Positions 1 through 64,000 of a stretch of 64,000 nt of DNA are shown in pieces (position 1 is the stretch's first letter; every line of letters begins with the position of its first letter). The stretch lies in contig CP030887.1 of assembly GCA_006969905.1 (NCBI GenBank), positions 2,778,730 through 2,842,729 on the forward strand. Reading direction: 5' to 3'. Source of the DNA: Balneolaceae bacterium. GTDB taxonomy: Bacteria; Bacteroidota; Rhodothermia; Balneolales; Balneolaceae. Under the pieces are notes generated by a model that saw only the letters and a list, made by a program, of their open reading frames with translations, ran no database searches and was not told the origin of the DNA. Made by a program: the position numbers and the translations under genes.

Positions 1-243
1 AACAGCAGCCATATTGGTACCAAACAAGAACCCACGTGATTCCAGGCCTACCACCACATCTATATGTTTACTAATAAAGGGATCAGAAAGTGCAAGTGTA
101 GTAAGTTTTAGAGCTTTCTTATCTGCAAGTAGTGTGGTTATATCCTTGTATTGAATTCCAGCTTTCGGGAAATCCGGAATAGTACGAATCACACTTTGTA
201 AATATTCGGGGATGTTTTCTTCTTCAATCCGCATTATTTTCAT
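1..243 (-). CDS. apt: Adenine phosphoribosyltransferase, N-terminal part (gene runs off the left edge)
   Basis: Makes AMP from adenine and PRPP in purine salvage, in the cytoplasm. About 80 N-terminal residues are visible. They contain the family pattern IRTIPDFPKAGIQYKDITTLL-like near the start (written here only as IRTIPDFPK and KDITTLL) and VGLESRGFLFG, the conserved segment around the nucleotide-binding loop. Two in-frame ATG codons compete as start, at 243 and 234; the downstream one (MRIEEEN) aligns better with the usual length. The PRPP-binding loop lies beyond the edge. It is divergent from tadA, with only about 40 bp between them. The family call is secure, the exact start is not. 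Confidence 0.88.
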   Translation of the reverse strand, partial: MKIMRIEEENIPEYLQSVIRTIPDFPKAGIQYKDITTLLADKKALKLTTLALSDPFISKHIDVVVGLESRGFLFGTNMAAV

Positions 244-282
244 TTGGTTTTATAAAAGCAAAAAGATAACCAAACCCAACAC

Positions 283-756
283 ATGAACGAAACAGAACCT
301 ATGCTTTGGCAGCCTCATCAGCAATTTATGGCAAAAGCATTATTGCTGGCAGAAGAAGCTGCCTCAAATTCGGAAGTACCCATAGGAGCTATAGTTGTTA
401 AAGACCAGGTTATAGTGGGTAAAGGCTATAACCAGGTTGAAATGTTAAGCGACCCTACTGCTCATGCTGAAATGATTGCCATCTCCGCAGCTTGTGAAAC
501 CCTTGGCCAAAAATATCTCACTGGATGTACACTATATGTTACCCTTGAACCCTGCCCCATGTGTGCCGGAGCCTTGGTTTGGAGTAAAATTGACCGGTTG
601 GTTTACGGGGCTTCTGATCCAAAATCCGGTGGGAGCGGCTCGTTGTTCAATATTACATCGAACCATTTTTTAAACCATCAAATTGAAGTGGTGCAAGGGA
701 TTCTGGAAGCAGATTGTGAGTTCCTTCTGAAAGACTTCTTTAAAAATAAACGCTGA
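283..756 (+). CDS. tadA: tRNA-specific adenosine deaminase TadA
   Basis: Deaminates A34 to inosine in tRNA-Arg(ACG), a step needed to read the CGN codon box. The 157-residue length fits the family. The zinc site is complete: HAE at residues 61-63 (His61 ligand, Glu63 proton shuttle) and PCPMC giving Cys91 and Cys94. The segment VPIGAIVV before it is also typical. A second ATG at 301 would give a protein six residues shorter; neither start has a strong Shine-Dalgarno sequence. Its stop codon abuts that of the convergent gene on the other strand, with no hairpin terminator between. A general cytosine/guanine deaminase is the alternative, but the spacing of motifs favours TadA. Confidence 0.9.
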   Translation: MNETEPMLWQPHQQFMAKALLLAEEAASNSEVPIGAIVVKDQVIVGKGYNQVEMLSDPTAHAEMIAISAACETLGQKYLTGCTLYVTLEPCPMCAGALVWSKIDRLVYGASDPKSGGSGSLFNITSNHFLNHQIEVVQGILEADCEFLLKDFFKNKR

Positions 757-3237
757 TTACCGGGTAAGTTTAGAAAGTAAGTGAGTAACAGTTGAAATTT
801 CTTCGCCTGAAGCGTGATTTTGAGCTCCTATCTCAAAAGCTATCTTCCATTGCCTCATAAGAGTCTTTACAGCAAAAAAGTATGAATGCTCAGGATCGTA
901 AATATTGGTTGATTCTGAGGTTACCCCATTCAATTCAATTATTTTGATGTGCTCCCCTATTTTCAAATCATTTGCAGAAGGTATTTTAAGATCAAATCTT
1001 CCAAAGTAGAAACCTTCGAAACTCTTGCTGACCCCATCAATTTTTTCCAATAGTTCTTCAGTAATCAATTCATTGGCATCATAAAATCGTGCCCCAAGCG
1101 CATGAGTACCCAGCTCTACCAGCTTAATGATTTTTCCTTCTTCAGGAATATCATAGAGCTTATCATAATGCTTATCAAAATGGATATTGGCTAAATACAC
1201 AGCTTGTTCATCGCGAAGAATCAATTCCTCTAAAGAATGTATTCCATCAGCTTTTATGGTTAGTAATTCTTTACGGGTGATTGAAAATATCTCTCCCTTG
1301 TCTTGGTTGGGGTACCTGAAATAAAACACTCCAAATTCTTTACCCGGTATATACTCCTGGATGATATGATCCTTATCTAAAGTGGATAGGATATCTTCAA
1401 GTTCACTATCCGACTTAATTATTTTGACTCCTTTCCCCCGTTCTCCCACATCAGGTTTAAGAACTACCGGGTAATCAAGTTCATGCTTATTGATAAAACC
1501 TTTTGCTTTATTAAGCAGTTCTGAATGGGTTAGGGATGATTTTAGAAGTTCAAATTTTGCAAGAGAATTTTGTTTCTTAATCCCGGAAAGTATTCCAGAT
1601 TTTGACTCTCCAATAAATCCTCCGGCTTCAATGGATGGATTGGCAGCTGTAAAAACTGTCAGACTGCGATATTTAATTGCAAGAATGAAAGTATAAATAA
1701 ACACCGGGAAATAGATAACGTAAGACGGCCAGAATTCCCATTTAATGGTTCGTTTCAGCTTTGCAGATAATAATCGCCTGCCACGATAAGTAGTAAGCGG
1801 CAAAATAACTTTTAAGGAAATGAAAATAGAAGAAATAATGCCTATCAAAACCCAAACAGCATATTCCTGGTAAATATAGAAATACTCCATGAGTTCCTGC
1901 CCAATAACCATAGCAAGCCCTACCAGCACAGGGGTCCAAAGAATTGAGGCTATTCCGAAATACATTATAAACACCCAAAAATTTGCTCCTATAATACCTG
2001 CACTAACGTATGTTGCGAAACGGGTACCCGGTATAAAACGACTTGCGATAATGATCATCGGGCCTTTAGCTTCAAACCAGCGATAAGATTTTTGCAGGTC
2101 TTTTTCGGTAATAAACCATTTGAAAGGAGCTTTATGAACTGCATTATCACCCAGCCAACGACCGCCCAGGTACAATAAAATATCGCCAATGAAAATCCCA
2201 AGCAGGCTTGAAATCATTGCCGGCCAGTATCCCATTACCCCTTTTGCGGCAAGTAAACCTGCCCCGATACAGGTTAAATCTTCAGAAACAAAAGTTGAAA
2301 ATATGATGAGGATCATCAAAGCGTATAAAGCATATCCGCTAACCCGAACTACATGTTCATTAGAAAAGGGAAGCAACGATTTAATCTCTCGGGATACAGG
2401 TACACTATGCTCTTTCTCCGTGCCAGCTAATTCTTCTATTTCGTCAATAACTGAGTTAACAAATGAATCATCTTTTATTGAATCATACTCAATAAGGTTA
2501 CTTTGAGGGATCAGGCGCTCCCATTCTTTTACTGAACCTTCATTATATCCTTCTAAGTTTGGGAGGCCTACAATTAAAACGGGTATATTTATTGCGCCAA
2601 TCTTGCTCCTAATGTTTCGCAAATCGGTATCAATTCTGGCCCGATAATACCTGTTTAGGCGACTTACATCATATAAACCAAAATGAGGAACTAAGTTATC
2701 CAGCAGCCAATACCCTATTCCTTTAGCTGCATAAACTGCCTGATTAAGGTGATATCCACTTAATAGTTCATACTCAATAATACCTTCCGGATTTATGAAC
2801 GTGGTCGTCCTGAATTGAATACTTTGATCTGTGATTAAATGAGTTGTTACAATACTTCCAAAACCATGAGCAATTACATCTAAGTTTGAAAATCCTTTTT
2901 CTTCAATGAAAGCAGCGATTTTCTTGGCTTTTTCAAAAGCAGCGTACTTATTTTCTTCCACCAGCTCATTGGAATAGTTCTGGTAATTTACATGAAGAAC
3001 CCTTCTTGATAAGGAAAGTGAGTCTGTGAGGCCTTCCAGGTAAGATTCGTTTTGCAGGGTTGGAATAAGCAAAATTGCTTTGTCAAAGCCATTTCCATAT
3101 TCCGTAATTACTATCTCAGTATTGTATGAATTGAGATCGTAATACCTGACTGCAAGGTGAGAACACAGCAATACAAACAGATACAGAGTAAAAACAAGCT
3201 TCCATCCTTTAAAGAAAGAAGAAAAAAGATTACTCAT
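757..3237 (-). CDS. Fusion protein: alpha/beta-hydrolase-like domain, DedA/VTT membrane domain, ATP-grasp ligase domain
   Basis: 826 residues with three parts. Residues 11-30 are a transmembrane anchor. About 50-270 resemble an alpha/beta hydrolase, but the nucleophile elbow reads AHGFGS near residue 123-128, so the usual Ser is Gly and the domain may not hydrolyse anything. About 300-480 form a DedA/SNARE-associated (VTT) domain with GDILLYLGGRWLG and SRFIPGTRFATY, the family's conserved membrane-reentrant motif; DedA proteins are known lipid flippases. A further membrane segment (about 503-521) leads to an ATP-grasp domain (about 560-800) with VVLKPDVGERGKGV, QEYIPGKEFGV, GRFDLKI and IIELNG, which carry the nucleotide and metal ligands. 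It is the last gene of an operon with two lipid acyltransferases, so I infer a role in making and moving an amino-acid-containing lipid. I do not recognise this architecture as a characterised protein. Confidence 0.85.
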   Translation of the reverse strand: MSNLFSSFFKGWKLVFTLYLFVLLCSHLAVRYYDLNSYNTEIVITEYGNGFDKAILLIPTLQNESYLEGLTDSLSLSRRVLHVNYQNYSNELVEENKYAAFEKAKKIAAFIEEKGFSNLDVIAHGFGSIVTTHLITDQSIQFRTTTFINPEGIIEYELLSGYHLNQAVYAAKGIGYWLLDNLVPHFGLYDVSRLNRYYRARIDTDLRNIRSKIGAINIPVLIVGLPNLEGYNEGSVKEWERLIPQSNLIEYDSIKDDSFVNSVIDEIEELAGTEKEHSVPVSREIKSLLPFSNEHVVRVSGYALYALMILIIFSTFVSEDLTCIGAGLLAAKGVMGYWPAMISSLLGIFIGDILLYLGGRWLGDNAVHKAPFKWFITEKDLQKSYRWFEAKGPMIIIASRFIPGTRFATYVSAGIIGANFWVFIMYFGIASILWTPVLVGLAMVIGQELMEYFYIYQEYAVWVLIGIISSIFISLKVILPLTTYRGRRLLSAKLKRTIKWEFWPSYVIYFPVFIYTFILAIKYRSLTVFTAANPSIEAGGFIGESKSGILSGIKKQNSLAKFELLKSSLTHSELLNKAKGFINKHELDYPVVLKPDVGERGKGVKIIKSDSELEDILSTLDKDHIIQEYIPGKEFGVFYFRYPNQDKGEIFSITRKELLTIKADGIHSLEELILRDEQAVYLANIHFDKHYDKLYDIPEEGKIIKLVELGTHALGARFYDANELITEELLEKIDGVSKSFEGFYFGRFDLKIPSANDLKIGEHIKIIELNGVTSESTNIYDPEHSYFFAVKTLMRQWKIAFEIGAQNHASGEEISTVTHLLSKLTR

Positions 3238-3248
3238 TCAGAAAGCAC

Positions 3249-3785
3249 TTAAGATTGCACCTGGTTTTGTTGTAGTTCATGCTTTAGCGTTGAGGGTGCT
3301 ACACCAAAACCTTCTTCCGTGTCAATTCCTTCTGTTTTGAGTATTAACGCTATCAAAGCATAATGATGAACTGTATGGCTGATAAGAAACTGAAGCTCCC
3401 TTCGTACGCTCGATTCACTCCATGGCGTACCCTCCTGTTCTATTCCCTCATTGCTTTGAACTTCAAGAGTCCGGTCAAGAAGCTCAGGTTTTTCGATAAA
3501 TACTTCTAAAGAATCGATAATAGAACGCATGGTAGAAATCGCAAATGTTCGTTCCGTTTCCATTCGTACATCTCTTGGCCTTTCATCATAGTTCATTTTA
3601 TCAGTATAACCATTTATCAGGCTTAAATAATGTTCGAGAATGTGTCTGAAATGTCGTCCAATTCCACTTTTAAAATATTTGCCATTATTGAAAGCATATT
3701 CCTCATCAGAAATTGATGACAATAAGCGAATGCCTTGATTTAAAAAATGGATATTGGATTTAACTACCAAGATGTTCTTCTGCAT
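3249..3785 (-). CDS. DinB/YfiT-fold putative metal-binding protein
   Basis: 178 residues, predicted helical and cytoplasmic. Histidines sit where DinB-like four-helix bundles bind a divalent metal: HFRHILEH (His45, His48, His52) in the N-terminal half and HTVHHY (His137, His140, His141) in the C-terminal half. The family includes thiol-dependent transferases and hydrolases, but function cannot be read from sequence. Its start overlaps the end of the upstream acyltransferase gene by 26 bp, and the fusion-protein gene follows 11 bp downstream, so it is translationally linked to the lipid operon. An enzymatic step on the same lipid, perhaps thiol- or amine-dependent, is a guess from context only. 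Confidence 0.7.
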   Translation of the reverse strand: MQKNILVVKSNIHFLNQGIRLLSSISDEEYAFNNGKYFKSGIGRHFRHILEHYLSLINGYTDKMNYDERPRDVRMETERTFAISTMRSIIDSLEVFIEKPELLDRTLEVQSNEGIEQEGTPWSESSVRRELQFLISHTVHHYALIALILKTEGIDTEEGFGVAPSTLKHELQQNQVQS

Positions 3786-4551
3786 ATTCTGAATAATCTA
3801 TTACGGGATCAAAATTCGACGAAACCTTTTCTTGTAATAATCTCGCAAGCTCTTTTCGATCGCTATGTACAACTGGTGCTTCACCAAAAGTTACGTGACC
3901 AGAAATCTTTTTAAGTTTTAATAAATTTAAGAAATGACTAAAGAAAGGCACTTCTCCCCACCAACTAACAGACATATATGCCGGTTGTTCAGACGGAGGT
4001 GTAGAATAACCAATTGTAGCATAAAATACGGGCATTTTTTGCTCTGCGGGATAAGCAAGTAACGATGCCTTAAATGGCATCACTTCATAACCGGCACTTG
4101 TGGTACTTTCCGGAAATAGAAGTATTCCATTATGTTTGGTAATATTCTTTGAGATAAGCTTATTGACCCTTGTTACATCCGAGCGCTTACTTCTGTCAAC
4201 AAAAAGCATACCTACCGTTTTGGTCATAAAACCAAATATGGGCCAACTCATAACCTCGCTTTTTGCTACAAACAAACATCTTATTTTTGAAATCAACATC
4301 ATTATATCAACATAACTCAGATGATTTGAAACGATAAAAAAAGGCGGTTCAGGAGGTGTGCCTTCAGTGGTTACTTTAAGGCGGATGATTAAACATATAA
4401 GCTTTCCCCATAGACTTAAAAAATAAGAACTCCATGCCCTGGCATTTATCCCAATAGCAGTTAGAATAGAAGCCGGCAGAACCATTAAATAGCAAAAAAG
4501 AGTTGCCAGGCAAATGAATATAATCTTATAGAATACCCTGAAATAAACCAT
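3760..4551 (-). CDS. PlsC-family 1-acyl-glycerophosphate/lyso-aminolipid acyltransferase
   Basis: 263-residue membrane-bound acyltransferase. An N-terminal hydrophobic stretch (about 8-34) anchors it. The catalytic HX4D motif is NHLSYVD (His77, Asp82), and the acceptor-binding motif is FPESTTS at 146-152, in place of the common FPEGTR. In OlsA-type and GlsA-type enzymes of this family the acceptor is a lyso-ornithine or lyso-glycine lipid rather than lysophosphatidate. It sits 19 bp downstream of an OlsB-type N-acyltransferase gene, the arrangement that makes acyloxyacyl aminolipids. Acting as ordinary PlsC in phospholipid synthesis remains possible. Confidence 0.87.
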   Translation of the reverse strand: MVYFRVFYKIIFICLATLFCYLMVLPASILTAIGINARAWSSYFLSLWGKLICLIIRLKVTTEGTPPEPPFFIVSNHLSYVDIMMLISKIRCLFVAKSEVMSWPIFGFMTKTVGMLFVDRSKRSDVTRVNKLISKNITKHNGILLFPESTTSAGYEVMPFKASLLAYPAEQKMPVFYATIGYSTPPSEQPAYMSVSWWGEVPFFSHFLNLLKLKKISGHVTFGEAPVVHSDRKELARLLQEKVSSNFDPVIDYSEYAEEHLGS

Positions 4552-4570
4552 GAATAGAATCTAAGAAATT

Positions 4571-5353
4571 CTATTTTAAAAACAGGGCTTTAGATTCGTC
4601 TGATACCGTTTCCAGGTCAAGAAGTATTAAAAAATCGATGGTTTTAAATGTAGTATCCAATGCAGGCGGGCTACAAACCTTGCAGCCCAGTTCAAGATAT
4701 AGCTGAAACAGCTGGGGAATTTTAACTGTACCCTGAAAAGGATCATCCACTTTGTCAAGACAAGCATAAGGCTCTGTTACATCAGCAAAGTGTTGTCCGT
4801 GAAAATAGCCTTCAGCTTTCAAAAACTTGTAATATGCTTCTCCTTCATTTGGATCCTGGCTGGTAATAGAGCAACACCCGAATAAAAATCTTTTACCAGA
4901 AAGTATCATATACTTCGCCAACCCTCTCCATAAAAGGTAAAGGACCCTTCCATTCCTGTGTTCCAAATCTATACAGGCCCGTCCAAGTTCAAAAGCATCT
5001 TCTAAGATTTTATCGGGGAAAGCAGATATCTCAAACTCATTAGAGGTGTAGAAGCCATGCCCCTTAGAAGCCTGAATATTGTCCTGCATCCTGTAAGTGC
5101 CTACTACATCATTCGAGGAATTCTCGATAACAATTAAATGATCACAGAAGCGATCATATTTGTCCTCATCCATCATCTTTTCAAACGACTCATCCAGGCC
5201 TTCGCCCAATTCGATGTTAAAAACATAAAAGCGTAGTCTCAGGGCTGCTTCTACTTCCTCTCTGTTTTTGGCAAGGCGCACTGTATACTTATGGCTTTTA
5301 ATCTCAAAGTCTTTTTTAGGATCGGATAAGATATTATTGGCTTTGTCGATCAT
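4571..5353 (-). CDS. OlsB/GlsB-type GNAT N-acyltransferase (COG3176 'hemolysin' family)
   Basis: 260 residues of the acyl-ACP-dependent N-acyltransferase family that puts a 3-hydroxy fatty acid on the alpha-amino group of ornithine, glycine or another amino acid. Typical features are YTVRLAKNREEVEAALRLRF near residue 23, the acidic segment EDKYDRFCDHLIV, VVGTYRM (core GNAT strand), ELGRACID, and FGCCSITSQDPN. These proteins are often misnamed hemolysins. It heads a four-gene operon ending in the DedA/ATP-grasp fusion. The amino acid used cannot be told from sequence. The divergent 130-bp gap to the next gene should carry its promoter, but I could not pick a clear -7 element there. Confidence 0.85.
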   Translation of the reverse strand: MIDKANNILSDPKKDFEIKSHKYTVRLAKNREEVEAALRLRFYVFNIELGEGLDESFEKMMDEDKYDRFCDHLIVIENSSNDVVGTYRMQDNIQASKGHGFYTSNEFEISAFPDKILEDAFELGRACIDLEHRNGRVLYLLWRGLAKYMILSGKRFLFGCCSITSQDPNEGEAYYKFLKAEGYFHGQHFADVTEPYACLDKVDDPFQGTVKIPQLFQLYLELGCKVCSPPALDTTFKTIDFLILLDLETVSDESKALFLK

Positions 5354-5485
5354 CTCACTTTTTGGTCATAATACAGTAAGCATTTAACGAAATCATTAAA
5401 CCATAGTTACTCAATTGTTAGATAAAGAAACGTAAATTTTTATGATGAAGGAATCAAAACTGATTCTTAAATTGTTTCATCTGAA

Positions 5486-6265
5486 ATGCTTTACTATAAA
5501 GAATACAAACATAAAGAGTCTAATGAGTGGGTGGTTTTTGTACATGGTGCAGGGGGCAGCTCTTCTATTTGGTTTAACCAGATAAAAGCATTTAAAAAAT
5601 ATTTCAATATCCTTTTAATCGATTTGAGAGGCCATGGGAAATCGAAGGATCTCCTTCAAAAGTATTACGAGGAAAACTATTCTTTTGAAAATATAAGCCA
5701 GGATATCTTTGATGTACTCGATCATCTTAATATTGAAAAAGCTCATTTTGTAGGTGTTTCGCTTGGAACAATCATCATACGAACACTCGGAGAACTTGCC
5801 CCGGAAAGAGTAAAATCAGCCATTTTATGTGGTGCTATAACCCGCTTAAATATAAGATCCCGGATACTTGTATTTATTGGGCACCTATTTAAAAGGTTAG
5901 TACCCTATATGTGGCTATATCGTTTTTTTGCCTGGATTATTATGCCCCGAAAGCGACACGAGAAATCCAGAAATCTTTTTATAAGAGAGGCGAAAAAGCT
6001 ATACCAAAAGGAATTTTTAAAATGGTTTAAGCTCACTAATGAAGTAAACCCATTGCTCAAATATTTCAAAGAGAAAGAAATATCAACGCCAATGCTCTAT
6101 GTGATGGGCGAAGAGGATTATATGTTCCTGCCCCCCGTTAAGCAAATAGTGGAAAAACACTCACAATCGTACTTGGAAGTAATTGCAGATTGCGGGCATG
6201 TATGTAACGTGGAAAAACCTGCCGAGTTTAACCAGGTATCCATTGATTTTATAAAAAAATACTGA
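5486..6265 (+). CDS. Alpha/beta hydrolase
   Basis: 259-residue soluble alpha/beta hydrolase. The triad can be assigned: nucleophile Ser92 in GVSLG, Asp211 in MGEEDYMF and His238 in DCGHVCNVEKP. The oxyanion-side HGAGGSSS at 20-27 is also present. A basic, aromatic cap region (about 115-185, rich in Arg/Lys/Trp) hints at a membrane-near or lipid substrate. It is divergent from the aminolipid operon and converges with the secretin gene. Substrate unknown; esterase or lipase-like activity is the general expectation for this fold. Confidence 0.8.
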   Translation: MLYYKEYKHKESNEWVVFVHGAGGSSSIWFNQIKAFKKYFNILLIDLRGHGKSKDLLQKYYEENYSFENISQDIFDVLDHLNIEKAHFVGVSLGTIIIRTLGELAPERVKSAILCGAITRLNIRSRILVFIGHLFKRLVPYMWLYRFFAWIIMPRKRHEKSRNLFIREAKKLYQKEFLKWFKLTNEVNPLLKYFKEKEISTPMLYVMGEEDYMFLPPVKQIVEKHSQSYLEVIADCGHVCNVEKPAEFNQVSIDFIKKY

Positions 6266-6276
6266 TGGAATTAGAA

Positions 6277-8157
6277 TTATTCCTCAGATTTATATCTCAT
6301 ACTTTCAGGATCGAAAGTAAATAACCATGCTTCCGGGTTAATTTCCTGCCTTACTCTCTTTGTTTCGCTAATAGCTTCATCTAAGGATGAGAATCCATAA
6401 TAAGCTACATAGTTGAACCTTGAACTCGGGTTATACAGGATTCTTGAAACATAACCTTCTGAATCCAGAAGCTTTTCAAAACGATAAGCGTTGTCAGGTA
6501 CAATAAATGAACCACCTATAACAAAATAGCGAAGGGATTTATCTTCTGCTGCTGCTTCAATAGTACCCTCTTCCTGCTTCTTTAGATATTCATCCAGGTC
6601 AAAAGCTTTAGGAACCACCACCATTAGTTCAGCGTCTTTTACAGGCATCCCTAGCTCTTCAATATCTTTCTTTTGTTCCTCAGTTAGTTCAGCATTCTTA
6701 TCGTCACCTTTGTTTTCTTCCGGCTTTTCGTCTTTGTCAAATGGTTTTTCTGTCTCTTTATCTTCTTCTACTGTTTCAGAATCATCTGTAGTTTCCTCGG
6801 CTTTATTATCTGCCTCTGGCAAAGGAGGTACTTGTGCTTGTGCTTCTTCAAGTACATAGTCCATACTATTTCTGAACCATTCTCTTTCACTGTCAAGCAC
6901 TTCATTTTTTGATCTCAGCTTCTCATCGATCCTTTCTGTAAGGCTTTTCTCTAATTCAGCCTGAATAAGAATAACCAACTCATTCTCTACGTAATCATTA
7001 GAATTATATCCAAACAAATATCTTAAGCCAAAAAACCATGCCGGTAAATCTTTTAAAATGGGAACGCCTCTTCTCACTTTGAATTCATCGGTTTGATACA
7101 ATCCTGCAATTGACGTTGCTTCGCCGTTAAGCAAAAGAGTTTGGGTCTCAGCTGTTTGCTTGTTAATGATTGTACTTACGGCATCAGGTTGGGCTGAAGA
7201 TCGCTCTACCTGTAAGTTTAAATGAATAAATGTGGTATCATTATCAACAATTACCGTTGGGGTTACAGTAAGTATAGTACCAACACTAAAAAACTGGTCG
7301 GTTACATTACCGGCAAAATCCCGTTGTTTAATAGAAAAATCCTGGCCTACCTGGATTCTTCCTTCCCTTCCTTCAACTACTTTGATAGAAGGAGTGGCAA
7401 GCGTTCTCCCTAAATTATTGGATTCAAAGGCACTGAACAGGGCCTGTACATTAACAGGACCTACCTCCCCAAAGTTTACCAAGGCATTAAAAACATTTTG
7501 AGAAACCTGATTAGCGTTGGATGAGTTTATAGATACAAACTGATCGGTAAAAGCTGTTTGGGGGATAGATTCATTCCCGTCCCCACTGATGAAGTCTGAG
7601 ATGTTAGCTGGAACATTATCTGTAAGTGTAGACCAATCGATACCCACTTCTTCAAGCGCTCTTCTGTTACCTTCGAAAAAAGTAGCATTGATACGGACTT
7701 CCCGGGTACCTTTATTAGCTAATGTTGAAGATGGACCTTGTAAAGCCCCCTGAACCGGCTCGTTTGCAGCTAAAGCGCCATCATCAGTAGTTACGACCGG
7801 CTGCCTGACCTCATAAAATTCTTCATTTACCACCAGCTCAAGGTTCTGGAACCGAAGGATGTAGCGCAGGGCTTCTTTCCAATGCATTGCAGGTAGTGTA
7901 ACTCCTATTTCTCCTGCATAACCTGAGCGGTCAACAATAAACTTGTTTTCATACTCTTGAACAAACTGGTTAATAATCTCAATGGCTTCAACAAAAGATG
8001 TTGAACGATCAAAAGTGATTATTTCATCGGGATTAGTATACTCTCTGAATGGAAGCTGATCCTGAGCGTATATGTTTGATGTTTGAGCTATTACTACTAC
8101 TAAAAAGACTAGCAAAGCATTTAAGGTAGTGTAGATATATCGAACTGTAGATTTCAT
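6277..8157 (-). CDS. pilQ: Secretin of a type IV pilus-like system with C-terminal SPOR domain (PilQ-like)
   Basis: 626-residue outer-membrane channel subunit. A signal peptide ends near residue 31 (YAQD). Residues about 40-118 are an N-domain/STN-like module, and about 150-405 the secretin domain, with the family signature around VPILKDLPAWFFGLRYLFG (365-383) and the C-terminal ELVILIQAEL strand. Then follow a charged linker of about 110 residues rich in Glu, Asp and Lys (about 440-540) and a SPOR-like repeat (about 542-616, beginning LRYFVIGGSF). SPOR domains bind denuded peptidoglycan, so this one may take the anchoring role that AMIN domains play in usual PilQ proteins. It is last in the pilus operon and overlaps the PilO-PilP gene by 4 bp (ATGA). 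Confidence 0.87.
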   Translation of the reverse strand: MKSTVRYIYTTLNALLVFLVVVIAQTSNIYAQDQLPFREYTNPDEIITFDRSTSFVEAIEIINQFVQEYENKFIVDRSGYAGEIGVTLPAMHWKEALRYILRFQNLELVVNEEFYEVRQPVVTTDDGALAANEPVQGALQGPSSTLANKGTREVRINATFFEGNRRALEEVGIDWSTLTDNVPANISDFISGDGNESIPQTAFTDQFVSINSSNANQVSQNVFNALVNFGEVGPVNVQALFSAFESNNLGRTLATPSIKVVEGREGRIQVGQDFSIKQRDFAGNVTDQFFSVGTILTVTPTVIVDNDTTFIHLNLQVERSSAQPDAVSTIINKQTAETQTLLLNGEATSIAGLYQTDEFKVRRGVPILKDLPAWFFGLRYLFGYNSNDYVENELVILIQAELEKSLTERIDEKLRSKNEVLDSEREWFRNSMDYVLEEAQAQVPPLPEADNKAEETTDDSETVEEDKETEKPFDKDEKPEENKGDDKNAELTEEQKKDIEELGMPVKDAELMVVVPKAFDLDEYLKKQEEGTIEAAAEDKSLRYFVIGGSFIVPDNAYRFEKLLDSEGYVSRILYNPSSRFNYVAYYGFSSLDEAISETKRVRQEINPEAWLFTFDPESMRYKSEE

Positions 8158-9014
8158 CGGATCACCTTTAAAGTGAATAATTCAGTTATGCCGCCTTTAT
8201 CAAGGTTGAATATTGCCTCTCTTTCCTGGGTATTGATTGATTCCAGATAACCTAAATATACTTTATCTCCAATTTTTAAGGAATGTCTTTCCCCAGAGTT
8301 ATCTACTATAAAAACCCGGGATCCTGTCAAGCCCAGTAATCTTGAGGTTTGAACGTCTACTAAGTTATCGGTATTTGGTGGGATATCATTCAGTACAAGT
8401 GGTTTAAACGGATTGAATATGGAAATTGACTCATTCATTCTTATTGGATCGTTTCCTGAGTCCTGTGAGTCAAATGTTTCTCTTTGATAATAGCTCTGGA
8501 GTTTAAAACTAAAGTCTACATATTCTAAATCCTCGATGTTGTTACCCGGAAGTACAGATATTTCTGACACTTTATTCAATAATTCGCTGTTTTCAAGCAT
8601 ATTGATAAAGGTAACAAAGTCTGCATATACTCCCAGACCTGTGATTTTTGAATTAATTATGCCGTATTGTCCTTGCTGCGTAGAATCTTCAAGTACAAAG
8701 TCATAAAAAAGCTCCAGTTCATCACCCTGTATCTCACTTAGGTAATTATAGATGTCATCAGGGTCATTAGATGGAAACAATGTTTTGTCATAGCCTAAAA
8801 CAATTTCCCGTGCCGTATTATAACGGTCTAAAAGACCTGGATACTGATCTTGAATTTGTTGTTTTGAAGTTAAGTCCTGATTCTGAACTTCTAATTCAGC
8901 AGCAAGGTCAACAATCTTACCTTGTTGATAAAACTTAGTAAACCCTAATCCCGCACCCACAAAAAGGAATAAAGTAACTAGAAGAATAATGGTATTTCGT
9001 AATGCGTAGGACAT
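8154..9014 (-). CDS. pilO: PilO-like inner-membrane alignment protein with PilP-like C-terminal domain
   Basis: 286 residues. One membrane segment (about 8-27) is followed by a coiled coil (about 32-60) and a ferredoxin-like region typical of PilO (about 90-175). The last 80 residues (about 205-286) include LGLTGSRVFIVD, HSLKIGDKVYLGYL and a closing beta strand, which match the PilP/GspC homology-region fold that contacts the secretin. A PilO-PilP fusion is therefore likely. It lies between the PilM-PilN and secretin genes in the same operon, as the separate genes do in proteobacteria. Primary sequence in this family is poorly conserved, so the call rests on architecture and position. Confidence 0.75.
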   Translation of the reverse strand: MSYALRNTIILLVTLFLFVGAGLGFTKFYQQGKIVDLAAELEVQNQDLTSKQQIQDQYPGLLDRYNTAREIVLGYDKTLFPSNDPDDIYNYLSEIQGDELELFYDFVLEDSTQQGQYGIINSKITGLGVYADFVTFINMLENSELLNKVSEISVLPGNNIEDLEYVDFSFKLQSYYQRETFDSQDSGNDPIRMNESISIFNPFKPLVLNDIPPNTDNLVDVQTSRLLGLTGSRVFIVDNSGERHSLKIGDKVYLGYLESINTQEREAIFNLDKGGITELFTLKVIR

Positions 9015-9020
9015 AATGTA

Positions 9021-10772
9021 CTAGTTACCTAAAACCTCCTTTAATCCCTTTGCACTTTCCGGGGTATAGATTTCGTTATTTGCCACAAAAGAAGTCACCT
9101 GGTACTGAAATGAGTACACCTCTTTTTCACGTATTGTTGCCCTTGAAACATCCACAAGCACAGCATTATCAAACATATCTGCAATCATTGGGATTCTATT
9201 TCTGTATAAAGAGTATCCCTGGATATCTATAACCCCAGTTCTTAAGTCTTCAGCCATAAAAGTGATCCAGATTGAATCAATATTATCTATTCCCCGGTTA
9301 ACGATATCCAAATTGGTAGACCATGTGAGAGTTCCCGTACTCAGGTCATCTAAAAGCTCCAGCCTGGACTGTATTGCAGATAGATCGGAGCTGATGCGAT
9401 TATATTCATTAACAGTAGGTTGTAAAGAGATTATGCTTAGTTTGGCATTATTTATTTCATCCTGTAACCGGTTAATTTCGGCATCATTTGCTAAATAGTA
9501 ATAATTGGTGATCGGAAAAACGGCCAGAATCAATCCCAAAAGTAAAAAACCATGCCATTGCAGCTTAAATATTTTTTGGCGGTCTTTAACATAATTAGGG
9601 AGGAAACTGATTTTAGGAAATTTGTCCCGCTCAAAACCGGCAGATGCCCATGCCATGCCAATAGCTGTGGTAAAAGATGCTACTGTTGATTGATCGAAGT
9701 CTTCTGTATCAAAAACATTTTCATCAAAGGCAAACTCTGATACGTCTATATCCGGAAAGCGGTCCTGGAAAAACTCAACTGAGTCTTGGCCTAAACTGTT
9801 ATTGCAAAGTATAATCTTATCCAGGTTTGGGACTTCCCCTGTATCTAACTGGAATAGTATTTTACTAAAAACAGTATTCAGAAACTTTCTTGACCTGGTT
9901 CCTTCTGTAATGATTGGTGAAACAATCCAAAGCTGGTCACCTCGCATAAAAAGAACCCTGCAAGAGGTCTCGCCATATTGGATTGCAGCAGTTATAGTAT
10001 CAGCCTCAAACTCATAATTCGCTCGAATCAAGCCAATAACTAGCGCTTCATCCGGCAGAACTTCATCTATAAACAGCTTTCCTCTGTATAAGGATTGTGT
10101 TCTATTGACCAGTTGGAGCGTTTGAGGTTCATCATCAATAGATGCTAATAGTAAAGCGCCATCATTTCTTACAGAGTAGGAATAGAAGTCTTCACCTTTG
10201 GGAGTTCCATAAAGAGACTCTAACCGGTCGTCTACTATGATGCGAAGGTCTTTCTTTTTTGTAGAAGAGAAATCTACATCTTTAAGTATCTGAAAAATGG
10301 TTGAACCTGAGGGTATGTTAAGTCCAATCCTGATTTTTTTGGAATCGATAGAACTCAGAAGGTTGTATAAAAGCAGCTCATTTGAAGCGGGAGCAGCCAC
10401 ATTATTCTCGTCAGCCATATCCATGTCAACAAGGTCTTCCTCTCCTTCAAAATCGTCTAAATCAAGGTCTAACCCTAAGTCGTCGTCAACTTCTTCGGAA
10501 TCGTTATCACCCAAGTTGAGATCAAGGTCAAGATCATCTGTTTCTCCAATCTCTTCTTCTAAACCAAAAATACTGTCATCTTCAAGATCCTCATCAAAGG
10601 CATCAAAAACTTCTTCAGAGTCTGAGGAAGAACCCGTTTTTTCGAGTGTTTCAATAAGCTTGATCTTATCGACCATTACCAAAGAAGCTTTTTTACCTGA
10701 TACGCTAATCCTTGCGATTTTCAACGAATCGTCTTCGAGAACAATACCGGTATATAACTTCTTGCCAGCCAT
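9021..10772 (-). CDS. pilM: PilM-PilN fusion protein with acidic insertion
   Basis: 583 residues. The N-terminal part (1-45 and about 130-385) has the actin-like PilM fold, ending in a TAIGMAWA helix. An acidic, Asp/Glu/Leu-rich insertion occupies about 51-122. PilN begins at about 386 with KISFLPNYVKDRQK, equivalent to the conserved cytoplasmic tail that PilM grips. It continues with a membrane segment (about 407-427), a coiled coil and a ferredoxin-like domain to the C-terminus. In most pili PilM and PilN are separate proteins joined by this same short peptide, so the fusion is structurally reasonable. It connects the cytoplasmic ATPases to the inner-membrane ring. Confidence 0.8.
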   Translation of the reverse strand: MAGKKLYTGIVLEDDSLKIARISVSGKKASLVMVDKIKLIETLEKTGSSSDSEEVFDAFDEDLEDDSIFGLEEEIGETDDLDLDLNLGDNDSEEVDDDLGLDLDLDDFEGEEDLVDMDMADENNVAAPASNELLLYNLLSSIDSKKIRIGLNIPSGSTIFQILKDVDFSSTKKKDLRIIVDDRLESLYGTPKGEDFYSYSVRNDGALLLASIDDEPQTLQLVNRTQSLYRGKLFIDEVLPDEALVIGLIRANYEFEADTITAAIQYGETSCRVLFMRGDQLWIVSPIITEGTRSRKFLNTVFSKILFQLDTGEVPNLDKIILCNNSLGQDSVEFFQDRFPDIDVSEFAFDENVFDTEDFDQSTVASFTTAIGMAWASAGFERDKFPKISFLPNYVKDRQKIFKLQWHGFLLLGLILAVFPITNYYYLANDAEINRLQDEINNAKLSIISLQPTVNEYNRISSDLSAIQSRLELLDDLSTGTLTWSTNLDIVNRGIDNIDSIWITFMAEDLRTGVIDIQGYSLYRNRIPMIADMFDNAVLVDVSRATIREKEVYSFQYQVTSFVANNEIYTPESAKGLKEVLGN

Positions 10773-10780
10773 TTAATTAA

Positions 10781-12031
10781 CTAGTAATTAACCTCGCTTA
10801 AAAGTTGCACCATTTTAGTTTTATTATTGGCATAATTTACAGCGTTTTCTTTAGAAATCTTGCCGGATGAGAACAAGCGTTTTAGATCCTGTTCCATGGT
10901 AGTCATTCCCCGCTCTCCGCCTTCCATAAGCATCTGATATATCTCACCAATATTGTTGTTTCTTATAGCTGCTTTAACGGAAGAATTGGCAATAAGAACT
11001 TCTTTTGCTAATACCCTTTTACCATCCAAACTGGGAACCAGTTTTTGACTGATTACACAAGTTAAAACATCTGCAAGCCTGCTTCTTACCCTGTTTTGTT
11101 CTGCAGTAGGCACTTCCCCAAGAATACGGTCTATACTGTCCATAGCAGACGAAGTGTGGAGCGTGCTAAACGTCTTGTGACCTGAGTCGGTGATTTCTAA
11201 TGCAGTCATGATTGTTTCAGGATCCCTAAGCTCCCCTATCACTATTATATCAGGATCTTGCCTTAAGGCTTGAATAGCCCCTTCTTTGAATGATTTCACA
11301 TCACGTCCAACCTCTCTATGCCGTACAACTGACCGAACAGGCTTATGGATCAATTCAACCGGAGATGATATTACAACTATGTGTGAATCTACCGTTCTGT
11401 TATTTGCATCAATTATTGTATCTAATGTGGTAGATTTACCTGATCCTGTAATCCCGGTAATAAGTGCCAGGCCATACTTATAGTATTTTAGGCTTAATGC
11501 TTTCGCTACTTCAGGATGGACCCCAAGGCTTTTAAACGGGCGAATAGTATTATCAATCTTTCGCATATTTAAAGCCAGGTGTTCCATGTCCATATACATA
11601 TCTGCCCTAAAACGTTGCTGTGCAGTTCCTTCCAACTCTACTGAATATGAAAAATCAAGGTTCCTTTCTTTGAGTAGAATATTTCTCTGATTTTCAACCA
11701 GTATGTTGAGAAGTAAAAAGTCTGTTTCCAGAACAGAATAATTCTCTTTTTTGCTTGATGGTTTTTTATCTCCAAAAATTCGATACCAAATCTTACCATC
11801 ACACCCCATTCCTCCCAAATCTATATCAGATGCCTGGTTTTTTAACATTCGCAGAAGAAAACTATCTAATATATTTTTAAGCTTCAAACGAAGTTTATCA
11901 TCCTGATTTTCCAGGATTTCAGCAATTTTAAAAAATAGTTCATCACCTCGGGCAGTGAAAGGAATCTGCTCAATTAAAGGTTTCGTAATTTCGCTTAACG
12001 TATTTTTTGAATTTGCCGTCTGCATTAGCAA
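10781..12031 (-). CDS. pilT: PilT-like retraction ATPase
   Basis: 416-residue GspE/PilT-family ATPase. Walker A is GITGSGKST (193-201). The Asp box and Walker B are in RQDPDIIVIGELRD, and the His box in FSTLHTSSAMDSIDR. It lacks the C4 zinc motif found in PilB, as PilT does. An N-terminal extension of about 100 residues precedes the usual PilT start, longer than the classic 345-residue enzyme. Two ATG codons near 12031 and 12025 are possible starts. It sits between the cyclic-nucleotide-binding gene and the PilM-PilN gene. It probably powers disassembly of the fibre, or is a second assembly motor. Confidence 0.85.
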   Translation of the reverse strand: MLMQTANSKNTLSEITKPLIEQIPFTARGDELFFKIAEILENQDDKLRLKLKNILDSFLLRMLKNQASDIDLGGMGCDGKIWYRIFGDKKPSSKKENYSVLETDFLLLNILVENQRNILLKERNLDFSYSVELEGTAQQRFRADMYMDMEHLALNMRKIDNTIRPFKSLGVHPEVAKALSLKYYKYGLALITGITGSGKSTTLDTIIDANNRTVDSHIVVISSPVELIHKPVRSVVRHREVGRDVKSFKEGAIQALRQDPDIIVIGELRDPETIMTALEITDSGHKTFSTLHTSSAMDSIDRILGEVPTAEQNRVRSRLADVLTCVISQKLVPSLDGKRVLAKEVLIANSSVKAAIRNNNIGEIYQMLMEGGERGMTTMEQDLKRLFSSGKISKENAVNYANNKTKMVQLLSEVNY

Positions 12032-12127
12032 TGCAATGATGTTATTTGAACTTAATAGATAGCTATCAAGTACATTTGTTACGTTATTGTGAGTTTTTTA
12101 TCAGTTTTTTGACTGATAAATCTTTTA

Positions 12128-12634
12128 TTACCAATTATTGTCGTTTAATAACCTTTTCTTAAGATTTAGTAACTGAACATTCATATTACTAATCTTTCTT
12201 TGCTGTATTTCGATGATATTTTTTGTGAATATGTTAAACAATTTCTCTGGTTTTTTTCTGAAAAAATTGAGTGCATCATAACGTTCGTAACGAAGCAGGA
12301 TACAGTCCCCGTCGGAAGTTACTTTTGCCATTCTGCTGTTCTTACTAAACAGAAAAGCTTCTCCTAAAAAATTCCCTTCAGAGAGCGTTGCAAGCTGAAT
12401 ATTATCTTTCCATATGGTAACCTTGCCATCAGCTACTAAATAAGCTGAATTCACATACTCCGATTCATTCAGGATAACATCATCAGTTAGATAACGCTCC
12501 TCAACTCCTAATTGAAGAAACTCCAGTACATCTTCATAGTGAAAATTCCTTAGAAGTAAAGGAGGCTCCTTCAGAAATTTCTTAATGTAATCGGGCATGG
12601 ATCCTGTATTGGTATTTTTTAAGTCATTAGTCAT
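12128..12634 (-). CDS. Cyclic-nucleotide-binding-domain protein within the pilus operon
   Basis: 168 residues, mostly one CAP_ED/cNMP-binding beta barrel (about 27-125): VILNESEYVNSAYLVADGK then EGNFLGEAFLFSKNSRMAK, which corresponds to the phosphate-binding cassette (GE at the end of FLGE, then a short helix). The Arg that contacts the cyclic phosphate is not in its most usual position, so ligand binding is uncertain. A helical tail (about 135-165) follows, and there is no DNA-binding domain. It lies between the PilB and PilT genes, which suggests it tunes one of the motors in response to a nucleotide signal. Weak hairpin-forming sequence follows it at about 12096-12122. Confidence 0.78.
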   Translation of the reverse strand: MTNDLKNTNTGSMPDYIKKFLKEPPLLLRNFHYEDVLEFLQLGVEERYLTDDVILNESEYVNSAYLVADGKVTIWKDNIQLATLSEGNFLGEAFLFSKNSRMAKVTSDGDCILLRYERYDALNFFRKKPEKLFNIFTKNIIEIQQRKISNMNVQLLNLKKRLLNDNNW

Positions 12635-12706
12635 AGCAACCCCTTGGCAATAAAACTAAAAGCCAACATTGTTTCAATATTTAACAAGTTCTTCATTAAT
12701 TCAACC

Positions 12707-14485
12707 TTAATCTTCAATTGTACTCGCGATTATTTCTTCTATGGTAGTAATACCTTCTTTAATTCGTTCTCGGCCCGATCCTCTTAGTGTGAGCATTCCC
12801 TGAGCTGTGGCCAGTTCTTTGATGGCCCCTTCGTCTACATCACTTCCTGAATCAAGAACCAACTCTTTAATCTCTTTTGAGAAATAGAGTGCTTCATGTA
12901 TAGCAGATCTTCCTTTAAAACCTGAGGTGCCACATATTTCGCAACCTACCGCCTTATAAAACGTGGTTTCTTCTATTTCTTCATCAGTAAATCCCAGTCC
13001 TTTAGCGATTTCCGGGTGCGGCTCATATTCTTCCTTACAGTTTTTGCATAACCTTCTAATCAGGCGTTGAGCCATTACCAGGTTAACAGCATTTGCAATC
13101 AAAAACGGTTCCACTCCCATCTTAAATAAACGAGAAACAGCACTTGGTGCATCATTGGTGTGTAAGGTAGAAAAGGTAAGGTGACCGGTATTTGCAAGTT
13201 TAATCGCAATTTCAGCTGTTTTTAAATCCCTCATCTCACCTACAAGAACAATATCAGGGTCATGACGAAGAATACCCCTGATAGACTGATCAAAAGTCAT
13301 ATGATGACTTATTTTTAACTGCCTGGCCCCTTCAATTATGTATTCTACCGGTTCCTCAATTGTTAATACATTTTTAGTAGGGTCAATTACAGAGTATAAA
13401 GCAGCTACAAGAGTAGTGGATTTACCGCTACCTGTAGGCCCGGTAATAATAACAATACCTGAAGGCTGACTAATTGATTTTACAAAATTTGTTTTCGCAA
13501 TAGGTTGCAAACCAAGTAAATCTAAATCGCGAATTACTTTCCGGTCATCAAGAATTCGGATAACGATGGATTCGAATTTTCTATCATACTGATTACCAAC
13601 AATCGGCATTATAGAAACGCGGTATCTGATCCCTACTCCATCTATTTGCCGTTGAATAAAACCATCCTGAGAAGCATCTCTCTCAAACCGGTCTACATTC
13701 CGGGTTTTATCTTTTATTACAGCTGAAATGGCTTCCGGTTTAACATTCTTCTGTTGATACCACAATTGCAGCTTACCATCAATTCGAAAACGTATATCAG
13801 TTGTTGTGGGGCCGCTGGGTATAATATGCAAATCACTTACACCCTGACGTACTGATTCAACAAGCATACCTTCAACCAAAGAATTAAGCATACTTTGGTT
13901 GATCTCAGCATCAATTTCTTCCTCATCAATCTCTTCATCCTCTTCTCCCTCTAACTGAGTTTCATCATAATCTATTTCTTCAAGCAGGTCGAGAAACTCA
14001 TTCTTCTGCTCATACACCTGGGAAAGAACATCCTCAATTAGTTCATATTTACAATAAACTAATTCACTTTTTTTAAAATTGAGCTTCTGGATGACACTCT
14101 GAATGTTAGGGTCAGAAGGATCAGCTGCAGCTATAGTAATTGAACTATTGGTTCTTCTGAAAGGTAATGCCTTCAAAACCACCAGCTCATCAATAATCTC
14201 CTGGTTAAGATCCTCAACATTCTTTTTGATGTGATCAACAATGTCTCCTGGTACTTTATCAGCAGACTCCAATACTTCCCTGAACGCATAAATTCCGGCA
14301 ATCTCTTTCATTATTACATGCCGGTTCAATCCCAAATCCTGAAATAATATCTGCCCCAAACGCCGGTTACTTGTCTCCGGTTCAACTTCAAGTATAGCCA
14401 AAGCTTCTTGAAGTTGTTCGGACGAGATAACTCCTTTTTTTACGAGTATATCCCCAATATGTCGACGTATGTTTATTTTACCCAT
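12707..14485 (-). CDS. pilB: PilB/GspE-type assembly ATPase
   Basis: 592 residues. An N-terminal MshEN/GspE-N domain (about 1-170, beginning IGDILVKKGVISSEQL) can bind c-di-GMP in some relatives. An acidic linker (about 172-192) follows, then the ATPase core with SDLHIIPSGP, Walker A GPTGSGKSTT, RHDPDIVLVGEMRD and FSTLHTNDAPSAVSR. A four-cysteine zinc motif typical of PilB/GspE is present (LCKNC then CEICGTSG). It drives assembly of the pilin fibre with PilC. The ATG overlaps the stop of the pilC gene (TAATG), so the two are translationally coupled. Confidence 0.92.
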   Translation of the reverse strand: MGKINIRRHIGDILVKKGVISSEQLQEALAILEVEPETSNRRLGQILFQDLGLNRHVIMKEIAGIYAFREVLESADKVPGDIVDHIKKNVEDLNQEIIDELVVLKALPFRRTNSSITIAAADPSDPNIQSVIQKLNFKKSELVYCKYELIEDVLSQVYEQKNEFLDLLEEIDYDETQLEGEEDEEIDEEEIDAEINQSMLNSLVEGMLVESVRQGVSDLHIIPSGPTTTDIRFRIDGKLQLWYQQKNVKPEAISAVIKDKTRNVDRFERDASQDGFIQRQIDGVGIRYRVSIMPIVGNQYDRKFESIVIRILDDRKVIRDLDLLGLQPIAKTNFVKSISQPSGIVIITGPTGSGKSTTLVAALYSVIDPTKNVLTIEEPVEYIIEGARQLKISHHMTFDQSIRGILRHDPDIVLVGEMRDLKTAEIAIKLANTGHLTFSTLHTNDAPSAVSRLFKMGVEPFLIANAVNLVMAQRLIRRLCKNCKEEYEPHPEIAKGLGFTDEEIEETTFYKAVGCEICGTSGFKGRSAIHEALYFSKEIKELVLDSGSDVDEGAIKELATAQGMLTLRGSGRERIKEGITTIEEIIASTIED

Positions 14486-15813
14486 TAGTTAGGCTTAATA
14501 ACAGCTGATTCGGATGAAACTACGGTGATTCCCACTAAAGCAATCATGATAAACAAATTAACAAAAAGACTGATTGTATCAATGACTGATTGCATTTTAT
14601 ATGTAGTTTGAACTTCGTAGTATTCTGCCAGCTGTTTAGCATTCTCTCTAAGAGAACCAGACTCCGCACCTAAACGGAATCTGCTTATAGCAGTTCGGGT
14701 AAAAACACCGGTTTCTTCCATAGATTCAATAAGCCCTGCTCCGTCTTTAAGCATTCTTTTAATGGCTATATCTTTTATCTGTCTCTCCATGTAAGTATTT
14801 CTGCAAGCCTCTGATGCTACCTTGATTACTTCAATATTTTGCCCCGATCCGCTATAAAGGGTATAAAATACACGTGCAAAAATTTCGATACTTGTTTTAT
14901 GAAGTAAGTCTCCAATTACAGGGATCCTTATAATGATTTTATCTAACAGAAGTTTTCCTTTTGGGGTCTTTGCAAAATAAACCAACCCTAAAACAGGGGC
15001 TAAAAATCCAATAAGTAAAAAGACCCAATTTGCATCAAGCCAATAACTGATTTCAAGAGTCTTTGCCGTCATAGGGGGTAATTCAATCCCCATGTCAACA
15101 AATAACTCAGCAGTAGAAGGAAAAATATAACCCACGTAGAAAAGGACAACACCAATTACTGCAATAACTGTAATTGCAGGCATCATTAATGATCGTTTTA
15201 AATTCTTTTTGAATTCTGCATCCCTTTCCAAAAACTTCGCTGTACTCTCAAAAACCAAACCCATATTACCTGAGGTAGATGCAACACTTAACATGTAAGC
15301 CGCAAACTTCCCAAAAACATCTTCATGTTTACCATAAACTTCAGAACCCTCTTTACCATCCTTTAAATCTTTCTGAATGGTTTTGATGACCTCCTTCATC
15401 CTCTTGTTACCTGTATCTTCGTACAAAAGATTGAGGATCTCATCAAAAGTAAGTTGCTGTTTAAGCAAGTCGGCAGAAAGGCTTACAAAGGTTACCACCT
15501 CGGTGTGTGGTACGCTCCCTTTCATTTCAAACAGCTTTTTATTGATGCTTACAACATCATATCCAAGCTTAATAAGAGCTTTTTCTACTTCTTCTTTTGA
15601 ATATGCTTCTTGTTCCCCGTTTAAAGCAGGCTTACCGGGACGCTTGACCTTATACATGTAAACCGCTTTCTTTTCTAATGACTGAACTGTAAGGCCATTA
15701 GTTTTCGACAAACGATCTACCTTATCCTGGGCAACTTTTTTGGTTTCAGCTTCAAATTCCTTCTGAATTACCCTCCCAGTATTAGAAACTGCTTTAAATC
15801 TAAAGTATGCCAT
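14485..15813 (-). CDS. pilC: PilC/GspF-type inner-membrane platform protein
   Basis: 442 residues. Two GspF cytoplasmic domains (about 100-225 and about 300-405) alternate with membrane segments near 206-232, 257-280 and 415-440, giving the standard platform topology. The second domain has IEIFARVFYTLYSGSGQ and FRLGAESGSLREN, both typical of the family. The first 95 residues carry a duplicated small N-terminal region like that of longer PilC proteins. It probably organises pilins over the rotating ATPase. It directly follows the second pilin gene (9 bp) and overlaps pilB by one base. Confidence 0.9.
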   Translation of the reverse strand: MAYFRFKAVSNTGRVIQKEFEAETKKVAQDKVDRLSKTNGLTVQSLEKKAVYMYKVKRPGKPALNGEQEAYSKEEVEKALIKLGYDVVSINKKLFEMKGSVPHTEVVTFVSLSADLLKQQLTFDEILNLLYEDTGNKRMKEVIKTIQKDLKDGKEGSEVYGKHEDVFGKFAAYMLSVASTSGNMGLVFESTAKFLERDAEFKKNLKRSLMMPAITVIAVIGVVLFYVGYIFPSTAELFVDMGIELPPMTAKTLEISYWLDANWVFLLIGFLAPVLGLVYFAKTPKGKLLLDKIIIRIPVIGDLLHKTSIEIFARVFYTLYSGSGQNIEVIKVASEACRNTYMERQIKDIAIKRMLKDGAGLIESMEETGVFTRTAISRFRLGAESGSLRENAKQLAEYYEVQTTYKMQSVIDTISLFVNLFIMIALVGITVVSSESAVIKPN

Positions 15814-15822
15814 AGTTTTAAT

Positions 15823-16194
15823 TTACAATTGTACCCAGGTAAGACCTGATTTTGTAATAGTTGCAATTATTTCGTCTTCGCCATTCTTGGTCACTGCTCT
15901 AAGCGTAAAGGATGATACGGTTTTGTCCTCAATATAATACTCTCCATTTATACCATTTGCATCCACACCAAGATGGCTGTGATTAACATTTATGAAGCTG
16001 CCGGAGCCGCCACCCATTCCTGCAGGCCTGGTGAAGTAAGATTGCGCATTTGAAGCTGCAACAAGCATCTCCTGGCGGATTGCATCTTTATTAGATTCAC
16101 CATCATGTTCTTTTACCACATTTATAGCTACCACAACTGATATGCCTATAATGATCGAAATCAAAATAATGATAATAATCTCTTTATTTGCCAT
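15823..16194 (-). CDS. Second pilin-like protein, non-canonical N-terminus
   Basis: 123 residues. The hydrophobic helix starts almost at the N-terminus (MANKEIIIIILISIIIG), with no Gly before it and no FTLxE motif. It is clearly paralogous to the upstream pilin-like protein: the helix patterns match, both then have an xxIRQ/xxVRQ-type motif (DAIRQEM versus DSVRQDM), aromatic residues, and a Gly-rich GGGSGSF loop near residue 63. The rest is beta-rich. It is probably a minor pilin or tip subunit. Without Gly at -1, cleavage by a standard prepilin peptidase is doubtful. No Shine-Dalgarno sequence is visible, unlike its neighbour. Confidence 0.7.
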   Translation of the reverse strand: MANKEIIIIILISIIIGISVVVAINVVKEHDGESNKDAIRQEMLVAASNAQSYFTRPAGMGGGSGSFINVNHSHLGVDANGINGEYYIEDKTVSSFTLRAVTKNGEDEIIATITKSGLTWVQL

Positions 16195-16224
16195 AGCAAT
16201 CTATTTTAGATTATTAAACTGAAT

Positions 16225-16253
16225 ATAAAAAAAAGGCTCCACGTGGGAGCCTT
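16225..16253 (-). terminator. Intrinsic terminator after the first pilin gene
   Basis: AAGGCTCC (16233-16240) and GGAGCCTT (16246-16253) form a perfect stem with a five-base loop. On the minus strand it is followed by a run of T (A-tract at 16227-16234 on the plus strand). It lies between the two pilin-like genes, so most transcripts should end after the first and some read through into the machinery genes. Confidence 0.85.
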
Positions 16254-16282
16254 ATATTATCAAGATTTCTTAAAGAAAGAAA

Positions 16283-16729
16283 TTATTCACTCCAAGAAGA
16301 TGCGTCAAGACCACTAGGAGTGATAGTAACGGTTATCGGAGTAGAAGCAGTAGCTGTAGCAGATACAGGACCTTCAATACGGCTGGCAGGATGTGCTGTA
16401 AGTACGAAAGTTGAATCTGTAGCTCCAGGTGCAGGGAATGAATATACACCGTTAGAGTTAACAGCAGTAGTATTGCTATTAGCATAAGAATCAGCCGGGA
16501 AAGCTACACGGATGAAAGTAAGACCACTAAAGTCTCCACCACCACCACCTAACATTTCTGGCTTCATGTAGTAACCTACAGCTGAAGAAGCAAAAGCAAC
16601 CATGTCCTGACGAACAGAGTCGATGTTTGCACTATCAGATGCACTTGAGAAGGTATTGATAGCAACTACAGTTGCGATACCTACGATAATTGTTACTAGA
16701 ATTACAAGAAGTAATTGTTGTTGACCCAT
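16283..16729 (-). CDS. Probable major pilin-like subunit, non-canonical N-terminus
   Basis: 148 residues. It starts MGQQQLLLVILVTIIVG: if cleaved after Gly2, the mature protein begins QQQ with a hydrophobic helix and has Leu rather than Glu at position 5. A small beta-rich head follows, with a GGGGGDF loop near residue 60-66 and Ser/Thr-rich C-terminal strands. It is the first gene of the pilus operon. It has the only strong Shine-Dalgarno sequence in that operon and is followed by a terminator, both consistent with a highly made structural subunit. The pilin assignment comes from helix pattern, paralogy to the next gene and position; I recognise no specific pilin family. Confidence 0.72.
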   Translation of the reverse strand: MGQQQLLLVILVTIIVGIATVVAINTFSSASDSANIDSVRQDMVAFASSAVGYYMKPEMLGGGGGDFSGLTFIRVAFPADSYANSNTTAVNSNGVYSFPAPGATDSTFVLTAHPASRIEGPVSATATASTPITVTITPSGLDASSWSE

Positions 16730-16735
16730 GACGAG

Positions 16736-16740
16736 CTCCT
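16736..16740 (-). promoter_or_regulatory. Strong Shine-Dalgarno sequence of the major pilin gene
   Basis: AGGAG on the minus strand, six bases before the ATG at 16729. Most genes here have no such match, so it marks the pilin as heavily translated. Confidence 0.7.
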
Positions 16741-16980
16741 ATTTATTTGTTGTTTGTTAAACTTTTTAATTTCTGAACCAAAATTCTGGAATCTATTCGT
16801 AAAAGTAAATTAGAATAAATTTAGTCTGTTTAGCTTCGGTTCTTTACTCATTTTGCTACAAGAGTAATAATCTTCAGAATAATTACATAATAATTATCGA
16901 CTCTTGACAAAATCTCTAAAGCCTGAACTGCTCTTAAGAGCCTTCGAAACAATCTCTATTTAAAAACTTAGATTGGACAA

Positions 16981-17024
16981 TTGCTTCACTTCGTTCGCAA
17001 AAGTATATGGTTTTGCAAAGGTTC
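16981..17024 (+). repeat. Dispersed repeat copy A (REP-like)
   Basis: Begins TTGCTTCACTTCGTTCGCAA and continues with a TATATGG core to AAAGGTTC. Nearly the same sequence occurs at 24347-24392, and in reverse complement at 47950-47987. TTGC/GCAA ends allow a short hairpin. Confidence 0.7.
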
Positions 17025-17141
17025 CTATTTAAAGAATTCGAAGCCTGTAATTCATGTAATAGTTAGTTAATCCATTCCATAACTGAAAAGAATTTGTAGA
17101 AAGCTTGTGATAAGTATGAATGATTGCCGATATTTTCGGTA

Positions 17142-18368
17142 ATGGAAATCAAAAAAACCAACTCTTATCTTATCATATTTGCTCTTTGGATGCTTGTTTT
17201 TTCTGCAAGTAGCCAAATTATGATTATAGCTCCAATCCTGCCAGAAATTGGAGAAACACTCGGTACCCCTAAAGAACTACTTGGTAATCTGGTTACAGTT
17301 TACGCCATTATGGTTGGTATTTTTGCCATTATAATGGGGCCTTTCTCAGATAAAATCGGCCGACGAAAAATTCTTATGCTGGGAACAGGGAGCATGGCTT
17401 TCTTTCTTTTCTGCCATGCCTTTGTAACAAATTTTACTACTTTTTTAATAGTACGGGCCATGGCGGGTATGGCAGGTGGTGTGCTTAGTGGCTCGGCTGT
17501 TGCTTACGTTGGGGACTATTTTCCCTATGAAAAAAGAGGTTGGGCGAACGGATGGATAATGAGTGGTATTGCTGTTGGTCAAATACTTGGGATCCCCATT
17601 GGCACCTTTCTAGCAGAAAATTTTGGCTTCAAATCCCCTTTTATTCTGTTTGCAGGAATAATGGCACTCACTTTTATCCTGATCTTTCTAAAGGTCCCAC
17701 AACCCCCTGTTGAGCTACATACCGATAAACTTACTATTAGCTCCTCATTGCGAAAGTACCTGGATCTTTTAAAACGAAATGATGTAAGGTCTGTTTCTTT
17801 ATGCTACTTACTGATGTTTTTGAGCTTATCTGTTTTCATTATATATCTTCCGACATGGCTTGAGGAAACTTTTGGGATTTCTTTAACAACCATCGGTTAT
17901 TTATTCGCTGTTGGCGGTATTGCTAACGTAGTTGCTGGGCCAAGTTCGGGATGGATTTCAGACAAAATCGGACGAAAGAACATGATTATTACATCATGCA
18001 TTGGCTTATCCATCCTTATGTACTTTACAACTACATTGGTGACAGGCATATCAATGGCTTTCTTTCTATTCCCGGCGGTCATGGTTCTAATTGCAATGCG
18101 AATCAGCCCATTCCAGGCACTTTCTTCTGAGCTGGTAAAATCTAATAATCGTGGGACATTAATGAGTTTGTTGGTTGCAATTGGCCAAGTTGGGTACGGG
18201 CTTGGAGGTACAGTGGCAGGCCCCCTCTATACGTTAACAGGATATACAAGTAATACTTATTTTGGAGCAGCAGCCATTTTGTTAACCGCTGTAGTTGTCT
18301 GGAAGTTTGTTCCCGAACCTGAACTGGTAAAGAAGCCTCTTATTGACTCCTCCTTGATCGATACATAG
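17142..18368 (+). CDS. Major facilitator superfamily transporter
   Basis: 408 residues with about 12 membrane helices. MFS signatures: GPFSDKIGRRKIL between helices 2 and 3 and its half-repeat GWISDKIGRKNMI between helices 8 and 9 (motif A), plus GSAVAYVGDYFPYEKRGWANG (shown in family as motif B-like; here residues about 122-142). I chose ATG at 17142; an upstream TTG at 17124 would add six residues and has no ribosome site. Resembles drug:H+ antiporter-1 type efflux pumps, substrate unknown. Confidence 0.87.
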   Translation: MEIKKTNSYLIIFALWMLVFSASSQIMIIAPILPEIGETLGTPKELLGNLVTVYAIMVGIFAIIMGPFSDKIGRRKILMLGTGSMAFFLFCHAFVTNFTTFLIVRAMAGMAGGVLSGSAVAYVGDYFPYEKRGWANGWIMSGIAVGQILGIPIGTFLAENFGFKSPFILFAGIMALTFILIFLKVPQPPVELHTDKLTISSSLRKYLDLLKRNDVRSVSLCYLLMFLSLSVFIIYLPTWLEETFGISLTTIGYLFAVGGIANVVAGPSSGWISDKIGRKNMIITSCIGLSILMYFTTTLVTGISMAFFLFPAVMVLIAMRISPFQALSSELVKSNNRGTLMSLLVAIGQVGYGLGGTVAGPLYTLTGYTSNTYFGAAAILLTAVVVWKFVPEPELVKKPLIDSSLIDT

Positions 18369-18383
18369 GTCGTTAGCGATTTT

Positions 18384-18418
18384 TTCTTTCGTGTACTTAG
18401 ATTTAATATGTAACTTTG
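18384..18418 (+). promoter_or_regulatory. Putative TAnnTTTG-type promoter for the triple-repeat lipoprotein gene
   Basis: TAACTTTG at 18411-18418 matches the Bacteroidota -7 consensus TAnnTTTG. A T-rich stretch lies about 20 bp upstream where the -33 element would be. The ATG follows 33 bp downstream. Confidence 0.5.
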
Positions 18419-18451
18419 GGTGCGAATAAATATCTCTATAAGGAAAAAGCT

Positions 18452-20455
18452 ATGAAACGCCTCTTTACATTTGCACTTTTCACCATCTCAATTTGTACGA
18501 TTTTTATTGGCTGCGAAGGCACCGGTTCAGATGATTCTGTTACTATTTCAGGCAGGGTTATTAATAATGTAAACAATAATGCCATCAACGAAGCCATTGT
18601 AGAAATTACTTCTCCAGAAGAGTTGCGAACTACTGTTATTACTGATACAACAGGAGCTTTTTCATTTAAAAATGTTGAATTAACTGAAACCACCGATATA
18701 ATTATTGAGGCAAAAAAAACAGGGTTTGATAGAGTAAGTCTTACCGTAGTGGCTTCTCCCGGACTTGAAGTTGATCTTGATCAGCCGTTGGCATTAATAC
18801 CTGAAACCAATCTTGATGAAGCTATTTCGATTTCAGGAGTTGTCCAGAATCAAATTAATAACGCACCCCTTAATGAGGCCATCGTAGAAATTGTTTCTCC
18901 TGAAGAACTAAATCAGGCCTTTGTAACAGGAGCAAACGGGGAATTTACTTTTTCTGAGATAGGTTTGGCACGTACTACAGATATAGTAATAGAAGCCAAA
19001 AAAACCGGGTTTGACCGCAAATCTTTAACAGTAGTAGCAACACCTGGTTTAAATATTACATTGGAAAATCCATTTGTGCTTGTTCCTGAAAACAATACAG
19101 AGGCAGCTGTTTCAGTATCAGGAAGAATAATTGATGAGTCAACAGGACTGGGCCTTAACCAGGCTATTGTTGATCTCGCCAATCCTAACGAGCTTTATCA
19201 AACCTTTACTACGGATGGTACGGGTGAATTCACATTCGAGGATATAAATATTAACAGAACTACTGTTATAACTATTGAGGCACAAAAAACAGGGTACGAA
19301 AAACAATCCGTTGAAGTAGTTGTTACTCCAGGATTAGAAGTAAATCTTCAAAATCCGTTAGTGCTATCCCCTATTGACGAAACCGGTGGCGGTGATGGAG
19401 GTGGTGTATTTGGGCCTTCAACCGGGGCGGCTCAAATCATCTTGTTAGGAACACCTAATCCGCAATCAATAAACATCGCTGAAACAGGAAATCAAATCAG
19501 CAGTTCATTTACTTTTGAGGTCCAGGATTCCGCTGGCCGTGCACTCACCAGTAGTAACCCTGCAATCGTGGAATTTGAAATTCTTTCAGGCCCTGGAGGT
19601 GGTGAAGCAGTTACGCCAACAAGCATTGTAACTAATGCTCAGGGTCAGGTTACTACTTCTTTGTTTAGTGGTAATGCGGCAGGTCCTGTTAAAGTTCAGG
19701 CTAGTATAACCAGAACCGATTTAACTCCAAATTTAGTTATAAAATCTACCCCTGTATTAATCGCAATTCATGGTGGATTTCCTAGCCCAAATCACTTCAG
19801 TATGACGGCCGAAACCCGAAATATTGAAGGTCTGTCATTCAATAATATTAAGGATCCTCTCACAGTAATTATTGGTGATGAGTTTAGTAATCCTGTAAAA
19901 CCCGGTACTGCTGTTTACTTTAGCACAACAGGCGGTATTGTTCAGGGTTCTGCACAAACCGACAATGATGGAATTGCAAGTGTTAATTTAATCACTGCAG
20001 ACCCACGACCCGCTAATGGCTTGGTTACAATTACTGCCAGTACAGTTGATAAAAATGACAATGTAATTACTACGAACGCTACTGTTCTCTTTTCCGGAAC
20101 TCCTCAAACACCGGTTATTACTTCCGGTAATTCAAATTTCGCTATCCCTGAAAATGGAGGCGTTACTTTTACTTACCAAGTTACAGACCAGCTAGGAAAC
20201 CCTTTAGCCAAAGGAACACAATTTACAGTAGAAGTAGGCGAAGGACTTGATTTATCCGGGGATGTAGATTTTCAGCTTGGTGATTATCTTGCACCCGGCC
20301 CCGGTGCTACACAGTTTTCTTTTTCAGTAGCGGATACCGATGACGAAAATAATACAGTGACCGAAACAACTATAAAAATAAAAGTCACAACCCCGAAAGG
20401 CCAAGAATCCTCAATCACACTTAACGGCACAAGAGCTAAAGCAATAAAAAAATAA
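18452..20455 (+). CDS. Lipoprotein with three carboxypeptidase-regulatory-like repeats and Ig-like domains
   Basis: 667 residues from the ATG at 18452, which has an AAGGAAAA ribosome site and directly starts the signal peptide (MKRLFTFALF, lipobox FIGC, Cys19). Three tandem repeats of about 95 residues follow; each starts like VTISGRV, contains NEAIVEI or NQAIVDL, then F-F and EAKKTGF or EAQKTGY, and ends near LVLxPE. This is the CarboxypepD_reg/CNA-B-like beta-sandwich pattern. After a Gly-rich linker (about residue 312-322) come at least two Ig-like (Big_1/invasin-like) domains. Surface-exposed and probably structural or adhesive; function unknown. The next gene begins 17 bp downstream. Confidence 0.8.
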   Translation: MKRLFTFALFTISICTIFIGCEGTGSDDSVTISGRVINNVNNNAINEAIVEITSPEELRTTVITDTTGAFSFKNVELTETTDIIIEAKKTGFDRVSLTVVASPGLEVDLDQPLALIPETNLDEAISISGVVQNQINNAPLNEAIVEIVSPEELNQAFVTGANGEFTFSEIGLARTTDIVIEAKKTGFDRKSLTVVATPGLNITLENPFVLVPENNTEAAVSVSGRIIDESTGLGLNQAIVDLANPNELYQTFTTDGTGEFTFEDININRTTVITIEAQKTGYEKQSVEVVVTPGLEVNLQNPLVLSPIDETGGGDGGGVFGPSTGAAQIILLGTPNPQSINIAETGNQISSSFTFEVQDSAGRALTSSNPAIVEFEILSGPGGGEAVTPTSIVTNAQGQVTTSLFSGNAAGPVKVQASITRTDLTPNLVIKSTPVLIAIHGGFPSPNHFSMTAETRNIEGLSFNNIKDPLTVIIGDEFSNPVKPGTAVYFSTTGGIVQGSAQTDNDGIASVNLITADPRPANGLVTITASTVDKNDNVITTNATVLFSGTPQTPVITSGNSNFAIPENGGVTFTYQVTDQLGNPLAKGTQFTVEVGEGLDLSGDVDFQLGDYLAPGPGATQFSFSVADTDDENNTVTETTIKIKVTTPKGQESSITLNGTRAKAIKK

Positions 20456-20472
20456 TACGTTTACTTTTTAAA

Positions 20473-21027
20473 ATGACAGCCAACATATTCGATTATAACA
20501 GTACGGCATATAATGACCTTCTAAAAACTTACTGCGAAAATCCTAAAAGTATAAAACTGGTAGTTCTTGCAGGTACATTCAAGGATCACAGGAAGCACTG
20601 TATAAACCAGTTCATCTCCGAGACGATTGGGAAACCTGTATTTGTGGATTTATCCGAATATATAACCCGGTTTGAACAAGAAACATATCATAACCTTGAC
20701 CAGTTATTTAGTGAATTATCTTCAGTTAATAGTCTTGTCATTTTCAAAAATGCAGAAGAACTTGGCGGAGTTTATACCGGGCATACCTACTCGGTTGTCA
20801 AATATGCCTCTCCCCAGGAAAAATATTTCTTAAAGAAACTTAAAGAGCTCAATTGCCTCGCACTTGTTGAGTTCATAAACGAAGACCACCTTGACCGTAC
20901 TATCGCAAGAAATGCGGATGCAGTTATCCGGTTCAAGGTTCCATCATCCACTATTGAGAAGATATTCTGGGCAATTACACAGTTTAAAGTGAATGGTTCT
21001 TCCCTGCCTTCTCGTCGACCAGTATAA
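20473..21027 (+). CDS. Hypothetical protein, possible degenerate P-loop/AAA ATPase fold
   Basis: 184 residues, no signal peptide or membrane segment. LVVLAGTFKDHRKH (about 29-42) sits where a Walker A loop would be but lacks the GK[ST]. SLVIFKNAEEL (about 86-96) resembles a Walker B strand without its acidic pair, and a sensor-like strand CLALVEFINED follows. The pattern suggests an AAA-like protein that has lost nucleotide binding, but the similarity is faint. It lies between a surface lipoprotein gene and a MATE transporter gene with very short gaps, so it is probably co-transcribed. Confidence 0.55.
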   Translation: MTANIFDYNSTAYNDLLKTYCENPKSIKLVVLAGTFKDHRKHCINQFISETIGKPVFVDLSEYITRFEQETYHNLDQLFSELSSVNSLVIFKNAEELGGVYTGHTYSVVKYASPQEKYFLKKLKELNCLALVEFINEDHLDRTIARNADAVIRFKVPSSTIEKIFWAITQFKVNGSSLPSRRPV

Positions 21028-21030
21028 TAC

Positions 21031-22443
21031 ATGAATGAACCTGTAGCACCCGCTACACAAAACACTGTTTGGCAGGATATAAAAGAATCCCTTGCCGGAA
21101 CCGATAAAGATTTTACTAAAGGCAGTATAGGCAGAGCCATCCTGGTGCTTTCAATACCCATGGTATTGGAAATGCTCATGGAATCGGTATTTGCTGTAGT
21201 CGATATCTTTTTTGTTTCTAAGCTTGGTCCAGAAGCCGTTGCAACGGTTGGCATTACAGAATCGATGCTTACCATTATATATGCAGTAGCTATTGGCTTT
21301 TCAATGGCTACTACTGCTGTAATTGCCAGGCGATACGGTGAAAAGGATTATGACAAAGCTGCTCTTTCTGCTGTTCAGGCTATTCTTGTAGCCATCATCG
21401 CATCTGTACCAATTGGACTTTTGGGCGCTTTTTTCTCAAAAGACCTGCTGCACCTTATGGGAGCAACCGGGGATATCATTACCGAGTTCTCTATTTATAC
21501 CACCATCATGTTCAGTACTAATGTGGTAATTATGCTGATCTTTATTATCAATGCCATTTTCAGGGGTACAGGTGATGCAACTATATCGATGAGGGCGCTT
21601 TGGATTGCAAACGGAATCAATATCGTTCTCGATCCCATTTTGATATTTGGTTTCTGGATTTTTCCTGAAATGGGTATAGCAGGTGCAGCAACTGCCACTT
21701 CTATCGGGCGTGGCATTGGTGTTGCCTACCAGTTCTACAAGCTATCCGGGCCTAATACCCGGATTAATATTTCCATGCAGCATTTGGTTGCCAGGTGGGA
21801 CATTATGAAAAACCTGGTACGTGTTTCCCTTGGCGGTATTGGTCAGTTCATAATAGCAACCAGCAGCTGGATAGGGCTTGTCCGCATTATGGCAGAATTT
21901 GGCAGTATAGCACTTGCCGGGTATACCATTGCAATCCGAATCCTTATTTTTTCAATTCTTCCTTCCTGGGGAATGAGTAATGCAGCGGCCACTTTAGTAG
22001 GGCAAAACCTGGGAGCAGGCCAACCAGAACGTGCAGAAAAATCCACCTGGATATCAGCCGGGGTTAATATGGTGTTTCTGGGAATTGTAGGTGTCATTTT
22101 TTTCCTGTTTGCTGAAAGCCTGGTTAGTATTTTTACTTCTGATGCGGATGTAATTGACATAGGCGCCAGATCCCTGAAGATTATGAGCTACGGATACCTT
22201 GCTTATGCTTTTGGCATGGTTATTATACAAGCATTCAACGGGGCTGGTGATACTAAAACCCCTACTATTATAAACTTCTTCTGTTTCTGGTTATTGGAGA
22301 TTCCGCTTGCCTATTTTCTTGCTCTTGAATGGGGACTAAATGAGGAAGGCGTCTTCTATTCTATTGTAGTGGCGGAAGTAGCGCTAGGTATAGTAGGCTT
22401 TATTCTATTCAAAAAAGGAAACTGGAAACAAACCAAAGTCTAA
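21031..22443 (+). CDS. MATE-family efflux transporter
   Basis: 470 residues, about 12 membrane helices in two related halves. N-terminal half: SIPMVLEMLMESVFAVVDIFFVSKLG and IFRGTGDA (residues about 168-175). C-terminal half: VGQNLGAGQPERAEK and FNGAGDTKTP, all typical MATE motifs. A cytoplasmic N-terminal extension of about 35 residues precedes the first helix. Exports drugs or metabolites with Na+ or H+. Starts 4 bp after the upstream gene and its stop overlaps the next ATG (TAATG). Confidence 0.92.
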   Translation: MNEPVAPATQNTVWQDIKESLAGTDKDFTKGSIGRAILVLSIPMVLEMLMESVFAVVDIFFVSKLGPEAVATVGITESMLTIIYAVAIGFSMATTAVIARRYGEKDYDKAALSAVQAILVAIIASVPIGLLGAFFSKDLLHLMGATGDIITEFSIYTTIMFSTNVVIMLIFIINAIFRGTGDATISMRALWIANGINIVLDPILIFGFWIFPEMGIAGAATATSIGRGIGVAYQFYKLSGPNTRINISMQHLVARWDIMKNLVRVSLGGIGQFIIATSSWIGLVRIMAEFGSIALAGYTIAIRILIFSILPSWGMSNAAATLVGQNLGAGQPERAEKSTWISAGVNMVFLGIVGVIFFLFAESLVSIFTSDADVIDIGARSLKIMSYGYLAYAFGMVIIQAFNGAGDTKTPTIINFFCFWLLEIPLAYFLALEWGLNEEGVFYSIVVAEVALGIVGFILFKKGNWKQTKV

Positions 22444-22664
22444 TGAAAGTTATTGTAGCAATTGAAAAGTCTGGCCGTAGGGGAAAACAGGTAACTGTAA
22501 TCAAAAATATACAGCATAATCCCCAACACATTGAAAAAATTGCCAAGAGCTTAAAATCCCAATTAGGAACCGGAGGAACTGTGAAAGGAAAAACTATTGA
22601 GATTCAGGGCAATCATGTTGATAAAGTAAAAGCCCTCCTTGCTAAAGAGGGCTTTACTTTCTAA
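22443..22664 (+). CDS. yciH: Short SUI1/eIF1-like protein (YciH family)
   Basis: 73 residues covering only the SUI1 core: GRRGKQVTVIKNI, then LKSQLGTGGTVKGKTIEIQGNH, the family's basic loop and GTGGTVK motif. YciH of E. coli is about 108 residues, so the N-terminal tail is missing here. Relatives influence start-codon selection and ribosome behaviour. Coupled by TAATG overlap to the MATE gene. The last codons form a strong hairpin (see terminator). Confidence 0.85.
   Translation: MKVIVAIEKSGRRGKQVTVIKNIQHNPQHIEKIAKSLKSQLGTGGTVKGKTIEIQGNHVDKVKALLAKEGFTF
22629..22660 (+). terminator. Terminator-like hairpin inside the 3' end of the SUI1 gene
   Basis: AAAGCCCTC (22629-22637) pairs with GAGGGCTTT (22647-22655), nine bases, loop of nine, followed by a T-rich ACTTTCT. 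It overlaps the final codons of the gene and lies at a convergent gene boundary. Confidence 0.6.
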
Positions 22665-22680
22665 AGCTTAAAAAGACTGA

Positions 22681-23172
22681 CTATAAAGAAACTTTATTCT
22701 CTTGCCGCGGATCAAGATCGTAAAGTGAAGAAGCGGTAGCCTGAACTGTTTTATACCACTCATTTCCATACTTATCATTGATGGTATAGAAATCAGCAAA
22801 ATCCGGTTTTCTCAGGTTCATTTTCCATTCCTGGGTTTTCGACTTAAAACTGGGGTCAATATGTAATAGCTCATGGTAAATAACCATTTCCTTGGTATTA
22901 CCGTCCAGCATGTCCCAAAGCTCTCCTGATACTTCAATCAGGTAATCATTTCCTGAATAATACTTAACCTCGCGTGTGGCTTTCATACATTTAGCAGCCC
23001 GTTGTTTTGAAATATTGGGATATACCAAAAAATACCCAATCTCAGCAGGGCCAAACTCCATCTTATGCTTTTCAATTACCTTTTTTGCAATTGCCTCAAT
23101 CTCAGGCGATTCCATCAATTGCTTATCGGTAGATATGACCTCTGCCGGGCTCAAAAAATCATTCTCAGTCAT
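22681..23172 (-). CDS. Putative metallopeptidase of the phage-type HExxH family
   Basis: 163 residues, cytoplasmic. The zinc motif is YHELLHI (HExxH) about two thirds in, followed by KPDFADFY, as in the putative phage metallopeptidase family (PF18894-like). The N-terminal part (PEIEAIAKKVIEKHK, then FGPAEIGYFLVYPN) also fits. Such proteins occur in phages and bacterial chromosomes; no other phage gene is nearby. Substrate unknown. Confidence 0.75.
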   Translation of the reverse strand: MTENDFLSPAEVISTDKQLMESPEIEAIAKKVIEKHKMEFGPAEIGYFLVYPNISKQRAAKCMKATREVKYYSGNDYLIEVSGELWDMLDGNTKEMVIYHELLHIDPSFKSKTQEWKMNLRKPDFADFYTINDKYGNEWYKTVQATASSLYDLDPRQENKVSL

Positions 23173-23192
23173 AAATACTTAATACCTGGCTC

Positions 23193-23687
23193 TTATTTGT
23201 TTTTTGGAATACTCACGGAAGTAGCAACAATAGAGTACTCAATCTGGTCGCCTTTAACGGCACCAGGATCTTTGCCAGCATCTTCAGCAAAATGCTTCGC
23301 ATCTTCTTCCGAAATTACTTTTTTACTAAATGTTCCTGCAAGGGTGACCTTTTTGCCTTGTGAGTCTGTGGGAACAAAAAAACTATAATCTATAAACGTT
23401 ATACGCGCTGTACTTTCTCCACTTTGGGCTACAAAAAAGCACCCTTTATCCTGGCATACCTCAGCAATCGTAGCTTCTACAATTATCTCTTTCCCAATAT
23501 ATTCCTCTTCATTTGTAATCACCTCATTCAGGGTAAGCAGGTTTTTGGGCTCAGTGAAAACCTCACCAAAAATTTCATGAGTTTCTGTAACAGCTACGGG
23601 TTCAGAATTCCTTTTTACTTCCCCATCCTGTGCGGTTACGGATAAAGAAATGGTTAGGAGCAAAGCTGTGAATAAAAGTTGTTTCAT
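23193..23687 (-). CDS. DUF4920 exported protein
   Basis: 164 residues with an N-terminal signal peptide (cleavage near VTAQD, residue 20). The core has GKEIIVEATIAEVCQDKGCFF, where the CxxxGC pair (with following F) is the hallmark of DUF4920, a small beta-barrel OB-like domain found mainly in Bacteroidota. Periplasmic or outer-membrane associated, function unknown. Follows the metallopeptidase gene's start by 20 bp and is probably co-transcribed with it. Confidence 0.75.
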   Translation of the reverse strand: MKQLLFTALLLTISLSVTAQDGEVKRNSEPVAVTETHEIFGEVFTEPKNLLTLNEVITNEEEYIGKEIIVEATIAEVCQDKGCFFVAQSGESTARITFIDYSFFVPTDSQGKKVTLAGTFSKKVISEEDAKHFAEDAGKDPGAVKGDQIEYSIVATSVSIPKNK

Positions 23688-23909
23688 TGTCAGATTATTT
23701 TCTTATAAATATTGAAATTAGTAGCGGGGATCGACCATTTGCTACAGATAATAAAAGTAGAGTTTTCTGACTTAAATTGCGGTAACTAATTTTCTTTTTT
23801 ATCCAAAATCAGAGGTTTTAAGATTTAATACATCTTCTTTTCATTCTTCATTTCTTATTACACTTTAAGCATGTATTATCATCTGCCCAATTAACTTAGT
23901 TAAATTTGT

Positions 23910-24308
23910 ATGAGAAGCATACTGGCCGTCTTTTTCGGATTTGGACTAAGCCTGTTTATCGAAGGTTTTGCCAGAATTATTATTTCCTTCTTTCACACCC
24001 TTGAGCCGTCATTTTTTGGCATCAGCGCATTGCCCGGTACCAGCTGGATAATAGGCCTCTATATCGTTTCATTTGTATCAACATGGCTGGGAGCGATGAT
24101 GGCACTAACTATCGCAGGTTATGCTCCTTATAAGCATTTAGCTGCTTTCTTAGCTTTGATTACATTATGGATACTTTTCGAAACACTTTCGTCCATAGGT
24201 GTATCACCTATATGGTATTTGATTACTTTCCCTTCTACATCAATTCTTGGTGCTCTCACAGCCGCATATACTTTTAAACTCAATCAAAATGCGATTACAA
24301 ATTCTTAG
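23910..24308 (+). CDS. Small membrane protein of unknown function
   Basis: 132 residues, mostly hydrophobic, with four probable membrane helices (about 3-23, 43-70, 77-98, 105-122). No recognised domain. TAAATTTG at 23901-23908 matches the -7 promoter consensus and ends one base before the ATG, so either the mRNA is nearly leaderless or that match is chance. The stop codon falls within the first bases of a dispersed repeat, and the next gene starts inside this one by 20 bp. Confidence 0.6.
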   Translation: MRSILAVFFGFGLSLFIEGFARIIISFFHTLEPSFFGISALPGTSWIIGLYIVSFVSTWLGAMMALTIAGYAPYKHLAAFLALITLWILFETLSSIGVSPIWYLITFPSTSILGALTAAYTFKLNQNAITNS

Positions 24309-25596
24309 AACCCTTTACAAAACTTCTAAAATCTTAGGCTGGAAGGTTGCTTCACTTTGTTCGCAAAAGGTATATGGTTTTGTAAAAAGTTCTCTTGGTA
24401 TTTGTATTCTTTTAAGCCTTGCTAGTTGTATACCTGGAGATCAAATGTATACACTGCACTCAATTACAAACCCAACCGCCCCCGAAAGTTCACTTCCCCG
24501 GCTATTCACAGATAACACTGATAAAATATTTATGAGTTGGGTTGAGAAAAATGGCAAAGAAACAGTTCTACTCTACTCCTCACTTAAAAACGATATATGG
24601 AGCAAACCAGAAGAAATAAGCAGGTCTTCTGATTGGTTCGTAAACTGGGCAGACTTTCCCTCTGTAATTGCCCAAGACGGAAAAGCTATATCGGCTCACT
24701 GGCTAAAGAAAATACCCGGTAATACCTATTCCTATAATGTTGAGGTTGCCTCTGCTAAATCGAACTGGAATGATGTTGTAACCCCTCATACTGATAATAC
24801 AGCTACTGAACATGGTTTTGTAAGTATGGTTCCTCATTCCGATTCTACCTTTCTTTCAATATGGTTGGATGGGAGAAACATGGAAACCGGGCATGGAGGC
24901 CATGATAACTACGGTGACTTAAATACAGCTATGACTTTGCGGTCAGCTATCCTAACCCATGACTTAGACCTGCTTCAGGAAGCTGAAATTGATGCTTCGG
25001 TTTGTGAGTGTTGCGGAACTTCAGCCGTTCGTGTGAACGATGGGTTTCTTGTAGCATTCAGAAACCGTACTTCTGAAGAAATCAGGGATATTTACGTTTC
25101 AAAACTAACAAGTGAAGGCTGGTCAAAACCGATTTCCGTACATAACGACAACTGGTACATAGCTGCGTGCCCGGTAAACGGGCCTTCCCTCTCTGCCCTG
25201 GATGAGAAGGTGGCTGTTGCCTGGTATACTGCTGCCAACGACACATCCAAAGTACTGTTAAGCTTTTCTGAGAATTCAGGAAATAGCTTTGCAGAACCTA
25301 TCCGGGTTGATACAGGTTTACCACTTGGCAGAGTTGATGTACAGGTATTGGCTAATGGCCTTACTTTCGTTAGTTGGCTAGAGAGAAACCCCGATGACCG
25401 TTCTAAAGCTTATTTCATGGTGAAACTACTTTCCGGCACAAACCAGGTAATCCAGGAATTTAAGGTAGCAGAGATTTCTTCCAGCAGATCTACGGGGTTT
25501 CCGCAAATAACTTCCTCAAATAATCAACTGGTATTGGCCTGGACAGAGTTATCTGAAGATGAATCCAGGCAAATAAAAACGGCTATTCTAAAATAG
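24289..25596 (+). CDS. Lipoprotein with sialidase-like beta-propeller (BNR/Asp-box repeats)
   Basis: 435 residues from ATG 24289. The lipobox is SLASC, giving lipidation about 47 residues in, an unusually long leader because most of it is encoded by the dispersed repeat. The mature protein looks like a six-bladed propeller of the exo-sialidase superfamily, with an Asp-box-like SENSGNSF and SIWLDGRN. A CECCGTSAVRV segment near the middle is typical of uncharacterised sialidase-family proteins. No sialidase arginine triad can be assigned, so enzymatic activity is open. Converges with the phosphatase gene, overlapping by 14 bp. Confidence 0.7.
   Translation: MRLQILRTLYKTSKILGWKVASLCSQKVYGFVKSSLGICILLSLASCIPGDQMYTLHSITNPTAPESSLPRLFTDNTDKIFMSWVEKNGKETVLLYSSLKNDIWSKPEEISRSSDWFVNWADFPSVIAQDGKAISAHWLKKIPGNTYSYNVEVASAKSNWNDVVTPHTDNTATEHGFVSMVPHSDSTFLSIWLDGRNMETGHGGHDNYGDLNTAMTLRSAILTHDLDLLQEAEIDASVCECCGTSAVRVNDGFLVAFRNRTSEEIRDIYVSKLTSEGWSKPISVHNDNWYIAACPVNGPSLSALDEKVAVAWYTAANDTSKVLLSFSENSGNSFAEPIRVDTGLPLGRVDVQVLANGLTFVSWLERNPDDRSKAYFMVKLLSGTNQVIQEFKVAEISSSRSTGFPQITSSNNQLVLAWTELSEDESRQIKTAILK
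24306..24392 (+). repeat. Dispersed repeat copy B, inside coding sequence
   Basis: 24306-24336 matches the reverse complement of 48040-48070 in about 27 of 31 bases. 24347-24392 matches copy A at 16981-17024. The copy contributes the N-terminal codons of the following lipoprotein gene and the stop codon of the previous gene. Confidence 0.7.
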
Positions 25597-26758
25597 CCGG
25601 AAATCCGGGATACCCTGCCAACTCTGCAATCAAAATTCCAATGGCTGTATTATCATGCCAGCCTGAAAAACGCATAGCGTGTGGGCCATAAGCCATTAAA
25701 GGTGTGGGTATGCCTGTGTGGTAATCCGTTGTCCAGAATATCTCCAGTTCTTTGGTACCTGAAGGCGATTTTTGGAAAGTCATTCCTCCTGTTTCATGAT
25801 CTGCTGTAACAATAACAAGTGTTTCCCCATCTTCCTGGGCAAAATCAAGTGCTGTTTTAACAGCAGCGTCTAAGTCTTTTACTTCCCTGATTACATACTC
25901 AGCGTTGTTTTCATGTCCACCCCAATCAATCTGGCTTGCTTCAACCATCAGGAAAAACCCTTCTTCATTGGCTGAAAGTATTTCCAGGGCTTTATCAGTC
26001 ATTTCGGATAAGGTTGGAGTTCTTACTTCACTGGGCATTCCTTTATCGGCAAATAATCCTAAAATCCGGTCAGCGTCATTTTCTTTCATCTCCTGAACAT
26101 TTTCAACATAACCATAACCTGAAGCTTTAAACTCTTCAACAAGGTTCCGGTCATCTTTTCTTGAACTTCCTTCCTGATCCTGGGGAATAAAGAACTCTTT
26201 ACCACCACCTAAAAATACTTCCACACCGGAGTCAAGATATTGTTCTGCAATGGTAGTCTGCATCCCCCTGGACTCAACGTGTGCAGCAAAACTGGCAGGT
26301 GTAGCATGTGTAATAGTTGAAGTGGCTACCAAACCCGTACTTTTACCTAATTCTTCGGCAATCTCCAGTAAGGTCTTACAACTTCTTCCATCAGGTAACC
26401 AGGCAACTTTGCCATTATCGGTTTTCTTTCCGCATGAATATGCCGTAGCACCTGCAGCAGAATCTGTGATCAAGGTATTTGCTGCATGTGTACGCACAAT
26501 CCCGGTTACAGGCATACGTTGCAGGGTCAGGAAACCATCTGCTCCTACCAAACTGTACTGGCCTGTAGTAATCTGGGCTAACCCGGTTCCGTCACCAATT
26601 ATTAAGATCACATTTTTGATGGGGCCGTCTTCAACCAAAGGTAATTTAGCCTGGTTAACATTCTTGCTTTCAATTACAGCAATGGTTTCACTTTTTTGAG
26701 CGATCATTTGGCAATTGATCAAAAAAATGGAAGCTATCAATACGAGTGTCTTTTTCAT
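25583..26758 (-). CDS. phoA: Alkaline phosphatase (PhoA family)
   Basis: 391-residue exported phosphomonoesterase. The signal sequence ends near residue 20 (LINCQMIAQK); Cys16 could be a lipobox. Metal and catalytic residues are in order: IIGDGTG (Asp56), TDSAAGATAYS with nucleophile Ser100, THATPASFAAHVESR, EASQIDWGGHENN, VTADHETGG and a late His in SGWHDNTA. Releases phosphate from monoesters in the periplasm. No Pho box was looked for beyond eye inspection and none stood out. Head-to-tail with the helicase gene upstream. Confidence 0.92.
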   Translation of the reverse strand: MKKTLVLIASIFLINCQMIAQKSETIAVIESKNVNQAKLPLVEDGPIKNVILIIGDGTGLAQITTGQYSLVGADGFLTLQRMPVTGIVRTHAANTLITDSAAGATAYSCGKKTDNGKVAWLPDGRSCKTLLEIAEELGKSTGLVATSTITHATPASFAAHVESRGMQTTIAEQYLDSGVEVFLGGGKEFFIPQDQEGSSRKDDRNLVEEFKASGYGYVENVQEMKENDADRILGLFADKGMPSEVRTPTLSEMTDKALEILSANEEGFFLMVEASQIDWGGHENNAEYVIREVKDLDAAVKTALDFAQEDGETLVIVTADHETGGMTFQKSPSGTKELEIFWTTDYHTGIPTPLMAYGPHAMRFSGWHDNTAIGILIAELAGYPGFPAILE

Positions 26759-26815
26759 GGTCTTTTTTCTTTAATGTAATTTTTCTCAGGTTAAGCAACC
26801 ATTAAACTATGGCTA

Positions 26816-28363
26816 TTAATCTTTCCCGAATCGCGGGATCAAACTCTTTATAAGCCCCCAGAAGCCTTTAGCAGGTTTTCGAACTCCCTGATTCCTTTTT
26901 GTGGCTTTTTCTATCCTGTCGGGAGTAATAAAAACTTTGGGTTTTTCTTTTAGCTTAGGTTCCTTCTTCTTAGACTTACTCTTAGGTTTAACCGGCGTTT
27001 TCTTAGCAGGCTTTGTTCTCTTGTCTACTTTAGGTTTTTCTTCCTTTTTTGGAGAAGTTTTTGCTGCAGGTTTGTTCTTAAGAGTAATTGCTACTTTACC
27101 GTCGCTCCCGATATCTATATTTACCGTTTTGAGGTTCAGAGTTCCGGGTTTAAGTCCGTCAATCTTTTTTGGCGAAGAAGCTTTTTTATCAGCTTTTTTT
27201 ACAACAACACTAGTGGTCTTCTTTTCAGTCTTTTTCTTTTCAGTTGAAGCAGAAAGATCCGGGTAATCCAATACTTTAAGATCAGCACCTACTTTCTTTT
27301 TTATGGGATTGAAGAATTTTTCATCAGCCTTACTTACAAAAGTAATAGCAATTCCTTCTTTGTCATATCTACCGGTTCTTCCAATCCTATGGATATAATC
27401 CTCGACCGCCTTTGGCACATCATAGTTCATAATGATGGAGACGTTATCAATGTCAATACCTCTTGCCAATACATCTGTTGCCACAATTACCGGCACTTCA
27501 CCGTTTTTAAACGCGCGAAGGGACGCTGTCCGCTCACCCTGGGTTCGATCCCCATGAATACTACCTGCATTAATACCGCGCTTTTTGAGGGTTTTCTCAA
27601 GCTCATTTGTCCCCTTTTTTGTAGCACTAAAAATGATACAGGAACTCCAGTCCAGATCATCAAGAAGATATTCAACAAGTCCCAGTTTTTTCCGGGGGGG
27701 AGCAAAATATGCACGTTGATCCACTCTTTTAGAGGTGGTTGACACTTCAATCTTTACCTCAACAGGATTATTCATAATGCTTTTCATCAGCTTTTGCAGC
27801 TCTTTAGGCAGCGTGGCAGAGAAAAGCATGGTTTGACGCTCTTTGGGAACACGATCAATTATGTGTGTTACGTCAGGTAAAAAACCCATATCAAGCATTC
27901 GATCAGCCTCATCCAAAACTAAAAATCGTATTTGGCTAAAATCGATATCCAGTACTTTCATCTGGTCGATGAGCCGGCCCGGTGTTGCAACTAAAATATC
28001 GACACCTGCCCGTATCGCATTTGCCTGCCTGGAAAAATCCTCTCCCCCGATGATAGTGGCCGAAGTAATACCTGTATGATATCCTAAAGCAAATATCTGT
28101 TCATCAATCTGTTGTGCCAATTCCCGGGTTGGGGACAAAATCAATGCCTGGATACCTTCGGAAGGTTGCCTTAGTATCAGTTCAATTATAGGGAGTACAA
28201 ATGCCCCCGTTTTTCCTGTCCCCGTCTGTGCTGCCCCAAGTATGTCCTTCCCTTCCAGTGCAGCAGGTATGCTTTTTTCCTGGATCGGGGTTGGCTCTTC
28301 ATATCCAACATCCTGTAAGCCTAGTTGAAGAGACTCCCGAAACTTAAATTCATTAAATGTCAA
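26816..28363 (-). CDS. DEAD-box RNA helicase with basic C-terminal tail
   Basis: 515 residues. Motifs in order: Q motif (PTPIQEKSIP), Walker A AQTGTGKT (45-52), PTRELAQQ, DEAD (in LVLDEADRM), SAT, then in the second domain IIFSATKKGTNEL, ATDVLARGIDI and HRIGRTGR. From about residue 375 a Lys-rich, Pro-rich tail (KKTEKKTT, PAKKTPVKPKSK) gives non-specific RNA binding, as in RhlE-type enzymes. Likely acts in ribosome assembly or RNA turnover, often cold-induced in this group. Alternative name rhlE or csdA; sequence alone does not decide. Confidence 0.93.
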   Translation of the reverse strand: MTFNEFKFRESLQLGLQDVGYEEPTPIQEKSIPAALEGKDILGAAQTGTGKTGAFVLPIIELILRQPSEGIQALILSPTRELAQQIDEQIFALGYHTGITSATIIGGEDFSRQANAIRAGVDILVATPGRLIDQMKVLDIDFSQIRFLVLDEADRMLDMGFLPDVTHIIDRVPKERQTMLFSATLPKELQKLMKSIMNNPVEVKIEVSTTSKRVDQRAYFAPPRKKLGLVEYLLDDLDWSSCIIFSATKKGTNELEKTLKKRGINAGSIHGDRTQGERTASLRAFKNGEVPVIVATDVLARGIDIDNVSIIMNYDVPKAVEDYIHRIGRTGRYDKEGIAITFVSKADEKFFNPIKKKVGADLKVLDYPDLSASTEKKKTEKKTTSVVVKKADKKASSPKKIDGLKPGTLNLKTVNIDIGSDGKVAITLKNKPAAKTSPKKEEKPKVDKRTKPAKKTPVKPKSKSKKKEPKLKEKPKVFITPDRIEKATKRNQGVRKPAKGFWGLIKSLIPRFGKD

Positions 28364-28488
28364 AGTGCTTCCGTCTTATGTCTGATTTTAAAAGCGAATA
28401 TACACAGAATAACTGAATTAAAATTCCACATTGACGTAAATAGGTTTTATTTTCAGGCTTTTTATTACCCATTAAATTAAAAGATTAC

Positions 28489-29190
28489 ATGAACTCCAAT
28501 CGACTATTCTCAACATTTGCCCTAGTACTCTTACTGGTAACTTTAGCTTGCCAACAGCCTTCTTCAAAATCTGCCGATCAAATTTCTAAAATGGATCCTG
28601 AGACTAAACTTGACAGTATTAGTTTTGCGCTGGGTTATCAAAATGGTGCTTTTCTTGCACGTGAAGGAGCCACTGAATTTAATTTTGACCAATATCTTTC
28701 AGGTTTTGTGAACGGGCTTGAAGGCAAAGAAAAACTTAATGATGAGGAACTTAATCAAATTGTTAATGCCTTTCGGATAGAGCTTCGCACAAAAGTAAAA
28801 GAAAAGAACAAATTGGAAGGTGAGCAATTCCTTGAAGAAAATGCATCAAAAGAAGGTGTAATGGTTACCGAATCAGGTTTGCAGTATAAAATTATTACTG
28901 AAGGTTCCGGAAAATCGCCTGAAGCAACAAATACAGTAAAAGTAAATTATGAAGGATCTCTTATTGACGGTACTGTTTTTGACAGCTCTTTTGAAGGAGG
29001 CCAACCCATTGAGTTCCCTTTGAACCGTGTAATCCCCGGATGGACTGAAGGGGTTCAACTAATGAAAGAAGGCGCTACTTTTGAGTTTTATATCCCTTCA
29101 GAACTGGCTTATGGAGAAAACGGAGCGGGCGGTGTAATACCTCCCAATGCTACTCTTATTTTTAAAGTAGAGTTGCTCGAGGTTAAGTAA
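28489..29190 (+). CDS. FKBP-type peptidyl-prolyl isomerase lipoprotein
   Basis: 233 residues. The lipobox is TLAC (Cys21), so it is membrane-anchored outside the cytoplasm. An FKBP_N dimerisation domain (about 37-115, starting DSISFALGYQNG) precedes an FKBP_C domain (about 125-233) with VKVNYEGSLIDGTVFDSSF, VIPGWTEGVQLMKEG, and IPPNATLIFKVELL. Arrangement matches FkpA/Mip-type periplasmic foldases. Monocistronic, with a strong terminator right after it. Confidence 0.92.
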   Translation: MNSNRLFSTFALVLLLVTLACQQPSSKSADQISKMDPETKLDSISFALGYQNGAFLAREGATEFNFDQYLSGFVNGLEGKEKLNDEELNQIVNAFRIELRTKVKEKNKLEGEQFLEENASKEGVMVTESGLQYKIITEGSGKSPEATNTVKVNYEGSLIDGTVFDSSFEGGQPIEFPLNRVIPGWTEGVQLMKEGATFEFYIPSELAYGENGAGGVIPPNATLIFKVELLEVK

Positions 29191-29215
29191 CTCTATCGCT
29201 CATCTGTTCAAAAAC

Positions 29216-29251
29216 AAAAAGCCCGGTATATATTTATATACCGGGCTTTTT
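29216..29251. terminator. Bidirectional intrinsic terminator
   Basis: AAAAAGCCCGGTATA and its perfect complement TATACCGGGCTTTTT (29216-29230, 29237-29251) around a six-base loop. It lies between the converging FKBP and lipoprotein genes and has A/T tracts on both sides, so it can end transcription both ways. Confidence 0.9.
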
Positions 29252-29269
29252 AGAAATTATTAGTAATAA

Positions 29270-30580
29270 TTACGAAGCAAGGTTCGTCAGGATAATGATC
29301 TTCGTAACCGCTTCAATATTTGCTTCACTCATAGAAGTTGAGCTCGCCATATCGCCAGAAGTTGATTCTACTTCATTAAAAAAGGTTGAATAGATAGTTA
29401 GTGCTGCTGTAGCATTTGTAGTACTTGAAATTGCACTTTCAAATACTGTTTTTGCACCAGTAGTTGAGTTAATTTCAGTTTTAACACTTACTACAAATGT
29501 TGCTTCTACAGAAGAATCACTTGCCATAGCAGTTTGCACTTCATTCATGTAATCTTCAAAAGCAGCTTCAACATCAGCTTTAACGCCAACAGCTGCTTTT
29601 AATGCTGCTTTTAGTTTTATACCTGCATCAGCAATAGCTGTTTTAGTTTCGTCAGACATCTCAGAAGCTTCAGCCTTAGCTCTGACCGCTGCATCAACTA
29701 CAATTCCGGTCATTATAGATGTTTGTGCCCTTGCTGAATTTTCTGCTTCTGTAGAAGCAGATTCCATACTGTTTATCAGAATTCTACTCCATAGCTCAAT
29801 TGCATGTGCAGCCTTATTGGCTTCTACACCAGCACTTATCATTGCAGTCGCAGTAGTTTCTAAAAACAAATCAACAGCTGCAGTTTCAGCTTGGGTAGTA
29901 CTTGCGGCACTAAGATCTGTTTCTAAACGAGCTTGTGCTTCAGCAAGAACCTCAAGGGTTGCATTAAGCTTTTCTTCAGAATTATTCTCTATTTCATTCT
30001 GAAAGAACCTGATTCTTGCTTCAGCAGAGTTTTTTAGCGATGTGGCAAACCGAATAGCCAACGAAGAACTATTATTTATTTCTTCCTGAATAGTAGATGT
30101 AACCACCGCTTCTATATCGGATTTGGAAACAATATCAGCTGCACCTTGAGCTACTAACTGAGCAAAAACTTTCGTTTCAGCGGTTGACTCAAGATTAATG
30201 GGTTTTAAATTAATAGTGCTTCCTTTTTCAACTGCACCCGAAATGAATCCCATCATTTCCGTGGCATTTTTCTTGGCTACTACCACATAGTTTTGGGCTG
30301 CATTAATGTTGAAGGTAAGAGAAAAATTACCATTCGCATCTGTAGTTGTTTCTATACCTTCTAAAGTTTCGATACTTCCGTTCGCAGAAACAGTAGCCAT
30401 AGTAACAACAGTGCCTTCCTCAAGTGAATTTGTTTTGGCTTGAGTCTGCTCAACTCTGCCATTTACTGTGGCCGATTCATCATCAGCACTGTTTGAACTG
30501 GAACATGCGAAACCAATAGTAGAAAGTATTAAAGTGAGAATTAATATTGGTGATTTCAGTAGTTTATTATTAATCAGCAT
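29270..30580 (-). CDS. Hypothetical lipoprotein, Ala/Glu-rich helical
   Basis: 436 residues. The lipobox is GFACSSS (Cys26). A short beta domain of the carboxypeptidase-regulatory type follows (about 38-125: SATVNGRVEQ, TDANGNFSLTFNI). The rest (about 130-430) is an unusually Ala, Ser, Thr and Glu-rich helical region with few aromatics, for example AAVDLFLETTATAM and KAALKAAVGVKADVEAAF, probably a long helical bundle. No known domain recognised there. Surface or periplasmic role unknown. Confidence 0.7.
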   Translation of the reverse strand: MLINNKLLKSPILILTLILSTIGFACSSSNSADDESATVNGRVEQTQAKTNSLEEGTVVTMATVSANGSIETLEGIETTTDANGNFSLTFNINAAQNYVVVAKKNATEMMGFISGAVEKGSTINLKPINLESTAETKVFAQLVAQGAADIVSKSDIEAVVTSTIQEEINNSSSLAIRFATSLKNSAEARIRFFQNEIENNSEEKLNATLEVLAEAQARLETDLSAASTTQAETAAVDLFLETTATAMISAGVEANKAAHAIELWSRILINSMESASTEAENSARAQTSIMTGIVVDAAVRAKAEASEMSDETKTAIADAGIKLKAALKAAVGVKADVEAAFEDYMNEVQTAMASDSSVEATFVVSVKTEINSTTGAKTVFESAISSTTNATAALTIYSTFFNEVESTSGDMASSTSMSEANIEAVTKIIILTNLAS

Positions 30581-30779
30581 ATCGACTATTTTTGATTAAA
30601 GGTTAACTGACTACTTTTATAGCTCACATAAAGAATTGTTCCAGCTTTTTTAATCTTTAGAATAGAACCAAAGCTTCTGAAGTCAGGTAAGCAAGAGCGC
30701 TTACCTTTTATTAATACCTCCTAATACTGATTAAAAACTTCTAAGCGACTCTTTGTAATAATTGTCTCATATTTGTATT

Positions 30780-30890
30780 GCACACAAAAGAAAGGGGACC
30801 AGATATCATCTGATCCCCCATGAATACGTTGGCTTTTTCGGGGTACAAAGTCAATGAAAAGCTACAACTGATAGTTGTAGCTTTTTTTTT
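30780..30890 (+). ncRNA. Candidate small RNA ending in an intrinsic terminator
   Basis: A plus-strand unit of about 110 nt: a GC-rich hairpin at 30794-30818, then a linker, then a terminator stem with nine T. No plus-strand gene precedes it, so the terminator may belong to an untranslated RNA. It could instead simply end the minus-strand recD transcript. I recognise no Rfam family. Confidence 0.25.
30857..30890 (+). terminator. Intrinsic terminator
   Basis: GCTACAACT (30861-30869) pairs with AGTTGTAGC (30873-30881), flanked by AAAA and T9. The longer T tract is on the plus strand; on the minus strand it lies just after the recD stop with four T. Confidence 0.75.
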
Positions 30891-30917
30891 GAATAAAGTT
30901 CCTTGGTACCATCCCCT

Positions 30918-32630
30918 CTAATTCATAAGCTTTTTGGCCAAGCCACTGGTACGTATAATTTTTTGATGAACGGCCTCCTCAAATATTGTTTCACTTCCAA
31001 CTACAAGAATACTTTTACGGGCTCTTGTTACAGCTGTATATAAAAGTTCTCGCGTAAGTACCGGATTTATGGTATTTGGAAGTAATAAAACCACATTTTC
31101 ATATTCCGAGCCCTGGCTTTTATGAACTGTCATACAAAAAGAAGGCTCATAATTCTGAACCCGATTTACCGGAATTGTGCGAGAGATATCCCCCTCTACA
31201 ACCAAGATTTCTTTACCCTCAATTACATGAAGAATTCCTGTTTCTCCGTTTCGAACATTCACAGAACGATCATTTTTTGTAAAAAGAACTGGCCGTCCGG
31301 TGTACCAACCTGTTTGTTTTGCACCAATTAGTTTTCTCACACCTTGTTCAGAAATCTGATTTATCCTCTCTACCCCAAACTCCCCTTTCCTTGTTACACA
31401 TAGTATCCGGTATTCGTTGAACAACTTAAACTGAGACTCAGGGTCTTTGCCGGCATATTCCTGATACGCCTGGATAATATTTTTTTGAAGTATTTCTGTC
31501 AGAACTTTGTTGGAGGGCGTTAGAAACTGTATATCAGGGTATTGGGAAGAAGAAAGCAATTCCAGACACTTTTTGCTATCCCCCCTATTGATGGTTTCTG
31601 CTAATTGTTTTAAACCTGATTGTTCATCAAATCGGAATGATCTCTTTAACAGAACAATGGAATCATTAAGATGTGCCATCTCATTTTTCCCTGGTACTTC
31701 AAGTTCTTCTGCTACTGCATCTGAAAAATAGTTATCAGCACTTTCACAAATATCACCCAATACAGAACCTGCTTCAACAGATGCCAGTTGGTCTTTATCG
31801 CCCAGCATGATCAACTTACAGGATTCTGGAAGTGCCCTTATTAACTGAACCCAAAGCCGGATGTCGAGCATAGAAACTTCATCCACTATAACTGCATCAT
31901 ATTGAATCCGGTTTTCCCTGCCGAATAAAAAACTACCATCGGGCTTGGCACCCAACAATTTGTGGATAGTGACTGCAGTAATACCTTCTTTGCTTACAGC
32001 ATCATTTAACCGTTGGGCAGCTTTACCTGTGGGTGTAGCAAGGGCTATTCGTGAAATTCCGGCTTTACCAAAAACCTCGATTATTTTGTCAACTGTATAG
32101 GTTTTGCCTGTTCCTGGCCCACCCGAGATTATCGCAAAATCTTTCATCAAAGCCAGTTTTACTGCAACTTTCTGCCAATTAAGATCCTCCTCTTCTTCAA
32201 AAAAAGCTTCAATCACTTTTTGTACTTCTTCAGGAGCCTTCTTAACAGGTCGCTCGCTTCTACTCAATATCCAGCCGGCCAGTTCTGTCTCATATTTCCA
32301 ATACTTTTGTAAGTAGAGCCTGTTATCCTCAAAAACCAGGGGTTTTAATTCTCCATTTGTAGCCACCATTTCACTGTTTTCAAGCAAAGGAGCAAGTTCT
32401 TTAATATCCAGGTTTTTGATTAAATCAAAAGGTTGTACATAGGAAGAAAGCGTATCCAAACGAATACATACATTGCCTTTTAATTGATAGTGAACTACCA
32501 GTGCAAGCAACAGAATGACCCGATTGTCCTCTTCCGGAAAAAGCTTACAAAAACGAACTGATACCTGGTATTCAACTCTTCCAATTATTTTGGATTCGTA
32601 AAGGTTCTTCAAAAGGGACAGTGCTTCCAT
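30918..32630 (-). CDS. recD: Exodeoxyribonuclease V subunit alpha, RecD helicase
   Basis: 570 residues, the 5'-3' SF1B helicase of RecBCD. A small helical N-terminal domain (about 1-120) that contacts RecC precedes the helicase core: Walker A GGPGTGKTYTVDKI (about 168-181), VDEVSMLD (Walker B), LGDKDQLASVEAG, and the C-terminal VHKSQGSEYENVVLLLP with VTRARK. Length is close to E. coli RecD (608). Start ATG overlaps the recB stop (TAATG), so subunits are made in step. Confidence 0.93.
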   Translation of the reverse strand: MEALSLLKNLYESKIIGRVEYQVSVRFCKLFPEEDNRVILLLALVVHYQLKGNVCIRLDTLSSYVQPFDLIKNLDIKELAPLLENSEMVATNGELKPLVFEDNRLYLQKYWKYETELAGWILSRSERPVKKAPEEVQKVIEAFFEEEEDLNWQKVAVKLALMKDFAIISGGPGTGKTYTVDKIIEVFGKAGISRIALATPTGKAAQRLNDAVSKEGITAVTIHKLLGAKPDGSFLFGRENRIQYDAVIVDEVSMLDIRLWVQLIRALPESCKLIMLGDKDQLASVEAGSVLGDICESADNYFSDAVAEELEVPGKNEMAHLNDSIVLLKRSFRFDEQSGLKQLAETINRGDSKKCLELLSSSQYPDIQFLTPSNKVLTEILQKNIIQAYQEYAGKDPESQFKLFNEYRILCVTRKGEFGVERINQISEQGVRKLIGAKQTGWYTGRPVLFTKNDRSVNVRNGETGILHVIEGKEILVVEGDISRTIPVNRVQNYEPSFCMTVHKSQGSEYENVVLLLPNTINPVLTRELLYTAVTRARKSILVVGSETIFEEAVHQKIIRTSGLAKKLMN

Positions 32631-35600
32631 TAAGTGCCCCCTTTAAATAGAAAGTCTAATTCTCTCACTTTTTCTAAAGAAGGGCGATCAAAGAAAACAC
32701 CCCTTGAGGTGTATTTTGGGTCAAGTCCTCTCAGGAAAAGATAGATTACTCCTCCAAAATGCTTTTCATAAGAGTAATCGCTTTTCCGAAGCTTAAGAAA
32801 CCTGTGTAAGGCTACTGTATAAATATGATATTGCACATCATAATTGGAAGATGTTACGCTCGAAAGCATAGAATCATAATCATATTGAGAGGAATCATTA
32901 CCGAGGTGATTACTTTTGTAATCCAGAATGTAATACCTGTCTTCGTATTCAAATATCAAATCAATGTATCCCTTCATAAAACCATCAATCGAGTATTGAA
33001 CAGATTTAGTAAGCTGAGCTTTTGCAAGAATTCGATTAATACCATTTGCACTAATACCTGAAACCGGAAAATGAAACTCCAGTTCTTTTAAAACCTGAAG
33101 GTTTGACAGTTTTGAAAGGCTTATACCTGAATCTAAAACCGGATGGTTTACAGAGTTAAGAACCCAATCTTCTAAAACAGTTAACCATTTACTATCTAAG
33201 CCGGATTGATTTAGTTCTGTTTCTATTACTTTGTTGAAGGAATCCGGATCATTGAAAGAGATATTTTCAAAAATAGCATGTAATAAATTTCCTGTTCTTA
33301 CTCCACGGGGAAAACCGAATACAGTTAAATCATCCTGTTCTACTAAATCGGTTTCTTCATTACCAGTTTCATCCAGTTCAAAACCTTCTAATTCATAAAT
33401 ATGAGGCTCTTTCCCTGAGGTTAATGAGGAAAAACTGACCATCCGGTAGAAACTATCCAGATTCTCTCTTTCAAAAGTTTTGACTTCATAAGTAAGCGGC
33501 TTTTTATCTTCTGTTTCATCAATTTCTACCTCTAATTCAGTACTCTTCCTAAAAGCTATTTCATTCTTCTCTGCAAACTCTTTTAGTTCATTAAATAGCA
33601 CTGAAGAACCTGAACCTGACCTCCTGGTCTTTTGAATTTTTGCTTTCAGCTTATCGAATACCTCTTGATACCCTTTCATTAATCCATAAAGAGGTGAACG
33701 GTCCGATTCAATTTCTTCCGGGATAAAAACAAAACAGGCTGATTTAGCTCTTGTAAGAGCTACATAGGTTAACCGAATGCGCTCTGCAAAATCTGCTTTA
33801 GCTGATTGTAACCTGTTATCAAATCTTTCATAACCTTCACTTCCAATATCCAGGTAGGCATCGCCATCCCGATGAAAAGAGAAAACAGAAGAATCTTTTG
33901 TATCTACATCTTCCCATAAATAAGGGCAAAAAACAATATCATACTCAAGCCCTTTACTGGCATGCATGGTAACGATTTGTACCAGTTCTTCATCACTTTC
34001 CAGCCTGATAAGCTCATCATCTGAAATAGACCCAACTGATTTTACCTTTTTACTGAGGTATCTGAAAATTGCACTTGGTGTAGATATCTTTCCGTAATAT
34101 GCTTTACCTAACAGTTCAATAAGGTGATTGAGGTTTGTAATCCGGCGCTCTGCATCAAAGAATTTTGCAAGATTTAGTTCAACATCAAATTCAATAAATA
34201 ATTGACCTATAGCCTGGAGAAAACCTTCTTTTTTCCAGGTGTTTGCCGCCTCCCGGAACTTCGATAGAATAGCATCCCATTTCATTTCGTTGTTTAATAG
34301 ATCCTGAATAGCCACAGCATTATAACCCATCAACTGGGTAGCTAGTGCTGAACGTATGCTATCATCGACACCCGTATTGGCAATTGCATCAAGAACCTGT
34401 AAAAGCTCCAACGCCTCACGTGATTGATACACGCTTTCTTTACTTCTGATTACACTCTTAATCCCTATTGATCGTAACTCATCCTGTACATCTGATGCCT
34501 GTTTGTGAGTACGAACCAGAACTGCAATACTGCCTTGTACCACTTTTTTCCCACCAACTTCATAAGGCTCATTTAACAAAACGGCAATTTCTTTGGCTAC
34601 ACTTTTGTTTAGCGATTGGCGTGTATCTGTTACATTTTTGCTATGAGAACTTGTATAAATAAATTGAAGTGCTTTAACCGATTCCTGGTTCCTGGTCAAT
34701 ATAAGTTCTGCATTGTTTTTTTGTACCGGGAACCGGGCTTTATTGAACTCAAGATCATTTATTACAAAAGGCTCTTCTGAATATGAAAACACTTTATTTA
34801 CTGAATCTATCAATGGCCCGGACGAGCGGTAATTATGAGTCAGGTAGTATACCTGATCAGGGTCTGCATCTTTTTTAGCAGCCAGGTAAGTAAATATATC
34901 TGCCCCACGGAAACTATAAATAGCCTGTTTGGGATCACCAATCATAAACAATGAGGTTTCTGAGTTTTCAGAAACTGAATACAGGCTTTTAAAAATGGAA
35001 TACTGAACAGGGTCTGTATCCTGAAATTCATCTATAAATGCAATGGGATACTTTTTCCTTAAAGACTTTACCAATCCTGAATCAGGCTTTGAAACTCCAA
35101 TTTCTACCGTTTTCAGTAAGTCATCATAGCTCAATAAGTCCCTGTTAGATTTAGCTGCCTTTACCTTTTCGATGATTTCATTTGCTGCTTTTTTCAGAAA
35201 GGATACTTCCAGTGATTGAAGTTGCCCGCTCAGTTCCAGGTATCGATCAACCTGATCGGTAACTGCTAAACCCGGAATCGAGTTACCTTTAGTTACTTTT
35301 TCATAAATACTGTTGCTAAATAACTCAAGCTTGTATGCAGGTACAAGTGGTACAATATCGGAATGAACCCAGTTGAGTATGTTTTTTAAAACAACAGGTA
35401 CATTTTTGTTGTAAGTGGTTTTATTTAAAACACCGCTTTCAAGTATCTCCCTCAATTTAGTTTCCTCTTCAAGAAAAGCTGTTCTTAATCCATGAAAAGT
35501 ACTCTTTATATCATCATAAATAGTTTTGAAATGTTGTGTGTCGGGAACATCAGGCACCAGGATTGAGTAGCTGTTGCGTAATACATTCTTCACATACAGC

Positions 35601-36154
35601 TGCAGCTTATCCGGGTGATAACCCAAATCCACAATGAACTTTTGTATAGCTTGTTCAAAGTCGTCTTCTTTTTCTTTAATAAAAGCTCTCCAAAAACGAT
35701 CAATTTCATCTTGAATTAAATCACTTTCATCCGGGAGAATTTCAAACTTAGAAGAAACTCCAAATTCAACACTGTATTCTTTTAGCAATCGTTGGCAGAA
35801 TCCGTGAATAGTTGAGATCTGAGCTTCCTCAAAACTGATTAAAGCTTCTTTAAGCACTTGTATCGGAGTGTGATCATAATTCAGCGAAAGCTTCTGCAGG
35901 AAATCATCATCAGCCTGCCCCTCTTCCAAAGCAGCTATACTTTCCGTTATTCGCCTTCTCAATCTTGACTTAAGCTCTGCTGTGGCTGCTTCTGTATAAG
36001 TGAGTACCAATATGTTTTTAGGTTCAAGATTCTTTTCAATAAGTGCCCTTACGTATAGCGAGGCAATATTATACGTTTTGCCCGTTCCTGCACCCGCCTC
36101 AACCAAACTTATACCTGATAATGGAGCATCAAATATGTTCAATTCCTTACTCAA
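32630..36154 (-). CDS. recB: Exodeoxyribonuclease V subunit beta, RecB helicase-nuclease
   Basis: 1174 residues. A UvrD-like 3'-5' helicase with Walker A EAGAGTGKTYNI (about 17-28), DEFQDTDPVQYSIF, MIGDPKQAIYSFRGAD and TMHASKGLEYDIVF, then a C-terminal RecB nuclease domain with DLIFEYEDRYYILDYKSN (catalytic Asp and Lys in DYKSN). Start codon is TTG and its TTGA overlaps the recC stop. Together with RecC and RecD it processes double-strand breaks and loads RecA. Confidence 0.95.
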   Translation of the reverse strand: MSKELNIFDAPLSGISLVEAGAGTGKTYNIASLYVRALIEKNLEPKNILVLTYTEAATAELKSRLRRRITESIAALEEGQADDDFLQKLSLNYDHTPIQVLKEALISFEEAQISTIHGFCQRLLKEYSVEFGVSSKFEILPDESDLIQDEIDRFWRAFIKEKEDDFEQAIQKFIVDLGYHPDKLQLYVKNVLRNSYSILVPDVPDTQHFKTIYDDIKSTFHGLRTAFLEEETKLREILESGVLNKTTYNKNVPVVLKNILNWVHSDIVPLVPAYKLELFSNSIYEKVTKGNSIPGLAVTDQVDRYLELSGQLQSLEVSFLKKAANEIIEKVKAAKSNRDLLSYDDLLKTVEIGVSKPDSGLVKSLRKKYPIAFIDEFQDTDPVQYSIFKSLYSVSENSETSLFMIGDPKQAIYSFRGADIFTYLAAKKDADPDQVYYLTHNYRSSGPLIDSVNKVFSYSEEPFVINDLEFNKARFPVQKNNAELILTRNQESVKALQFIYTSSHSKNVTDTRQSLNKSVAKEIAVLLNEPYEVGGKKVVQGSIAVLVRTHKQASDVQDELRSIGIKSVIRSKESVYQSREALELLQVLDAIANTGVDDSIRSALATQLMGYNAVAIQDLLNNEMKWDAILSKFREAANTWKKEGFLQAIGQLFIEFDVELNLAKFFDAERRITNLNHLIELLGKAYYGKISTPSAIFRYLSKKVKSVGSISDDELIRLESDEELVQIVTMHASKGLEYDIVFCPYLWEDVDTKDSSVFSFHRDGDAYLDIGSEGYERFDNRLQSAKADFAERIRLTYVALTRAKSACFVFIPEEIESDRSPLYGLMKGYQEVFDKLKAKIQKTRRSGSGSSVLFNELKEFAEKNEIAFRKSTELEVEIDETEDKKPLTYEVKTFERENLDSFYRMVSFSSLTSGKEPHIYELEGFELDETGNEETDLVEQDDLTVFGFPRGVRTGNLLHAIFENISFNDPDSFNKVIETELNQSGLDSKWLTVLEDWVLNSVNHPVLDSGISLSKLSNLQVLKELEFHFPVSGISANGINRILAKAQLTKSVQYSIDGFMKGYIDLIFEYEDRYYILDYKSNHLGNDSSQYDYDSMLSSVTSSNYDVQYHIYTVALHRFLKLRKSDYSYEKHFGGVIYLFLRGLDPKYTSRGVFFDRPSLEKVRELDFLFKGGT

Positions 36155-39100
36155 AGCCCCGATTCCTCCAAAGTTTCAAGCAACGGGCCCCAAAACAACA
36201 AAGCATTTTTTGAAAAATCACCGGTCATAAGCGGTTCTTCACCTCTCCAAACCAATTCATTGTAATATTTCGCACCTTCTCCAGCTACGTAATCAGACCC
36301 AACCCATTTTTTGAGTGCCTGCTCAAGTGATTCTAATTCCGATTTATTTTTATTGGACGCTATCGAAAATACCTTTGAGCTTTCGGGGAAAAAGTTTAAA
36401 GATGCTTTCTTCTTGCCTGCTACATTATACCAATTAAATAAAGCCTGAAGTATAGAACAGGGTTCTTGCACAGTTTCTAGTGACGAAACCTGGATTTTGC
36501 CTGAACCCTCTTTTGATATCAGGATACTTCTTTCAACACCGGTATCACAGGCTGATAACAATAAGTGATTCATCCACAGGTCAATTAGATCGACAGCTCT
36601 TGCCCTGCCAACCCGCCAAATCACTCTATTTTTTCCGTAAATATTTCCGATTAATCCCGCTATTCTGGATTCACCAATATTCAGGCTTATTTCCTGCATA
36701 TCAACTTCACTATTTATAAAACCCGAAGAAGCTTTTTTTAACTCAGAAATCAATTCCCATTCCTGGCTTAATTCTTTTTTACCCGCAATTCCTAAAGGAA
36801 GCAATCCTGCGGATTCTGCATAATCCTGTAATCGTCCAAGGGGTACGTCTTTAAGATTTCCGTCCAATAATAATTGATCCAGTTTATACTTCTCCAACCC
36901 TGTAAGTTTAAAAACTTCCCTGTCTTCTAATTCATTCTCATGATAAGTATCATGAACTTTTAACACATTGGACAGAAAGTATTTACACGGATAAGAAAAA
37001 AATCTGATTATATCCTGAACAGTTATGATGGCGTCATCTTTTGAATCCCCCATTGACAGGTTATCGGGTAAGAAAACGTCTTTTCTAACATTCAAAGAAT
37101 GAACTCTTTTTGAAACATCCCTTCGTTTTACTGAATAGCTGCAAAGTTTTCTGAAATAGTATGGATCAAATCCATGAAGTTTATGATTTATGAAATGCTC
37201 ACCTGAATTCTTCAGGTAAAGAAATTGCTCAAATAACTGTTGAATAAAAACAGAGGGTAATTTTTCAGCTTCATTTTGTTGATCCTGGCCTATATAGCTT
37301 AGGTGAAGAAAATCCTGTGCACTATTCAGAAGCTCCAGGAAAAGCATAGCATCGTCATCTTTTACGACCCTGTCTCCCGGCTCAGGGAAAGTATGTATAA
37401 GATCAAATTTGGGACGGGCAGGATTTCTTGGGAAAACCCCTTCATTAAGTCCCAAAATTGCAACAAATTTAAAGGGGATACTTCTGTATGGTATGTATGT
37501 ACTCAAAACAATACCCCGGCCCAAGCCGGCTGAAGCAGCTTCAGAACCCATCATTTGTTCATTTAACCATAATGAGAACTGACTGAATGAAATTGTGGCC
37601 CTGGTTTTTGCATACTGGGCTGATTCTATGAGTTTATCTAAGGATGAATAAACTGAACTAAGCTCTGTAGAATTGCCAACAACCTGGGCAATCCAACTCT
37701 TGCAGCTCAACAACCAGCCTGAAACAGTTTTGGGTTCGTGAATTTCTTTTTGGATGAATCTGAGTTTATCCAGTACCTCGGAAAGCTTCGCAACAAGTTC
37801 TACCTGCTCTGATGTGGATATCTTTTTGAAAGGGATGGTATCCTTTACGGTTCGGAATGCCTCATCTTCCATCATAAATCCGCTGAATAGATTCAGAATG
37901 GCTTTCTCAATAGTATATCTACCCTCTTCTGTTCCCAGTCCCCAATGGATATTATTTTCGATGAACCAATTTTTAATAGCGTATATATCTTCTTCAGTAA
38001 AATTATAAACATTTCGAACTGCCTGCAGCTGTAAAAAATCCAGAAATGATGAAGCCTTAATCTCATTGGTTTCAAGAAGCTGAATCAGCTCAAGAAGGCA
38101 GGCTTTTAATGAATCTTCAAATGTATGAGGGATAGTCACTGGAACTTTAACTTCCCCTTCATGTATGCCAAATGTGGTTTTTATTAAAGGGCCGTATGAC
38201 TCCATTTCCGGAACCAGGATCAAAATATCATGGAGTTTAAGAGAGGCATCTTTGTCAAGCGCAGTGAGAATTTCATCCTTGAGTGCTTCAACTTCGCGTT
38301 TAACAGAATGACAGGAATGAATCTTAACTTCCTGTTTGTCTATTGCCCGATCTAAATCCATAAAGAGTTCTGACGCTTTATAGCCTTTCTTCTCTTTATC
38401 CAAAGTTTGCAGAAGTAAAACCTGCACTTCTTTCTTAGACTTATACCATCGTTTCTCAATTAACGTTGGGTTTCCATTTTTTTCCGTAAAAGTAAGATCA
38501 TAGAAATGAATGTCGATAACACCTGCCAGAGAGGATATCAGCTGAATGAAAGGAGCCGAATAATGTGATAATCCAAAAACAGCAATTGAGTCGGGCAGAT
38601 CTTTTATCTGTGTATCTTCTTTGGCCAGTTTTGAGATCAACTCCTCAAAAGCTTCTGCCCGGTTTGGTATTTCTGGGTAATGTTTTGCCCAAAAACTATT
38701 TAACTGTCTCCAAACTTTTGCCTGCCATCTCTCAGAGTAATCATTAGTCCTAAGGTTTTCCTCAGCCCATCCATTGAGCATTTCCGGCCTGTAAACCTGG
38801 TACAGGTCAAAAACATCAGCTATTTGACCAGCAAATTCAAATCTTGTCTTTTGGCTATCTAGTTCAAATGGAATCGTGCCTGATTTCCCTTCTTCGAATA
38901 GATCAAACAAACTCAGTTGCATCGCTATCCGGTCTGATGGTAGCTGTTTGGGTATTCCGGGCTTTATCAACCGATAAACCTTCCACATTAATTCAGATGG
39001 GAAAATAAACTCATTGTTGGCAGATATGCCTTTCTTCTCAGCCTGATTCAAAGAAAGCCACTGCTGCATTTCGCGATTCTGAACAACAATCCAATCCTTC

Positions 39101-39192
39101 TCGAATGGATTCTCTAAATCAGATGCAGAATGATTTTCCAGGAATAATTCTAAAAGCGCTGTTAACGTATTCGCTCTGTAGTTATAAAACAT
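36151..39192 (-). CDS. recC: Exodeoxyribonuclease V subunit gamma, RecC
   Basis: 1013 residues, somewhat shorter than E. coli RecC (1122). RecC is an inactive helicase/nuclease scaffold that recognises Chi. Typical pieces are DWIVVQNREMQQWLSLNQAEKKG near residue 33, IHSCHSVKREVEALKDEIL, ARATISFSQFSLWL, and the C-terminal RFFSYPCKYFLSNVLKV. First gene of recC-recB-recD, order as in many bacteria. The sequence recognised as Chi in this organism is unknown. Confidence 0.92.
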   Translation of the reverse strand: MFYNYRANTLTALLELFLENHSASDLENPFEKDWIVVQNREMQQWLSLNQAEKKGISANNEFIFPSELMWKVYRLIKPGIPKQLPSDRIAMQLSLFDLFEEGKSGTIPFELDSQKTRFEFAGQIADVFDLYQVYRPEMLNGWAEENLRTNDYSERWQAKVWRQLNSFWAKHYPEIPNRAEAFEELISKLAKEDTQIKDLPDSIAVFGLSHYSAPFIQLISSLAGVIDIHFYDLTFTEKNGNPTLIEKRWYKSKKEVQVLLLQTLDKEKKGYKASELFMDLDRAIDKQEVKIHSCHSVKREVEALKDEILTALDKDASLKLHDILILVPEMESYGPLIKTTFGIHEGEVKVPVTIPHTFEDSLKACLLELIQLLETNEIKASSFLDFLQLQAVRNVYNFTEEDIYAIKNWFIENNIHWGLGTEEGRYTIEKAILNLFSGFMMEDEAFRTVKDTIPFKKISTSEQVELVAKLSEVLDKLRFIQKEIHEPKTVSGWLLSCKSWIAQVVGNSTELSSVYSSLDKLIESAQYAKTRATISFSQFSLWLNEQMMGSEAASAGLGRGIVLSTYIPYRSIPFKFVAILGLNEGVFPRNPARPKFDLIHTFPEPGDRVVKDDDAMLFLELLNSAQDFLHLSYIGQDQQNEAEKLPSVFIQQLFEQFLYLKNSGEHFINHKLHGFDPYYFRKLCSYSVKRRDVSKRVHSLNVRKDVFLPDNLSMGDSKDDAIITVQDIIRFFSYPCKYFLSNVLKVHDTYHENELEDREVFKLTGLEKYKLDQLLLDGNLKDVPLGRLQDYAESAGLLPLGIAGKKELSQEWELISELKKASSGFINSEVDMQEISLNIGESRIAGLIGNIYGKNRVIWRVGRARAVDLIDLWMNHLLLSACDTGVERSILISKEGSGKIQVSSLETVQEPCSILQALFNWYNVAGKKKASLNFFPESSKVFSIASNKNKSELESLEQALKKWVGSDYVAGEGAKYYNELVWRGEEPLMTGDFSKNALLFWGPLLETLEESGL

Positions 39193-39252
39193 AAATGTCA
39201 GCTGTTACTGACAGTAAGTATACAAAATAGCGATGGGTTAAACTGCAAAACT

Positions 39253-39525
39253 CTAACCGTCTTTGTCCTCTTCTTCATTTAATTTAGAAGCCAAAAGTTC
39301 GTTAGCCAATGCCGAATATGACTTCCCTTTTTGATCAGCTATTTCTCTAAGTTTTTGAATGGTTTTCTCTTCTAAATAGTAACTCACTATCTTTTTAGGG
39401 GAAGGCTTTTCTTCTTCTTTTTCTGCGTCTTTGCTTATATCCCGAATAAAATCCAGCGAAGAATGGTTATTTAAACTATAAGCTAAAGGGTTATGCCCCA
39501 AGCTTTTTCGCTTATCCATTATCAA
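39253..39525 (-). CDS. Ribbon-helix-helix protein paired with ParA
   Basis: 90 residues. The C-terminal half reads KKIVSYYLEEKTIQKLREIADQKGKS followed by YSALANELLASKL, a ribbon-helix-helix DNA-binding pattern; the N-terminal half is disordered and charged. Its start overlaps the stop of the ParA gene by 4 bp, so the two form a cassette. Type Ib plasmid partition systems use a small ribbon-helix-helix centromere-binding protein in this way. A second ATG at 39519 is possible. An antitoxin-type role is less likely given the ParA partner. Confidence 0.7.
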   Translation of the reverse strand: MIMDKRKSLGHNPLAYSLNNHSSLDFIRDISKDAEKEEEKPSPKKIVSYYLEEKTIQKLREIADQKGKSYSALANELLASKLNEEEDKDG

Positions 39526-40277
39526 TGTCCATTTTTTATCTCTTTGGCAAGGGAAAAATAATCCTCCGCACCTTTACTGTCACCCGCGTATTCAAATATA
39601 GTTTTATGATGGCTTGGAGCTTCTGCTAAAGCAACATTATCACGAATAATTGTTTTGAATACCTTCTTTCCAAAATAATCGCGGATATGCCCTACAACTT
39701 CTTTATTGAGGTTTTTTCTTCCATCATACAGTGTACAGATAATACCCCCTACTTCCAGGTTATTATTAAGCCGCTGCTGTACAATTTTAATGAGATCCAA
39801 AAGCTTTGATAACCCGTGGAGCGCTAAATACTCTGATTGCAAAACTATAAATACATCTTCTACAGCAGTAAAGGCATTCAACGTCAGCAGCCCTAAATTT
39901 GGCGGACAATCAATAAGAACGAAATCATATTCGTCTTTTTTTAACTGCTTCATAAAGTTCTTTAGCAGGCTTTCCCTGGCAGGTTCATTAGCCAACTCCA
40001 TTTCAGCACCGGAAAGCTCCAGGGATGAAGGAATAAAATCAAACCCGTTGTGCTTAATGATTACTTCACTGGCTTTTGCCTCACCTTTTAGTGCATGGTA
40101 GATTGTCTTTTCCATTCTGTTGGAATGCATCTTCAAAGAGTAGGTTAAATTAGCCTGCGGATCTAAGTCGATTAGAAGCACTTTCTTCCCTAATTTTGCC
40201 AGTCCTGCGCCTACATTAATGGTTGAAGTTGTTTTCCCAACACCACCTTTTTGATTTGTTAATGCAATAGTCTTCAT
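39522..40277 (-). CDS. parA: ParA-family partition ATPase
   Basis: 251 residues with the deviant Walker A TNQKGGVGKTT (about 7-17), Walker A' LLIDLDPQANLTYSL and Walker B FVLIDCPPNLG, all diagnostic of ParA/Soj/MinD-type ATPases. Soj-type length. Partner here is a ribbon-helix-helix protein rather than ParB, so this may be a plasmid-type or subcellular-positioning system rather than the main chromosome partition locus. No parS-like palindromes were seen nearby. Confidence 0.88.
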   Translation of the reverse strand: MKTIALTNQKGGVGKTTSTINVGAGLAKLGKKVLLIDLDPQANLTYSLKMHSNRMEKTIYHALKGEAKASEVIIKHNGFDFIPSSLELSGAEMELANEPARESLLKNFMKQLKKDEYDFVLIDCPPNLGLLTLNAFTAVEDVFIVLQSEYLALHGLSKLLDLIKIVQQRLNNNLEVGGIICTLYDGRKNLNKEVVGHIRDYFGKKVFKTIIRDNVALAEAPSHHKTIFEYAGDSKGAEDYFSLAKEIKNGH

Positions 40278-40501
40278 TTGTTGAGCTTTTAAAGCCAGTT
40301 GTTCTTTTTGTACACTAAGAGAGTAGGTATTTAATCCTTTGTTACAACATAATAAAAGCTTTTTAGTGATACCATTAGGGATTATTCATCAAAAAAAAAT
40401 ATTTACAAAAGAAACATTTTTTGAGCACTGTTTAAGATAAATAATCAGGTACTCAGTGGAATTCTGTTTATTTTACAAAAAACAACGCGAATACAATTTA
40501 T

Positions 40502-40873
40502 ATGAGATTCTATAGCAGAAAGCTTATCAAACCCCAAGACCTGAATGCACATGGTACCTTATTCGGAGGAGCAGTCTTAAGCTGGGTTGATGAAGAAGCC
40601 GCAATTTTTGTGCTTTGCCAATTAGGAAAAGGAAACATCGTTACCAAATACATGTCCGAAATAAACTTTGTTAACTCTGCACCTTTGGGAGAAGTTATTG
40701 AAATTGGGATGGAATTGGTTAGATTTGGGAGAACATCAATTACCATTAAATGTGAAGTAAGAACGAAATTTGAGAAAAAAACGATTATCACCATTGATGA
40801 AATTGTTTTTGTTCATTTAGATGAATCGGGGAAACCTACTCCCCACTTTGTTACTGAGCCTGCAAACGAATAA
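40502..40873 (+). CDS. Hot-dog fold acyl-CoA thioesterase (YciA family)
   Basis: 123 residues. HGTLFGGAVLSWVDEEAA (about 19-36) carries the YciA-type signature (N/H-GxxFGG, then catalytic Asp in the helix), followed by MSEINFVNSAPLGEVIEIG and FGRTSITIKCEV. Hydrolyses acyl-CoA thioesters in the cytoplasm. Divergent from parA; an Hpt-domain gene follows 7 bp downstream. Specificity cannot be inferred. Confidence 0.88.
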   Translation: MRFYSRKLIKPQDLNAHGTLFGGAVLSWVDEEAAIFVLCQLGKGNIVTKYMSEINFVNSAPLGEVIEIGMELVRFGRTSITIKCEVRTKFEKKTIITIDEIVFVHLDESGKPTPHFVTEPANE

Positions 40874-40880
40874 TTAGCTA

Positions 40881-41231
40881 TTGAGTAATTCAAAAAAAAT
40901 AGTTGACTTTTCCTCCTTAAACGAAATGCTTTACGGAGATGAGGAGTATATCCATGAGTTTGCTGAAGCAGCAATAGTCTCCTTTACTGAATTCAAAGAA
41001 AACTTTGTCACATTTTTGAAACAGCGGGATGAAGTAAACCTTAGAAAAGCCGGGCATAAAATTAAACCCGTCGCACAAATGCTGGGTATCCAATCTATTC
41101 TGGATGAATATGAAACCTCTAAAGAACTACTTTGGAGCAATAAGGATGATGCTGAATTAAAAAATTCGGCAAAAAGAATGTCTGAAATATGTGACCAGGT
41201 TTTAGGTGAACTGAAAGACCTGCTTTCCTGA
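40881..41231 (+). CDS. Histidine phosphotransfer (Hpt) domain protein
   Basis: 116 residues, all one four-helix Hpt domain. The phosphorylatable histidine is His59 in KAGHKIKPVAQMLG. TTG at 40881 is the start; the next ATG (40926) would remove the first Hpt helix. It passes phosphate between a hybrid kinase and a response regulator, but no hybrid kinase is nearby: the adjacent kinase is an orthodox one. Could also work with a kinase elsewhere. Confidence 0.78.
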   Translation: MSNSKKIVDFSSLNEMLYGDEEYIHEFAEAAIVSFTEFKENFVTFLKQRDEVNLRKAGHKIKPVAQMLGIQSILDEYETSKELLWSNKDDAELKNSAKRMSEICDQVLGELKDLLS

Positions 41232-41297
41232 ATAGATGTTATTTTTTTGTGATACTTTTTGCTGATCAACTTCATAACTATCAGCAAAATAAATGTT

Positions 41298-42017
41298 ATG
41301 GCTCAAACTGAACATCCTATCCTTATTATTGAAGATGATCTTGATCTTTCCGAACTCATCAAAATTCAATTAACAGATCAGCATTTCCAGGCTGAACAGG
41401 TTACAAATGGAATTGAAGCTCTGGAACGGGCACTGAAAAATAACTACGACCTCATCATCCTCGACGTCATGCTGCCCGGCATGGATGGATTTGAGATCTG
41501 TAAAAGAATCCGGACAGAAAATTCACAAATCCCCATTCTCATGCTTACTGCAAAAGCCGAAGAAATTGACAAAGTAATGGGGCTTGAATTTGGCGCTGAT
41601 GATTATTTAACCAAGCCCTTCTCAATCAGAGAGCTTACAGCTAGAGTAAAAGCACTATTAAGGCGCTCCTCACAATCAACTCCCGGTATATCCGAAACGG
41701 ATAACCTGGTCTTTTCTGATCTTAAGATTTTTCCTAAAAAGAGAATGGTACAGCTTGGCTCAAATACTATAGACCTTACACTAAAGGAATTTGAATTATT
41801 GATGCTCTTTGCAAAAAATCCGGGGAGGGCTTACAGCAGGCAAGAACTGCTTGATATTGTATGGGGTTATCAATACAACGGGTATAGCCACACAGTTAAC
41901 TCGCATATTAATCGTTTACGAAGCAAGATCGAAGAAGACCCATCTGCTCCAAGATTTATACAAACTGTATGGGGAATGGGTTATAAATTTTCAGAATCTC
42001 ACCAAATAGAAAAATGA
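41298..42017 (+). CDS. OmpR/PhoB-family response regulator
   Basis: 239 residues from ATG 41298 (an upstream in-frame start at 41259 would add 13 residues not found in the family). Receiver domain: IIEDD near 10-14, phospho-Asp56 in LIILDVMLPG, Lys in LTKPF. Winged-helix DNA-binding domain from about 145: LTLKEFELLMLFAKNPGRAYSRQELL and VNSHINRLRSKIE. Its stop overlaps the kinase gene. A TGATACT motif at 41250, matching the repeats before the downstream lipoprotein gene, suggests autoregulation. Confidence 0.93.
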   Translation: MAQTEHPILIIEDDLDLSELIKIQLTDQHFQAEQVTNGIEALERALKNNYDLIILDVMLPGMDGFEICKRIRTENSQIPILMLTAKAEEIDKVMGLEFGADDYLTKPFSIRELTARVKALLRRSSQSTPGISETDNLVFSDLKIFPKKRMVQLGSNTIDLTLKEFELLMLFAKNPGRAYSRQELLDIVWGYQYNGYSHTVNSHINRLRSKIEEDPSAPRFIQTVWGMGYKFSESHQIEK

Positions 42018-43489
42018 AGTTTTTTAAGAACAGCTTTTATTTAAAAATATCAAGTGTATTCCTGGTACTGGTTTTAACACTGGGCGGTGTTTTCGCTTAT
42101 TTGGGGGTTACATCCTCCCTTATGTTCGTGGAGGAAACTGCCCAAAAAGTAAACCGTGATTTGGCAGCTGACATGGCAGTACATTTTCAGCCATTTTTAA
42201 ATGAAAGTATTGACAGCGAAAGCATTCAGGAAAAAATTCAATATCTGAATGGAATTAACCCCCAGATTGATATTTACCTGCTTGGAGGAGACGGAATGAT
42301 TAAAGGTTATTTTCTGGGTGAACAGCAGGATGCCCAGCTTTCCATGGAATTTGTTGATACCGAACCGCTAGATGCATTCATGAAAGGTGAAGCACTTCCT
42401 ATTGAAGGCCAGGATCCACTTAATGAAGGTGTCTACAAACCTTTCTCGGTTGCTGATATTTCCATAATGGGTGAAGCCAATTGTTATCTATATGTAATAT
42501 TGACCGGGCAACAAATTGATCAGACTGCAGCGTTAGTCAAAAACAGCTACATACTAAGAAATACTTTTATCGGGCTGGGTTTAATACTCACAGTTACTCT
42601 TCTGCTAGGATTACTTTTATTCAGGCTTTTAACCAATCGATTAAAGCATGTAAGCGAAACTGTAAAATCCTTTGAGCAAGGCCAGTTGGAAAAAAGGGTT
42701 CATGTTACAACCACAGATGAGATTGGAGAGCTTGGAACCATATTTAATCAAATGGCGGATACCCTTGTTGCCAACATGGATGAGATTAAAAGAGTGGATA
42801 AATTAAGGCGGGAACTGGTGGCTAATGTATCTCACGATCTTCGCAGTCCACTTGCTTCTATCCAGGGGTACCTGGAAACCATTCTTCAAAAAGAAAAAAC
42901 CATCAGCAATGAAGACCGTGCGAAATATTACGAAGTTGTACTTAGAAACACCCAGAAATTAAGCTCTCTGGTTGGAGAACTTTTCGAGCTCTCCAAGTTA
43001 GATGCAAAAGATGTACAACCCGAAATGGAGCCCGTCTCAATGGCTGAATTAGCCCGGGATGTAGTACAAAAATTTCAGCCTATAGCAGAACAGAAGAATA
43101 TTTTACTTAAAGCTGAAAAAGATGCCGAATTGCCTGATTTGGTGTATGCTGATATCGCCCTGATGGAACGGGCCATATCAAACCTGATAGATAACGCTTT
43201 GAAGCATACCCCGGAAGGTGGGGAAGTTTCTATTATTTCTTCCAAAAACATCGATCATGTAAGTGTAACCATTTCAGATACCGGGAAAGGAATTTCTGCA
43301 GAAAATCTTGACAGGGTTTTTGACAGGTTCTACCAGGAAGAAACCAGCCGTACCGGTAATCATGGGGCTGGCCTGGGACTTTCCATAGCCCAAAAAATTA
43401 TTGAACTGCACGGAGCCACACTTTCCGTAAAGAGTGCTTTAAACCGAGGGACATCTTTTTCATTCTCATTGTCTTCTGCTACTATATAA
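42014..43489 (+). CDS. Sensor histidine kinase
   Basis: 491 residues. Two membrane helices (about 10-32 and 184-207) enclose a periplasmic sensor of about 150 residues with no recognised ligand motif. Then a HAMP domain (about 207-258), HisKA with His274 in VSHDLRSPLASIQG, and HATPase_c with NLIDNALKHTPEGG, DTGKGIS and GAGLGLSIAQKI. Orthodox kinase, PhoR/ResE-like. Overlaps the regulator gene by 4 bp. Signal unknown. Confidence 0.93.
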   Translation: MKFFKNSFYLKISSVFLVLVLTLGGVFAYLGVTSSLMFVEETAQKVNRDLAADMAVHFQPFLNESIDSESIQEKIQYLNGINPQIDIYLLGGDGMIKGYFLGEQQDAQLSMEFVDTEPLDAFMKGEALPIEGQDPLNEGVYKPFSVADISIMGEANCYLYVILTGQQIDQTAALVKNSYILRNTFIGLGLILTVTLLLGLLLFRLLTNRLKHVSETVKSFEQGQLEKRVHVTTTDEIGELGTIFNQMADTLVANMDEIKRVDKLRRELVANVSHDLRSPLASIQGYLETILQKEKTISNEDRAKYYEVVLRNTQKLSSLVGELFELSKLDAKDVQPEMEPVSMAELARDVVQKFQPIAEQKNILLKAEKDAELPDLVYADIALMERAISNLIDNALKHTPEGGEVSIISSKNIDHVSVTISDTGKGISAENLDRVFDRFYQEETSRTGNHGAGLGLSIAQKIIELHGATLSVKSALNRGTSFSFSLSSATI

Positions 43490-43490
43490 G

Positions 43491-43534
43491 TGATTGTTTT
43501 ATGATACTGCTGTGATATCTTCGTGATACTTAAT
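43491..43534 (+). promoter_or_regulatory. Four 11-bp direct repeats, likely response-regulator binding sites
   Basis: TGATTGT, TGATACT, TGATATC and TGATACT start at 43491, 43502, 43513 and 43524, exactly 11 bp apart. This is the spacing of PhoB/OmpR-type half-sites. A -7-like TAATCTTT (43531) follows directly. The array lies between the two-component genes and the lipoprotein gene at 43585. Confidence 0.65.
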
Positions 43535-43584
43535 CTTTAAACTGTGTTTGAGATTTAAATCAACATTAACTCAAACACAGAACA

Positions 43585-44487
43585 ATGAAAATCAGATTAT
43601 TAATCACATTAATCGCACTTTCCGGCTTTGTCGCCTCCTGTGGCATCTTAGGTTCGGATGATGACAACAGTACCCTTCAATTAAGCTTTTCAGGCTTAGA
43701 GCCCCTTCAGAATGGCTTTCATTATGAAGGCTGGGTAATTGTAGATGGAAATGCCCTTACTACTGGTAAATTCAATGTAGATAACAGTGGCAGCATTACT
43801 GATCTTGAAGGAAATATTATATCAAAAGGTAAGTTCGAACAGTCTTCGGATATTTCAGGAGCTACAGCCTTTGTTTTAACCATAGAACCTACCGGAGATA
43901 CTGACGATATCCCTGCCCCTACTCATCACCTGGCGGGCGACTTTTCAGATGGAGAGTCTACATTGAATTTTGCTCATAGCGCTTCACTAGGAAATGATTT
44001 TACAAATGCTTCCGGTACATACATTTTAGCAACCCCTACTGATGATGATGCAAATAACGAAAACAGTGGTATTTGGTTTCTTGATCCTTCAAGCGGAAGC
44101 CCGCAGGCAGGACTTGACCTTCCTACCCTACCAGCCGGCTGGATGTATGAAGGCTGGGCGGTATACAATGGAACACCAATCAGTACAGGTGTTTTTTCAT
44201 CGGTAAATGCTGCTGACGCATCTGCAACATTTAGCGGAATGAATGCAGGCCCTCCCTTCCCCGGTGAAGATTTTCTTACTAATGCTCCAAGCGGTTTAAG
44301 CTTTCCCATAGATTTGGCAGGTGGTACTGCGGTTATTTCCATTGAGCCTTACCCGGATGACAGCCCGGCACCTTTTGCACTAAAACCGTTGGTTGGACAA
44401 ATACCAGCAACAGCTACTGATCACACTCCTTACACTATTGCCAATAATGCCTCTTCCTTCCCTACAGGAACAGCTATTATTAAGTAA
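43585..44487 (+). CDS. Lipoprotein with internal duplication, likely target of the adjacent two-component system
   Basis: 300 residues. Lipobox VASC (Cys19). Two related halves: FHYEGWVIVDGNALTTGKF (about 45-63) and WMYEGWAVYNGTPISTGVF (about 186-204), each followed by TAFVLTIEPTGD or TAVISIEPYPDD and a closing HHLAGDF or KPLVGQI strand. This resembles anti-sigma-factor-like lipoproteins of unknown role. Surface or periplasmic location. Upstream repeats suggest control by the neighbouring PhoB-like regulator. Followed by a terminator. Confidence 0.75.
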   Translation: MKIRLLITLIALSGFVASCGILGSDDDNSTLQLSFSGLEPLQNGFHYEGWVIVDGNALTTGKFNVDNSGSITDLEGNIISKGKFEQSSDISGATAFVLTIEPTGDTDDIPAPTHHLAGDFSDGESTLNFAHSASLGNDFTNASGTYILATPTDDDANNENSGIWFLDPSSGSPQAGLDLPTLPAGWMYEGWAVYNGTPISTGVFSSVNAADASATFSGMNAGPPFPGEDFLTNAPSGLSFPIDLAGGTAVISIEPYPDDSPAPFALKPLVGQIPATATDHTPYTIANNASSFPTGTAIIK

Positions 44488-44509
44488 TAAATACACTTTC
44501 AACGATCCC

Positions 44510-44544
44510 AAGCCTGTCTGTACTGCTATAGACAGGCTTTTTTA
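44510..44544 (+). terminator. Intrinsic terminator after the lipoprotein gene
   Basis: AAGCCTGTCT (44510-44519) pairs with AGACAGGCTT (44530-44539), followed by a T run. Confidence 0.88.
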
Positions 44545-44611
44545 TTTTATGGTTTCAACTAATACTCAAATTCTGGAACTTACATCCTGTAATTTCAATC
44601 AAGTAAAGTAA

Positions 44612-45622
44612 ATGAATGTACTTGTTACCGGAGGTGCCGGATATATCGGGAGCCACACAGTTTTGGAGTTGTTAAATGCAGGCCATAATCCTATTGTAGT
44701 CGATAATCTTTCAAATAGCAGTAAGGAATCCCTTATTCGTGTTGAGTCTATTACAGGAAAGAAGCCTGTATTCTATGAGGCAGATTTACTGGATAAAGAA
44801 GCTGTAGATAATATTTTTAAATCCCATGAAATCGAATCAGTCATCCATTTTGCAGGATATAAAGCAGTTGGGGAATCCGTGCAAAAGCCTCTTATGTATT
44901 ATGAGAATAATATAGGAAGTACTCTCATTTTGTGTGAATTGATGAAAAAACATGGGGTCAAAAATTTGGTTTTCAGTTCTTCGGCTACTGTGTATGGCGA
45001 TCCTGCCAGTGTCCCGATAACTGAAGAATTTCCCCTTTCCGCTACCAACCCTTATGGTCGGACTAAACTATTCATAGAGTATATTCTTAAGGATTTCTAT
45101 AAAGCGGATGAAGCTTGGAATATAGCTTTGCTTCGTTATTTCAATCCTGTTGGCGCCCATGAAAGTGGCTTGATAGGTGAAGATCCCAACGATATCCCAA
45201 ATAATTTAATGCCTTATGTTTCCCAGGTTGCTGTCGGCAAACTCAAAGAGCTTTCCGTATTTGGAGATGATTACCCTACCCCTGATGGTACCGGAGTTCG
45301 TGATTATATCCATGTAGTTGACCTTGCATTAGGGCACTTAAAGGCTCTTGAAAAATTGAATTCAAGTCCCGGTCTGGTAATTTATAATTTAGGAACCGGC
45401 AATGGCTCAAGTGTACTGGATATGGTAAAAGCATTTCAAGAAGCCTCAGGAAAACCGGTACCTTATAAAATTGCCCCGAGAAGATCCGGTGATGTGGCCG
45501 AATGTTATGCAGACCCTCATAAAGCTGAAAGCGAATTAGGCTGGAAAGCCAAAAGGGGTATAAAAGAAATGTGTGAAGATGCCTGGAGATGGCAATCCCA
45601 AAATCCAAATGGCTATAAATAA
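44612..45622 (+). CDS. galE: UDP-glucose 4-epimerase
   Basis: 336 residues, short-chain dehydrogenase/reductase type. NAD-binding TGGAGYIGS (6-14), [20 protein letters not shown] with the catalytic Ser, Tyr148 and Lys152 in YGRTK, and [13 protein letters not shown] are all diagnostic of GalE. Interconverts UDP-glucose and UDP-galactose for cell-surface glycans. Length matches the family. Confidence 0.95.
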
Positions 45623-45630
45623 CTTACCGG

Positions 45631-45661
45631 TTGTTCAGAAGTTCAAACACACTTATCTTTG
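45631..45661 (+). promoter_or_regulatory. Bacteroidota-type promoter of tRNA-Leu
   Basis: TTG at 45631-45633 and TATCTTTG at 45654-45661, spaced 20 bp, match the TTTG/TAnnTTTG promoter pattern. The tRNA begins 10 bp later. Confidence 0.7.
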
Positions 45662-45671
45662 TAATCCCTTA

Positions 45672-45753
45672 GCCAAAGTGGCGGAACTGGTAGACGCGCA
45701 CGACTCAAAATCGTGTTCCTTCGGGAGTGTGGGTTCGAGTCCCACCTTTGGTA
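45672..45753 (+). tRNA. tRNA-Leu(CAA)
   Basis: Folds as a class II tRNA: acceptor GCCAAAG/CTTTGGT (first pair G-U), D arm with GGTAGACGC, anticodon stem CACGA/TCGTG around the loop CTCAAAA giving anticodon CAA, a variable arm GTTCCTTCGGGAGT, and T arm GTGGGTTCGAGTCCCAC. Discriminator A. CCA is not encoded. Confidence 0.95.
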
Positions 45754-45756
45754 CTT

Positions 45757-45792
45757 ATCCCCTCATATTAAGTTATGAGGGGATTTTTTTTA
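45757..45792 (+). terminator. Intrinsic terminator after tRNA-Leu
   Basis: ATCCCCTCATA (45757-45767) pairs with TATGAGGGGAT (45774-45784), followed by a T run. Confidence 0.9.
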
Positions 45793-46056
45793 TTTCTCAC
45801 TTTTCAATTTTTCTGAACAAGAAGCCCGACCCGATCTTTGGTATAAAAAGAATAAAATAGAGTGTTCATGTTGCCGCTTTTATTTCGTTAAAAATTCAAG
45901 TAACAAAACCCCTACTCTTTTCAAGCAAGGTACTGGATAAAGTATTTTCCACATACTTATGTCTTTTAGGAACTTAATAGTAATTCCTACTTTCTTTTTT
46001 GATGGAATAGTTATTAATTAACACTAATAGCTAACTAACAAATACTTAGGGGTATT
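45793..46056. other. Intergenic, AT-rich, nothing recognised
   Basis: No ORF, RNA or strong hairpin seen. TAGGGGT a few bases before the next ATG could act as ribosome site. Confidence 0.5.
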
Positions 46057-46755
46057 ATGGCAAAAAAATCTTCAACTCCAATGCAATCCCAGGATAAATT
46101 CTGGGCTATTTTCACTTTTGTTTACCTGGTCGCTTTGTGTCTTTTTTCCTTGTATCAAATTCAAACCAGGTGGAATGTAGTCGACAAAACAAATCTTTCG
46201 GTAGTTCAAGCTGCTGACTCTGCTAAAGCTAATCAACTATCAGAAAGTGATTCTCTTAATGTGGCTCTAACAGCAAATAGTATGCCCTCAGATAGTTTGG
46301 ATACTTCAGTACCCAAAAAAAACAATAATACCGCTGGAATGGATTTTTTGATAGTCATTTTTTATACCGGAGTATTGGGCAGCCTGCTGCATGGGTTACA
46401 ATCTATAGCCGCCTTTATTGGTAACAAACAGTTTTATGCACAATGGACTATCTGGTATCTGATAAGGCCCTTTGTGGGTGGTATTCTGGCCTATATCTTC
46501 TACATCGTTTTACGTGGGGGGCTCATCTCTCCTTCTACTGCTGATTTAAGTCAACTTAATACCTATGGTTTCCTGGCAATAGCTATACTATCCGGTATGT
46601 TTTCTGACCTGGCCGTTCAAAAACTGAAATCTATTTATAAAACAGCTTTTGGTATGGATGATAATGGAGATTCCCGTAAAGACTCATTAAGCAGTGAAGA
46701 CTCTGCTGGCGATGATGAAGAAGAAAATAACCAGAACGCGGAACCAAAAAAGTAA
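46057..46755 (+). CDS. Membrane protein of unknown function
   Basis: 232 residues. Membrane segments at about 14-35, 93-120 and 132-155, and perhaps 165-190, with a polar extracytoplasmic region (about 38-90) and an acidic C-terminal tail rich in Ser, Asp and Glu. No domain recognised. Stands alone between two terminators, so it is probably transcribed singly. Confidence 0.65.
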   Translation: MAKKSSTPMQSQDKFWAIFTFVYLVALCLFSLYQIQTRWNVVDKTNLSVVQAADSAKANQLSESDSLNVALTANSMPSDSLDTSVPKKNNNTAGMDFLIVIFYTGVLGSLLHGLQSIAAFIGNKQFYAQWTIWYLIRPFVGGILAYIFYIVLRGGLISPSTADLSQLNTYGFLAIAILSGMFSDLAVQKLKSIYKTAFGMDDNGDSRKDSLSSEDSAGDDEEENNQNAEPKK

Positions 46756-46781
46756 CAACTCTCTTAGGTAGACGTAGCTTT

Positions 46782-46818
46782 AAAAGGCTCGAATGATTTC
46801 TTCATTTGAGCCTTTTTT
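46782..46818 (+). terminator. Intrinsic terminator
   Basis: AAAGGCTCgAATG (from 46783) pairs with CATTtGAGCCTTT (46803-46815) with one mismatch, followed by T residues. Confidence 0.85.
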
Positions 46819-46994
46819 ATGTTAGAAACATTTAAACTATTTGTTCAGTTAGTTTATACAAGTATTTATATACTCCGATATGCCAAAAAAATGACATAAA
46901 TAAGCAGAAGGTTAATTTTAAAGAACCAATAAAATACCGATAATTACTTTGGCAACTAACCATATCCAATATTTGCACTTTTAAAAACTAAACA

Positions 46995-47936
46995 ATGAAT
47001 CCGGCATCCGGCTATACTCTTTTAGTTGTAGATGATGATAAGTCATCCCACATCATCATAAAAAAATTAATAGGAGAAAAGTATGCCCTTTTGCATGCTA
47101 AAGAAGCACAACAAGCCATCAATATACTATCAGAGAGAAAAGTAGATCTCATACTTAGCGATATCCACATGCCCGGCATGTCAGGTTTGGAATTCCTGGA
47201 AGCACTCCGGAATGATTCTGAAAAAACTGATATCCCGATATTGCTTATAACCAGCATGCCTACTGTGGAAAAAGAGCAAAAAGCAATGGACTTGGGTGCA
47301 AAGGATTTTATTAAAAAGGAATTATTTCATAGAAATCCTGAGGAAGTATTACAAAGAATTGAAATGAAGCTGGTCAGCAATCTTAACATTCCTGACCTGA
47401 CCAGTAAACTCGCAAAAAATCAAAAGATACTTACCCGGGAAATGATGGTTTACATGGAATCAAAAGATTTCCTGGACGTGTCAATGAAGTTCTGTAATCT
47501 TATTGCTAAACTTTTTGAACTCGACCATTTGTCATTTTGGAAGCTTTCTAAAAAAGAACCCAATCTCTTAGTCACCGTTGGATTGGAAGTCCCAATGCAC
47601 TACAAGCCCGAAGATTTATATACAGAGCTTGTATTTCGCAGGATGATTAAAGACAGAAAACCTTACTACACCAATAATATCTTCAACAGCCGAAAAGGGG
47701 TTTTTGTTGATGGCTCAAGAGAAGAAGGATTGCCTTCTGAAATCGGTGTCCCTATGTTTGCAGTTACAGAATCTGAACTCATAAAGAATGAAATGAAGAT
47801 TCCTGATACTTCTCCCGTTTTTGGTTATATGCTTATGAAACGAAGCAAGGTTTTTTCAACAAAAGAGTATGCCGTTATAAGTAAGCTTGTTATCCGCTGC
47901 AGTACCATGCTTTGGCGATTATATAAGACGATGTAA
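46995..47936 (+). CDS. Response regulator with C-terminal GAF-like domain
   Basis: 313 residues. Receiver domain 1-125 with VVDDD (11-15), phospho-Asp56 in LILSDIHMPG, and Lys in GAKDFIKKEL. After a linker helix, residues about 145-310 resemble a GAF domain (FCNLIAKLFELDHLSFWKLS, then SEIGVPMFAV, FGYMLM). No output DNA-binding or enzyme domain, so it probably acts by protein contact. No kinase is adjacent. Preceded by TATTTG-type sequence at about 46970 that could be a promoter. Confidence 0.8.
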   Translation: MNPASGYTLLVVDDDKSSHIIIKKLIGEKYALLHAKEAQQAINILSERKVDLILSDIHMPGMSGLEFLEALRNDSEKTDIPILLITSMPTVEKEQKAMDLGAKDFIKKELFHRNPEEVLQRIEMKLVSNLNIPDLTSKLAKNQKILTREMMVYMESKDFLDVSMKFCNLIAKLFELDHLSFWKLSKKEPNLLVTVGLEVPMHYKPEDLYTELVFRRMIKDRKPYYTNNIFNSRKGVFVDGSREEGLPSEIGVPMFAVTESELIKNEMKIPDTSPVFGYMLMKRSKVFSTKEYAVISKLVIRCSTMLWRLYKTM

Positions 47937-47963
47937 AATAATGCTTTGTAAATCCATATAGCC

Positions 47964-48070
47964 TTTGTGAACGAAGTGAAGCAATCTCCTAGTCTAAACC
48001 TTTGAGCGTAGATTGCTTCGCAGGCTCGCAAAACGCAGTTAAGATTTTAGAGGTTTTACAAAAGGTTCTA
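47964..48070. repeat. REPIN-like inverted pair of the dispersed repeat, copy C
   Basis: Arms at 47964-47987 and 48010-48033 are imperfect inverted copies sharing GAAGCAATCT/AGATTGCTTC ends. 48040-48070 matches (reverse complement) the start of copy B at 24306-24336. The left arm in reverse complement matches copy A (TTGCTTCACTTCGTTC). Confidence 0.65.
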
Positions 48071-48187
48071 AAAGCATGGAAAGTTTTCTTCCTTCTGATT
48101 TGCAGGCAGATTATTACGCACATGTATTCAAATAATACTTTGGCACCCTTGCTTATTGAAAACGCTTCCAACCTTCCGTGAGTTTTG

Positions 48188-48239
48188 AGTAAACAAGTAT
48201 TTACCAATACTTATAAAAAAATGATTTCGCTTGTTTACT
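48188..48239. repeat. Nested inverted repeat
   Basis: AGTAAACAAG (48188-48197) and its perfect complement CTTGTTTACT (48230-48239); within it AAGTATT/AATACTT (48195-48201, 48206-48212). Lies before the thr leader; could be an operator or RNA structure. Confidence 0.5.
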
Positions 48240-48268
48240 TTTAGTGATGAAAGGGATAGCATTAAGTG

Positions 48269-48367
48269 ATGAAACCAAGCCTTGTAAATACTTTCTTATC
48301 CATTTCTGAACATTGCACACGATGTTTTACAGAAATGTTTACAATGACCATTACTATTACCCCTTAG
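48269..48367 (+). CDS. thrL: Threonine operon leader peptide
   Basis: 32 codons. Starts MKPSLVNTF and ends with FTMTITITP before TAG. Six of the 32 residues are Thr, four of them in the last nine, alternating with Ile, much as in E. coli ThrL. No ribosome site is obvious; shorter starts at 48335 and 48344 are also possible. It lies 84 bp before thrA and ends within a hairpin. Ribosome stalling at Thr/Ile codons would sense charged tRNA. Identification is by composition and position, not by alignment. Confidence 0.65.
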   Translation: MKPSLVNTFLSISEHCTRCFTEMFTMTITITP

Positions 48368-48414
48368 GGGGTTCTTATCTTCATATCATCCACTGGGAGT
48401 ACTTCCCGCATTTT
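48360..48414 (+). promoter_or_regulatory. Putative thr attenuator
   Basis: CCCC (48360-48363) can pair with GGGG (48367-48370) over the leader stop codon, followed by a T-rich stretch. A second hairpin is GGGA/TCCC (48395-48398, 48404-48407), followed by CATTTT. CCCC/GGG and GGGGG/CCC cross-pairings between the two are possible, giving mutually exclusive folds. Confidence 0.45.
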
Positions 48415-48450
48415 ACCTAACGTAATTCCAATTTCAACCACACTATATTA

Positions 48451-50901
48451 ATGATCGTTTTAAAATTTGGCGGAACTTCGGTTGCTACATCAGAAAGTAT
48501 AAAGCAAGTACGGGATATCCTTAGAAATAAATCTGAGGAGGGTCAACTCAATGTAGTTGTTTCCGCTCATGGGGGTATCACTAACCAGCTCATTCAATGT
48601 GCAATACTGGCCGAGCAGGGAGATGAAAGCTATACTGATGTATTTGATACTATCGAAGAGCGCCATTTGAGCCTTTGCAACCAGTTATTGCCTGTTTCCA
48701 AACGTAATCAAACGCTTACTAAGATTAAGATACACCTTAACAACCTTGAAGATATCTTTCGGGGAGTATTTTTGATTAACGAACTATCTTTGCGATCAAA
48801 TGATCATATACTTAGTTACGGCGAAAAACTCTCATCCATAATTATTTCTGACTTTCTTATTTCCGAAGGCTTAGATGTAGCTTTATTAGACTCTGAAAAG
48901 CTCATAAAAACGGACAATCAGTTTGGAAATGCGATTGTTGATAAAAAAGCCACCTATAAAAACCTGTTTGATGCACTTGATACAAGCAAAAAGATATTTA
49001 TCGCGCCCGGTTTTGTAGCATCATCGCTGAAGACAAATCAAATTACAACCTTAGGCCGGGGAGGTTCTGATTACACAGCAGCTCTTATCGCATCAGCGGT
49101 AAACGCTTCAAGGCTGGAGATATGGACAGATGTGAGCGGTATGATGACCGCAAACCCAAAACTGGTTCGCCTTGCCCATCCTATTGCTTCTCTTACTTAC
49201 GAGGAAGCCATGGAACTTTCCCATTTCGGGGCAAAAGTGATTTATCCCCCTACTATTCAACCTGCTCTCGATAAAGAAATTCCTATATACATCAAGAATA
49301 CCTTTGCCCCCGAAGATCCCGGAACGTTGATTACTAAGGCCGGGGATGAGAACGGTAATTTTGTGAAAGGAATATCCAGTATTGAGGATATTGCCCTTTG
49401 TACACTTTCAGGCAGCGGAATGATTGCTGTGCCTAATTTTTCTCACCGCTTATTCAAAGCCTTAAGCCTGAAAGAAGTAAATGTCATTATGATTACCCAG
49501 GCTTCATCAGAACATACCATTACCGTAGCCGTTTCTGTTGATGATGCTGAAAAAGCTTATGAAGCTATTAATGAGGAGTTTGAACTCGAAATACAGCTCC
49601 GAAAAGTAGATCCTCTGCTGGTCGAAAAAGACTTATCAGTTGTTGCCCTTGTAGGTTCCAGGATGAAGCAGCAAGTGGGTATAAGTGCCACTCTTTTTGA
49701 AAGCCTTAGCCATAATGGGGTAAATGTCCGTGCTATTGCACAGGGATCTACCGAATTAAATATTTCCGTGGTTATTGATAAAAAGCACTTAAAAAAGTCC
49801 TTAAATGCCCTTCATGAAGGATTTTTCTTATCGGGAACAAGGAAATTTAACCTCTTTATGATAGGTGTTGGTAATGTTGGAAAGGCTTTTCTAAACCAAA
49901 TATATCGCCAGCAAAAGTTTTTAAATGAAGCACTCAAGGTCTCTTTCAACGTGGTTGGTTTGGCAAACTCAAGGAAGATGTATTTCAATGAAGAATCCCT
50001 CAGGTTAGATAATTGGGAAACTTTACTGGATGAACAAGGCAAGCCTATGGATCAAGATGCTTTTGTTAATAAGATGATCGATATGAACCTGAGAAACAGC
50101 ATCTTTATTGATTGTACCGCCAATGATAAAATCCCGGGTCTATATAAAAAGATTTTGTCAAACAGTATTTCTGTGGTTACACCAAACAAAATTGCATGCT
50201 CTTCCGATTTTGAAGAATACCTGACACTCAAAAAAACTGCTACAAAATATCGTGCACGGTTTTTATTCGAAACCAATGTGGGTGCCGGGCTCCCGGTTAT
50301 CTCTACGGTAAGTGACTTGCTTAAAAGCGGTGATCGTATCCATAAAATTCAGGCAGTACTTTCAGGAACACTCAATTTCATATTTAATACGTATGACGGT
50401 TCCCAAAAATTCAGTGATGTAGTTCGGGCTGCCCAGGAAGCAGGTTATACTGAACCTGATCCTCGTATCGACCTGAGCGGAATTGATGTAATGCGAAAAA
50501 TACTGATCCTTGCACGCGAAAGTGGTTATAAAATGGAACTGGAAGATGTTAAAGGCTCCACCTTTGTACCCGATGAATGCATGGAAGCAGATTCGGTTGA
50601 GTCTTTCCTGGATAAACTGGATGAATATGATGATGTATTTAAAAAACTGGTGAAAGAAGCCAGCGATCAGGGAAAACGAATTAAATATGTAGCCAGCCTC
50701 GACAGAAAGCAGGCAAAAACCGGGTTAGAAATGTTTGGGCCCGAACATCCTTTTTACGAACTGCATGGAAAAGACAATATCGTGCTGTATCATACAAACA
50801 GGTATTCTGAACAACCTCTGGTAGTAAAAGGGGCCGGAGCCGGAGCTGAAGTAACAGCATCAGGAATTTTTGCTGATGTAATGAAAATTGCTTCTGCGTA
50901 A
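48451..50901 (+). CDS. thrA: Bifunctional aspartokinase / homoserine dehydrogenase
   Basis: 816 residues, close to E. coli ThrA (820). Aspartokinase domain 1-290 with KFGGTSVATSES (5-16), TLGRGGSDYTAALIA and DVSGMMTANP. ACT regulatory region about 305-460. Homoserine dehydrogenase from about 468: FMIGVGNVGKAFL (NAD(P) binding), NKIACSSDFEEY and ETNVGAGLPVI, AGYTEPDPRIDLSGIDV. First and third steps toward threonine and methionine. First gene after the leader peptide, and 3 bp before thrB. Confidence 0.96.
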   Translation: MIVLKFGGTSVATSESIKQVRDILRNKSEEGQLNVVVSAHGGITNQLIQCAILAEQGDESYTDVFDTIEERHLSLCNQLLPVSKRNQTLTKIKIHLNNLEDIFRGVFLINELSLRSNDHILSYGEKLSSIIISDFLISEGLDVALLDSEKLIKTDNQFGNAIVDKKATYKNLFDALDTSKKIFIAPGFVASSLKTNQITTLGRGGSDYTAALIASAVNASRLEIWTDVSGMMTANPKLVRLAHPIASLTYEEAMELSHFGAKVIYPPTIQPALDKEIPIYIKNTFAPEDPGTLITKAGDENGNFVKGISSIEDIALCTLSGSGMIAVPNFSHRLFKALSLKEVNVIMITQASSEHTITVAVSVDDAEKAYEAINEEFELEIQLRKVDPLLVEKDLSVVALVGSRMKQQVGISATLFESLSHNGVNVRAIAQGSTELNISVVIDKKHLKKSLNALHEGFFLSGTRKFNLFMIGVGNVGKAFLNQIYRQQKFLNEALKVSFNVVGLANSRKMYFNEESLRLDNWETLLDEQGKPMDQDAFVNKMIDMNLRNSIFIDCTANDKIPGLYKKILSNSISVVTPNKIACSSDFEEYLTLKKTATKYRARFLFETNVGAGLPVISTVSDLLKSGDRIHKIQAVLSGTLNFIFNTYDGSQKFSDVVRAAQEAGYTEPDPRIDLSGIDVMRKILILARESGYKMELEDVKGSTFVPDECMEADSVESFLDKLDEYDDVFKKLVKEASDQGKRIKYVASLDRKQAKTGLEMFGPEHPFYELHGKDNIVLYHTNRYSEQPLVVKGAGAGAEVTASGIFADVMKIASA

Positions 50902-50904
50902 ATT

Positions 50905-51843
50905 ATGAGCATGAATGAAATAAAAGTTTTTGCTCCAGCTACGGTTTCGAATGTTGCCTGTGGTTTTGATGTAATGGGTTTCGCACTGCACGGTGTGGGC
51001 GATGAGATCACGGTAAAGCGAACACCTGAACAGGGTTTACAGGTTGTTGCTATCCATGGCGCTGAGAACCTGCCGATGGAAGCCGATAAGAATGTAGCTA
51101 CAATTGCTGCTCAGGCATTCCTGGATAGCCTCGATGAAAAACCAACAAGTGGATTTTCATTTGAAATCACCAAAAAAGTAAAAGCGGGAAGTGGTTTGGG
51201 TTCAAGTGGTTCCAGCTCGGTTGCATCGGTTGTTGCAATGAATGAACTATTTGGAAAGCCTTACTCTAAAGAAGAGCTCCTCCTCTTTGCCATGGCTGGT
51301 GAAGCGGCTATTTCGGGCCAGCCCCATGCGGATAATGTAGCCCCCTGCTTGCTAGGTGGTTTTGTACTTGTCAGGGATTATCATCCCTTAGATGTTATCC
51401 AGCTTGACTATCCGGATAGTCTTTATTGCACAGTAGTTCATCCTCAAATTGAGATTAAGACTTCCGATTCGCGCAAAATGCTAAAACAGCAAATAAGCCT
51501 TCGAAAAGCAATCACTCAATGGGGAAATGTTGGCGGATTAGTAAGCGGACTTGCCAAAGGCGATTACGAGTTGATTAGCCGTTCCCTTAAAGATGTGGTT
51601 GCCGAGCCTGTCCGTTCCATGCTTATCCCTCTTTTTCATGAAGCCAAGCAGGGAGCTATCGATTTAGGAGCGCTGGGTGCAAGCATTTCCGGTTCAGGTC
51701 CTTCCATTTTTGCTTTAAGCAGTTCAAAAGAAATCGCAGAATCCATTGGGAACCACTTTACTTCATTGTATAAAGAGGCTTCCATAGATGCCCTGATTTA
51801 TGTTTCCCAGGTTAATCCCAAAGGAGCAGAGGTTATCAGTTGA
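50905..51843 (+). CDS. thrB: Homoserine kinase
   Basis: 312-residue GHMP kinase. The ATP loop is VKAGSGLGSSGSSSVA (about 91-106), the N-terminal motif FAPATVSNVACGFDVMG and the C-terminal GASISGSGPSIFAL are typical. Phosphorylates homoserine for ThrC. Start ATG at 50905; a second Met follows two codons on. Its TGA overlaps the TTG start of thrC. Confidence 0.95.
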   Translation: MSMNEIKVFAPATVSNVACGFDVMGFALHGVGDEITVKRTPEQGLQVVAIHGAENLPMEADKNVATIAAQAFLDSLDEKPTSGFSFEITKKVKAGSGLGSSGSSSVASVVAMNELFGKPYSKEELLLFAMAGEAAISGQPHADNVAPCLLGGFVLVRDYHPLDVIQLDYPDSLYCTVVHPQIEIKTSDSRKMLKQQISLRKAITQWGNVGGLVSGLAKGDYELISRSLKDVVAEPVRSMLIPLFHEAKQGAIDLGALGASISGSGPSIFALSSSKEIAESIGNHFTSLYKEASIDALIYVSQVNPKGAEVIS

Positions 51844-53135
51844 AGTTTTACAGTACCAACCACTCTATCCCTCCTGCAACTTTTGAAGAAGCCATTTTCC
51901 AGGGCTTACCAGCCGATAACGGATTATTTATGCCGGAAAATATCCCCGTACTCCCTGATACTTTTTATAAAAAACTTCCCGGCTTAGCGCTCCCGGAAGT
52001 AGCTTTTGAGGTACTCTCTCCTTTTGTAGATGAAGAAATAGAACCTGAAGTTCTCAAAGAGATTGTTGAAGATGTATTCAACTTCGAAATTCCTTTGGTC
52101 CAGATAAAAGAAAATGAATATGCTTTAGAACTCTTTCATGGGCCCACATTGGCTTTTAAAGATGTAGGGGCACGTTTTTTAGCACGATGCCTGAGTCATT
52201 TCAGTAAAAAAAGAAAAGAGAAGCTTACCGTTCTGGTTGCCACTTCCGGTGACACGGGGAGTGCTGTTGCACATGGTTTTTATGGTGTCCCGAATATAGA
52301 TGTGATCATCCTTTATCCCTCCGGTAAGGTAAGTGCGTTCCAGGAACAACAAATGACCACACTTGGGAAAAACATCATCGCTTTAGAAGTAGACGGCACT
52401 TTTGATGACTGCCAGCATTTGGTTAAGCAGGCTTTTCTCGACCAGGATTTAAGACAGCAAAAGAACCTTACTTCTGCAAATTCCATTAATATTGCCCGCC
52501 TGCTGCCTCAGAATGTCTACTACTTTCACGGATGGGGACAATTACCAGGGCACGAAAAAGAAAATGCTGTTTTTAGTGTACCCAGCGGGAATTATGGTAA
52601 TCTCTCTGCAGGATTAATCGCTCAAAAAATGGGACTTCCCATTAAACATTTTCTTGCCTGCTCAAATGCCAATGATACGGTACCAAAGTATTTAACAACT
52701 GGTGAATACACTCCCAAGCCAAGTGTGGCCACCCTTTCTAACGCTATGGATGTAGGAGCCCCCAGTAATTTCGTTCGTCTGCTGGATTTGTTCGATAGTG
52801 GCCATTCTGAAATGACCCAATCCATCACCGGGTATTCTTTCAATGATGAGCAAACAAAAAAAACCATCCGAAAAACCTATATGGAAACCCAATATGTCTT
52901 AGACCCTCACGGTTCGGTAGGCTACCTGGGAATGGATGATTATTTAAGCAATCATGATTTTGCAGGCGTAGTACTGGAAACAGCCCACCCCATAAAGTTC
53001 AGAGATACAGTTGAAAATGAAATTGGCAAAGAACTCATTATGCCGAAACATGTTGATGTTCATAACAAAGAAAAAGAAAGTCGCCCGATGAATACTGATT
53101 TCTCCTCTTTCCGGGCATTTTTATTGGAAGGTTAG
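51840..53135 (+). CDS. thrC: Threonine synthase
   Basis: 431 residues, PLP enzyme. N-terminal MKFYSTN, then the PLP lysine Lys107 in GPTLAFKDVGARF, the phosphate loop VATSGDTGSAVA and SANSINIARLLPQ; all diagnostic. Converts O-phosphohomoserine to threonine. Start is TTG, overlapping the thrB stop. The aldo/keto reductase gene follows 6 bp later in the same operon. Confidence 0.95.
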   Translation: MKFYSTNHSIPPATFEEAIFQGLPADNGLFMPENIPVLPDTFYKKLPGLALPEVAFEVLSPFVDEEIEPEVLKEIVEDVFNFEIPLVQIKENEYALELFHGPTLAFKDVGARFLARCLSHFSKKRKEKLTVLVATSGDTGSAVAHGFYGVPNIDVIILYPSGKVSAFQEQQMTTLGKNIIALEVDGTFDDCQHLVKQAFLDQDLRQQKNLTSANSINIARLLPQNVYYFHGWGQLPGHEKENAVFSVPSGNYGNLSAGLIAQKMGLPIKHFLACSNANDTVPKYLTTGEYTPKPSVATLSNAMDVGAPSNFVRLLDLFDSGHSEMTQSITGYSFNDEQTKKTIRKTYMETQYVLDPHGSVGYLGMDDYLSNHDFAGVVLETAHPIKFRDTVENEIGKELIMPKHVDVHNKEKESRPMNTDFSSFRAFLLEG

Positions 53136-53141
53136 TTCATC

Positions 53142-54020
53142 ATGGACTCCATCAAAACACGGGTTCTCGGCAATTCAGGATTTGAAGTAAGCGAGATCAG
53201 TTTTGGTTGCATGTCGCTGGGCAGCGATCAAAACCTAAATACTAAACTTCTGCAAACTGCTTTTGATCACGGGATTAACTTTTTTGATACCGCCGATTTG
53301 TATGATAAAGGCCGGAACGAAAAAAGTGTGGGTATTGCATTAAAGCCTTTCCGAAAAGAGGTATTTCTTGCCACTAAAGTGGGTAATAAATGGCGGGAAG
53401 ATGGCTCAGGCTGGGATTGGAATCCAACCAAAAAGTATATTCTTGAAGCTGTAGAACTTAGCTTAAAGCGACTACAAACTGATTACATCGATTTATACCA
53501 ATTGCATGGCGGAACTATTGATGATCCTATAGATGAGACTATTGAAGCTTTTGAGTTGCTAAAAGAACAAGGCAAGATCCGCGCGTATGGGATCTCATCC
53601 ATCCGACCCAATGTAATCCGCGAATGGATACAACGATCGAATCTTTCCAGCGTAATGCTGCAGTACAGTTTACTGGATCGTCGGCCTGAAGAAGAGCTTA
53701 TTAATCTTCTGAAACAATATAATATCGGGATACTGGCCCGTGGTACCCTGGCAAAAGGAATGCTGGCAGGTAAAGAAGCCAAAGAGTACCTGGGCTATTC
53801 AAAACCGGAGGTTGAAAAAGTTCAGCAAAAGATTGATCCCACATCCTCTGCCCTCTCCTTCGTGTTAAAAAATGAGGCAATTACTTCTGCCGTGGTTGGG
53901 ATCAGAACAGAATCGCAGTTACAGGCTTTGGTGGATAATTATCCCTATCCACAATCCCAGGAAGAACTCTCAGAAATTGAACCGTATCTGAAAGATCAGC
54001 GGTATCATTTACATCGTTAA
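53142..54020 (+). CDS. Aldo/keto reductase
   Basis: 292 residues, TIM barrel. DTADLYDKGRNE gives the catalytic Asp and Tyr, FLATKVG the Lys, and YQLHG the His; the NADP-binding end has VVGIRTESQL. YajO/YqkF-like, typical NADPH-dependent carbonyl reductase. Co-transcribed with thrABC by spacing, but any role in threonine synthesis is unclear; detoxification of an aldehyde (such as aspartate semialdehyde by-products) is speculation. Confidence 0.88.
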   Translation: MDSIKTRVLGNSGFEVSEISFGCMSLGSDQNLNTKLLQTAFDHGINFFDTADLYDKGRNEKSVGIALKPFRKEVFLATKVGNKWREDGSGWDWNPTKKYILEAVELSLKRLQTDYIDLYQLHGGTIDDPIDETIEAFELLKEQGKIRAYGISSIRPNVIREWIQRSNLSSVMLQYSLLDRRPEEELINLLKQYNIGILARGTLAKGMLAGKEAKEYLGYSKPEVEKVQQKIDPTSSALSFVLKNEAITSAVVGIRTESQLQALVDNYPYPQSQEELSEIEPYLKDQRYHLHR

Positions 54021-54102
54021 ACATAATTAGTCATTAAAAATTGAAACTCTTTCCCGTCTCCTCTAGTTACACGTATAATTAATAACTTAAATACGTAACG
54101 AT

Positions 54103-54309
54103 ATGAGCCTTAAAGAGAAAACTATTGAAGAACTCGAAAACAAAATTGAACGCATTGAGAGGGTAATTGCAAAAAAAGGAGTCGGATCAGAGTATTTATC
54201 CAAAGCTGAAAAAATACAGAGAAACCTGAACCTGGCCCTTTTCTTTGGCGGTATTACACTGGTAACCGGCCTTACAGCATGGGCCCTTCTTTCCTCAAAC
54301 GACGAATAA
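54103..54309 (+). CDS. Small protein with coiled coil and one membrane helix
   Basis: 68 residues. A charged coiled coil (about 3-40: EKTIEELENKIERIERVIAK) and a membrane helix (about 46-64). No known family recognised. Well-formed ORF with its own gaps, and not a shadow of another gene. Possibly transcribed with the next gene 46 bp downstream. Confidence 0.6.
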   Translation: MSLKEKTIEELENKIERIERVIAKKGVGSEYLSKAEKIQRNLNLALFFGGITLVTGLTAWALLSSNDE

Positions 54310-54355
54310 TTAACAACCCGTCATTTACCTCAACCTTAAATCGAAAACGCATATC

Positions 54356-54823
54356 ATGAAATTCTACAAATCGTTTACATTGTCACTTTTTACCCTGCTT
54401 TTTATCACTACGGCATTCAGTTCTGTTAATGCCCAGAAAAAAGGAGATAATTTCGGGATAGGCGTTATGCTTGGTGAACCTACAGGTATTTCTATTAAAA
54501 AATGGACGGGCGATATTACTGCCTTCGATCTTGGGGCTGCCTGGTCTTTAGGAGGCAAAAACGAAGCCCTTCACCTGCACTCTGATTTTCTGCTCCACAA
54601 ATGGTTCCAGGATAACGAGAACCTGGCGTTCTATTACGGGATTGGAGGGCGCGTTATACTGGACGATGATGCCCATGCCGGAATACGTTTTCCACTTGGA
54701 TTAAACTATGTATTCGAAAATGCTCCCTTTGATTTCTTTCTTGAAGCCGTGCCTATCTTTGATTTAACCCCTGATACCGAATTTGCCGGAAATGGTGCCA
54801 TTGGAATGAGGTTTTACTTTTAG
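54356..54823 (+). CDS. Small exported outer-membrane-like beta-barrel protein
   Basis: 155 residues with a signal peptide (to about VNAQK, residue 27). The mature part has alternating patterns such as FGIGVMLGEPTGISIKKW and GGRVILDDDAHAGIRFPLG, ending in a C-terminal aromatic (MRFYF), the signature of an outer-membrane beta barrel of about eight strands. Function unknown. Followed by the repeat-rich patch. Confidence 0.7.
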   Translation: MKFYKSFTLSLFTLLFITTAFSSVNAQKKGDNFGIGVMLGEPTGISIKKWTGDITAFDLGAAWSLGGKNEALHLHSDFLLHKWFQDNENLAFYYGIGGRVILDDDAHAGIRFPLGLNYVFENAPFDFFLEAVPIFDLTPDTEFAGNGAIGMRFYF

Positions 54824-54866
54824 ATATAAGAGCTTTTTGAAGTGGTAAGAATCTTTACAAATTACA

Positions 54867-54953
54867 GTCATCCTGCGGAGGCAGGAATCTCGATGGTTTA
54901 TAAAAATTGGGTTTTAGCACGATCCGGATCTCGGGCATTTGCCGCGAGATGAC
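54867..54953. repeat. REPIN-like inverted repeat pair
   Basis: GTCATC...CTCG at the left and its inverse CGAG...GATGAC at the right, 87 bp total, with internal TCCTGC/GCAGGA stem. Resembles the common 'GTCATTCCTGCGNAGGCAGGAATCT' type of intergenic repeat. Confidence 0.6.
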
Positions 54954-55022
54954 TTGCTCAGGGAAGCTATCCTGAACCATAGGCTGAACTTGGTTCAGTA
55001 TTGTTTCAGCATCCCCTTTGAT

Positions 55023-55045
55023 CTTTCAAGTTTGTAACTTGAAAG
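55023..55045. repeat. Short perfect palindrome
   Basis: CTTTCAAGTT, TGT loop, AACTTGAAAG. Another hairpin (GGAAGTC/GACTTCT) follows at 55056-55073, just after the transposase gene stop. Candidate RAYT recognition hairpins. Confidence 0.6.
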
Positions 55046-55087
55046 CCGAGGAACAGGAAGTCTCCTGACTTCTATCACAACACAAAG

Positions 55088-55639
55088 TTATATCAAAACC
55101 TCATCCATCTCCAATAGCCCTTCTCTTCTTTCATACCAAAGGGCACTGCTATACGGATAATCAGCCGGGGCGAAACAAAAGCCCTCTTTTACCGGGTTGT
55201 AGTGTATATATTCCATTTTCTGATGAAAGAACGTATTGCTTGTTATTTCCATAGGCCGGTTATCCTGCCTCCAGAATTGATATACTTTGTTGTTGGAGTT
55301 TTGAGAGCCTGCTTTTTTAAACATCCATAACATCCACCTTCTCCGGCTTTCCTTGTTGTTGCTCTCTAAATCGCGCAGAATGGCTTTGGCCGTATATTTT
55401 TTGAAATCCCGCAGAATATCAGACAGGTTGCAGCTTTCTTTTGAACTTACCACCAGGTGAATATGATTGGTCATTAAACACCAGCCGTGTATTCGTAATC
55501 CCTTTTCTCGTTGACAATATCGCAGGCTTTCTATGATAACCTGTTTGTAGGCCGGACGCGTAAACACATCTATCCAGTCTACTACTGCAAAAGTGATAAA
55601 GTGTGCTTGCTGATGGTTATGGATTTTGAAGCCTGCCAT
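55088..55639 (-). CDS. REP-associated tyrosine transposase (RAYT), Y1/HUH family
   Basis: 183 residues. The HUH motif is TNHIHLVV (His59, His61). ITFAVVDWIDVFTRPAYK and YIHYNPVKEGFC are hallmarks of this branch of the IS200/IS605-related Y1 transposases; a Tyr in DFKKYTAKAI or nearby is the likely nucleophile. RAYTs are single-copy domesticated enzymes that move or maintain REP/REPIN palindromes, and such palindromes flank it here. Intact ORF, no terminal repeats of a classic insertion sequence. Confidence 0.88.
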   Translation of the reverse strand: MAGFKIHNHQQAHFITFAVVDWIDVFTRPAYKQVIIESLRYCQREKGLRIHGWCLMTNHIHLVVSSKESCNLSDILRDFKKYTAKAILRDLESNNKESRRRWMLWMFKKAGSQNSNNKVYQFWRQDNRPMEITSNTFFHQKMEYIHYNPVKEGFCFAPADYPYSSALWYERREGLLEMDEVLI

Positions 55640-55710
55640 ACTTCTAATTTAGAATACCATACCCTTAATGCAAGTCCAAGATTTGCTAAACTGTTTCTCT
55701 CAAGTCACAG

Positions 55711-55732
55711 ACTTAAGAGATCATTGGGTTTT
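55711..55732 (+). repeat. Direct repeat left copy
   Basis: Contains AGAGATCATTGGGTTTT. Same 22 bp with one mismatch at 56698-56719; an extra partial copy (AGAGATCATTGGGACT) lies at 56685-56700. Confidence 0.65.
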
Positions 55733-55767
55733 ATTTTTAGGAGCCTCATCTTGTCTGAGTGATTTGA

Positions 55768-55789
55768 AAAGGAAGCTGGAGCTTCCTTT
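55768..55789. repeat. Short perfect palindrome
   Basis: AAAGGAAGCT, GG, AGCTTCCTTT: ten-base perfect stem with a two-base loop, 3 bp from the next REP pair. Confidence 0.6.
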
Positions 55790-55794
55790 CAACC

Positions 55795-55864
55795 TTCCAC
55801 AGCAAAGCTACGGAATGAGGTTAAACTAATTCTCTAATACTGGTTCCGTAGCTCTGCTGCGGAA
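55795..55864. repeat. REPIN: inverted pair of TTCC...GGAA palindromes
   Basis: Left unit 55795-55815 and right unit 55844-55864 are imperfect hairpins with TTCC(G)/CGGAA ends and AGC/GCT inner stems, in opposite orientation. A TGAGGC-TCT-GCCTCA palindrome follows at 55873-55887. Confidence 0.65.
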
Positions 55865-55899
55865 TCTGGTTATGAGGCTCTGCCTCAATTTATAACCTA

Positions 55900-56436
55900 C
55901 TACCCCTCAAACAACTTAACCGAAATTAACCCCTCTAATCCAATATAGTTCCTGGCAGAGGAACACCTCCAATCTTCTGGCTTATCAACAAATCCGGCAT
56001 TCACTGGATTGAAGTGAATGTACTCGATTTTCTGTATCATCATTTCTATTGTGTTCATTTGTTTTGGATGAAATCCTTCCTGCCATACCTGATACTCGCT
56101 ATCTTTATGATGGTCATATTTATTCTTTGATAGTTTCCTGAGCAATATCGTACGATTTCGTTCCTTCAACGAGTCAATGATCTTCCTTGCAGTAAAAGAT
56201 TTAAACCTTCTAAGTTGACTACTCAGCTCTTTACCTTCAACTACCATATGTAGATGGTTATGCATTAGCACATATGCCTATAGCATACTATCAGAGTCTT
56301 TCTGTAGGAACTCCATTGCTTGCGTGACTATACCGGATAACTCTGCGACGGCGAACAAAGATATTCCATCTACTACAGAAGTTGTAACGAAATATGGATA
56401 GTAGTCTTCTTGTATTTTGAATCGGCTGCGCCCCAT
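55900..56436 (-). pseudogene. Second RAYT transposase, disrupted by an in-frame TAG
   Basis: Read from ATG 56436, the frame is open for 52 codons (MGRSRFKIQ... through SDSML), then TAG at 56278-56280, then continues in the same frame to 55900 with AYVLMHNHLHMVVEG and IEYIHFNPVNAGFV. The joined product would be about 178 residues, the family length, with the HUH motif HNHLHM after the stop. A single base change (TAT or TAC to TAG, in a position where relatives often have Tyr) explains the break. The downstream part could only start from GTG 56271. It is unlike the intact copy in detail, so it is a separate lineage, not a duplicate. Confidence 0.8.
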
Positions 56437-56538
56437 AATTAGACCTTTTCCTTTTTAAGACCTGGTACAGCATAATTCCTTACAGATGTATAAGTTATTT
56501 TTAGACAGATTCTTTTCGCTGCCTTACTTCGGTTGGGT

Positions 56539-56581
56539 GAGGCGGAGCCTCGGGTTAGCATTCCGCAGCAGAGCTACGGAA
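56539..56581. repeat. Palindromes of the same REP classes
   Basis: GAGGC-GGA-GCCTC at 56539-56551 and a TTCCG...CGGAA unit at 56561-56581. The 20 bases from 56572 (AGCTACGGAACGAGTGTGAA) recur exactly at 56666-56685. Confidence 0.65.
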
Positions 56582-56697
56582 CGAGTGTGAAAATAATGTA
56601 CCCTTCCAATATGAATTTTGGATAAAGACACGATGTGATTCGATTTTGAATCTCTATACAGGGTAAGCTACGGAACGAGTGTGAAGAGATCATTGGG

Positions 56698-56719
56698 ACT
56701 TGAGAGATCATTGGGTTTT
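56698..56719 (+). repeat. Direct repeat right copy
   Basis: Matches 55711-55732 in 21 of 22 bases. It overlaps the last codons of the next minus-strand gene. Confidence 0.65.
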
Positions 56720-57316
56720 GGTAACAACCCAGCCTTCTACAAATTGAAAAATAGCATTTGTAATCTCGTCAAAAGCTAAAATTGCTTCTAAGTAAGTTTC
56801 GTCTTTCACATATTCATCAACATCTGAAATCTTTAATTCAAAGTTCCTTTCTGATGAAAATTGAAAAGAATTTGCAAAATGTTTGTGTGAAAAATGAACA
56901 TATCCACTTGTGTTTTCATATACACTTATAACCCATGGAAAATCTTTTTCTAGATTACGGGCAAGAAGTTTATCATACATTTTCTCACCCTCTCTATTTT
57001 TAATTTCGTTTACTTGCTTACCTCCCATGATATCGGAAGCAAAGTCATGTGGATTCTCAACTTGCCAAACAGCACTTAAACGCAATAGATTATCTAACTG
57101 TAATCTCAAGATTGGTGCTGCCGATATAAAATTTTTTTCTTTGATCTGACTAATAAATCCTTTGAGTAAGCTAATTGATCGATTTAGAATAGTATTACAA
57201 AACATATCAACAGGATAAAATTTACCATTATCAGCAGTGAGCATGCTTTTACCCAAATCTATATGCTTTTGGCGTAATTCTGATAACCTTCCAAGTTCTT
57301 GATCTATGTTAATCAT
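56708..57316 (-). CDS. Hypothetical protein, possibly DUF5677/HEPN-like
   Basis: 202 residues, predicted helical and cytoplasmic. RQKHIDLGKSML, ILRLQLDNLLRLSAVW and TSGYVHFSHKHF recall helical DUF5677-type proteins whose conserved residues sit in a His-containing helix, but I cannot assign a family with confidence. The last four codons and the stop are encoded by the direct repeat at 56698-56719, so its C-terminus may have been altered by the repeat. It lies at the edge of the accessory patch. Confidence 0.5.
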   Translation of the reverse strand: MINIDQELGRLSELRQKHIDLGKSMLTADNGKFYPVDMFCNTILNRSISLLKGFISQIKEKNFISAAPILRLQLDNLLRLSAVWQVENPHDFASDIMGGKQVNEIKNREGEKMYDKLLARNLEKDFPWVISVYENTSGYVHFSHKHFANSFQFSSERNFELKISDVDEYVKDETYLEAILAFDEITNAIFQFVEGWVVTKTQ

Positions 57317-57450
57317 TTGAAGTCTAGTATAGTGACATAACTATCTGGTGTATAAGTAGCACGTTACAATTTAAGATTCAAGTTAAAAGCTGGAATCGAA
57401 CATGCACTAAACTTGATTCAGTGTCCACTTGAAATGCATGTAAAGAGCTT

Positions 57451-57737
57451 TTATCCTTTATTTTTTAATGCGAGTTTAATGTCTTTAAGTAGCAAAATTA
57501 CAGACTCCATGAACTTGAACAAAAAGGAAAACAAGATTACGTTTACTCCAATTGTGAGAGTTATTGCAAAATACTCTTCAGTAAATAGTGATATAAATGT
57601 TGTGATTATCCCAAGTGATAAAAAGATTTGAATAAAATTTTGAATAAAACTTCCCCATAATTGACTTTCGTATTTCCCAACTGTCTATTCCGCATGGAAG
57701 GATAGTTTTTTTGAGTTCTATTCATTTGCTTGCTCAT
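57451..57737 (-). pseudogene. Small membrane protein gene with probable frameshift
   Basis: On the minus strand a 77-residue open frame (57451-57684) encodes a well-formed two-helix membrane protein (LWGSFIQNFIQIFLSLGIITT, then TIGVNVILFSFLFKFM and a basic tail) but has no start codon. An ATG start lies upstream in another frame (57737, MSKQMNRTQ..., through NRQLG). A one-base indel in the GGGAAA tract near 57675-57680 would join them into one protein of about 95 residues. Could be a true pseudogene, a sequencing error or chance; the plus-strand ORF here looks like a shadow. Confidence 0.4.
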
Positions 57738-57855
57738 AATTTCTCTATTAAAAGACGCTACCTTACATATTATCATCCCAACAAGCGATAATAACTAATA
57801 GGAAGATAAAAATCTATTATTTTGATTCTTTAGGACTTAGAAGCGGGATTAAACT

Positions 57856-59124
57856 CTAAACCAACTCTCCGATCTTGCTATAAATCATCTCCAGCTCTGC
57901 TTCGGTAATGCAGTAAGGTGGCATTAGGTACAGTACATTCCCCAACGGGCGGAGTAACAGACCATGATCTACCGAGACTTCTTTAATGCGTTTCGCTGCT
58001 GAGTTTAAATAACCGGTCTCTTCTTCGTTTATAATATCCATAGCAGCAATGGTGCCTTTTACCCGGAATTTTTCCAGTCGCGGGTGGCTTTTCAACTTTT
58101 CCAGTTGCTTTCTGTGAATGGCTTCCATGCCTTTAAATACCGGGGCATTTTCCCGGAGCAACTTCCAGGAGGCAATGCCTGCTGCACAACCCAACGGATT
58201 GCCGGTGTAACTGTGCCCGTGCCAGAAGGTTTTGATTGGATCGGCAGAATTAAAGCTCTCATAAATCTCATCGGTGGCAACGGTAATGGAAAGCGGCATA
58301 AATCCCCCGGTAATTCCCTTACTAAGGCAAATAATGTCGGGTTGTACCTGCGCGCGTTTACAGGCAAAATAATCGCCCGTACGGCCAAACCCGGTCATAA
58401 CTTCATCAAACAACAACAGCGTATCAAACTGGCGGTTGCTCCAGTGTACTTTCTGCAGGAATTCTTCTGAGCACATGCGCATCCCTCCTGCACCCTGTAC
58501 CAATGGCTCTAACAATATCCCAGCATATTTATCGGGATGTTCGGTCAGTAATTCTTCAAGCTGTTCAATAATGGCATCTTCTTTTTCAGCACGGTATTCA
58601 TCTCCATCCCAGGTAACCGGGTAAGGAAGCACTTCCACTTCAAACATCCAGTCGTTAAAAACTTCGGTAAAGATAGAACGCTCCCCGGCAGACATCGCCC
58701 CCAGGGTATCCCCGTGATAAGCTCCCTCAAAACAAATAAAAGTTTTACGCTCCTGCCCTATGTTTTTCCAGTACTGGTAAGCCATTTTCATAGCTACTTC
58801 CACTGCAGTAGAGCCGTTATCTGAGAAAAATACCTTGTTCAGGTCTTTGGGCAATTCTGCGGTAATCAGTTCAGAGAGTTGTTCAGCAGGATCGTGGGTG
58901 AAACCCGCAAAAATCACATGTTCCAGTTTCTGTGCCTGCTCATAAATAGCCTTGGCTATATCAGGATGGGCATGACCGTGCATGTTTACCCACCAGCTTG
59001 AGATACAATCCAGTACCTCGCGGCCGTCTTCTAAAGTCAGGTACGCTCCTTTTCCGCTTTTTACTTTTAAGGGTTCGGGTGCACCTTTAATAGTGGTGAA
59101 TGGGTGCCAGACGTTCTTATGCAT
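57856..59124 (-). CDS. bioA: Adenosylmethionine-8-amino-7-oxononanoate aminotransferase
   Basis: 422 residues, class III PLP aminotransferase. WHPFTTIKGAPEPL (7-20) and CISSWWVNMHGHAHP are BioA signatures; GAYHGDTLGAMSAG and FDEVMTGFGRTG follow, and the PLP lysine is in CLSKGITGGFMP. Converts KAPA to DAPA in biotin synthesis. Last gene of the five-gene cluster, 6 bp after bioD. Confidence 0.95.
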   Translation of the reverse strand: MHKNVWHPFTTIKGAPEPLKVKSGKGAYLTLEDGREVLDCISSWWVNMHGHAHPDIAKAIYEQAQKLEHVIFAGFTHDPAEQLSELITAELPKDLNKVFFSDNGSTAVEVAMKMAYQYWKNIGQERKTFICFEGAYHGDTLGAMSAGERSIFTEVFNDWMFEVEVLPYPVTWDGDEYRAEKEDAIIEQLEELLTEHPDKYAGILLEPLVQGAGGMRMCSEEFLQKVHWSNRQFDTLLLFDEVMTGFGRTGDYFACKRAQVQPDIICLSKGITGGFMPLSITVATDEIYESFNSADPIKTFWHGHSYTGNPLGCAAGIASWKLLRENAPVFKGMEAIHRKQLEKLKSHPRLEKFRVKGTIAAMDIINEEETGYLNSAAKRIKEVSVDHGLLLRPLGNVLYLMPPYCITEAELEMIYSKIGELV

Positions 59125-59130
59125 GTAAAT

Positions 59131-59745
59131 TTATAATTTGTTGAATGCTTCTTTCAGCGAGGCATTATCTACATTTTTAATAGGCTCAACTTCCAGTACA
59201 GGCACTTTTCCAAAATGCTCGATGGTTTCCTTGTTGGAAGCATGCTTCTCCCCGTTCAGGATCACCGCAAAAACTTCTAATCCACGATCCCTCAAGGCCT
59301 GAAGCGATAACAGGGTATGATTCAGCGTTCCCAGGCTACTTCTTGCAACCAGTAAAACAGGCATATTAAACTTCCGGATCATGTCTAATACCGTATCCTG
59401 CCAGTTAATGGGTACAATCAACCCTCCCGCTCCTTCAACAATTAAATGCTTGGTATCGAATCCGGGCAGTTCAAAATCTGATAGTGAAATCTCCACTCCA
59501 TCGATATCAGCAGCACCGTGCGGGCTCATCGGGGTAACTAACCGGTATTTCTCAGGAATAATCCTCGAATCATCAACCCCGGATAATCTTTTCACAAACT
59601 CCGTATCTGTTTCTTCTTCCAGCCCCGCCTGTATAGGTTTCCAGTAGGTAGCATCCAATGAGGACATCAGCATGGCGGAAACCAGTGTTTTTCCTATTTC
59701 GGTATCAGTTCCTGTTACAAAAAATGTTGAAGGGAATTCTATCAT
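59131..59745 (-). CDS. bioD: Dethiobiotin synthetase
   Basis: 204 residues, P-loop fold. GTDTEIGKT (12-20) is the nucleotide-binding loop, YWKPIQAG the substrate loop, and LIVEGAGGLIVPIN the second conserved block. Makes dethiobiotin from DAPA, CO2 and ATP. Overlaps bioC by one base at its start. Confidence 0.94.
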   Translation of the reverse strand: MIEFPSTFFVTGTDTEIGKTLVSAMLMSSLDATYWKPIQAGLEEETDTEFVKRLSGVDDSRIIPEKYRLVTPMSPHGAADIDGVEISLSDFELPGFDTKHLIVEGAGGLIVPINWQDTVLDMIRKFNMPVLLVARSSLGTLNHTLLSLQALRDRGLEVFAVILNGEKHASNKETIEHFGKVPVLEVEPIKNVDNASLKEAFNKL

Positions 59746-60566
59746 TATCCGTCTTTCTTTCCGGCAAGGTATACCACGTGCCAGTTAATGTTGATGTTGT
59801 TGTTCGTCTTTTTATCCCAGAAATCAGTTAGTAATTTCATCTGCCTGGCTGACAATCGTTTACCTGATGTACTTGAAGCTACACCAATCTCTTTCAGGTG
59901 TTTAAAAAAGTCTATAGAGTGAGCAAAATTTTGCTGCAGGTCATTCTCATAATAGTCAATCTGTACCGGCCCCATAGAAAGCTTGATAACAACCTCTTCC
60001 ACATCCGGTAATGCATTGGCGGTAAAGGGAAGCCCCAATTCAAGGCAGCATTCGTACCATTCCCTGAATGAGTTATTCCCGGGGAAAGAACACAGGATTA
60101 ATCCGCCTGGTTTGAGCTTAGACATGAGCTTTTCGAGCCCCATTGCAGTATCCTTAAACCATTGGGCTGCAAAATTACTGATGATTAAGCTGTAGCTTTC
60201 CTCTCCTTCTTCCAATCCATCAACATTCAGCTCTCCAAAAGTCACATTTTCGGTTAAAGCCTTTTCTTCATCCAAATAGTGTCGGGCAAAATCGAGCATT
60301 CCCGCAGAGGCATCTGTGAGATGTATATTTCTTTCCGGGAATTCCTCGATTAATAGCCTGCTCAGGAAACCTGTTCCACATCCGACTTCCAAAATGGGGC
60401 CTTCCGGTAATATACCTTTCCAGGGTATCAGCGAGGATAATAAACCTGATGCCACCTTTTTCTGTATTTCTGCTTTCTTATGATAGTTGGCGGCAGCTTT
60501 AGAAAAGGAATCGGTTATTATTTTGGAATTTGATGAATAATCAGTCGTTGTTCTCATACTTCCCAA
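59745..60566 (-). CDS. bioC: Malonyl-ACP O-methyltransferase
   Basis: 273 residues. SAM motif I is LEVGCGTGFLSRLL (about 61-74) with ANYHKKAEIQKKVA before it, the usual BioC start pattern. Methylates malonyl-ACP so that fatty-acid synthesis can extend it to pimeloyl-ACP. The first codons overlap the upstream esterase gene by 26 bp. Context of bioF, esterase, bioD and bioA makes this call firm. Confidence 0.92.
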   Translation of the reverse strand: MGSMRTTTDYSSNSKIITDSFSKAAANYHKKAEIQKKVASGLLSSLIPWKGILPEGPILEVGCGTGFLSRLLIEEFPERNIHLTDASAGMLDFARHYLDEEKALTENVTFGELNVDGLEEGEESYSLIISNFAAQWFKDTAMGLEKLMSKLKPGGLILCSFPGNNSFREWYECCLELGLPFTANALPDVEEVVIKLSMGPVQIDYYENDLQQNFAHSIDFFKHLKEIGVASSTSGKRLSARQMKLLTDFWDKKTNNNININWHVVYLAGKKDG

Positions 60567-61239
60567 AAATAGGAATCACAGAACACAGATACGACCAACA
60601 AATTTCAGGATTTGTATATGGTAACGCATGCCCCGTGCCTTCAAAAACTTTAGAATGTTTCTTACCAACATACGGCTCAATAAGCCCCTTCCCTCTTGGC
60701 TCCAACAGGATATGATCCCGGGCTCCATCCATTGTGATCATGACAGCTCCAAAATCCAGATCAAGAATAGGAAAACGGGTAGATTGCATAGCTATTAAAT
60801 CATCGAGTGCCCGTTCGCGGTTGAGTCCGGGTTGAGCATTCATCTGGAGTGAATAGGGCTTCATATTCTTTTCCCGAAAGGTTTGAATTACTTCTTCCGG
60901 GGTTTCAGCAAACTGTCTGATAGTTAGCTCAAGTCCTTTTCTAGACAAGGTGTTCAAGGGTGCGGAATCAGCATAAAAGCTTCCGAAGCCATTCATGATT
61001 ACTAAAAAGTCTGCCTTACTGAGTACCGCTGTGTTACACCAATGCAAACCGAATGAATGGGTAAGTACGACACGTACTTTTGTGTCTTTCTCGAACCATG
61101 GGAAAAAAGGCTTACCAAAATATCCCCGGTTTGCCGTCTTGAAGATTAACTCATCCGGCAAAATAGCATGAAAAGGATCCCAGAATGAATCATCCATTCC
61201 CCAACCATGATATGCGTGTATTTCTACCTGTTTTTCCAT
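60541..61239 (-). CDS. BioH-like alpha/beta hydrolase, probable pimeloyl-ACP methyl ester esterase
   Basis: 232 residues. Nucleophile Ser62 in LTHSFGLHW, likely acid Asp171 or Asp175 (MDGARDHI), and His204 in GTGHALPYTNPE. HGWGMDDSFWDP near the N-terminus is the oxyanion side, as in BioH. It is divergent from E. coli BioH and may be one of the several non-orthologous BioH replacements (BioG, BioK, BioJ, BioV). Position between bioF and bioC, with overlaps on both sides, argues strongly that it removes the methyl group made by BioC. Confidence 0.78.
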   Translation of the reverse strand: MEKQVEIHAYHGWGMDDSFWDPFHAILPDELIFKTANRGYFGKPFFPWFEKDTKVRVVLTHSFGLHWCNTAVLSKADFLVIMNGFGSFYADSAPLNTLSRKGLELTIRQFAETPEEVIQTFREKNMKPYSLQMNAQPGLNRERALDDLIAMQSTRFPILDLDFGAVMITMDGARDHILLEPRGKGLIEPYVGKKHSKVFEGTGHALPYTNPEICWSYLCSVIPIFGKYENND

Positions 61240-62399
61240 TCTGTAAAAGCGCTGATCAAATCATCAATTTGAGACCTTGTGTGTTTGGCAGTTAGTGTTA
61301 GTCGTATCCTTGAGGCCCCTTTCTCTACTGTGGGGGGTCTTATAGCTGAAGCCCAAAATCCTTTGGTTTCCAGATAGTTAGACAAGTCAACAGTTTCCTT
61401 TTCTGAACCAATGACAACCGGAATGATCTGGCTTTCAGAAGCTCCTGGATTGTAGCCTAAGTTACTGAGTGAAGCTTTTAAATATTGTACATTTTCTAAA
61501 AGAGTCGTGCGTTCTGTTTCCATCCTGGGTATCAAACCAAGGGCTGCATCAACCGCTCCGATAACTCCCGGGGGTAAAGCTGTGGTATAAATAAAACCTG
61601 AGCAAAAATTAATGAGATACTCTTTCATTGTTTTTGAACACCCAATAAACGCACCAAAACTACCAAAGGCTTTGCCAAAGGTACCTAAACCCAGGGTTAT
61701 GCCCTCTTTTTGATAATTCAGGCCTAAACCTTTCGGTCCCAATACTCCCAAAGCATGTGCATCATCGGAATACAACAGGGCTCCGTATTGATTTGCCAGT
61801 TGAATGAGCTTATCAATATCACTTTGGTCTCCATCCATACTGAAAACCGTTTCAGAGACAATCCAGATTCGATTGTAATCCTTTTTGTTGCTTTTTCTCA
61901 ACAGATCTTCAAGATGGTCATAGTCATTGTGCCAGAATCGTTTTAGTTCTGCATTGCTCAATAAAGCACCTTGCAAAAGACTGTTATGTGATTTACGATC
62001 TGCCAGGATCAATGAATTTCTATCTGCCAGCGCAGGTAATAAGCTGATATTTGCCTGGAATCCTGAATTAAAAAGCAGAACTGCCTCCACTCCAAAACTA
62101 TCAGCGAGTTTTTCTTCCAATTGCTCATGGATGGTGAGTGTACCTGAAACTAGTCGTGAAGCACCTGATCCTGCACCGTATTTTTGAGTATAAGATACAG
62201 ACCGTTCTATTACTTCAGGGTGAGTGCTTAACCCCAAATAATCATTAGAACAGAAATTGATCAGCTTCCTGTTATTCAATCTCACAAACGGGGCATTTAA
62301 ATCAGCCTCATAAGCCCGCAAGTCTCTTAGCCTGCCTTCTTCTATCCTTTGGTCTAATGCAGCCCTTAGAAAGCGTAATTTGTGTGGTTGATCATTCAA
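61224..62399 (-). CDS. bioF: 8-amino-7-oxononanoate synthase
   Basis: 391 residues, fold-type I PLP enzyme of the alpha-oxoamine synthase family. NFCSNDYLGLSTHPEV near residue 49, GAGSGASRLVSGT, DDAHALGVLGPKG and the PLP lysine in LGTFGKAFGSFGAF are all present. Uses pimeloyl-ACP/CoA and alanine. First gene of the cluster; bioB is not in this window. 10 bp downstream of the DUF4837 gene, so it may share its transcript. Confidence 0.93.
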   Translation of the reverse strand: MNDQPHKLRFLRAALDQRIEEGRLRDLRAYEADLNAPFVRLNNRKLINFCSNDYLGLSTHPEVIERSVSYTQKYGAGSGASRLVSGTLTIHEQLEEKLADSFGVEAVLLFNSGFQANISLLPALADRNSLILADRKSHNSLLQGALLSNAELKRFWHNDYDHLEDLLRKSNKKDYNRIWIVSETVFSMDGDQSDIDKLIQLANQYGALLYSDDAHALGVLGPKGLGLNYQKEGITLGLGTFGKAFGSFGAFIGCSKTMKEYLINFCSGFIYTTALPPGVIGAVDAALGLIPRMETERTTLLENVQYLKASLSNLGYNPGASESQIIPVVIGSEKETVDLSNYLETKGFWASAIRPPTVEKGASRIRLTLTAKHTRSQIDDLISAFTEWKNR

Positions 62400-62409
62400 A
62401 GAAGTTCAA

Positions 62410-63483
62410 TTAGGAGCCAACCCAGGTTGAGTCACTTTCAAATGTACGTCCCATAGCCCTGAACTGGCGTACAAAACGCAGCTTCTGCCTTACGCTTGGG
62501 GCAAACTGTGCATATTCAATCATAAATAATCGCTCGGTTGCGGGATCATAATAAGTGAAGTTCACAAAAGGCCCGCCTCTTGCCCCGTTTATTAATTGCC
62601 AGGTGCCTAAAGTCTCATAAGCAATATACCTGCCCTTCTGGAAGGATTCTGTCTCCACAGGTCTGCGGTATTCAGTGGAAACATAGCGATCAGCATTTCC
62701 CTTTACATATTGCTCGTTTAATGAATCCCGGGTAGCATTGATCCAATCATCATCCAGGAAATTGATATCCTTAACACCGTCTTTCCACCAAATCCACATC
62801 CAGCGATCATTTTGCGGTAAATGCCTGCGGAAGGTCATAAAATCGGTGGTATCCACATTGGGTATATAATCGTGCTGGATCCGCACTTTGAAACCGTGAT
62901 TGATCCACATAGAATCTGAAATTTCGGTTTGTTCTTTCTTTTCGTACACATCGTATGTCCAGCGAAGAAGTTCTCTTTCAAGTATGTCGCCTAAAAGGGC
63001 GCGTTCGGAGTTCGTGATCTTTTCCGCCAGCGCAGAATCTGTAGTTGATGTGAGTATAAGCGCATATTGATCCTTATACCATTGGTCTTTAATCGGAAAA
63101 GCAAAACTTTCCCCATTTCTCACTCTTTGTTCTACCCCTTCATCCAGGAAAGCCCTGATCTGTGCAGAAACATTGGATGTATCATCTATTAACCCTACAA
63201 ATATCACATTCTTCATAGACCGAAGCTGATCCAGTTGTGCCCTGGACCGGATATCCCTGAAAGTCAGGTTATAGAATTCCTCAGGATTTGGAAGTGTGAA
63301 AACAAGCTTACCAAAAGTATCTTTGATAGCCTGCCCGGTTTTGCTTTCCCATTGGGTGGAATCCATAACAATGAAAACCTCATTAATAGAGCCTTTTGCA
63401 CGTTCCCTGAAATCACCTTCACAGGCAAAAAAAGTGATTGTTGAAAAAATGACAAATAGTAAAAAAACTTTTCTTATATGCAT
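62410..63483 (-). CDS. DUF4837 lipoprotein
   Basis: 357 residues from ATG 63483; an upstream TTG at 63504 would overlap trpA and add seven residues before the signal peptide. Lipobox FFAC (Cys21 from this start). GSINEVFIVMDSTQW, the NVIFVGLIDD strand, RIQHDYIPNVDT and the WMWIWWKDG segment fit DUF4837, a family largely confined to Bacteroidota and relatives. Function unknown; probably outer-membrane or periplasmic. It overlaps nothing and is followed by bioF. Confidence 0.78.
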   Translation of the reverse strand: MHIRKVFLLFVIFSTITFFACEGDFRERAKGSINEVFIVMDSTQWESKTGQAIKDTFGKLVFTLPNPEEFYNLTFRDIRSRAQLDQLRSMKNVIFVGLIDDTSNVSAQIRAFLDEGVEQRVRNGESFAFPIKDQWYKDQYALILTSTTDSALAEKITNSERALLGDILERELLRWTYDVYEKKEQTEISDSMWINHGFKVRIQHDYIPNVDTTDFMTFRRHLPQNDRWMWIWWKDGVKDINFLDDDWINATRDSLNEQYVKGNADRYVSTEYRRPVETESFQKGRYIAYETLGTWQLINGARGGPFVNFTYYDPATERLFMIEYAQFAPSVRQKLRFVRQFRAMGRTFESDSTWVGS

Positions 63484-63493
63484 TAATACGCTG

Positions 63494-64000
63494 TTAATTT
63501 CCAAATTTTAGTGAATGAACAAATGAAAAGACCTGGTCTTTCCAGTCTTTCTCAGGATATGAATTTCTGATGGAATCAATTAAGGCGCTTCCTACTATAA
63601 AGCCATCGGCATTTGATGCGATACGCTGAGCATCTTCATACGATTTGATACCAAAGCCTACCATTACCGGGTTATTGATCACATTTTGCCGCACCCGGTC
63701 AATAAAACGGGTAACCGAATCTGAAACCTCATCGCCATCTCTTGCGCCGGTAACTCCTGTTACGGATACACAGTAAACAAACCCTTCGGATTTTGAATCC
63801 GCTAACTTCATTCGAACATCGGTTGTATTAGGGGCAACCAGGTAAATAATGGGTAGCGAATTCGCTTCAGCTTCTCGTTCAATAATTCCTCCTTCATCAA
63901 CCGGGATATCCGGTAGTATCAATCCGTCAACACCTGCATTCCTTGCGTTTTTGCAAAACTTTGCAACCCCATAATGCAGAACCGGGTTCATGTAGCCCAT
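63494..64000 (-). CDS. trpA: Tryptophan synthase alpha subunit, C-terminal part (gene runs off the right edge)
   Basis: 168 residues visible. GYMNPVLHYG, GLILPDIPVDE (with the catalytic-loop region), LVAPNTTDVR, VYCVSVTGVTGARD and VGFGIKSYEDAQ are the C-terminal TIM-barrel blocks of TrpA, including the phosphate-binding GxGI. Cleaves indole-3-glycerol phosphate and channels indole to TrpB. The first part, including the catalytic Glu, is beyond the edge. Confidence 0.94.
   Translation of the reverse strand: MGYMNPVLHYGVAKFCKNARNAGVDGLILPDIPVDEGGIIEREAEANSLPIIYLVAPNTTDVRMKLADSKSEGFVYCVSVTGVTGARDGDEVSDSVTRFIDRVRQNVINNPVMVGFGIKSYEDAQRIASNADGFIVGSALIDSIRNSYPEKDWKDQVFSFVHSLKFGN

Follow-up and report, generated by a model that had tools for sequence, protein, structure and literature searches.

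Type IV filaments are described in reviews as sharing a conserved core to which the prepilin peptidase belongs, and Glu5 of the mature pilin is considered almost invariant and required for homopolymers in bacteria (PMC4471445, PMC6668835). According to Berry and Pelicic, every phylum with prepilins apart from Nanoarchaeota has a peptidase, and the leader that it removes is 6-26 residues long (PMC4471445). Denise et al. assign the peptidase to the ancestral system (PMC6668835). In the canonical view, Glu5 pairs with the N-terminus of the neighbouring subunit, and Glu5 mutants form no homopolymers (PMC4471445). In PilD-less mutants of model species, the prepilins stay in the membrane (PMC8546353). 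In the openly licensed literature, we found no type IV pili reported for Balneolota and no description of the protein family treated here, of pilins starting with MGQQQ, or of leaderless pilins.

The window analysed here is a stretch of 64,000 nucleotides from a Balneolaceae bacterium (assembly GCA_006969905.1, contig CP030887.1, positions 2,778,730 to 2,842,729). It contains two adjacent open reading frames on the minus strand. Pilin 1, the probable major subunit, is encoded at 16283..16729 (148 aa, start at 16729) and has the N-terminus MGQQQLLLVILVTIIVGIATVVAI...; pilin 2 is encoded at 15823..16194 (123 aa, start at 16194) and begins with MANKEIIIIILISIIIGISVVVAI... The first-pass annotation had read both N-termini correctly and had regarded the proteins as paralogues, with which our comparison agrees: the identity is 36% in the family alignment, and a search with pilin 1 retrieves pilin 2 with E = 8.7e-14. 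The MANKE start of pilin 2 is a rare variant, as both paralogues start with MGQQQ in most relatives. Its Glu is residue 5 of the unprocessed protein (M-A-N-K-E) and not position 5 of a cleaved pilin. The stop-to-stop frames span only 151 codons (pilin 1) and 125 codons (pilin 2), with three and two codons, respectively, between the upstream stop and the ATG, and an AGGAG precedes the ATG of pilin 1 at ribosome-binding distance. Neither Pfam nor NCBIfam has a model that covers the two proteins, and their only Pfam pilin match was a sub-threshold one to ComP.

An AlphaFold model of pilin 1, built from an alignment of 106 relatives, reached a pLDDT of 94.6 and predicts a helix over residues 2-55 followed by a beta sheet; for pilin 2, the pLDDT was 95.4. 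When the models were compared with known structures by VIA-align, the best 12 rows for pilin 1 and the best 17 rows for pilin 2 were all type IV pilins or pseudopilins, and unrelated proteins ranked well below the pilins. Most Z-scores were moderate. Pilins 1 and 2 gave 7.7 and 8.4 with Thermus PilA4 and 6.8 and 7.9 with the full-length PAK pilin, respectively, and pilin 2 gave 9.5 with PilV. A Foldseek search against the PDB returned no meaningful match and no pilin among its results. With a profile of the 106-member family, known pilins came first among the PDB sequences (E about 3e-4); these matches, such as the Geobacter pilin (E 2.8e-4) and Thermus PilA5 (E 3.4e-4), are weak. In the structure alignments, family residue 2-4 is matched with mature residue 1 of full-length PilA4, PAK and FimA. 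Hence, the family proteins begin where a mature pilin begins. The Glu5 of canonical pilins aligns with Leu at family residues 7-8, and a mature Glu5 is therefore lacking. Judged by their predicted fold and the adjoining machine genes, both window proteins are type IV pilins.

The pilin genes head an operon of uniform orientation (all genes on the minus strand) that runs to a PilQ-like secretin. Next to pilin 2 lies the gene for a PilC/GspF-like inner-membrane platform protein (14485..15813; PF00482, E 9.5e-31; GspF/PilC models, E about 1e-44). It is followed by that of a PilB-like assembly ATPase with an MshEN domain (12707..14485; PF00437, E 3e-96; PF05157 above the cut-off; TIGR02538 PilB, E 9e-129). 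MshEN domains are of a type that binds cyclic di-GMP; thus, pilus assembly may be under cyclic di-GMP control. A PilT/PilU-like retraction ATPase, listed with a TTG start, is encoded at 10781..12031 (TIGR01420 pilT, E 6.6e-94, with 314.9 bits below the cut-off of 319.1). Between pilB and pilT, a small protein with a cyclic-nucleotide-binding domain is encoded (12128..12634; PF00027, E 1.9e-10), and such a gene occupies the same place in 23 related loci. Two further proteins, of 583 aa (9021..10772) and 286 aa (8154..9014), had no Pfam match. From gene order and predicted membrane helices, the former (a soluble N-terminal part and one C-terminal membrane helix) is inferred to be a probable PilM/PilN-like alignment protein and the latter (an N-terminal membrane helix) a probable PilO-like protein; together (8154-10772), they may form a highly diverged inner-membrane alignment complex. 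The last gene encodes the PilQ/GspD-like outer-membrane secretin (6277..8157; PF00263, E 2.6e-27; TIGR02515 PilQ, E 2.4e-24). Assembly ATPase, platform protein and secretin are all encoded alongside the pilins. Among 120 related loci, many of them on short contigs, 91 have a PilC homologue.

We gathered 184 family members from Balneolota, other Rhodothermia and Ignavibacteria. Most of the 80 anchor loci were picked by their N-terminal pattern. Another 62 members were fetched from Rhodothermia genomes by a profile without any N-terminal pattern, and all of these begin with M/V-GQQQ. The family was found in 41 of 59 relatives, and a genome may hold up to nine paralogues; such a recurrence is well beyond chance. 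Position 1 is encoded by ATG in 181 members and by GTG in three, and GQQQ directly follows the start codon in 172 of the 184. At the N-terminus, 169 members have MGQQQ, seven MGSQQ, three VGQQQ (GTG start) and two MGTQQ, and MGIQQ, MANKE and MSQKT each occur in one member. Gly2 is present in 182 members. The nearest in-frame stop upstream lies a median of four codons away (eight or fewer in 143 of 183), which leaves no room for a leader of 6-26 residues. Accordingly, a canonical leader of this length ending in Gly is absent from the 184 members. Upstream of 104 of 183 starts lies a Shine-Dalgarno-like motif, which 6% of shuffles show. Columns 1-5 of the alignment are 98% conserved, columns 6-24 71% and the C-terminal domain beyond column 54 40%. 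Gln is encoded by both CAA and CAG, and the Leu codons also vary synonymously; with the N-terminal conservation, this indicates selection at the protein level.

The first-pass annotation had proposed a pilin-like pair without mature Glu5, and the fold, the reading frames and the comparison of the 184 members bear it out. It had named two findings that would overturn the proposal, an alternative upstream start giving a normal leader and homologues with Glu5. We looked for both: no upstream start provides a leader, and the compared N-termini include no mature Glu5. A leader hidden by a wrong start call was ruled out by the upstream stops.

Some members differ from the common start or position. 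In Ignavibacteria loci, including L110, L122 and L127, a second paralogue starts with MGSQQ or MGTQQ; Ser and Thr are thus accepted at residue 3, and Gln is retained at residues 4-5. The paralogues starting with MGIQQ and MSQKT are extra copies beside an MGQQQ gene on the minus strand (L103:4175-4769 region). The genome of the window itself encodes a third MGQQQ pilin (L169:2252-2698 (2078251)), which stands alone, 3' of a TatD-type hydrolase gene and away from the operon.

The conserved N-terminus can be read in another way, in which the initiator Met is kept in place of Phe1 and Gln5 (Glu5 in MANKE and MGNRE) is a direct stand-in for Glu5. Residue 5 of the primary product is indeed Gln or Glu in 183 of the 184 members, and one alignment with a PAO1 pilus starts at model residue 1. 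However, with Gly or Ala as the second residue, removal of the initiator Met is strongly favoured, and the sequence alignments and most full-length structure alignments match family residue 2-4 with mature residue 1. We therefore regard a retained Met as improbable.

For the distribution of the prepilin peptidase, we used 165 Rhodothermia genomes that were at least 90% complete. The family is present in 116 of them and PilC-type PF00482 in 120, compared with 16 for the prepilin peptidase (PF01478) and 17 for canonical N_methyl pilins. Peptidase and canonical pilins occur together in 15 genomes (Fisher p = 3e-18), and PilC co-occurs with the family (p = 5e-24), whereas peptidase and family show no association (p = 0.40); these p-values ignore phylogeny. 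Among the 116 family-bearing genomes, 13 have a peptidase, and none is detectable in 103. In the window's own genus, the family is found in 8/8 genomes and the peptidase in 2/8. A second sample comprised 129 genomes from the class of G317, probably Ignavibacteria because the named distant loci are Ignavibacteriae. Here, 69 genomes carry the family and seven the peptidase, and 62 of the 69 carriers have no detectable peptidase. These absences are results of profile searches, partly on draft genomes. A profile made from eleven peptidases of the lineage detected no further peptidase, only fragments with E above 0.015, and a hidden divergent A24-type peptidase was rejected on this basis.

The genome of the window has a single peptidase, encoded at a separate locus about 0.44 Mb from the window pilins. 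It adjoins a canonical pilin (SGFSLTELLIVLAIIG; GFSLTELL) and a GspC-like gene, and more canonical pilins (GYTIVE, GYSLVE) are encoded nearby. Cleavage by the peptidase of another pilus system, as for MSHA pili, can be ruled out where the genome has none. G004 and G017 hold a second, canonical-type PilC and no detected peptidase, and G004 also holds N_methyl pilins; this pattern reflects either assembly gaps or real losses.

One could suspect that the gene starts are wrong, that the genes are pseudogenes or that the peptidase is missing only through incomplete assemblies, some genomes being drafts. We give next to no credence to such an artefact: stops lie immediately upstream of the starts across genera, the start region is under purifying selection, and the peptidase is also lost in single-contig genomes with the family, which include G043, G076, G097, G115, G125 and G128.

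As the peptidase is missing from most family-bearing genomes, the data favour pilins that are not cleaved by a prepilin peptidase. The first-pass annotation had left open a divergent class with other processing or subunits that are not cleaved at all. This proposal is supported, and of its two options the data point to the second, in the specific sense given here. It had also suggested that pilin 1 could be cut after Gly2. In genomes without a detectable peptidase, such a cut cannot depend on prepilin peptidase; a cut by some unrelated peptidase remains possible. Met-Gly would then be a minimal leader removed by an unrecognised enzyme. The Gln exposed by the cut might go on to form pyroglutamate, in some resemblance to archaeal pilins; a lactam-ring N-terminus is reported for the Methanococcus maripaludis pilin (PMC4471445). 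Bacterial leaders also end in Gly (PMC4471445), Gly2 is kept in 182 of the 184 members, and the alignment with PilA4 pairs its mature residue 1 with model residue 3. Against this stand the Ala2 and Ser2 members, which have no such Gly, the known leader length of 6-26 residues, the lack of a prepilin peptidase in most hosts and the lack of any apparent protease gene between secretin and pilins in the window operon. We consider a minimal leader unlikely.

Our preferred reading, to which we assign a probability of roughly 0.8, is that translation yields these pilins almost in their mature form, with no class III leader, and that the adjacent machine assembles them without prepilin peptidase. The N-terminal hydrophobic helix would serve as an uncleaved membrane anchor, with an N-in orientation that we infer because the segment after the helix is net negative in 74% of the members. 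Methionine aminopeptidase probably removes Met1, as is expected with Gly, Ala or Ser in second place; matches to this enzyme were found in 59/59 relatives, 44 of them above the curated cut-off. The predicted product, GQQQLLL... or ANKEIII..., would have an N-terminus one or two residues longer than that of a peptidase-processed pilin. The PilB, PilC, PilT and PilQ proteins encoded next door would assemble this subunit with neither prepilin peptidase nor N-methylation. Residues 3-5 form an almost invariant Gln cluster just before the Leu that stands in the place of Glu5, and this cluster may take over the polar role of Glu5 at the N-terminus and provide the polar contacts. These roles and filament assembly itself are inferences, as protein and microscopy data are not available. 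It also counts against the preferred reading that the conservation of Gly2 is stricter than the methionine aminopeptidase rule needs and is reminiscent of Gly -1.

The products could also be pseudopilins that reside in the membrane as part of a secretion or signalling device and form no surface pili. The behaviour of prepilins in PilD-less mutants (PMC8546353) and of Glu5 mutants (PMC4471445) described above would fit such a role. The locus, however, has a PilT-type retraction ATPase and a PilQ-like secretin besides PilB and PilC, and up to nine paralogues are kept per genome, which makes pseudopilins an unlikely explanation.

Taken together, we propose a real, widespread and apparently undescribed class of pilins that bypasses prepilin processing in most hosts, for which biochemical proof is lacking. 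It is also fairly probable that they represent a branch of type IV filament machines, spanning at least two classes, without leader, prepilin peptidase, N-methylation and Glu5, in which the Met-processed Gly-Gln-Gln-Gln serves as the assembly signal. If true, a natural system without peptidase or Glu5 would mean that pilus assembly does not inherently require leader cleavage, and a textbook step would apparently be skipped in a large group of environmental bacteria. With the leaderless family in many cultured and uncultured lineages, the roles of Glu5 and N-methylation become directly testable.

Compared with known systems, the family shares with bacterial type IVa pilins (PilA4 of Thermus, PAK pilin, PilV) the long hydrophobic helix at the N-terminus with a beta sheet after it, and the genes for PilB, PilC, PilT and a secretin. 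In contrast to them, it has no leader, no Gly -1/Phe1 and no Glu5, and the genome usually has no prepilin peptidase. Archaeal type IV pilins also often lack Glu5 and follow a relaxed leader rule (PMC4471445), but they have retained both a leader and a peptidase of the A24 type, and our analysis found no sequence link between them and the family. For MSHA pili, the peptidase gene is likewise missing from the locus, but their genomes always hold another peptidase (PMC6668835), whereas most family genomes hold none. In Melioribacter roseus, pilT, pilQ, pilB and pilC were reported and pilA and pilD were not, which the authors read as an incomplete system (PMC3534657). This gene set is as expected if its pilin belongs to the family; if true, the incomplete set of this Ignavibacteria member would be explained, because current models do not recognise the pilin. 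We place the system among type IV filaments, as a variant of them rather than a structure of a new kind.
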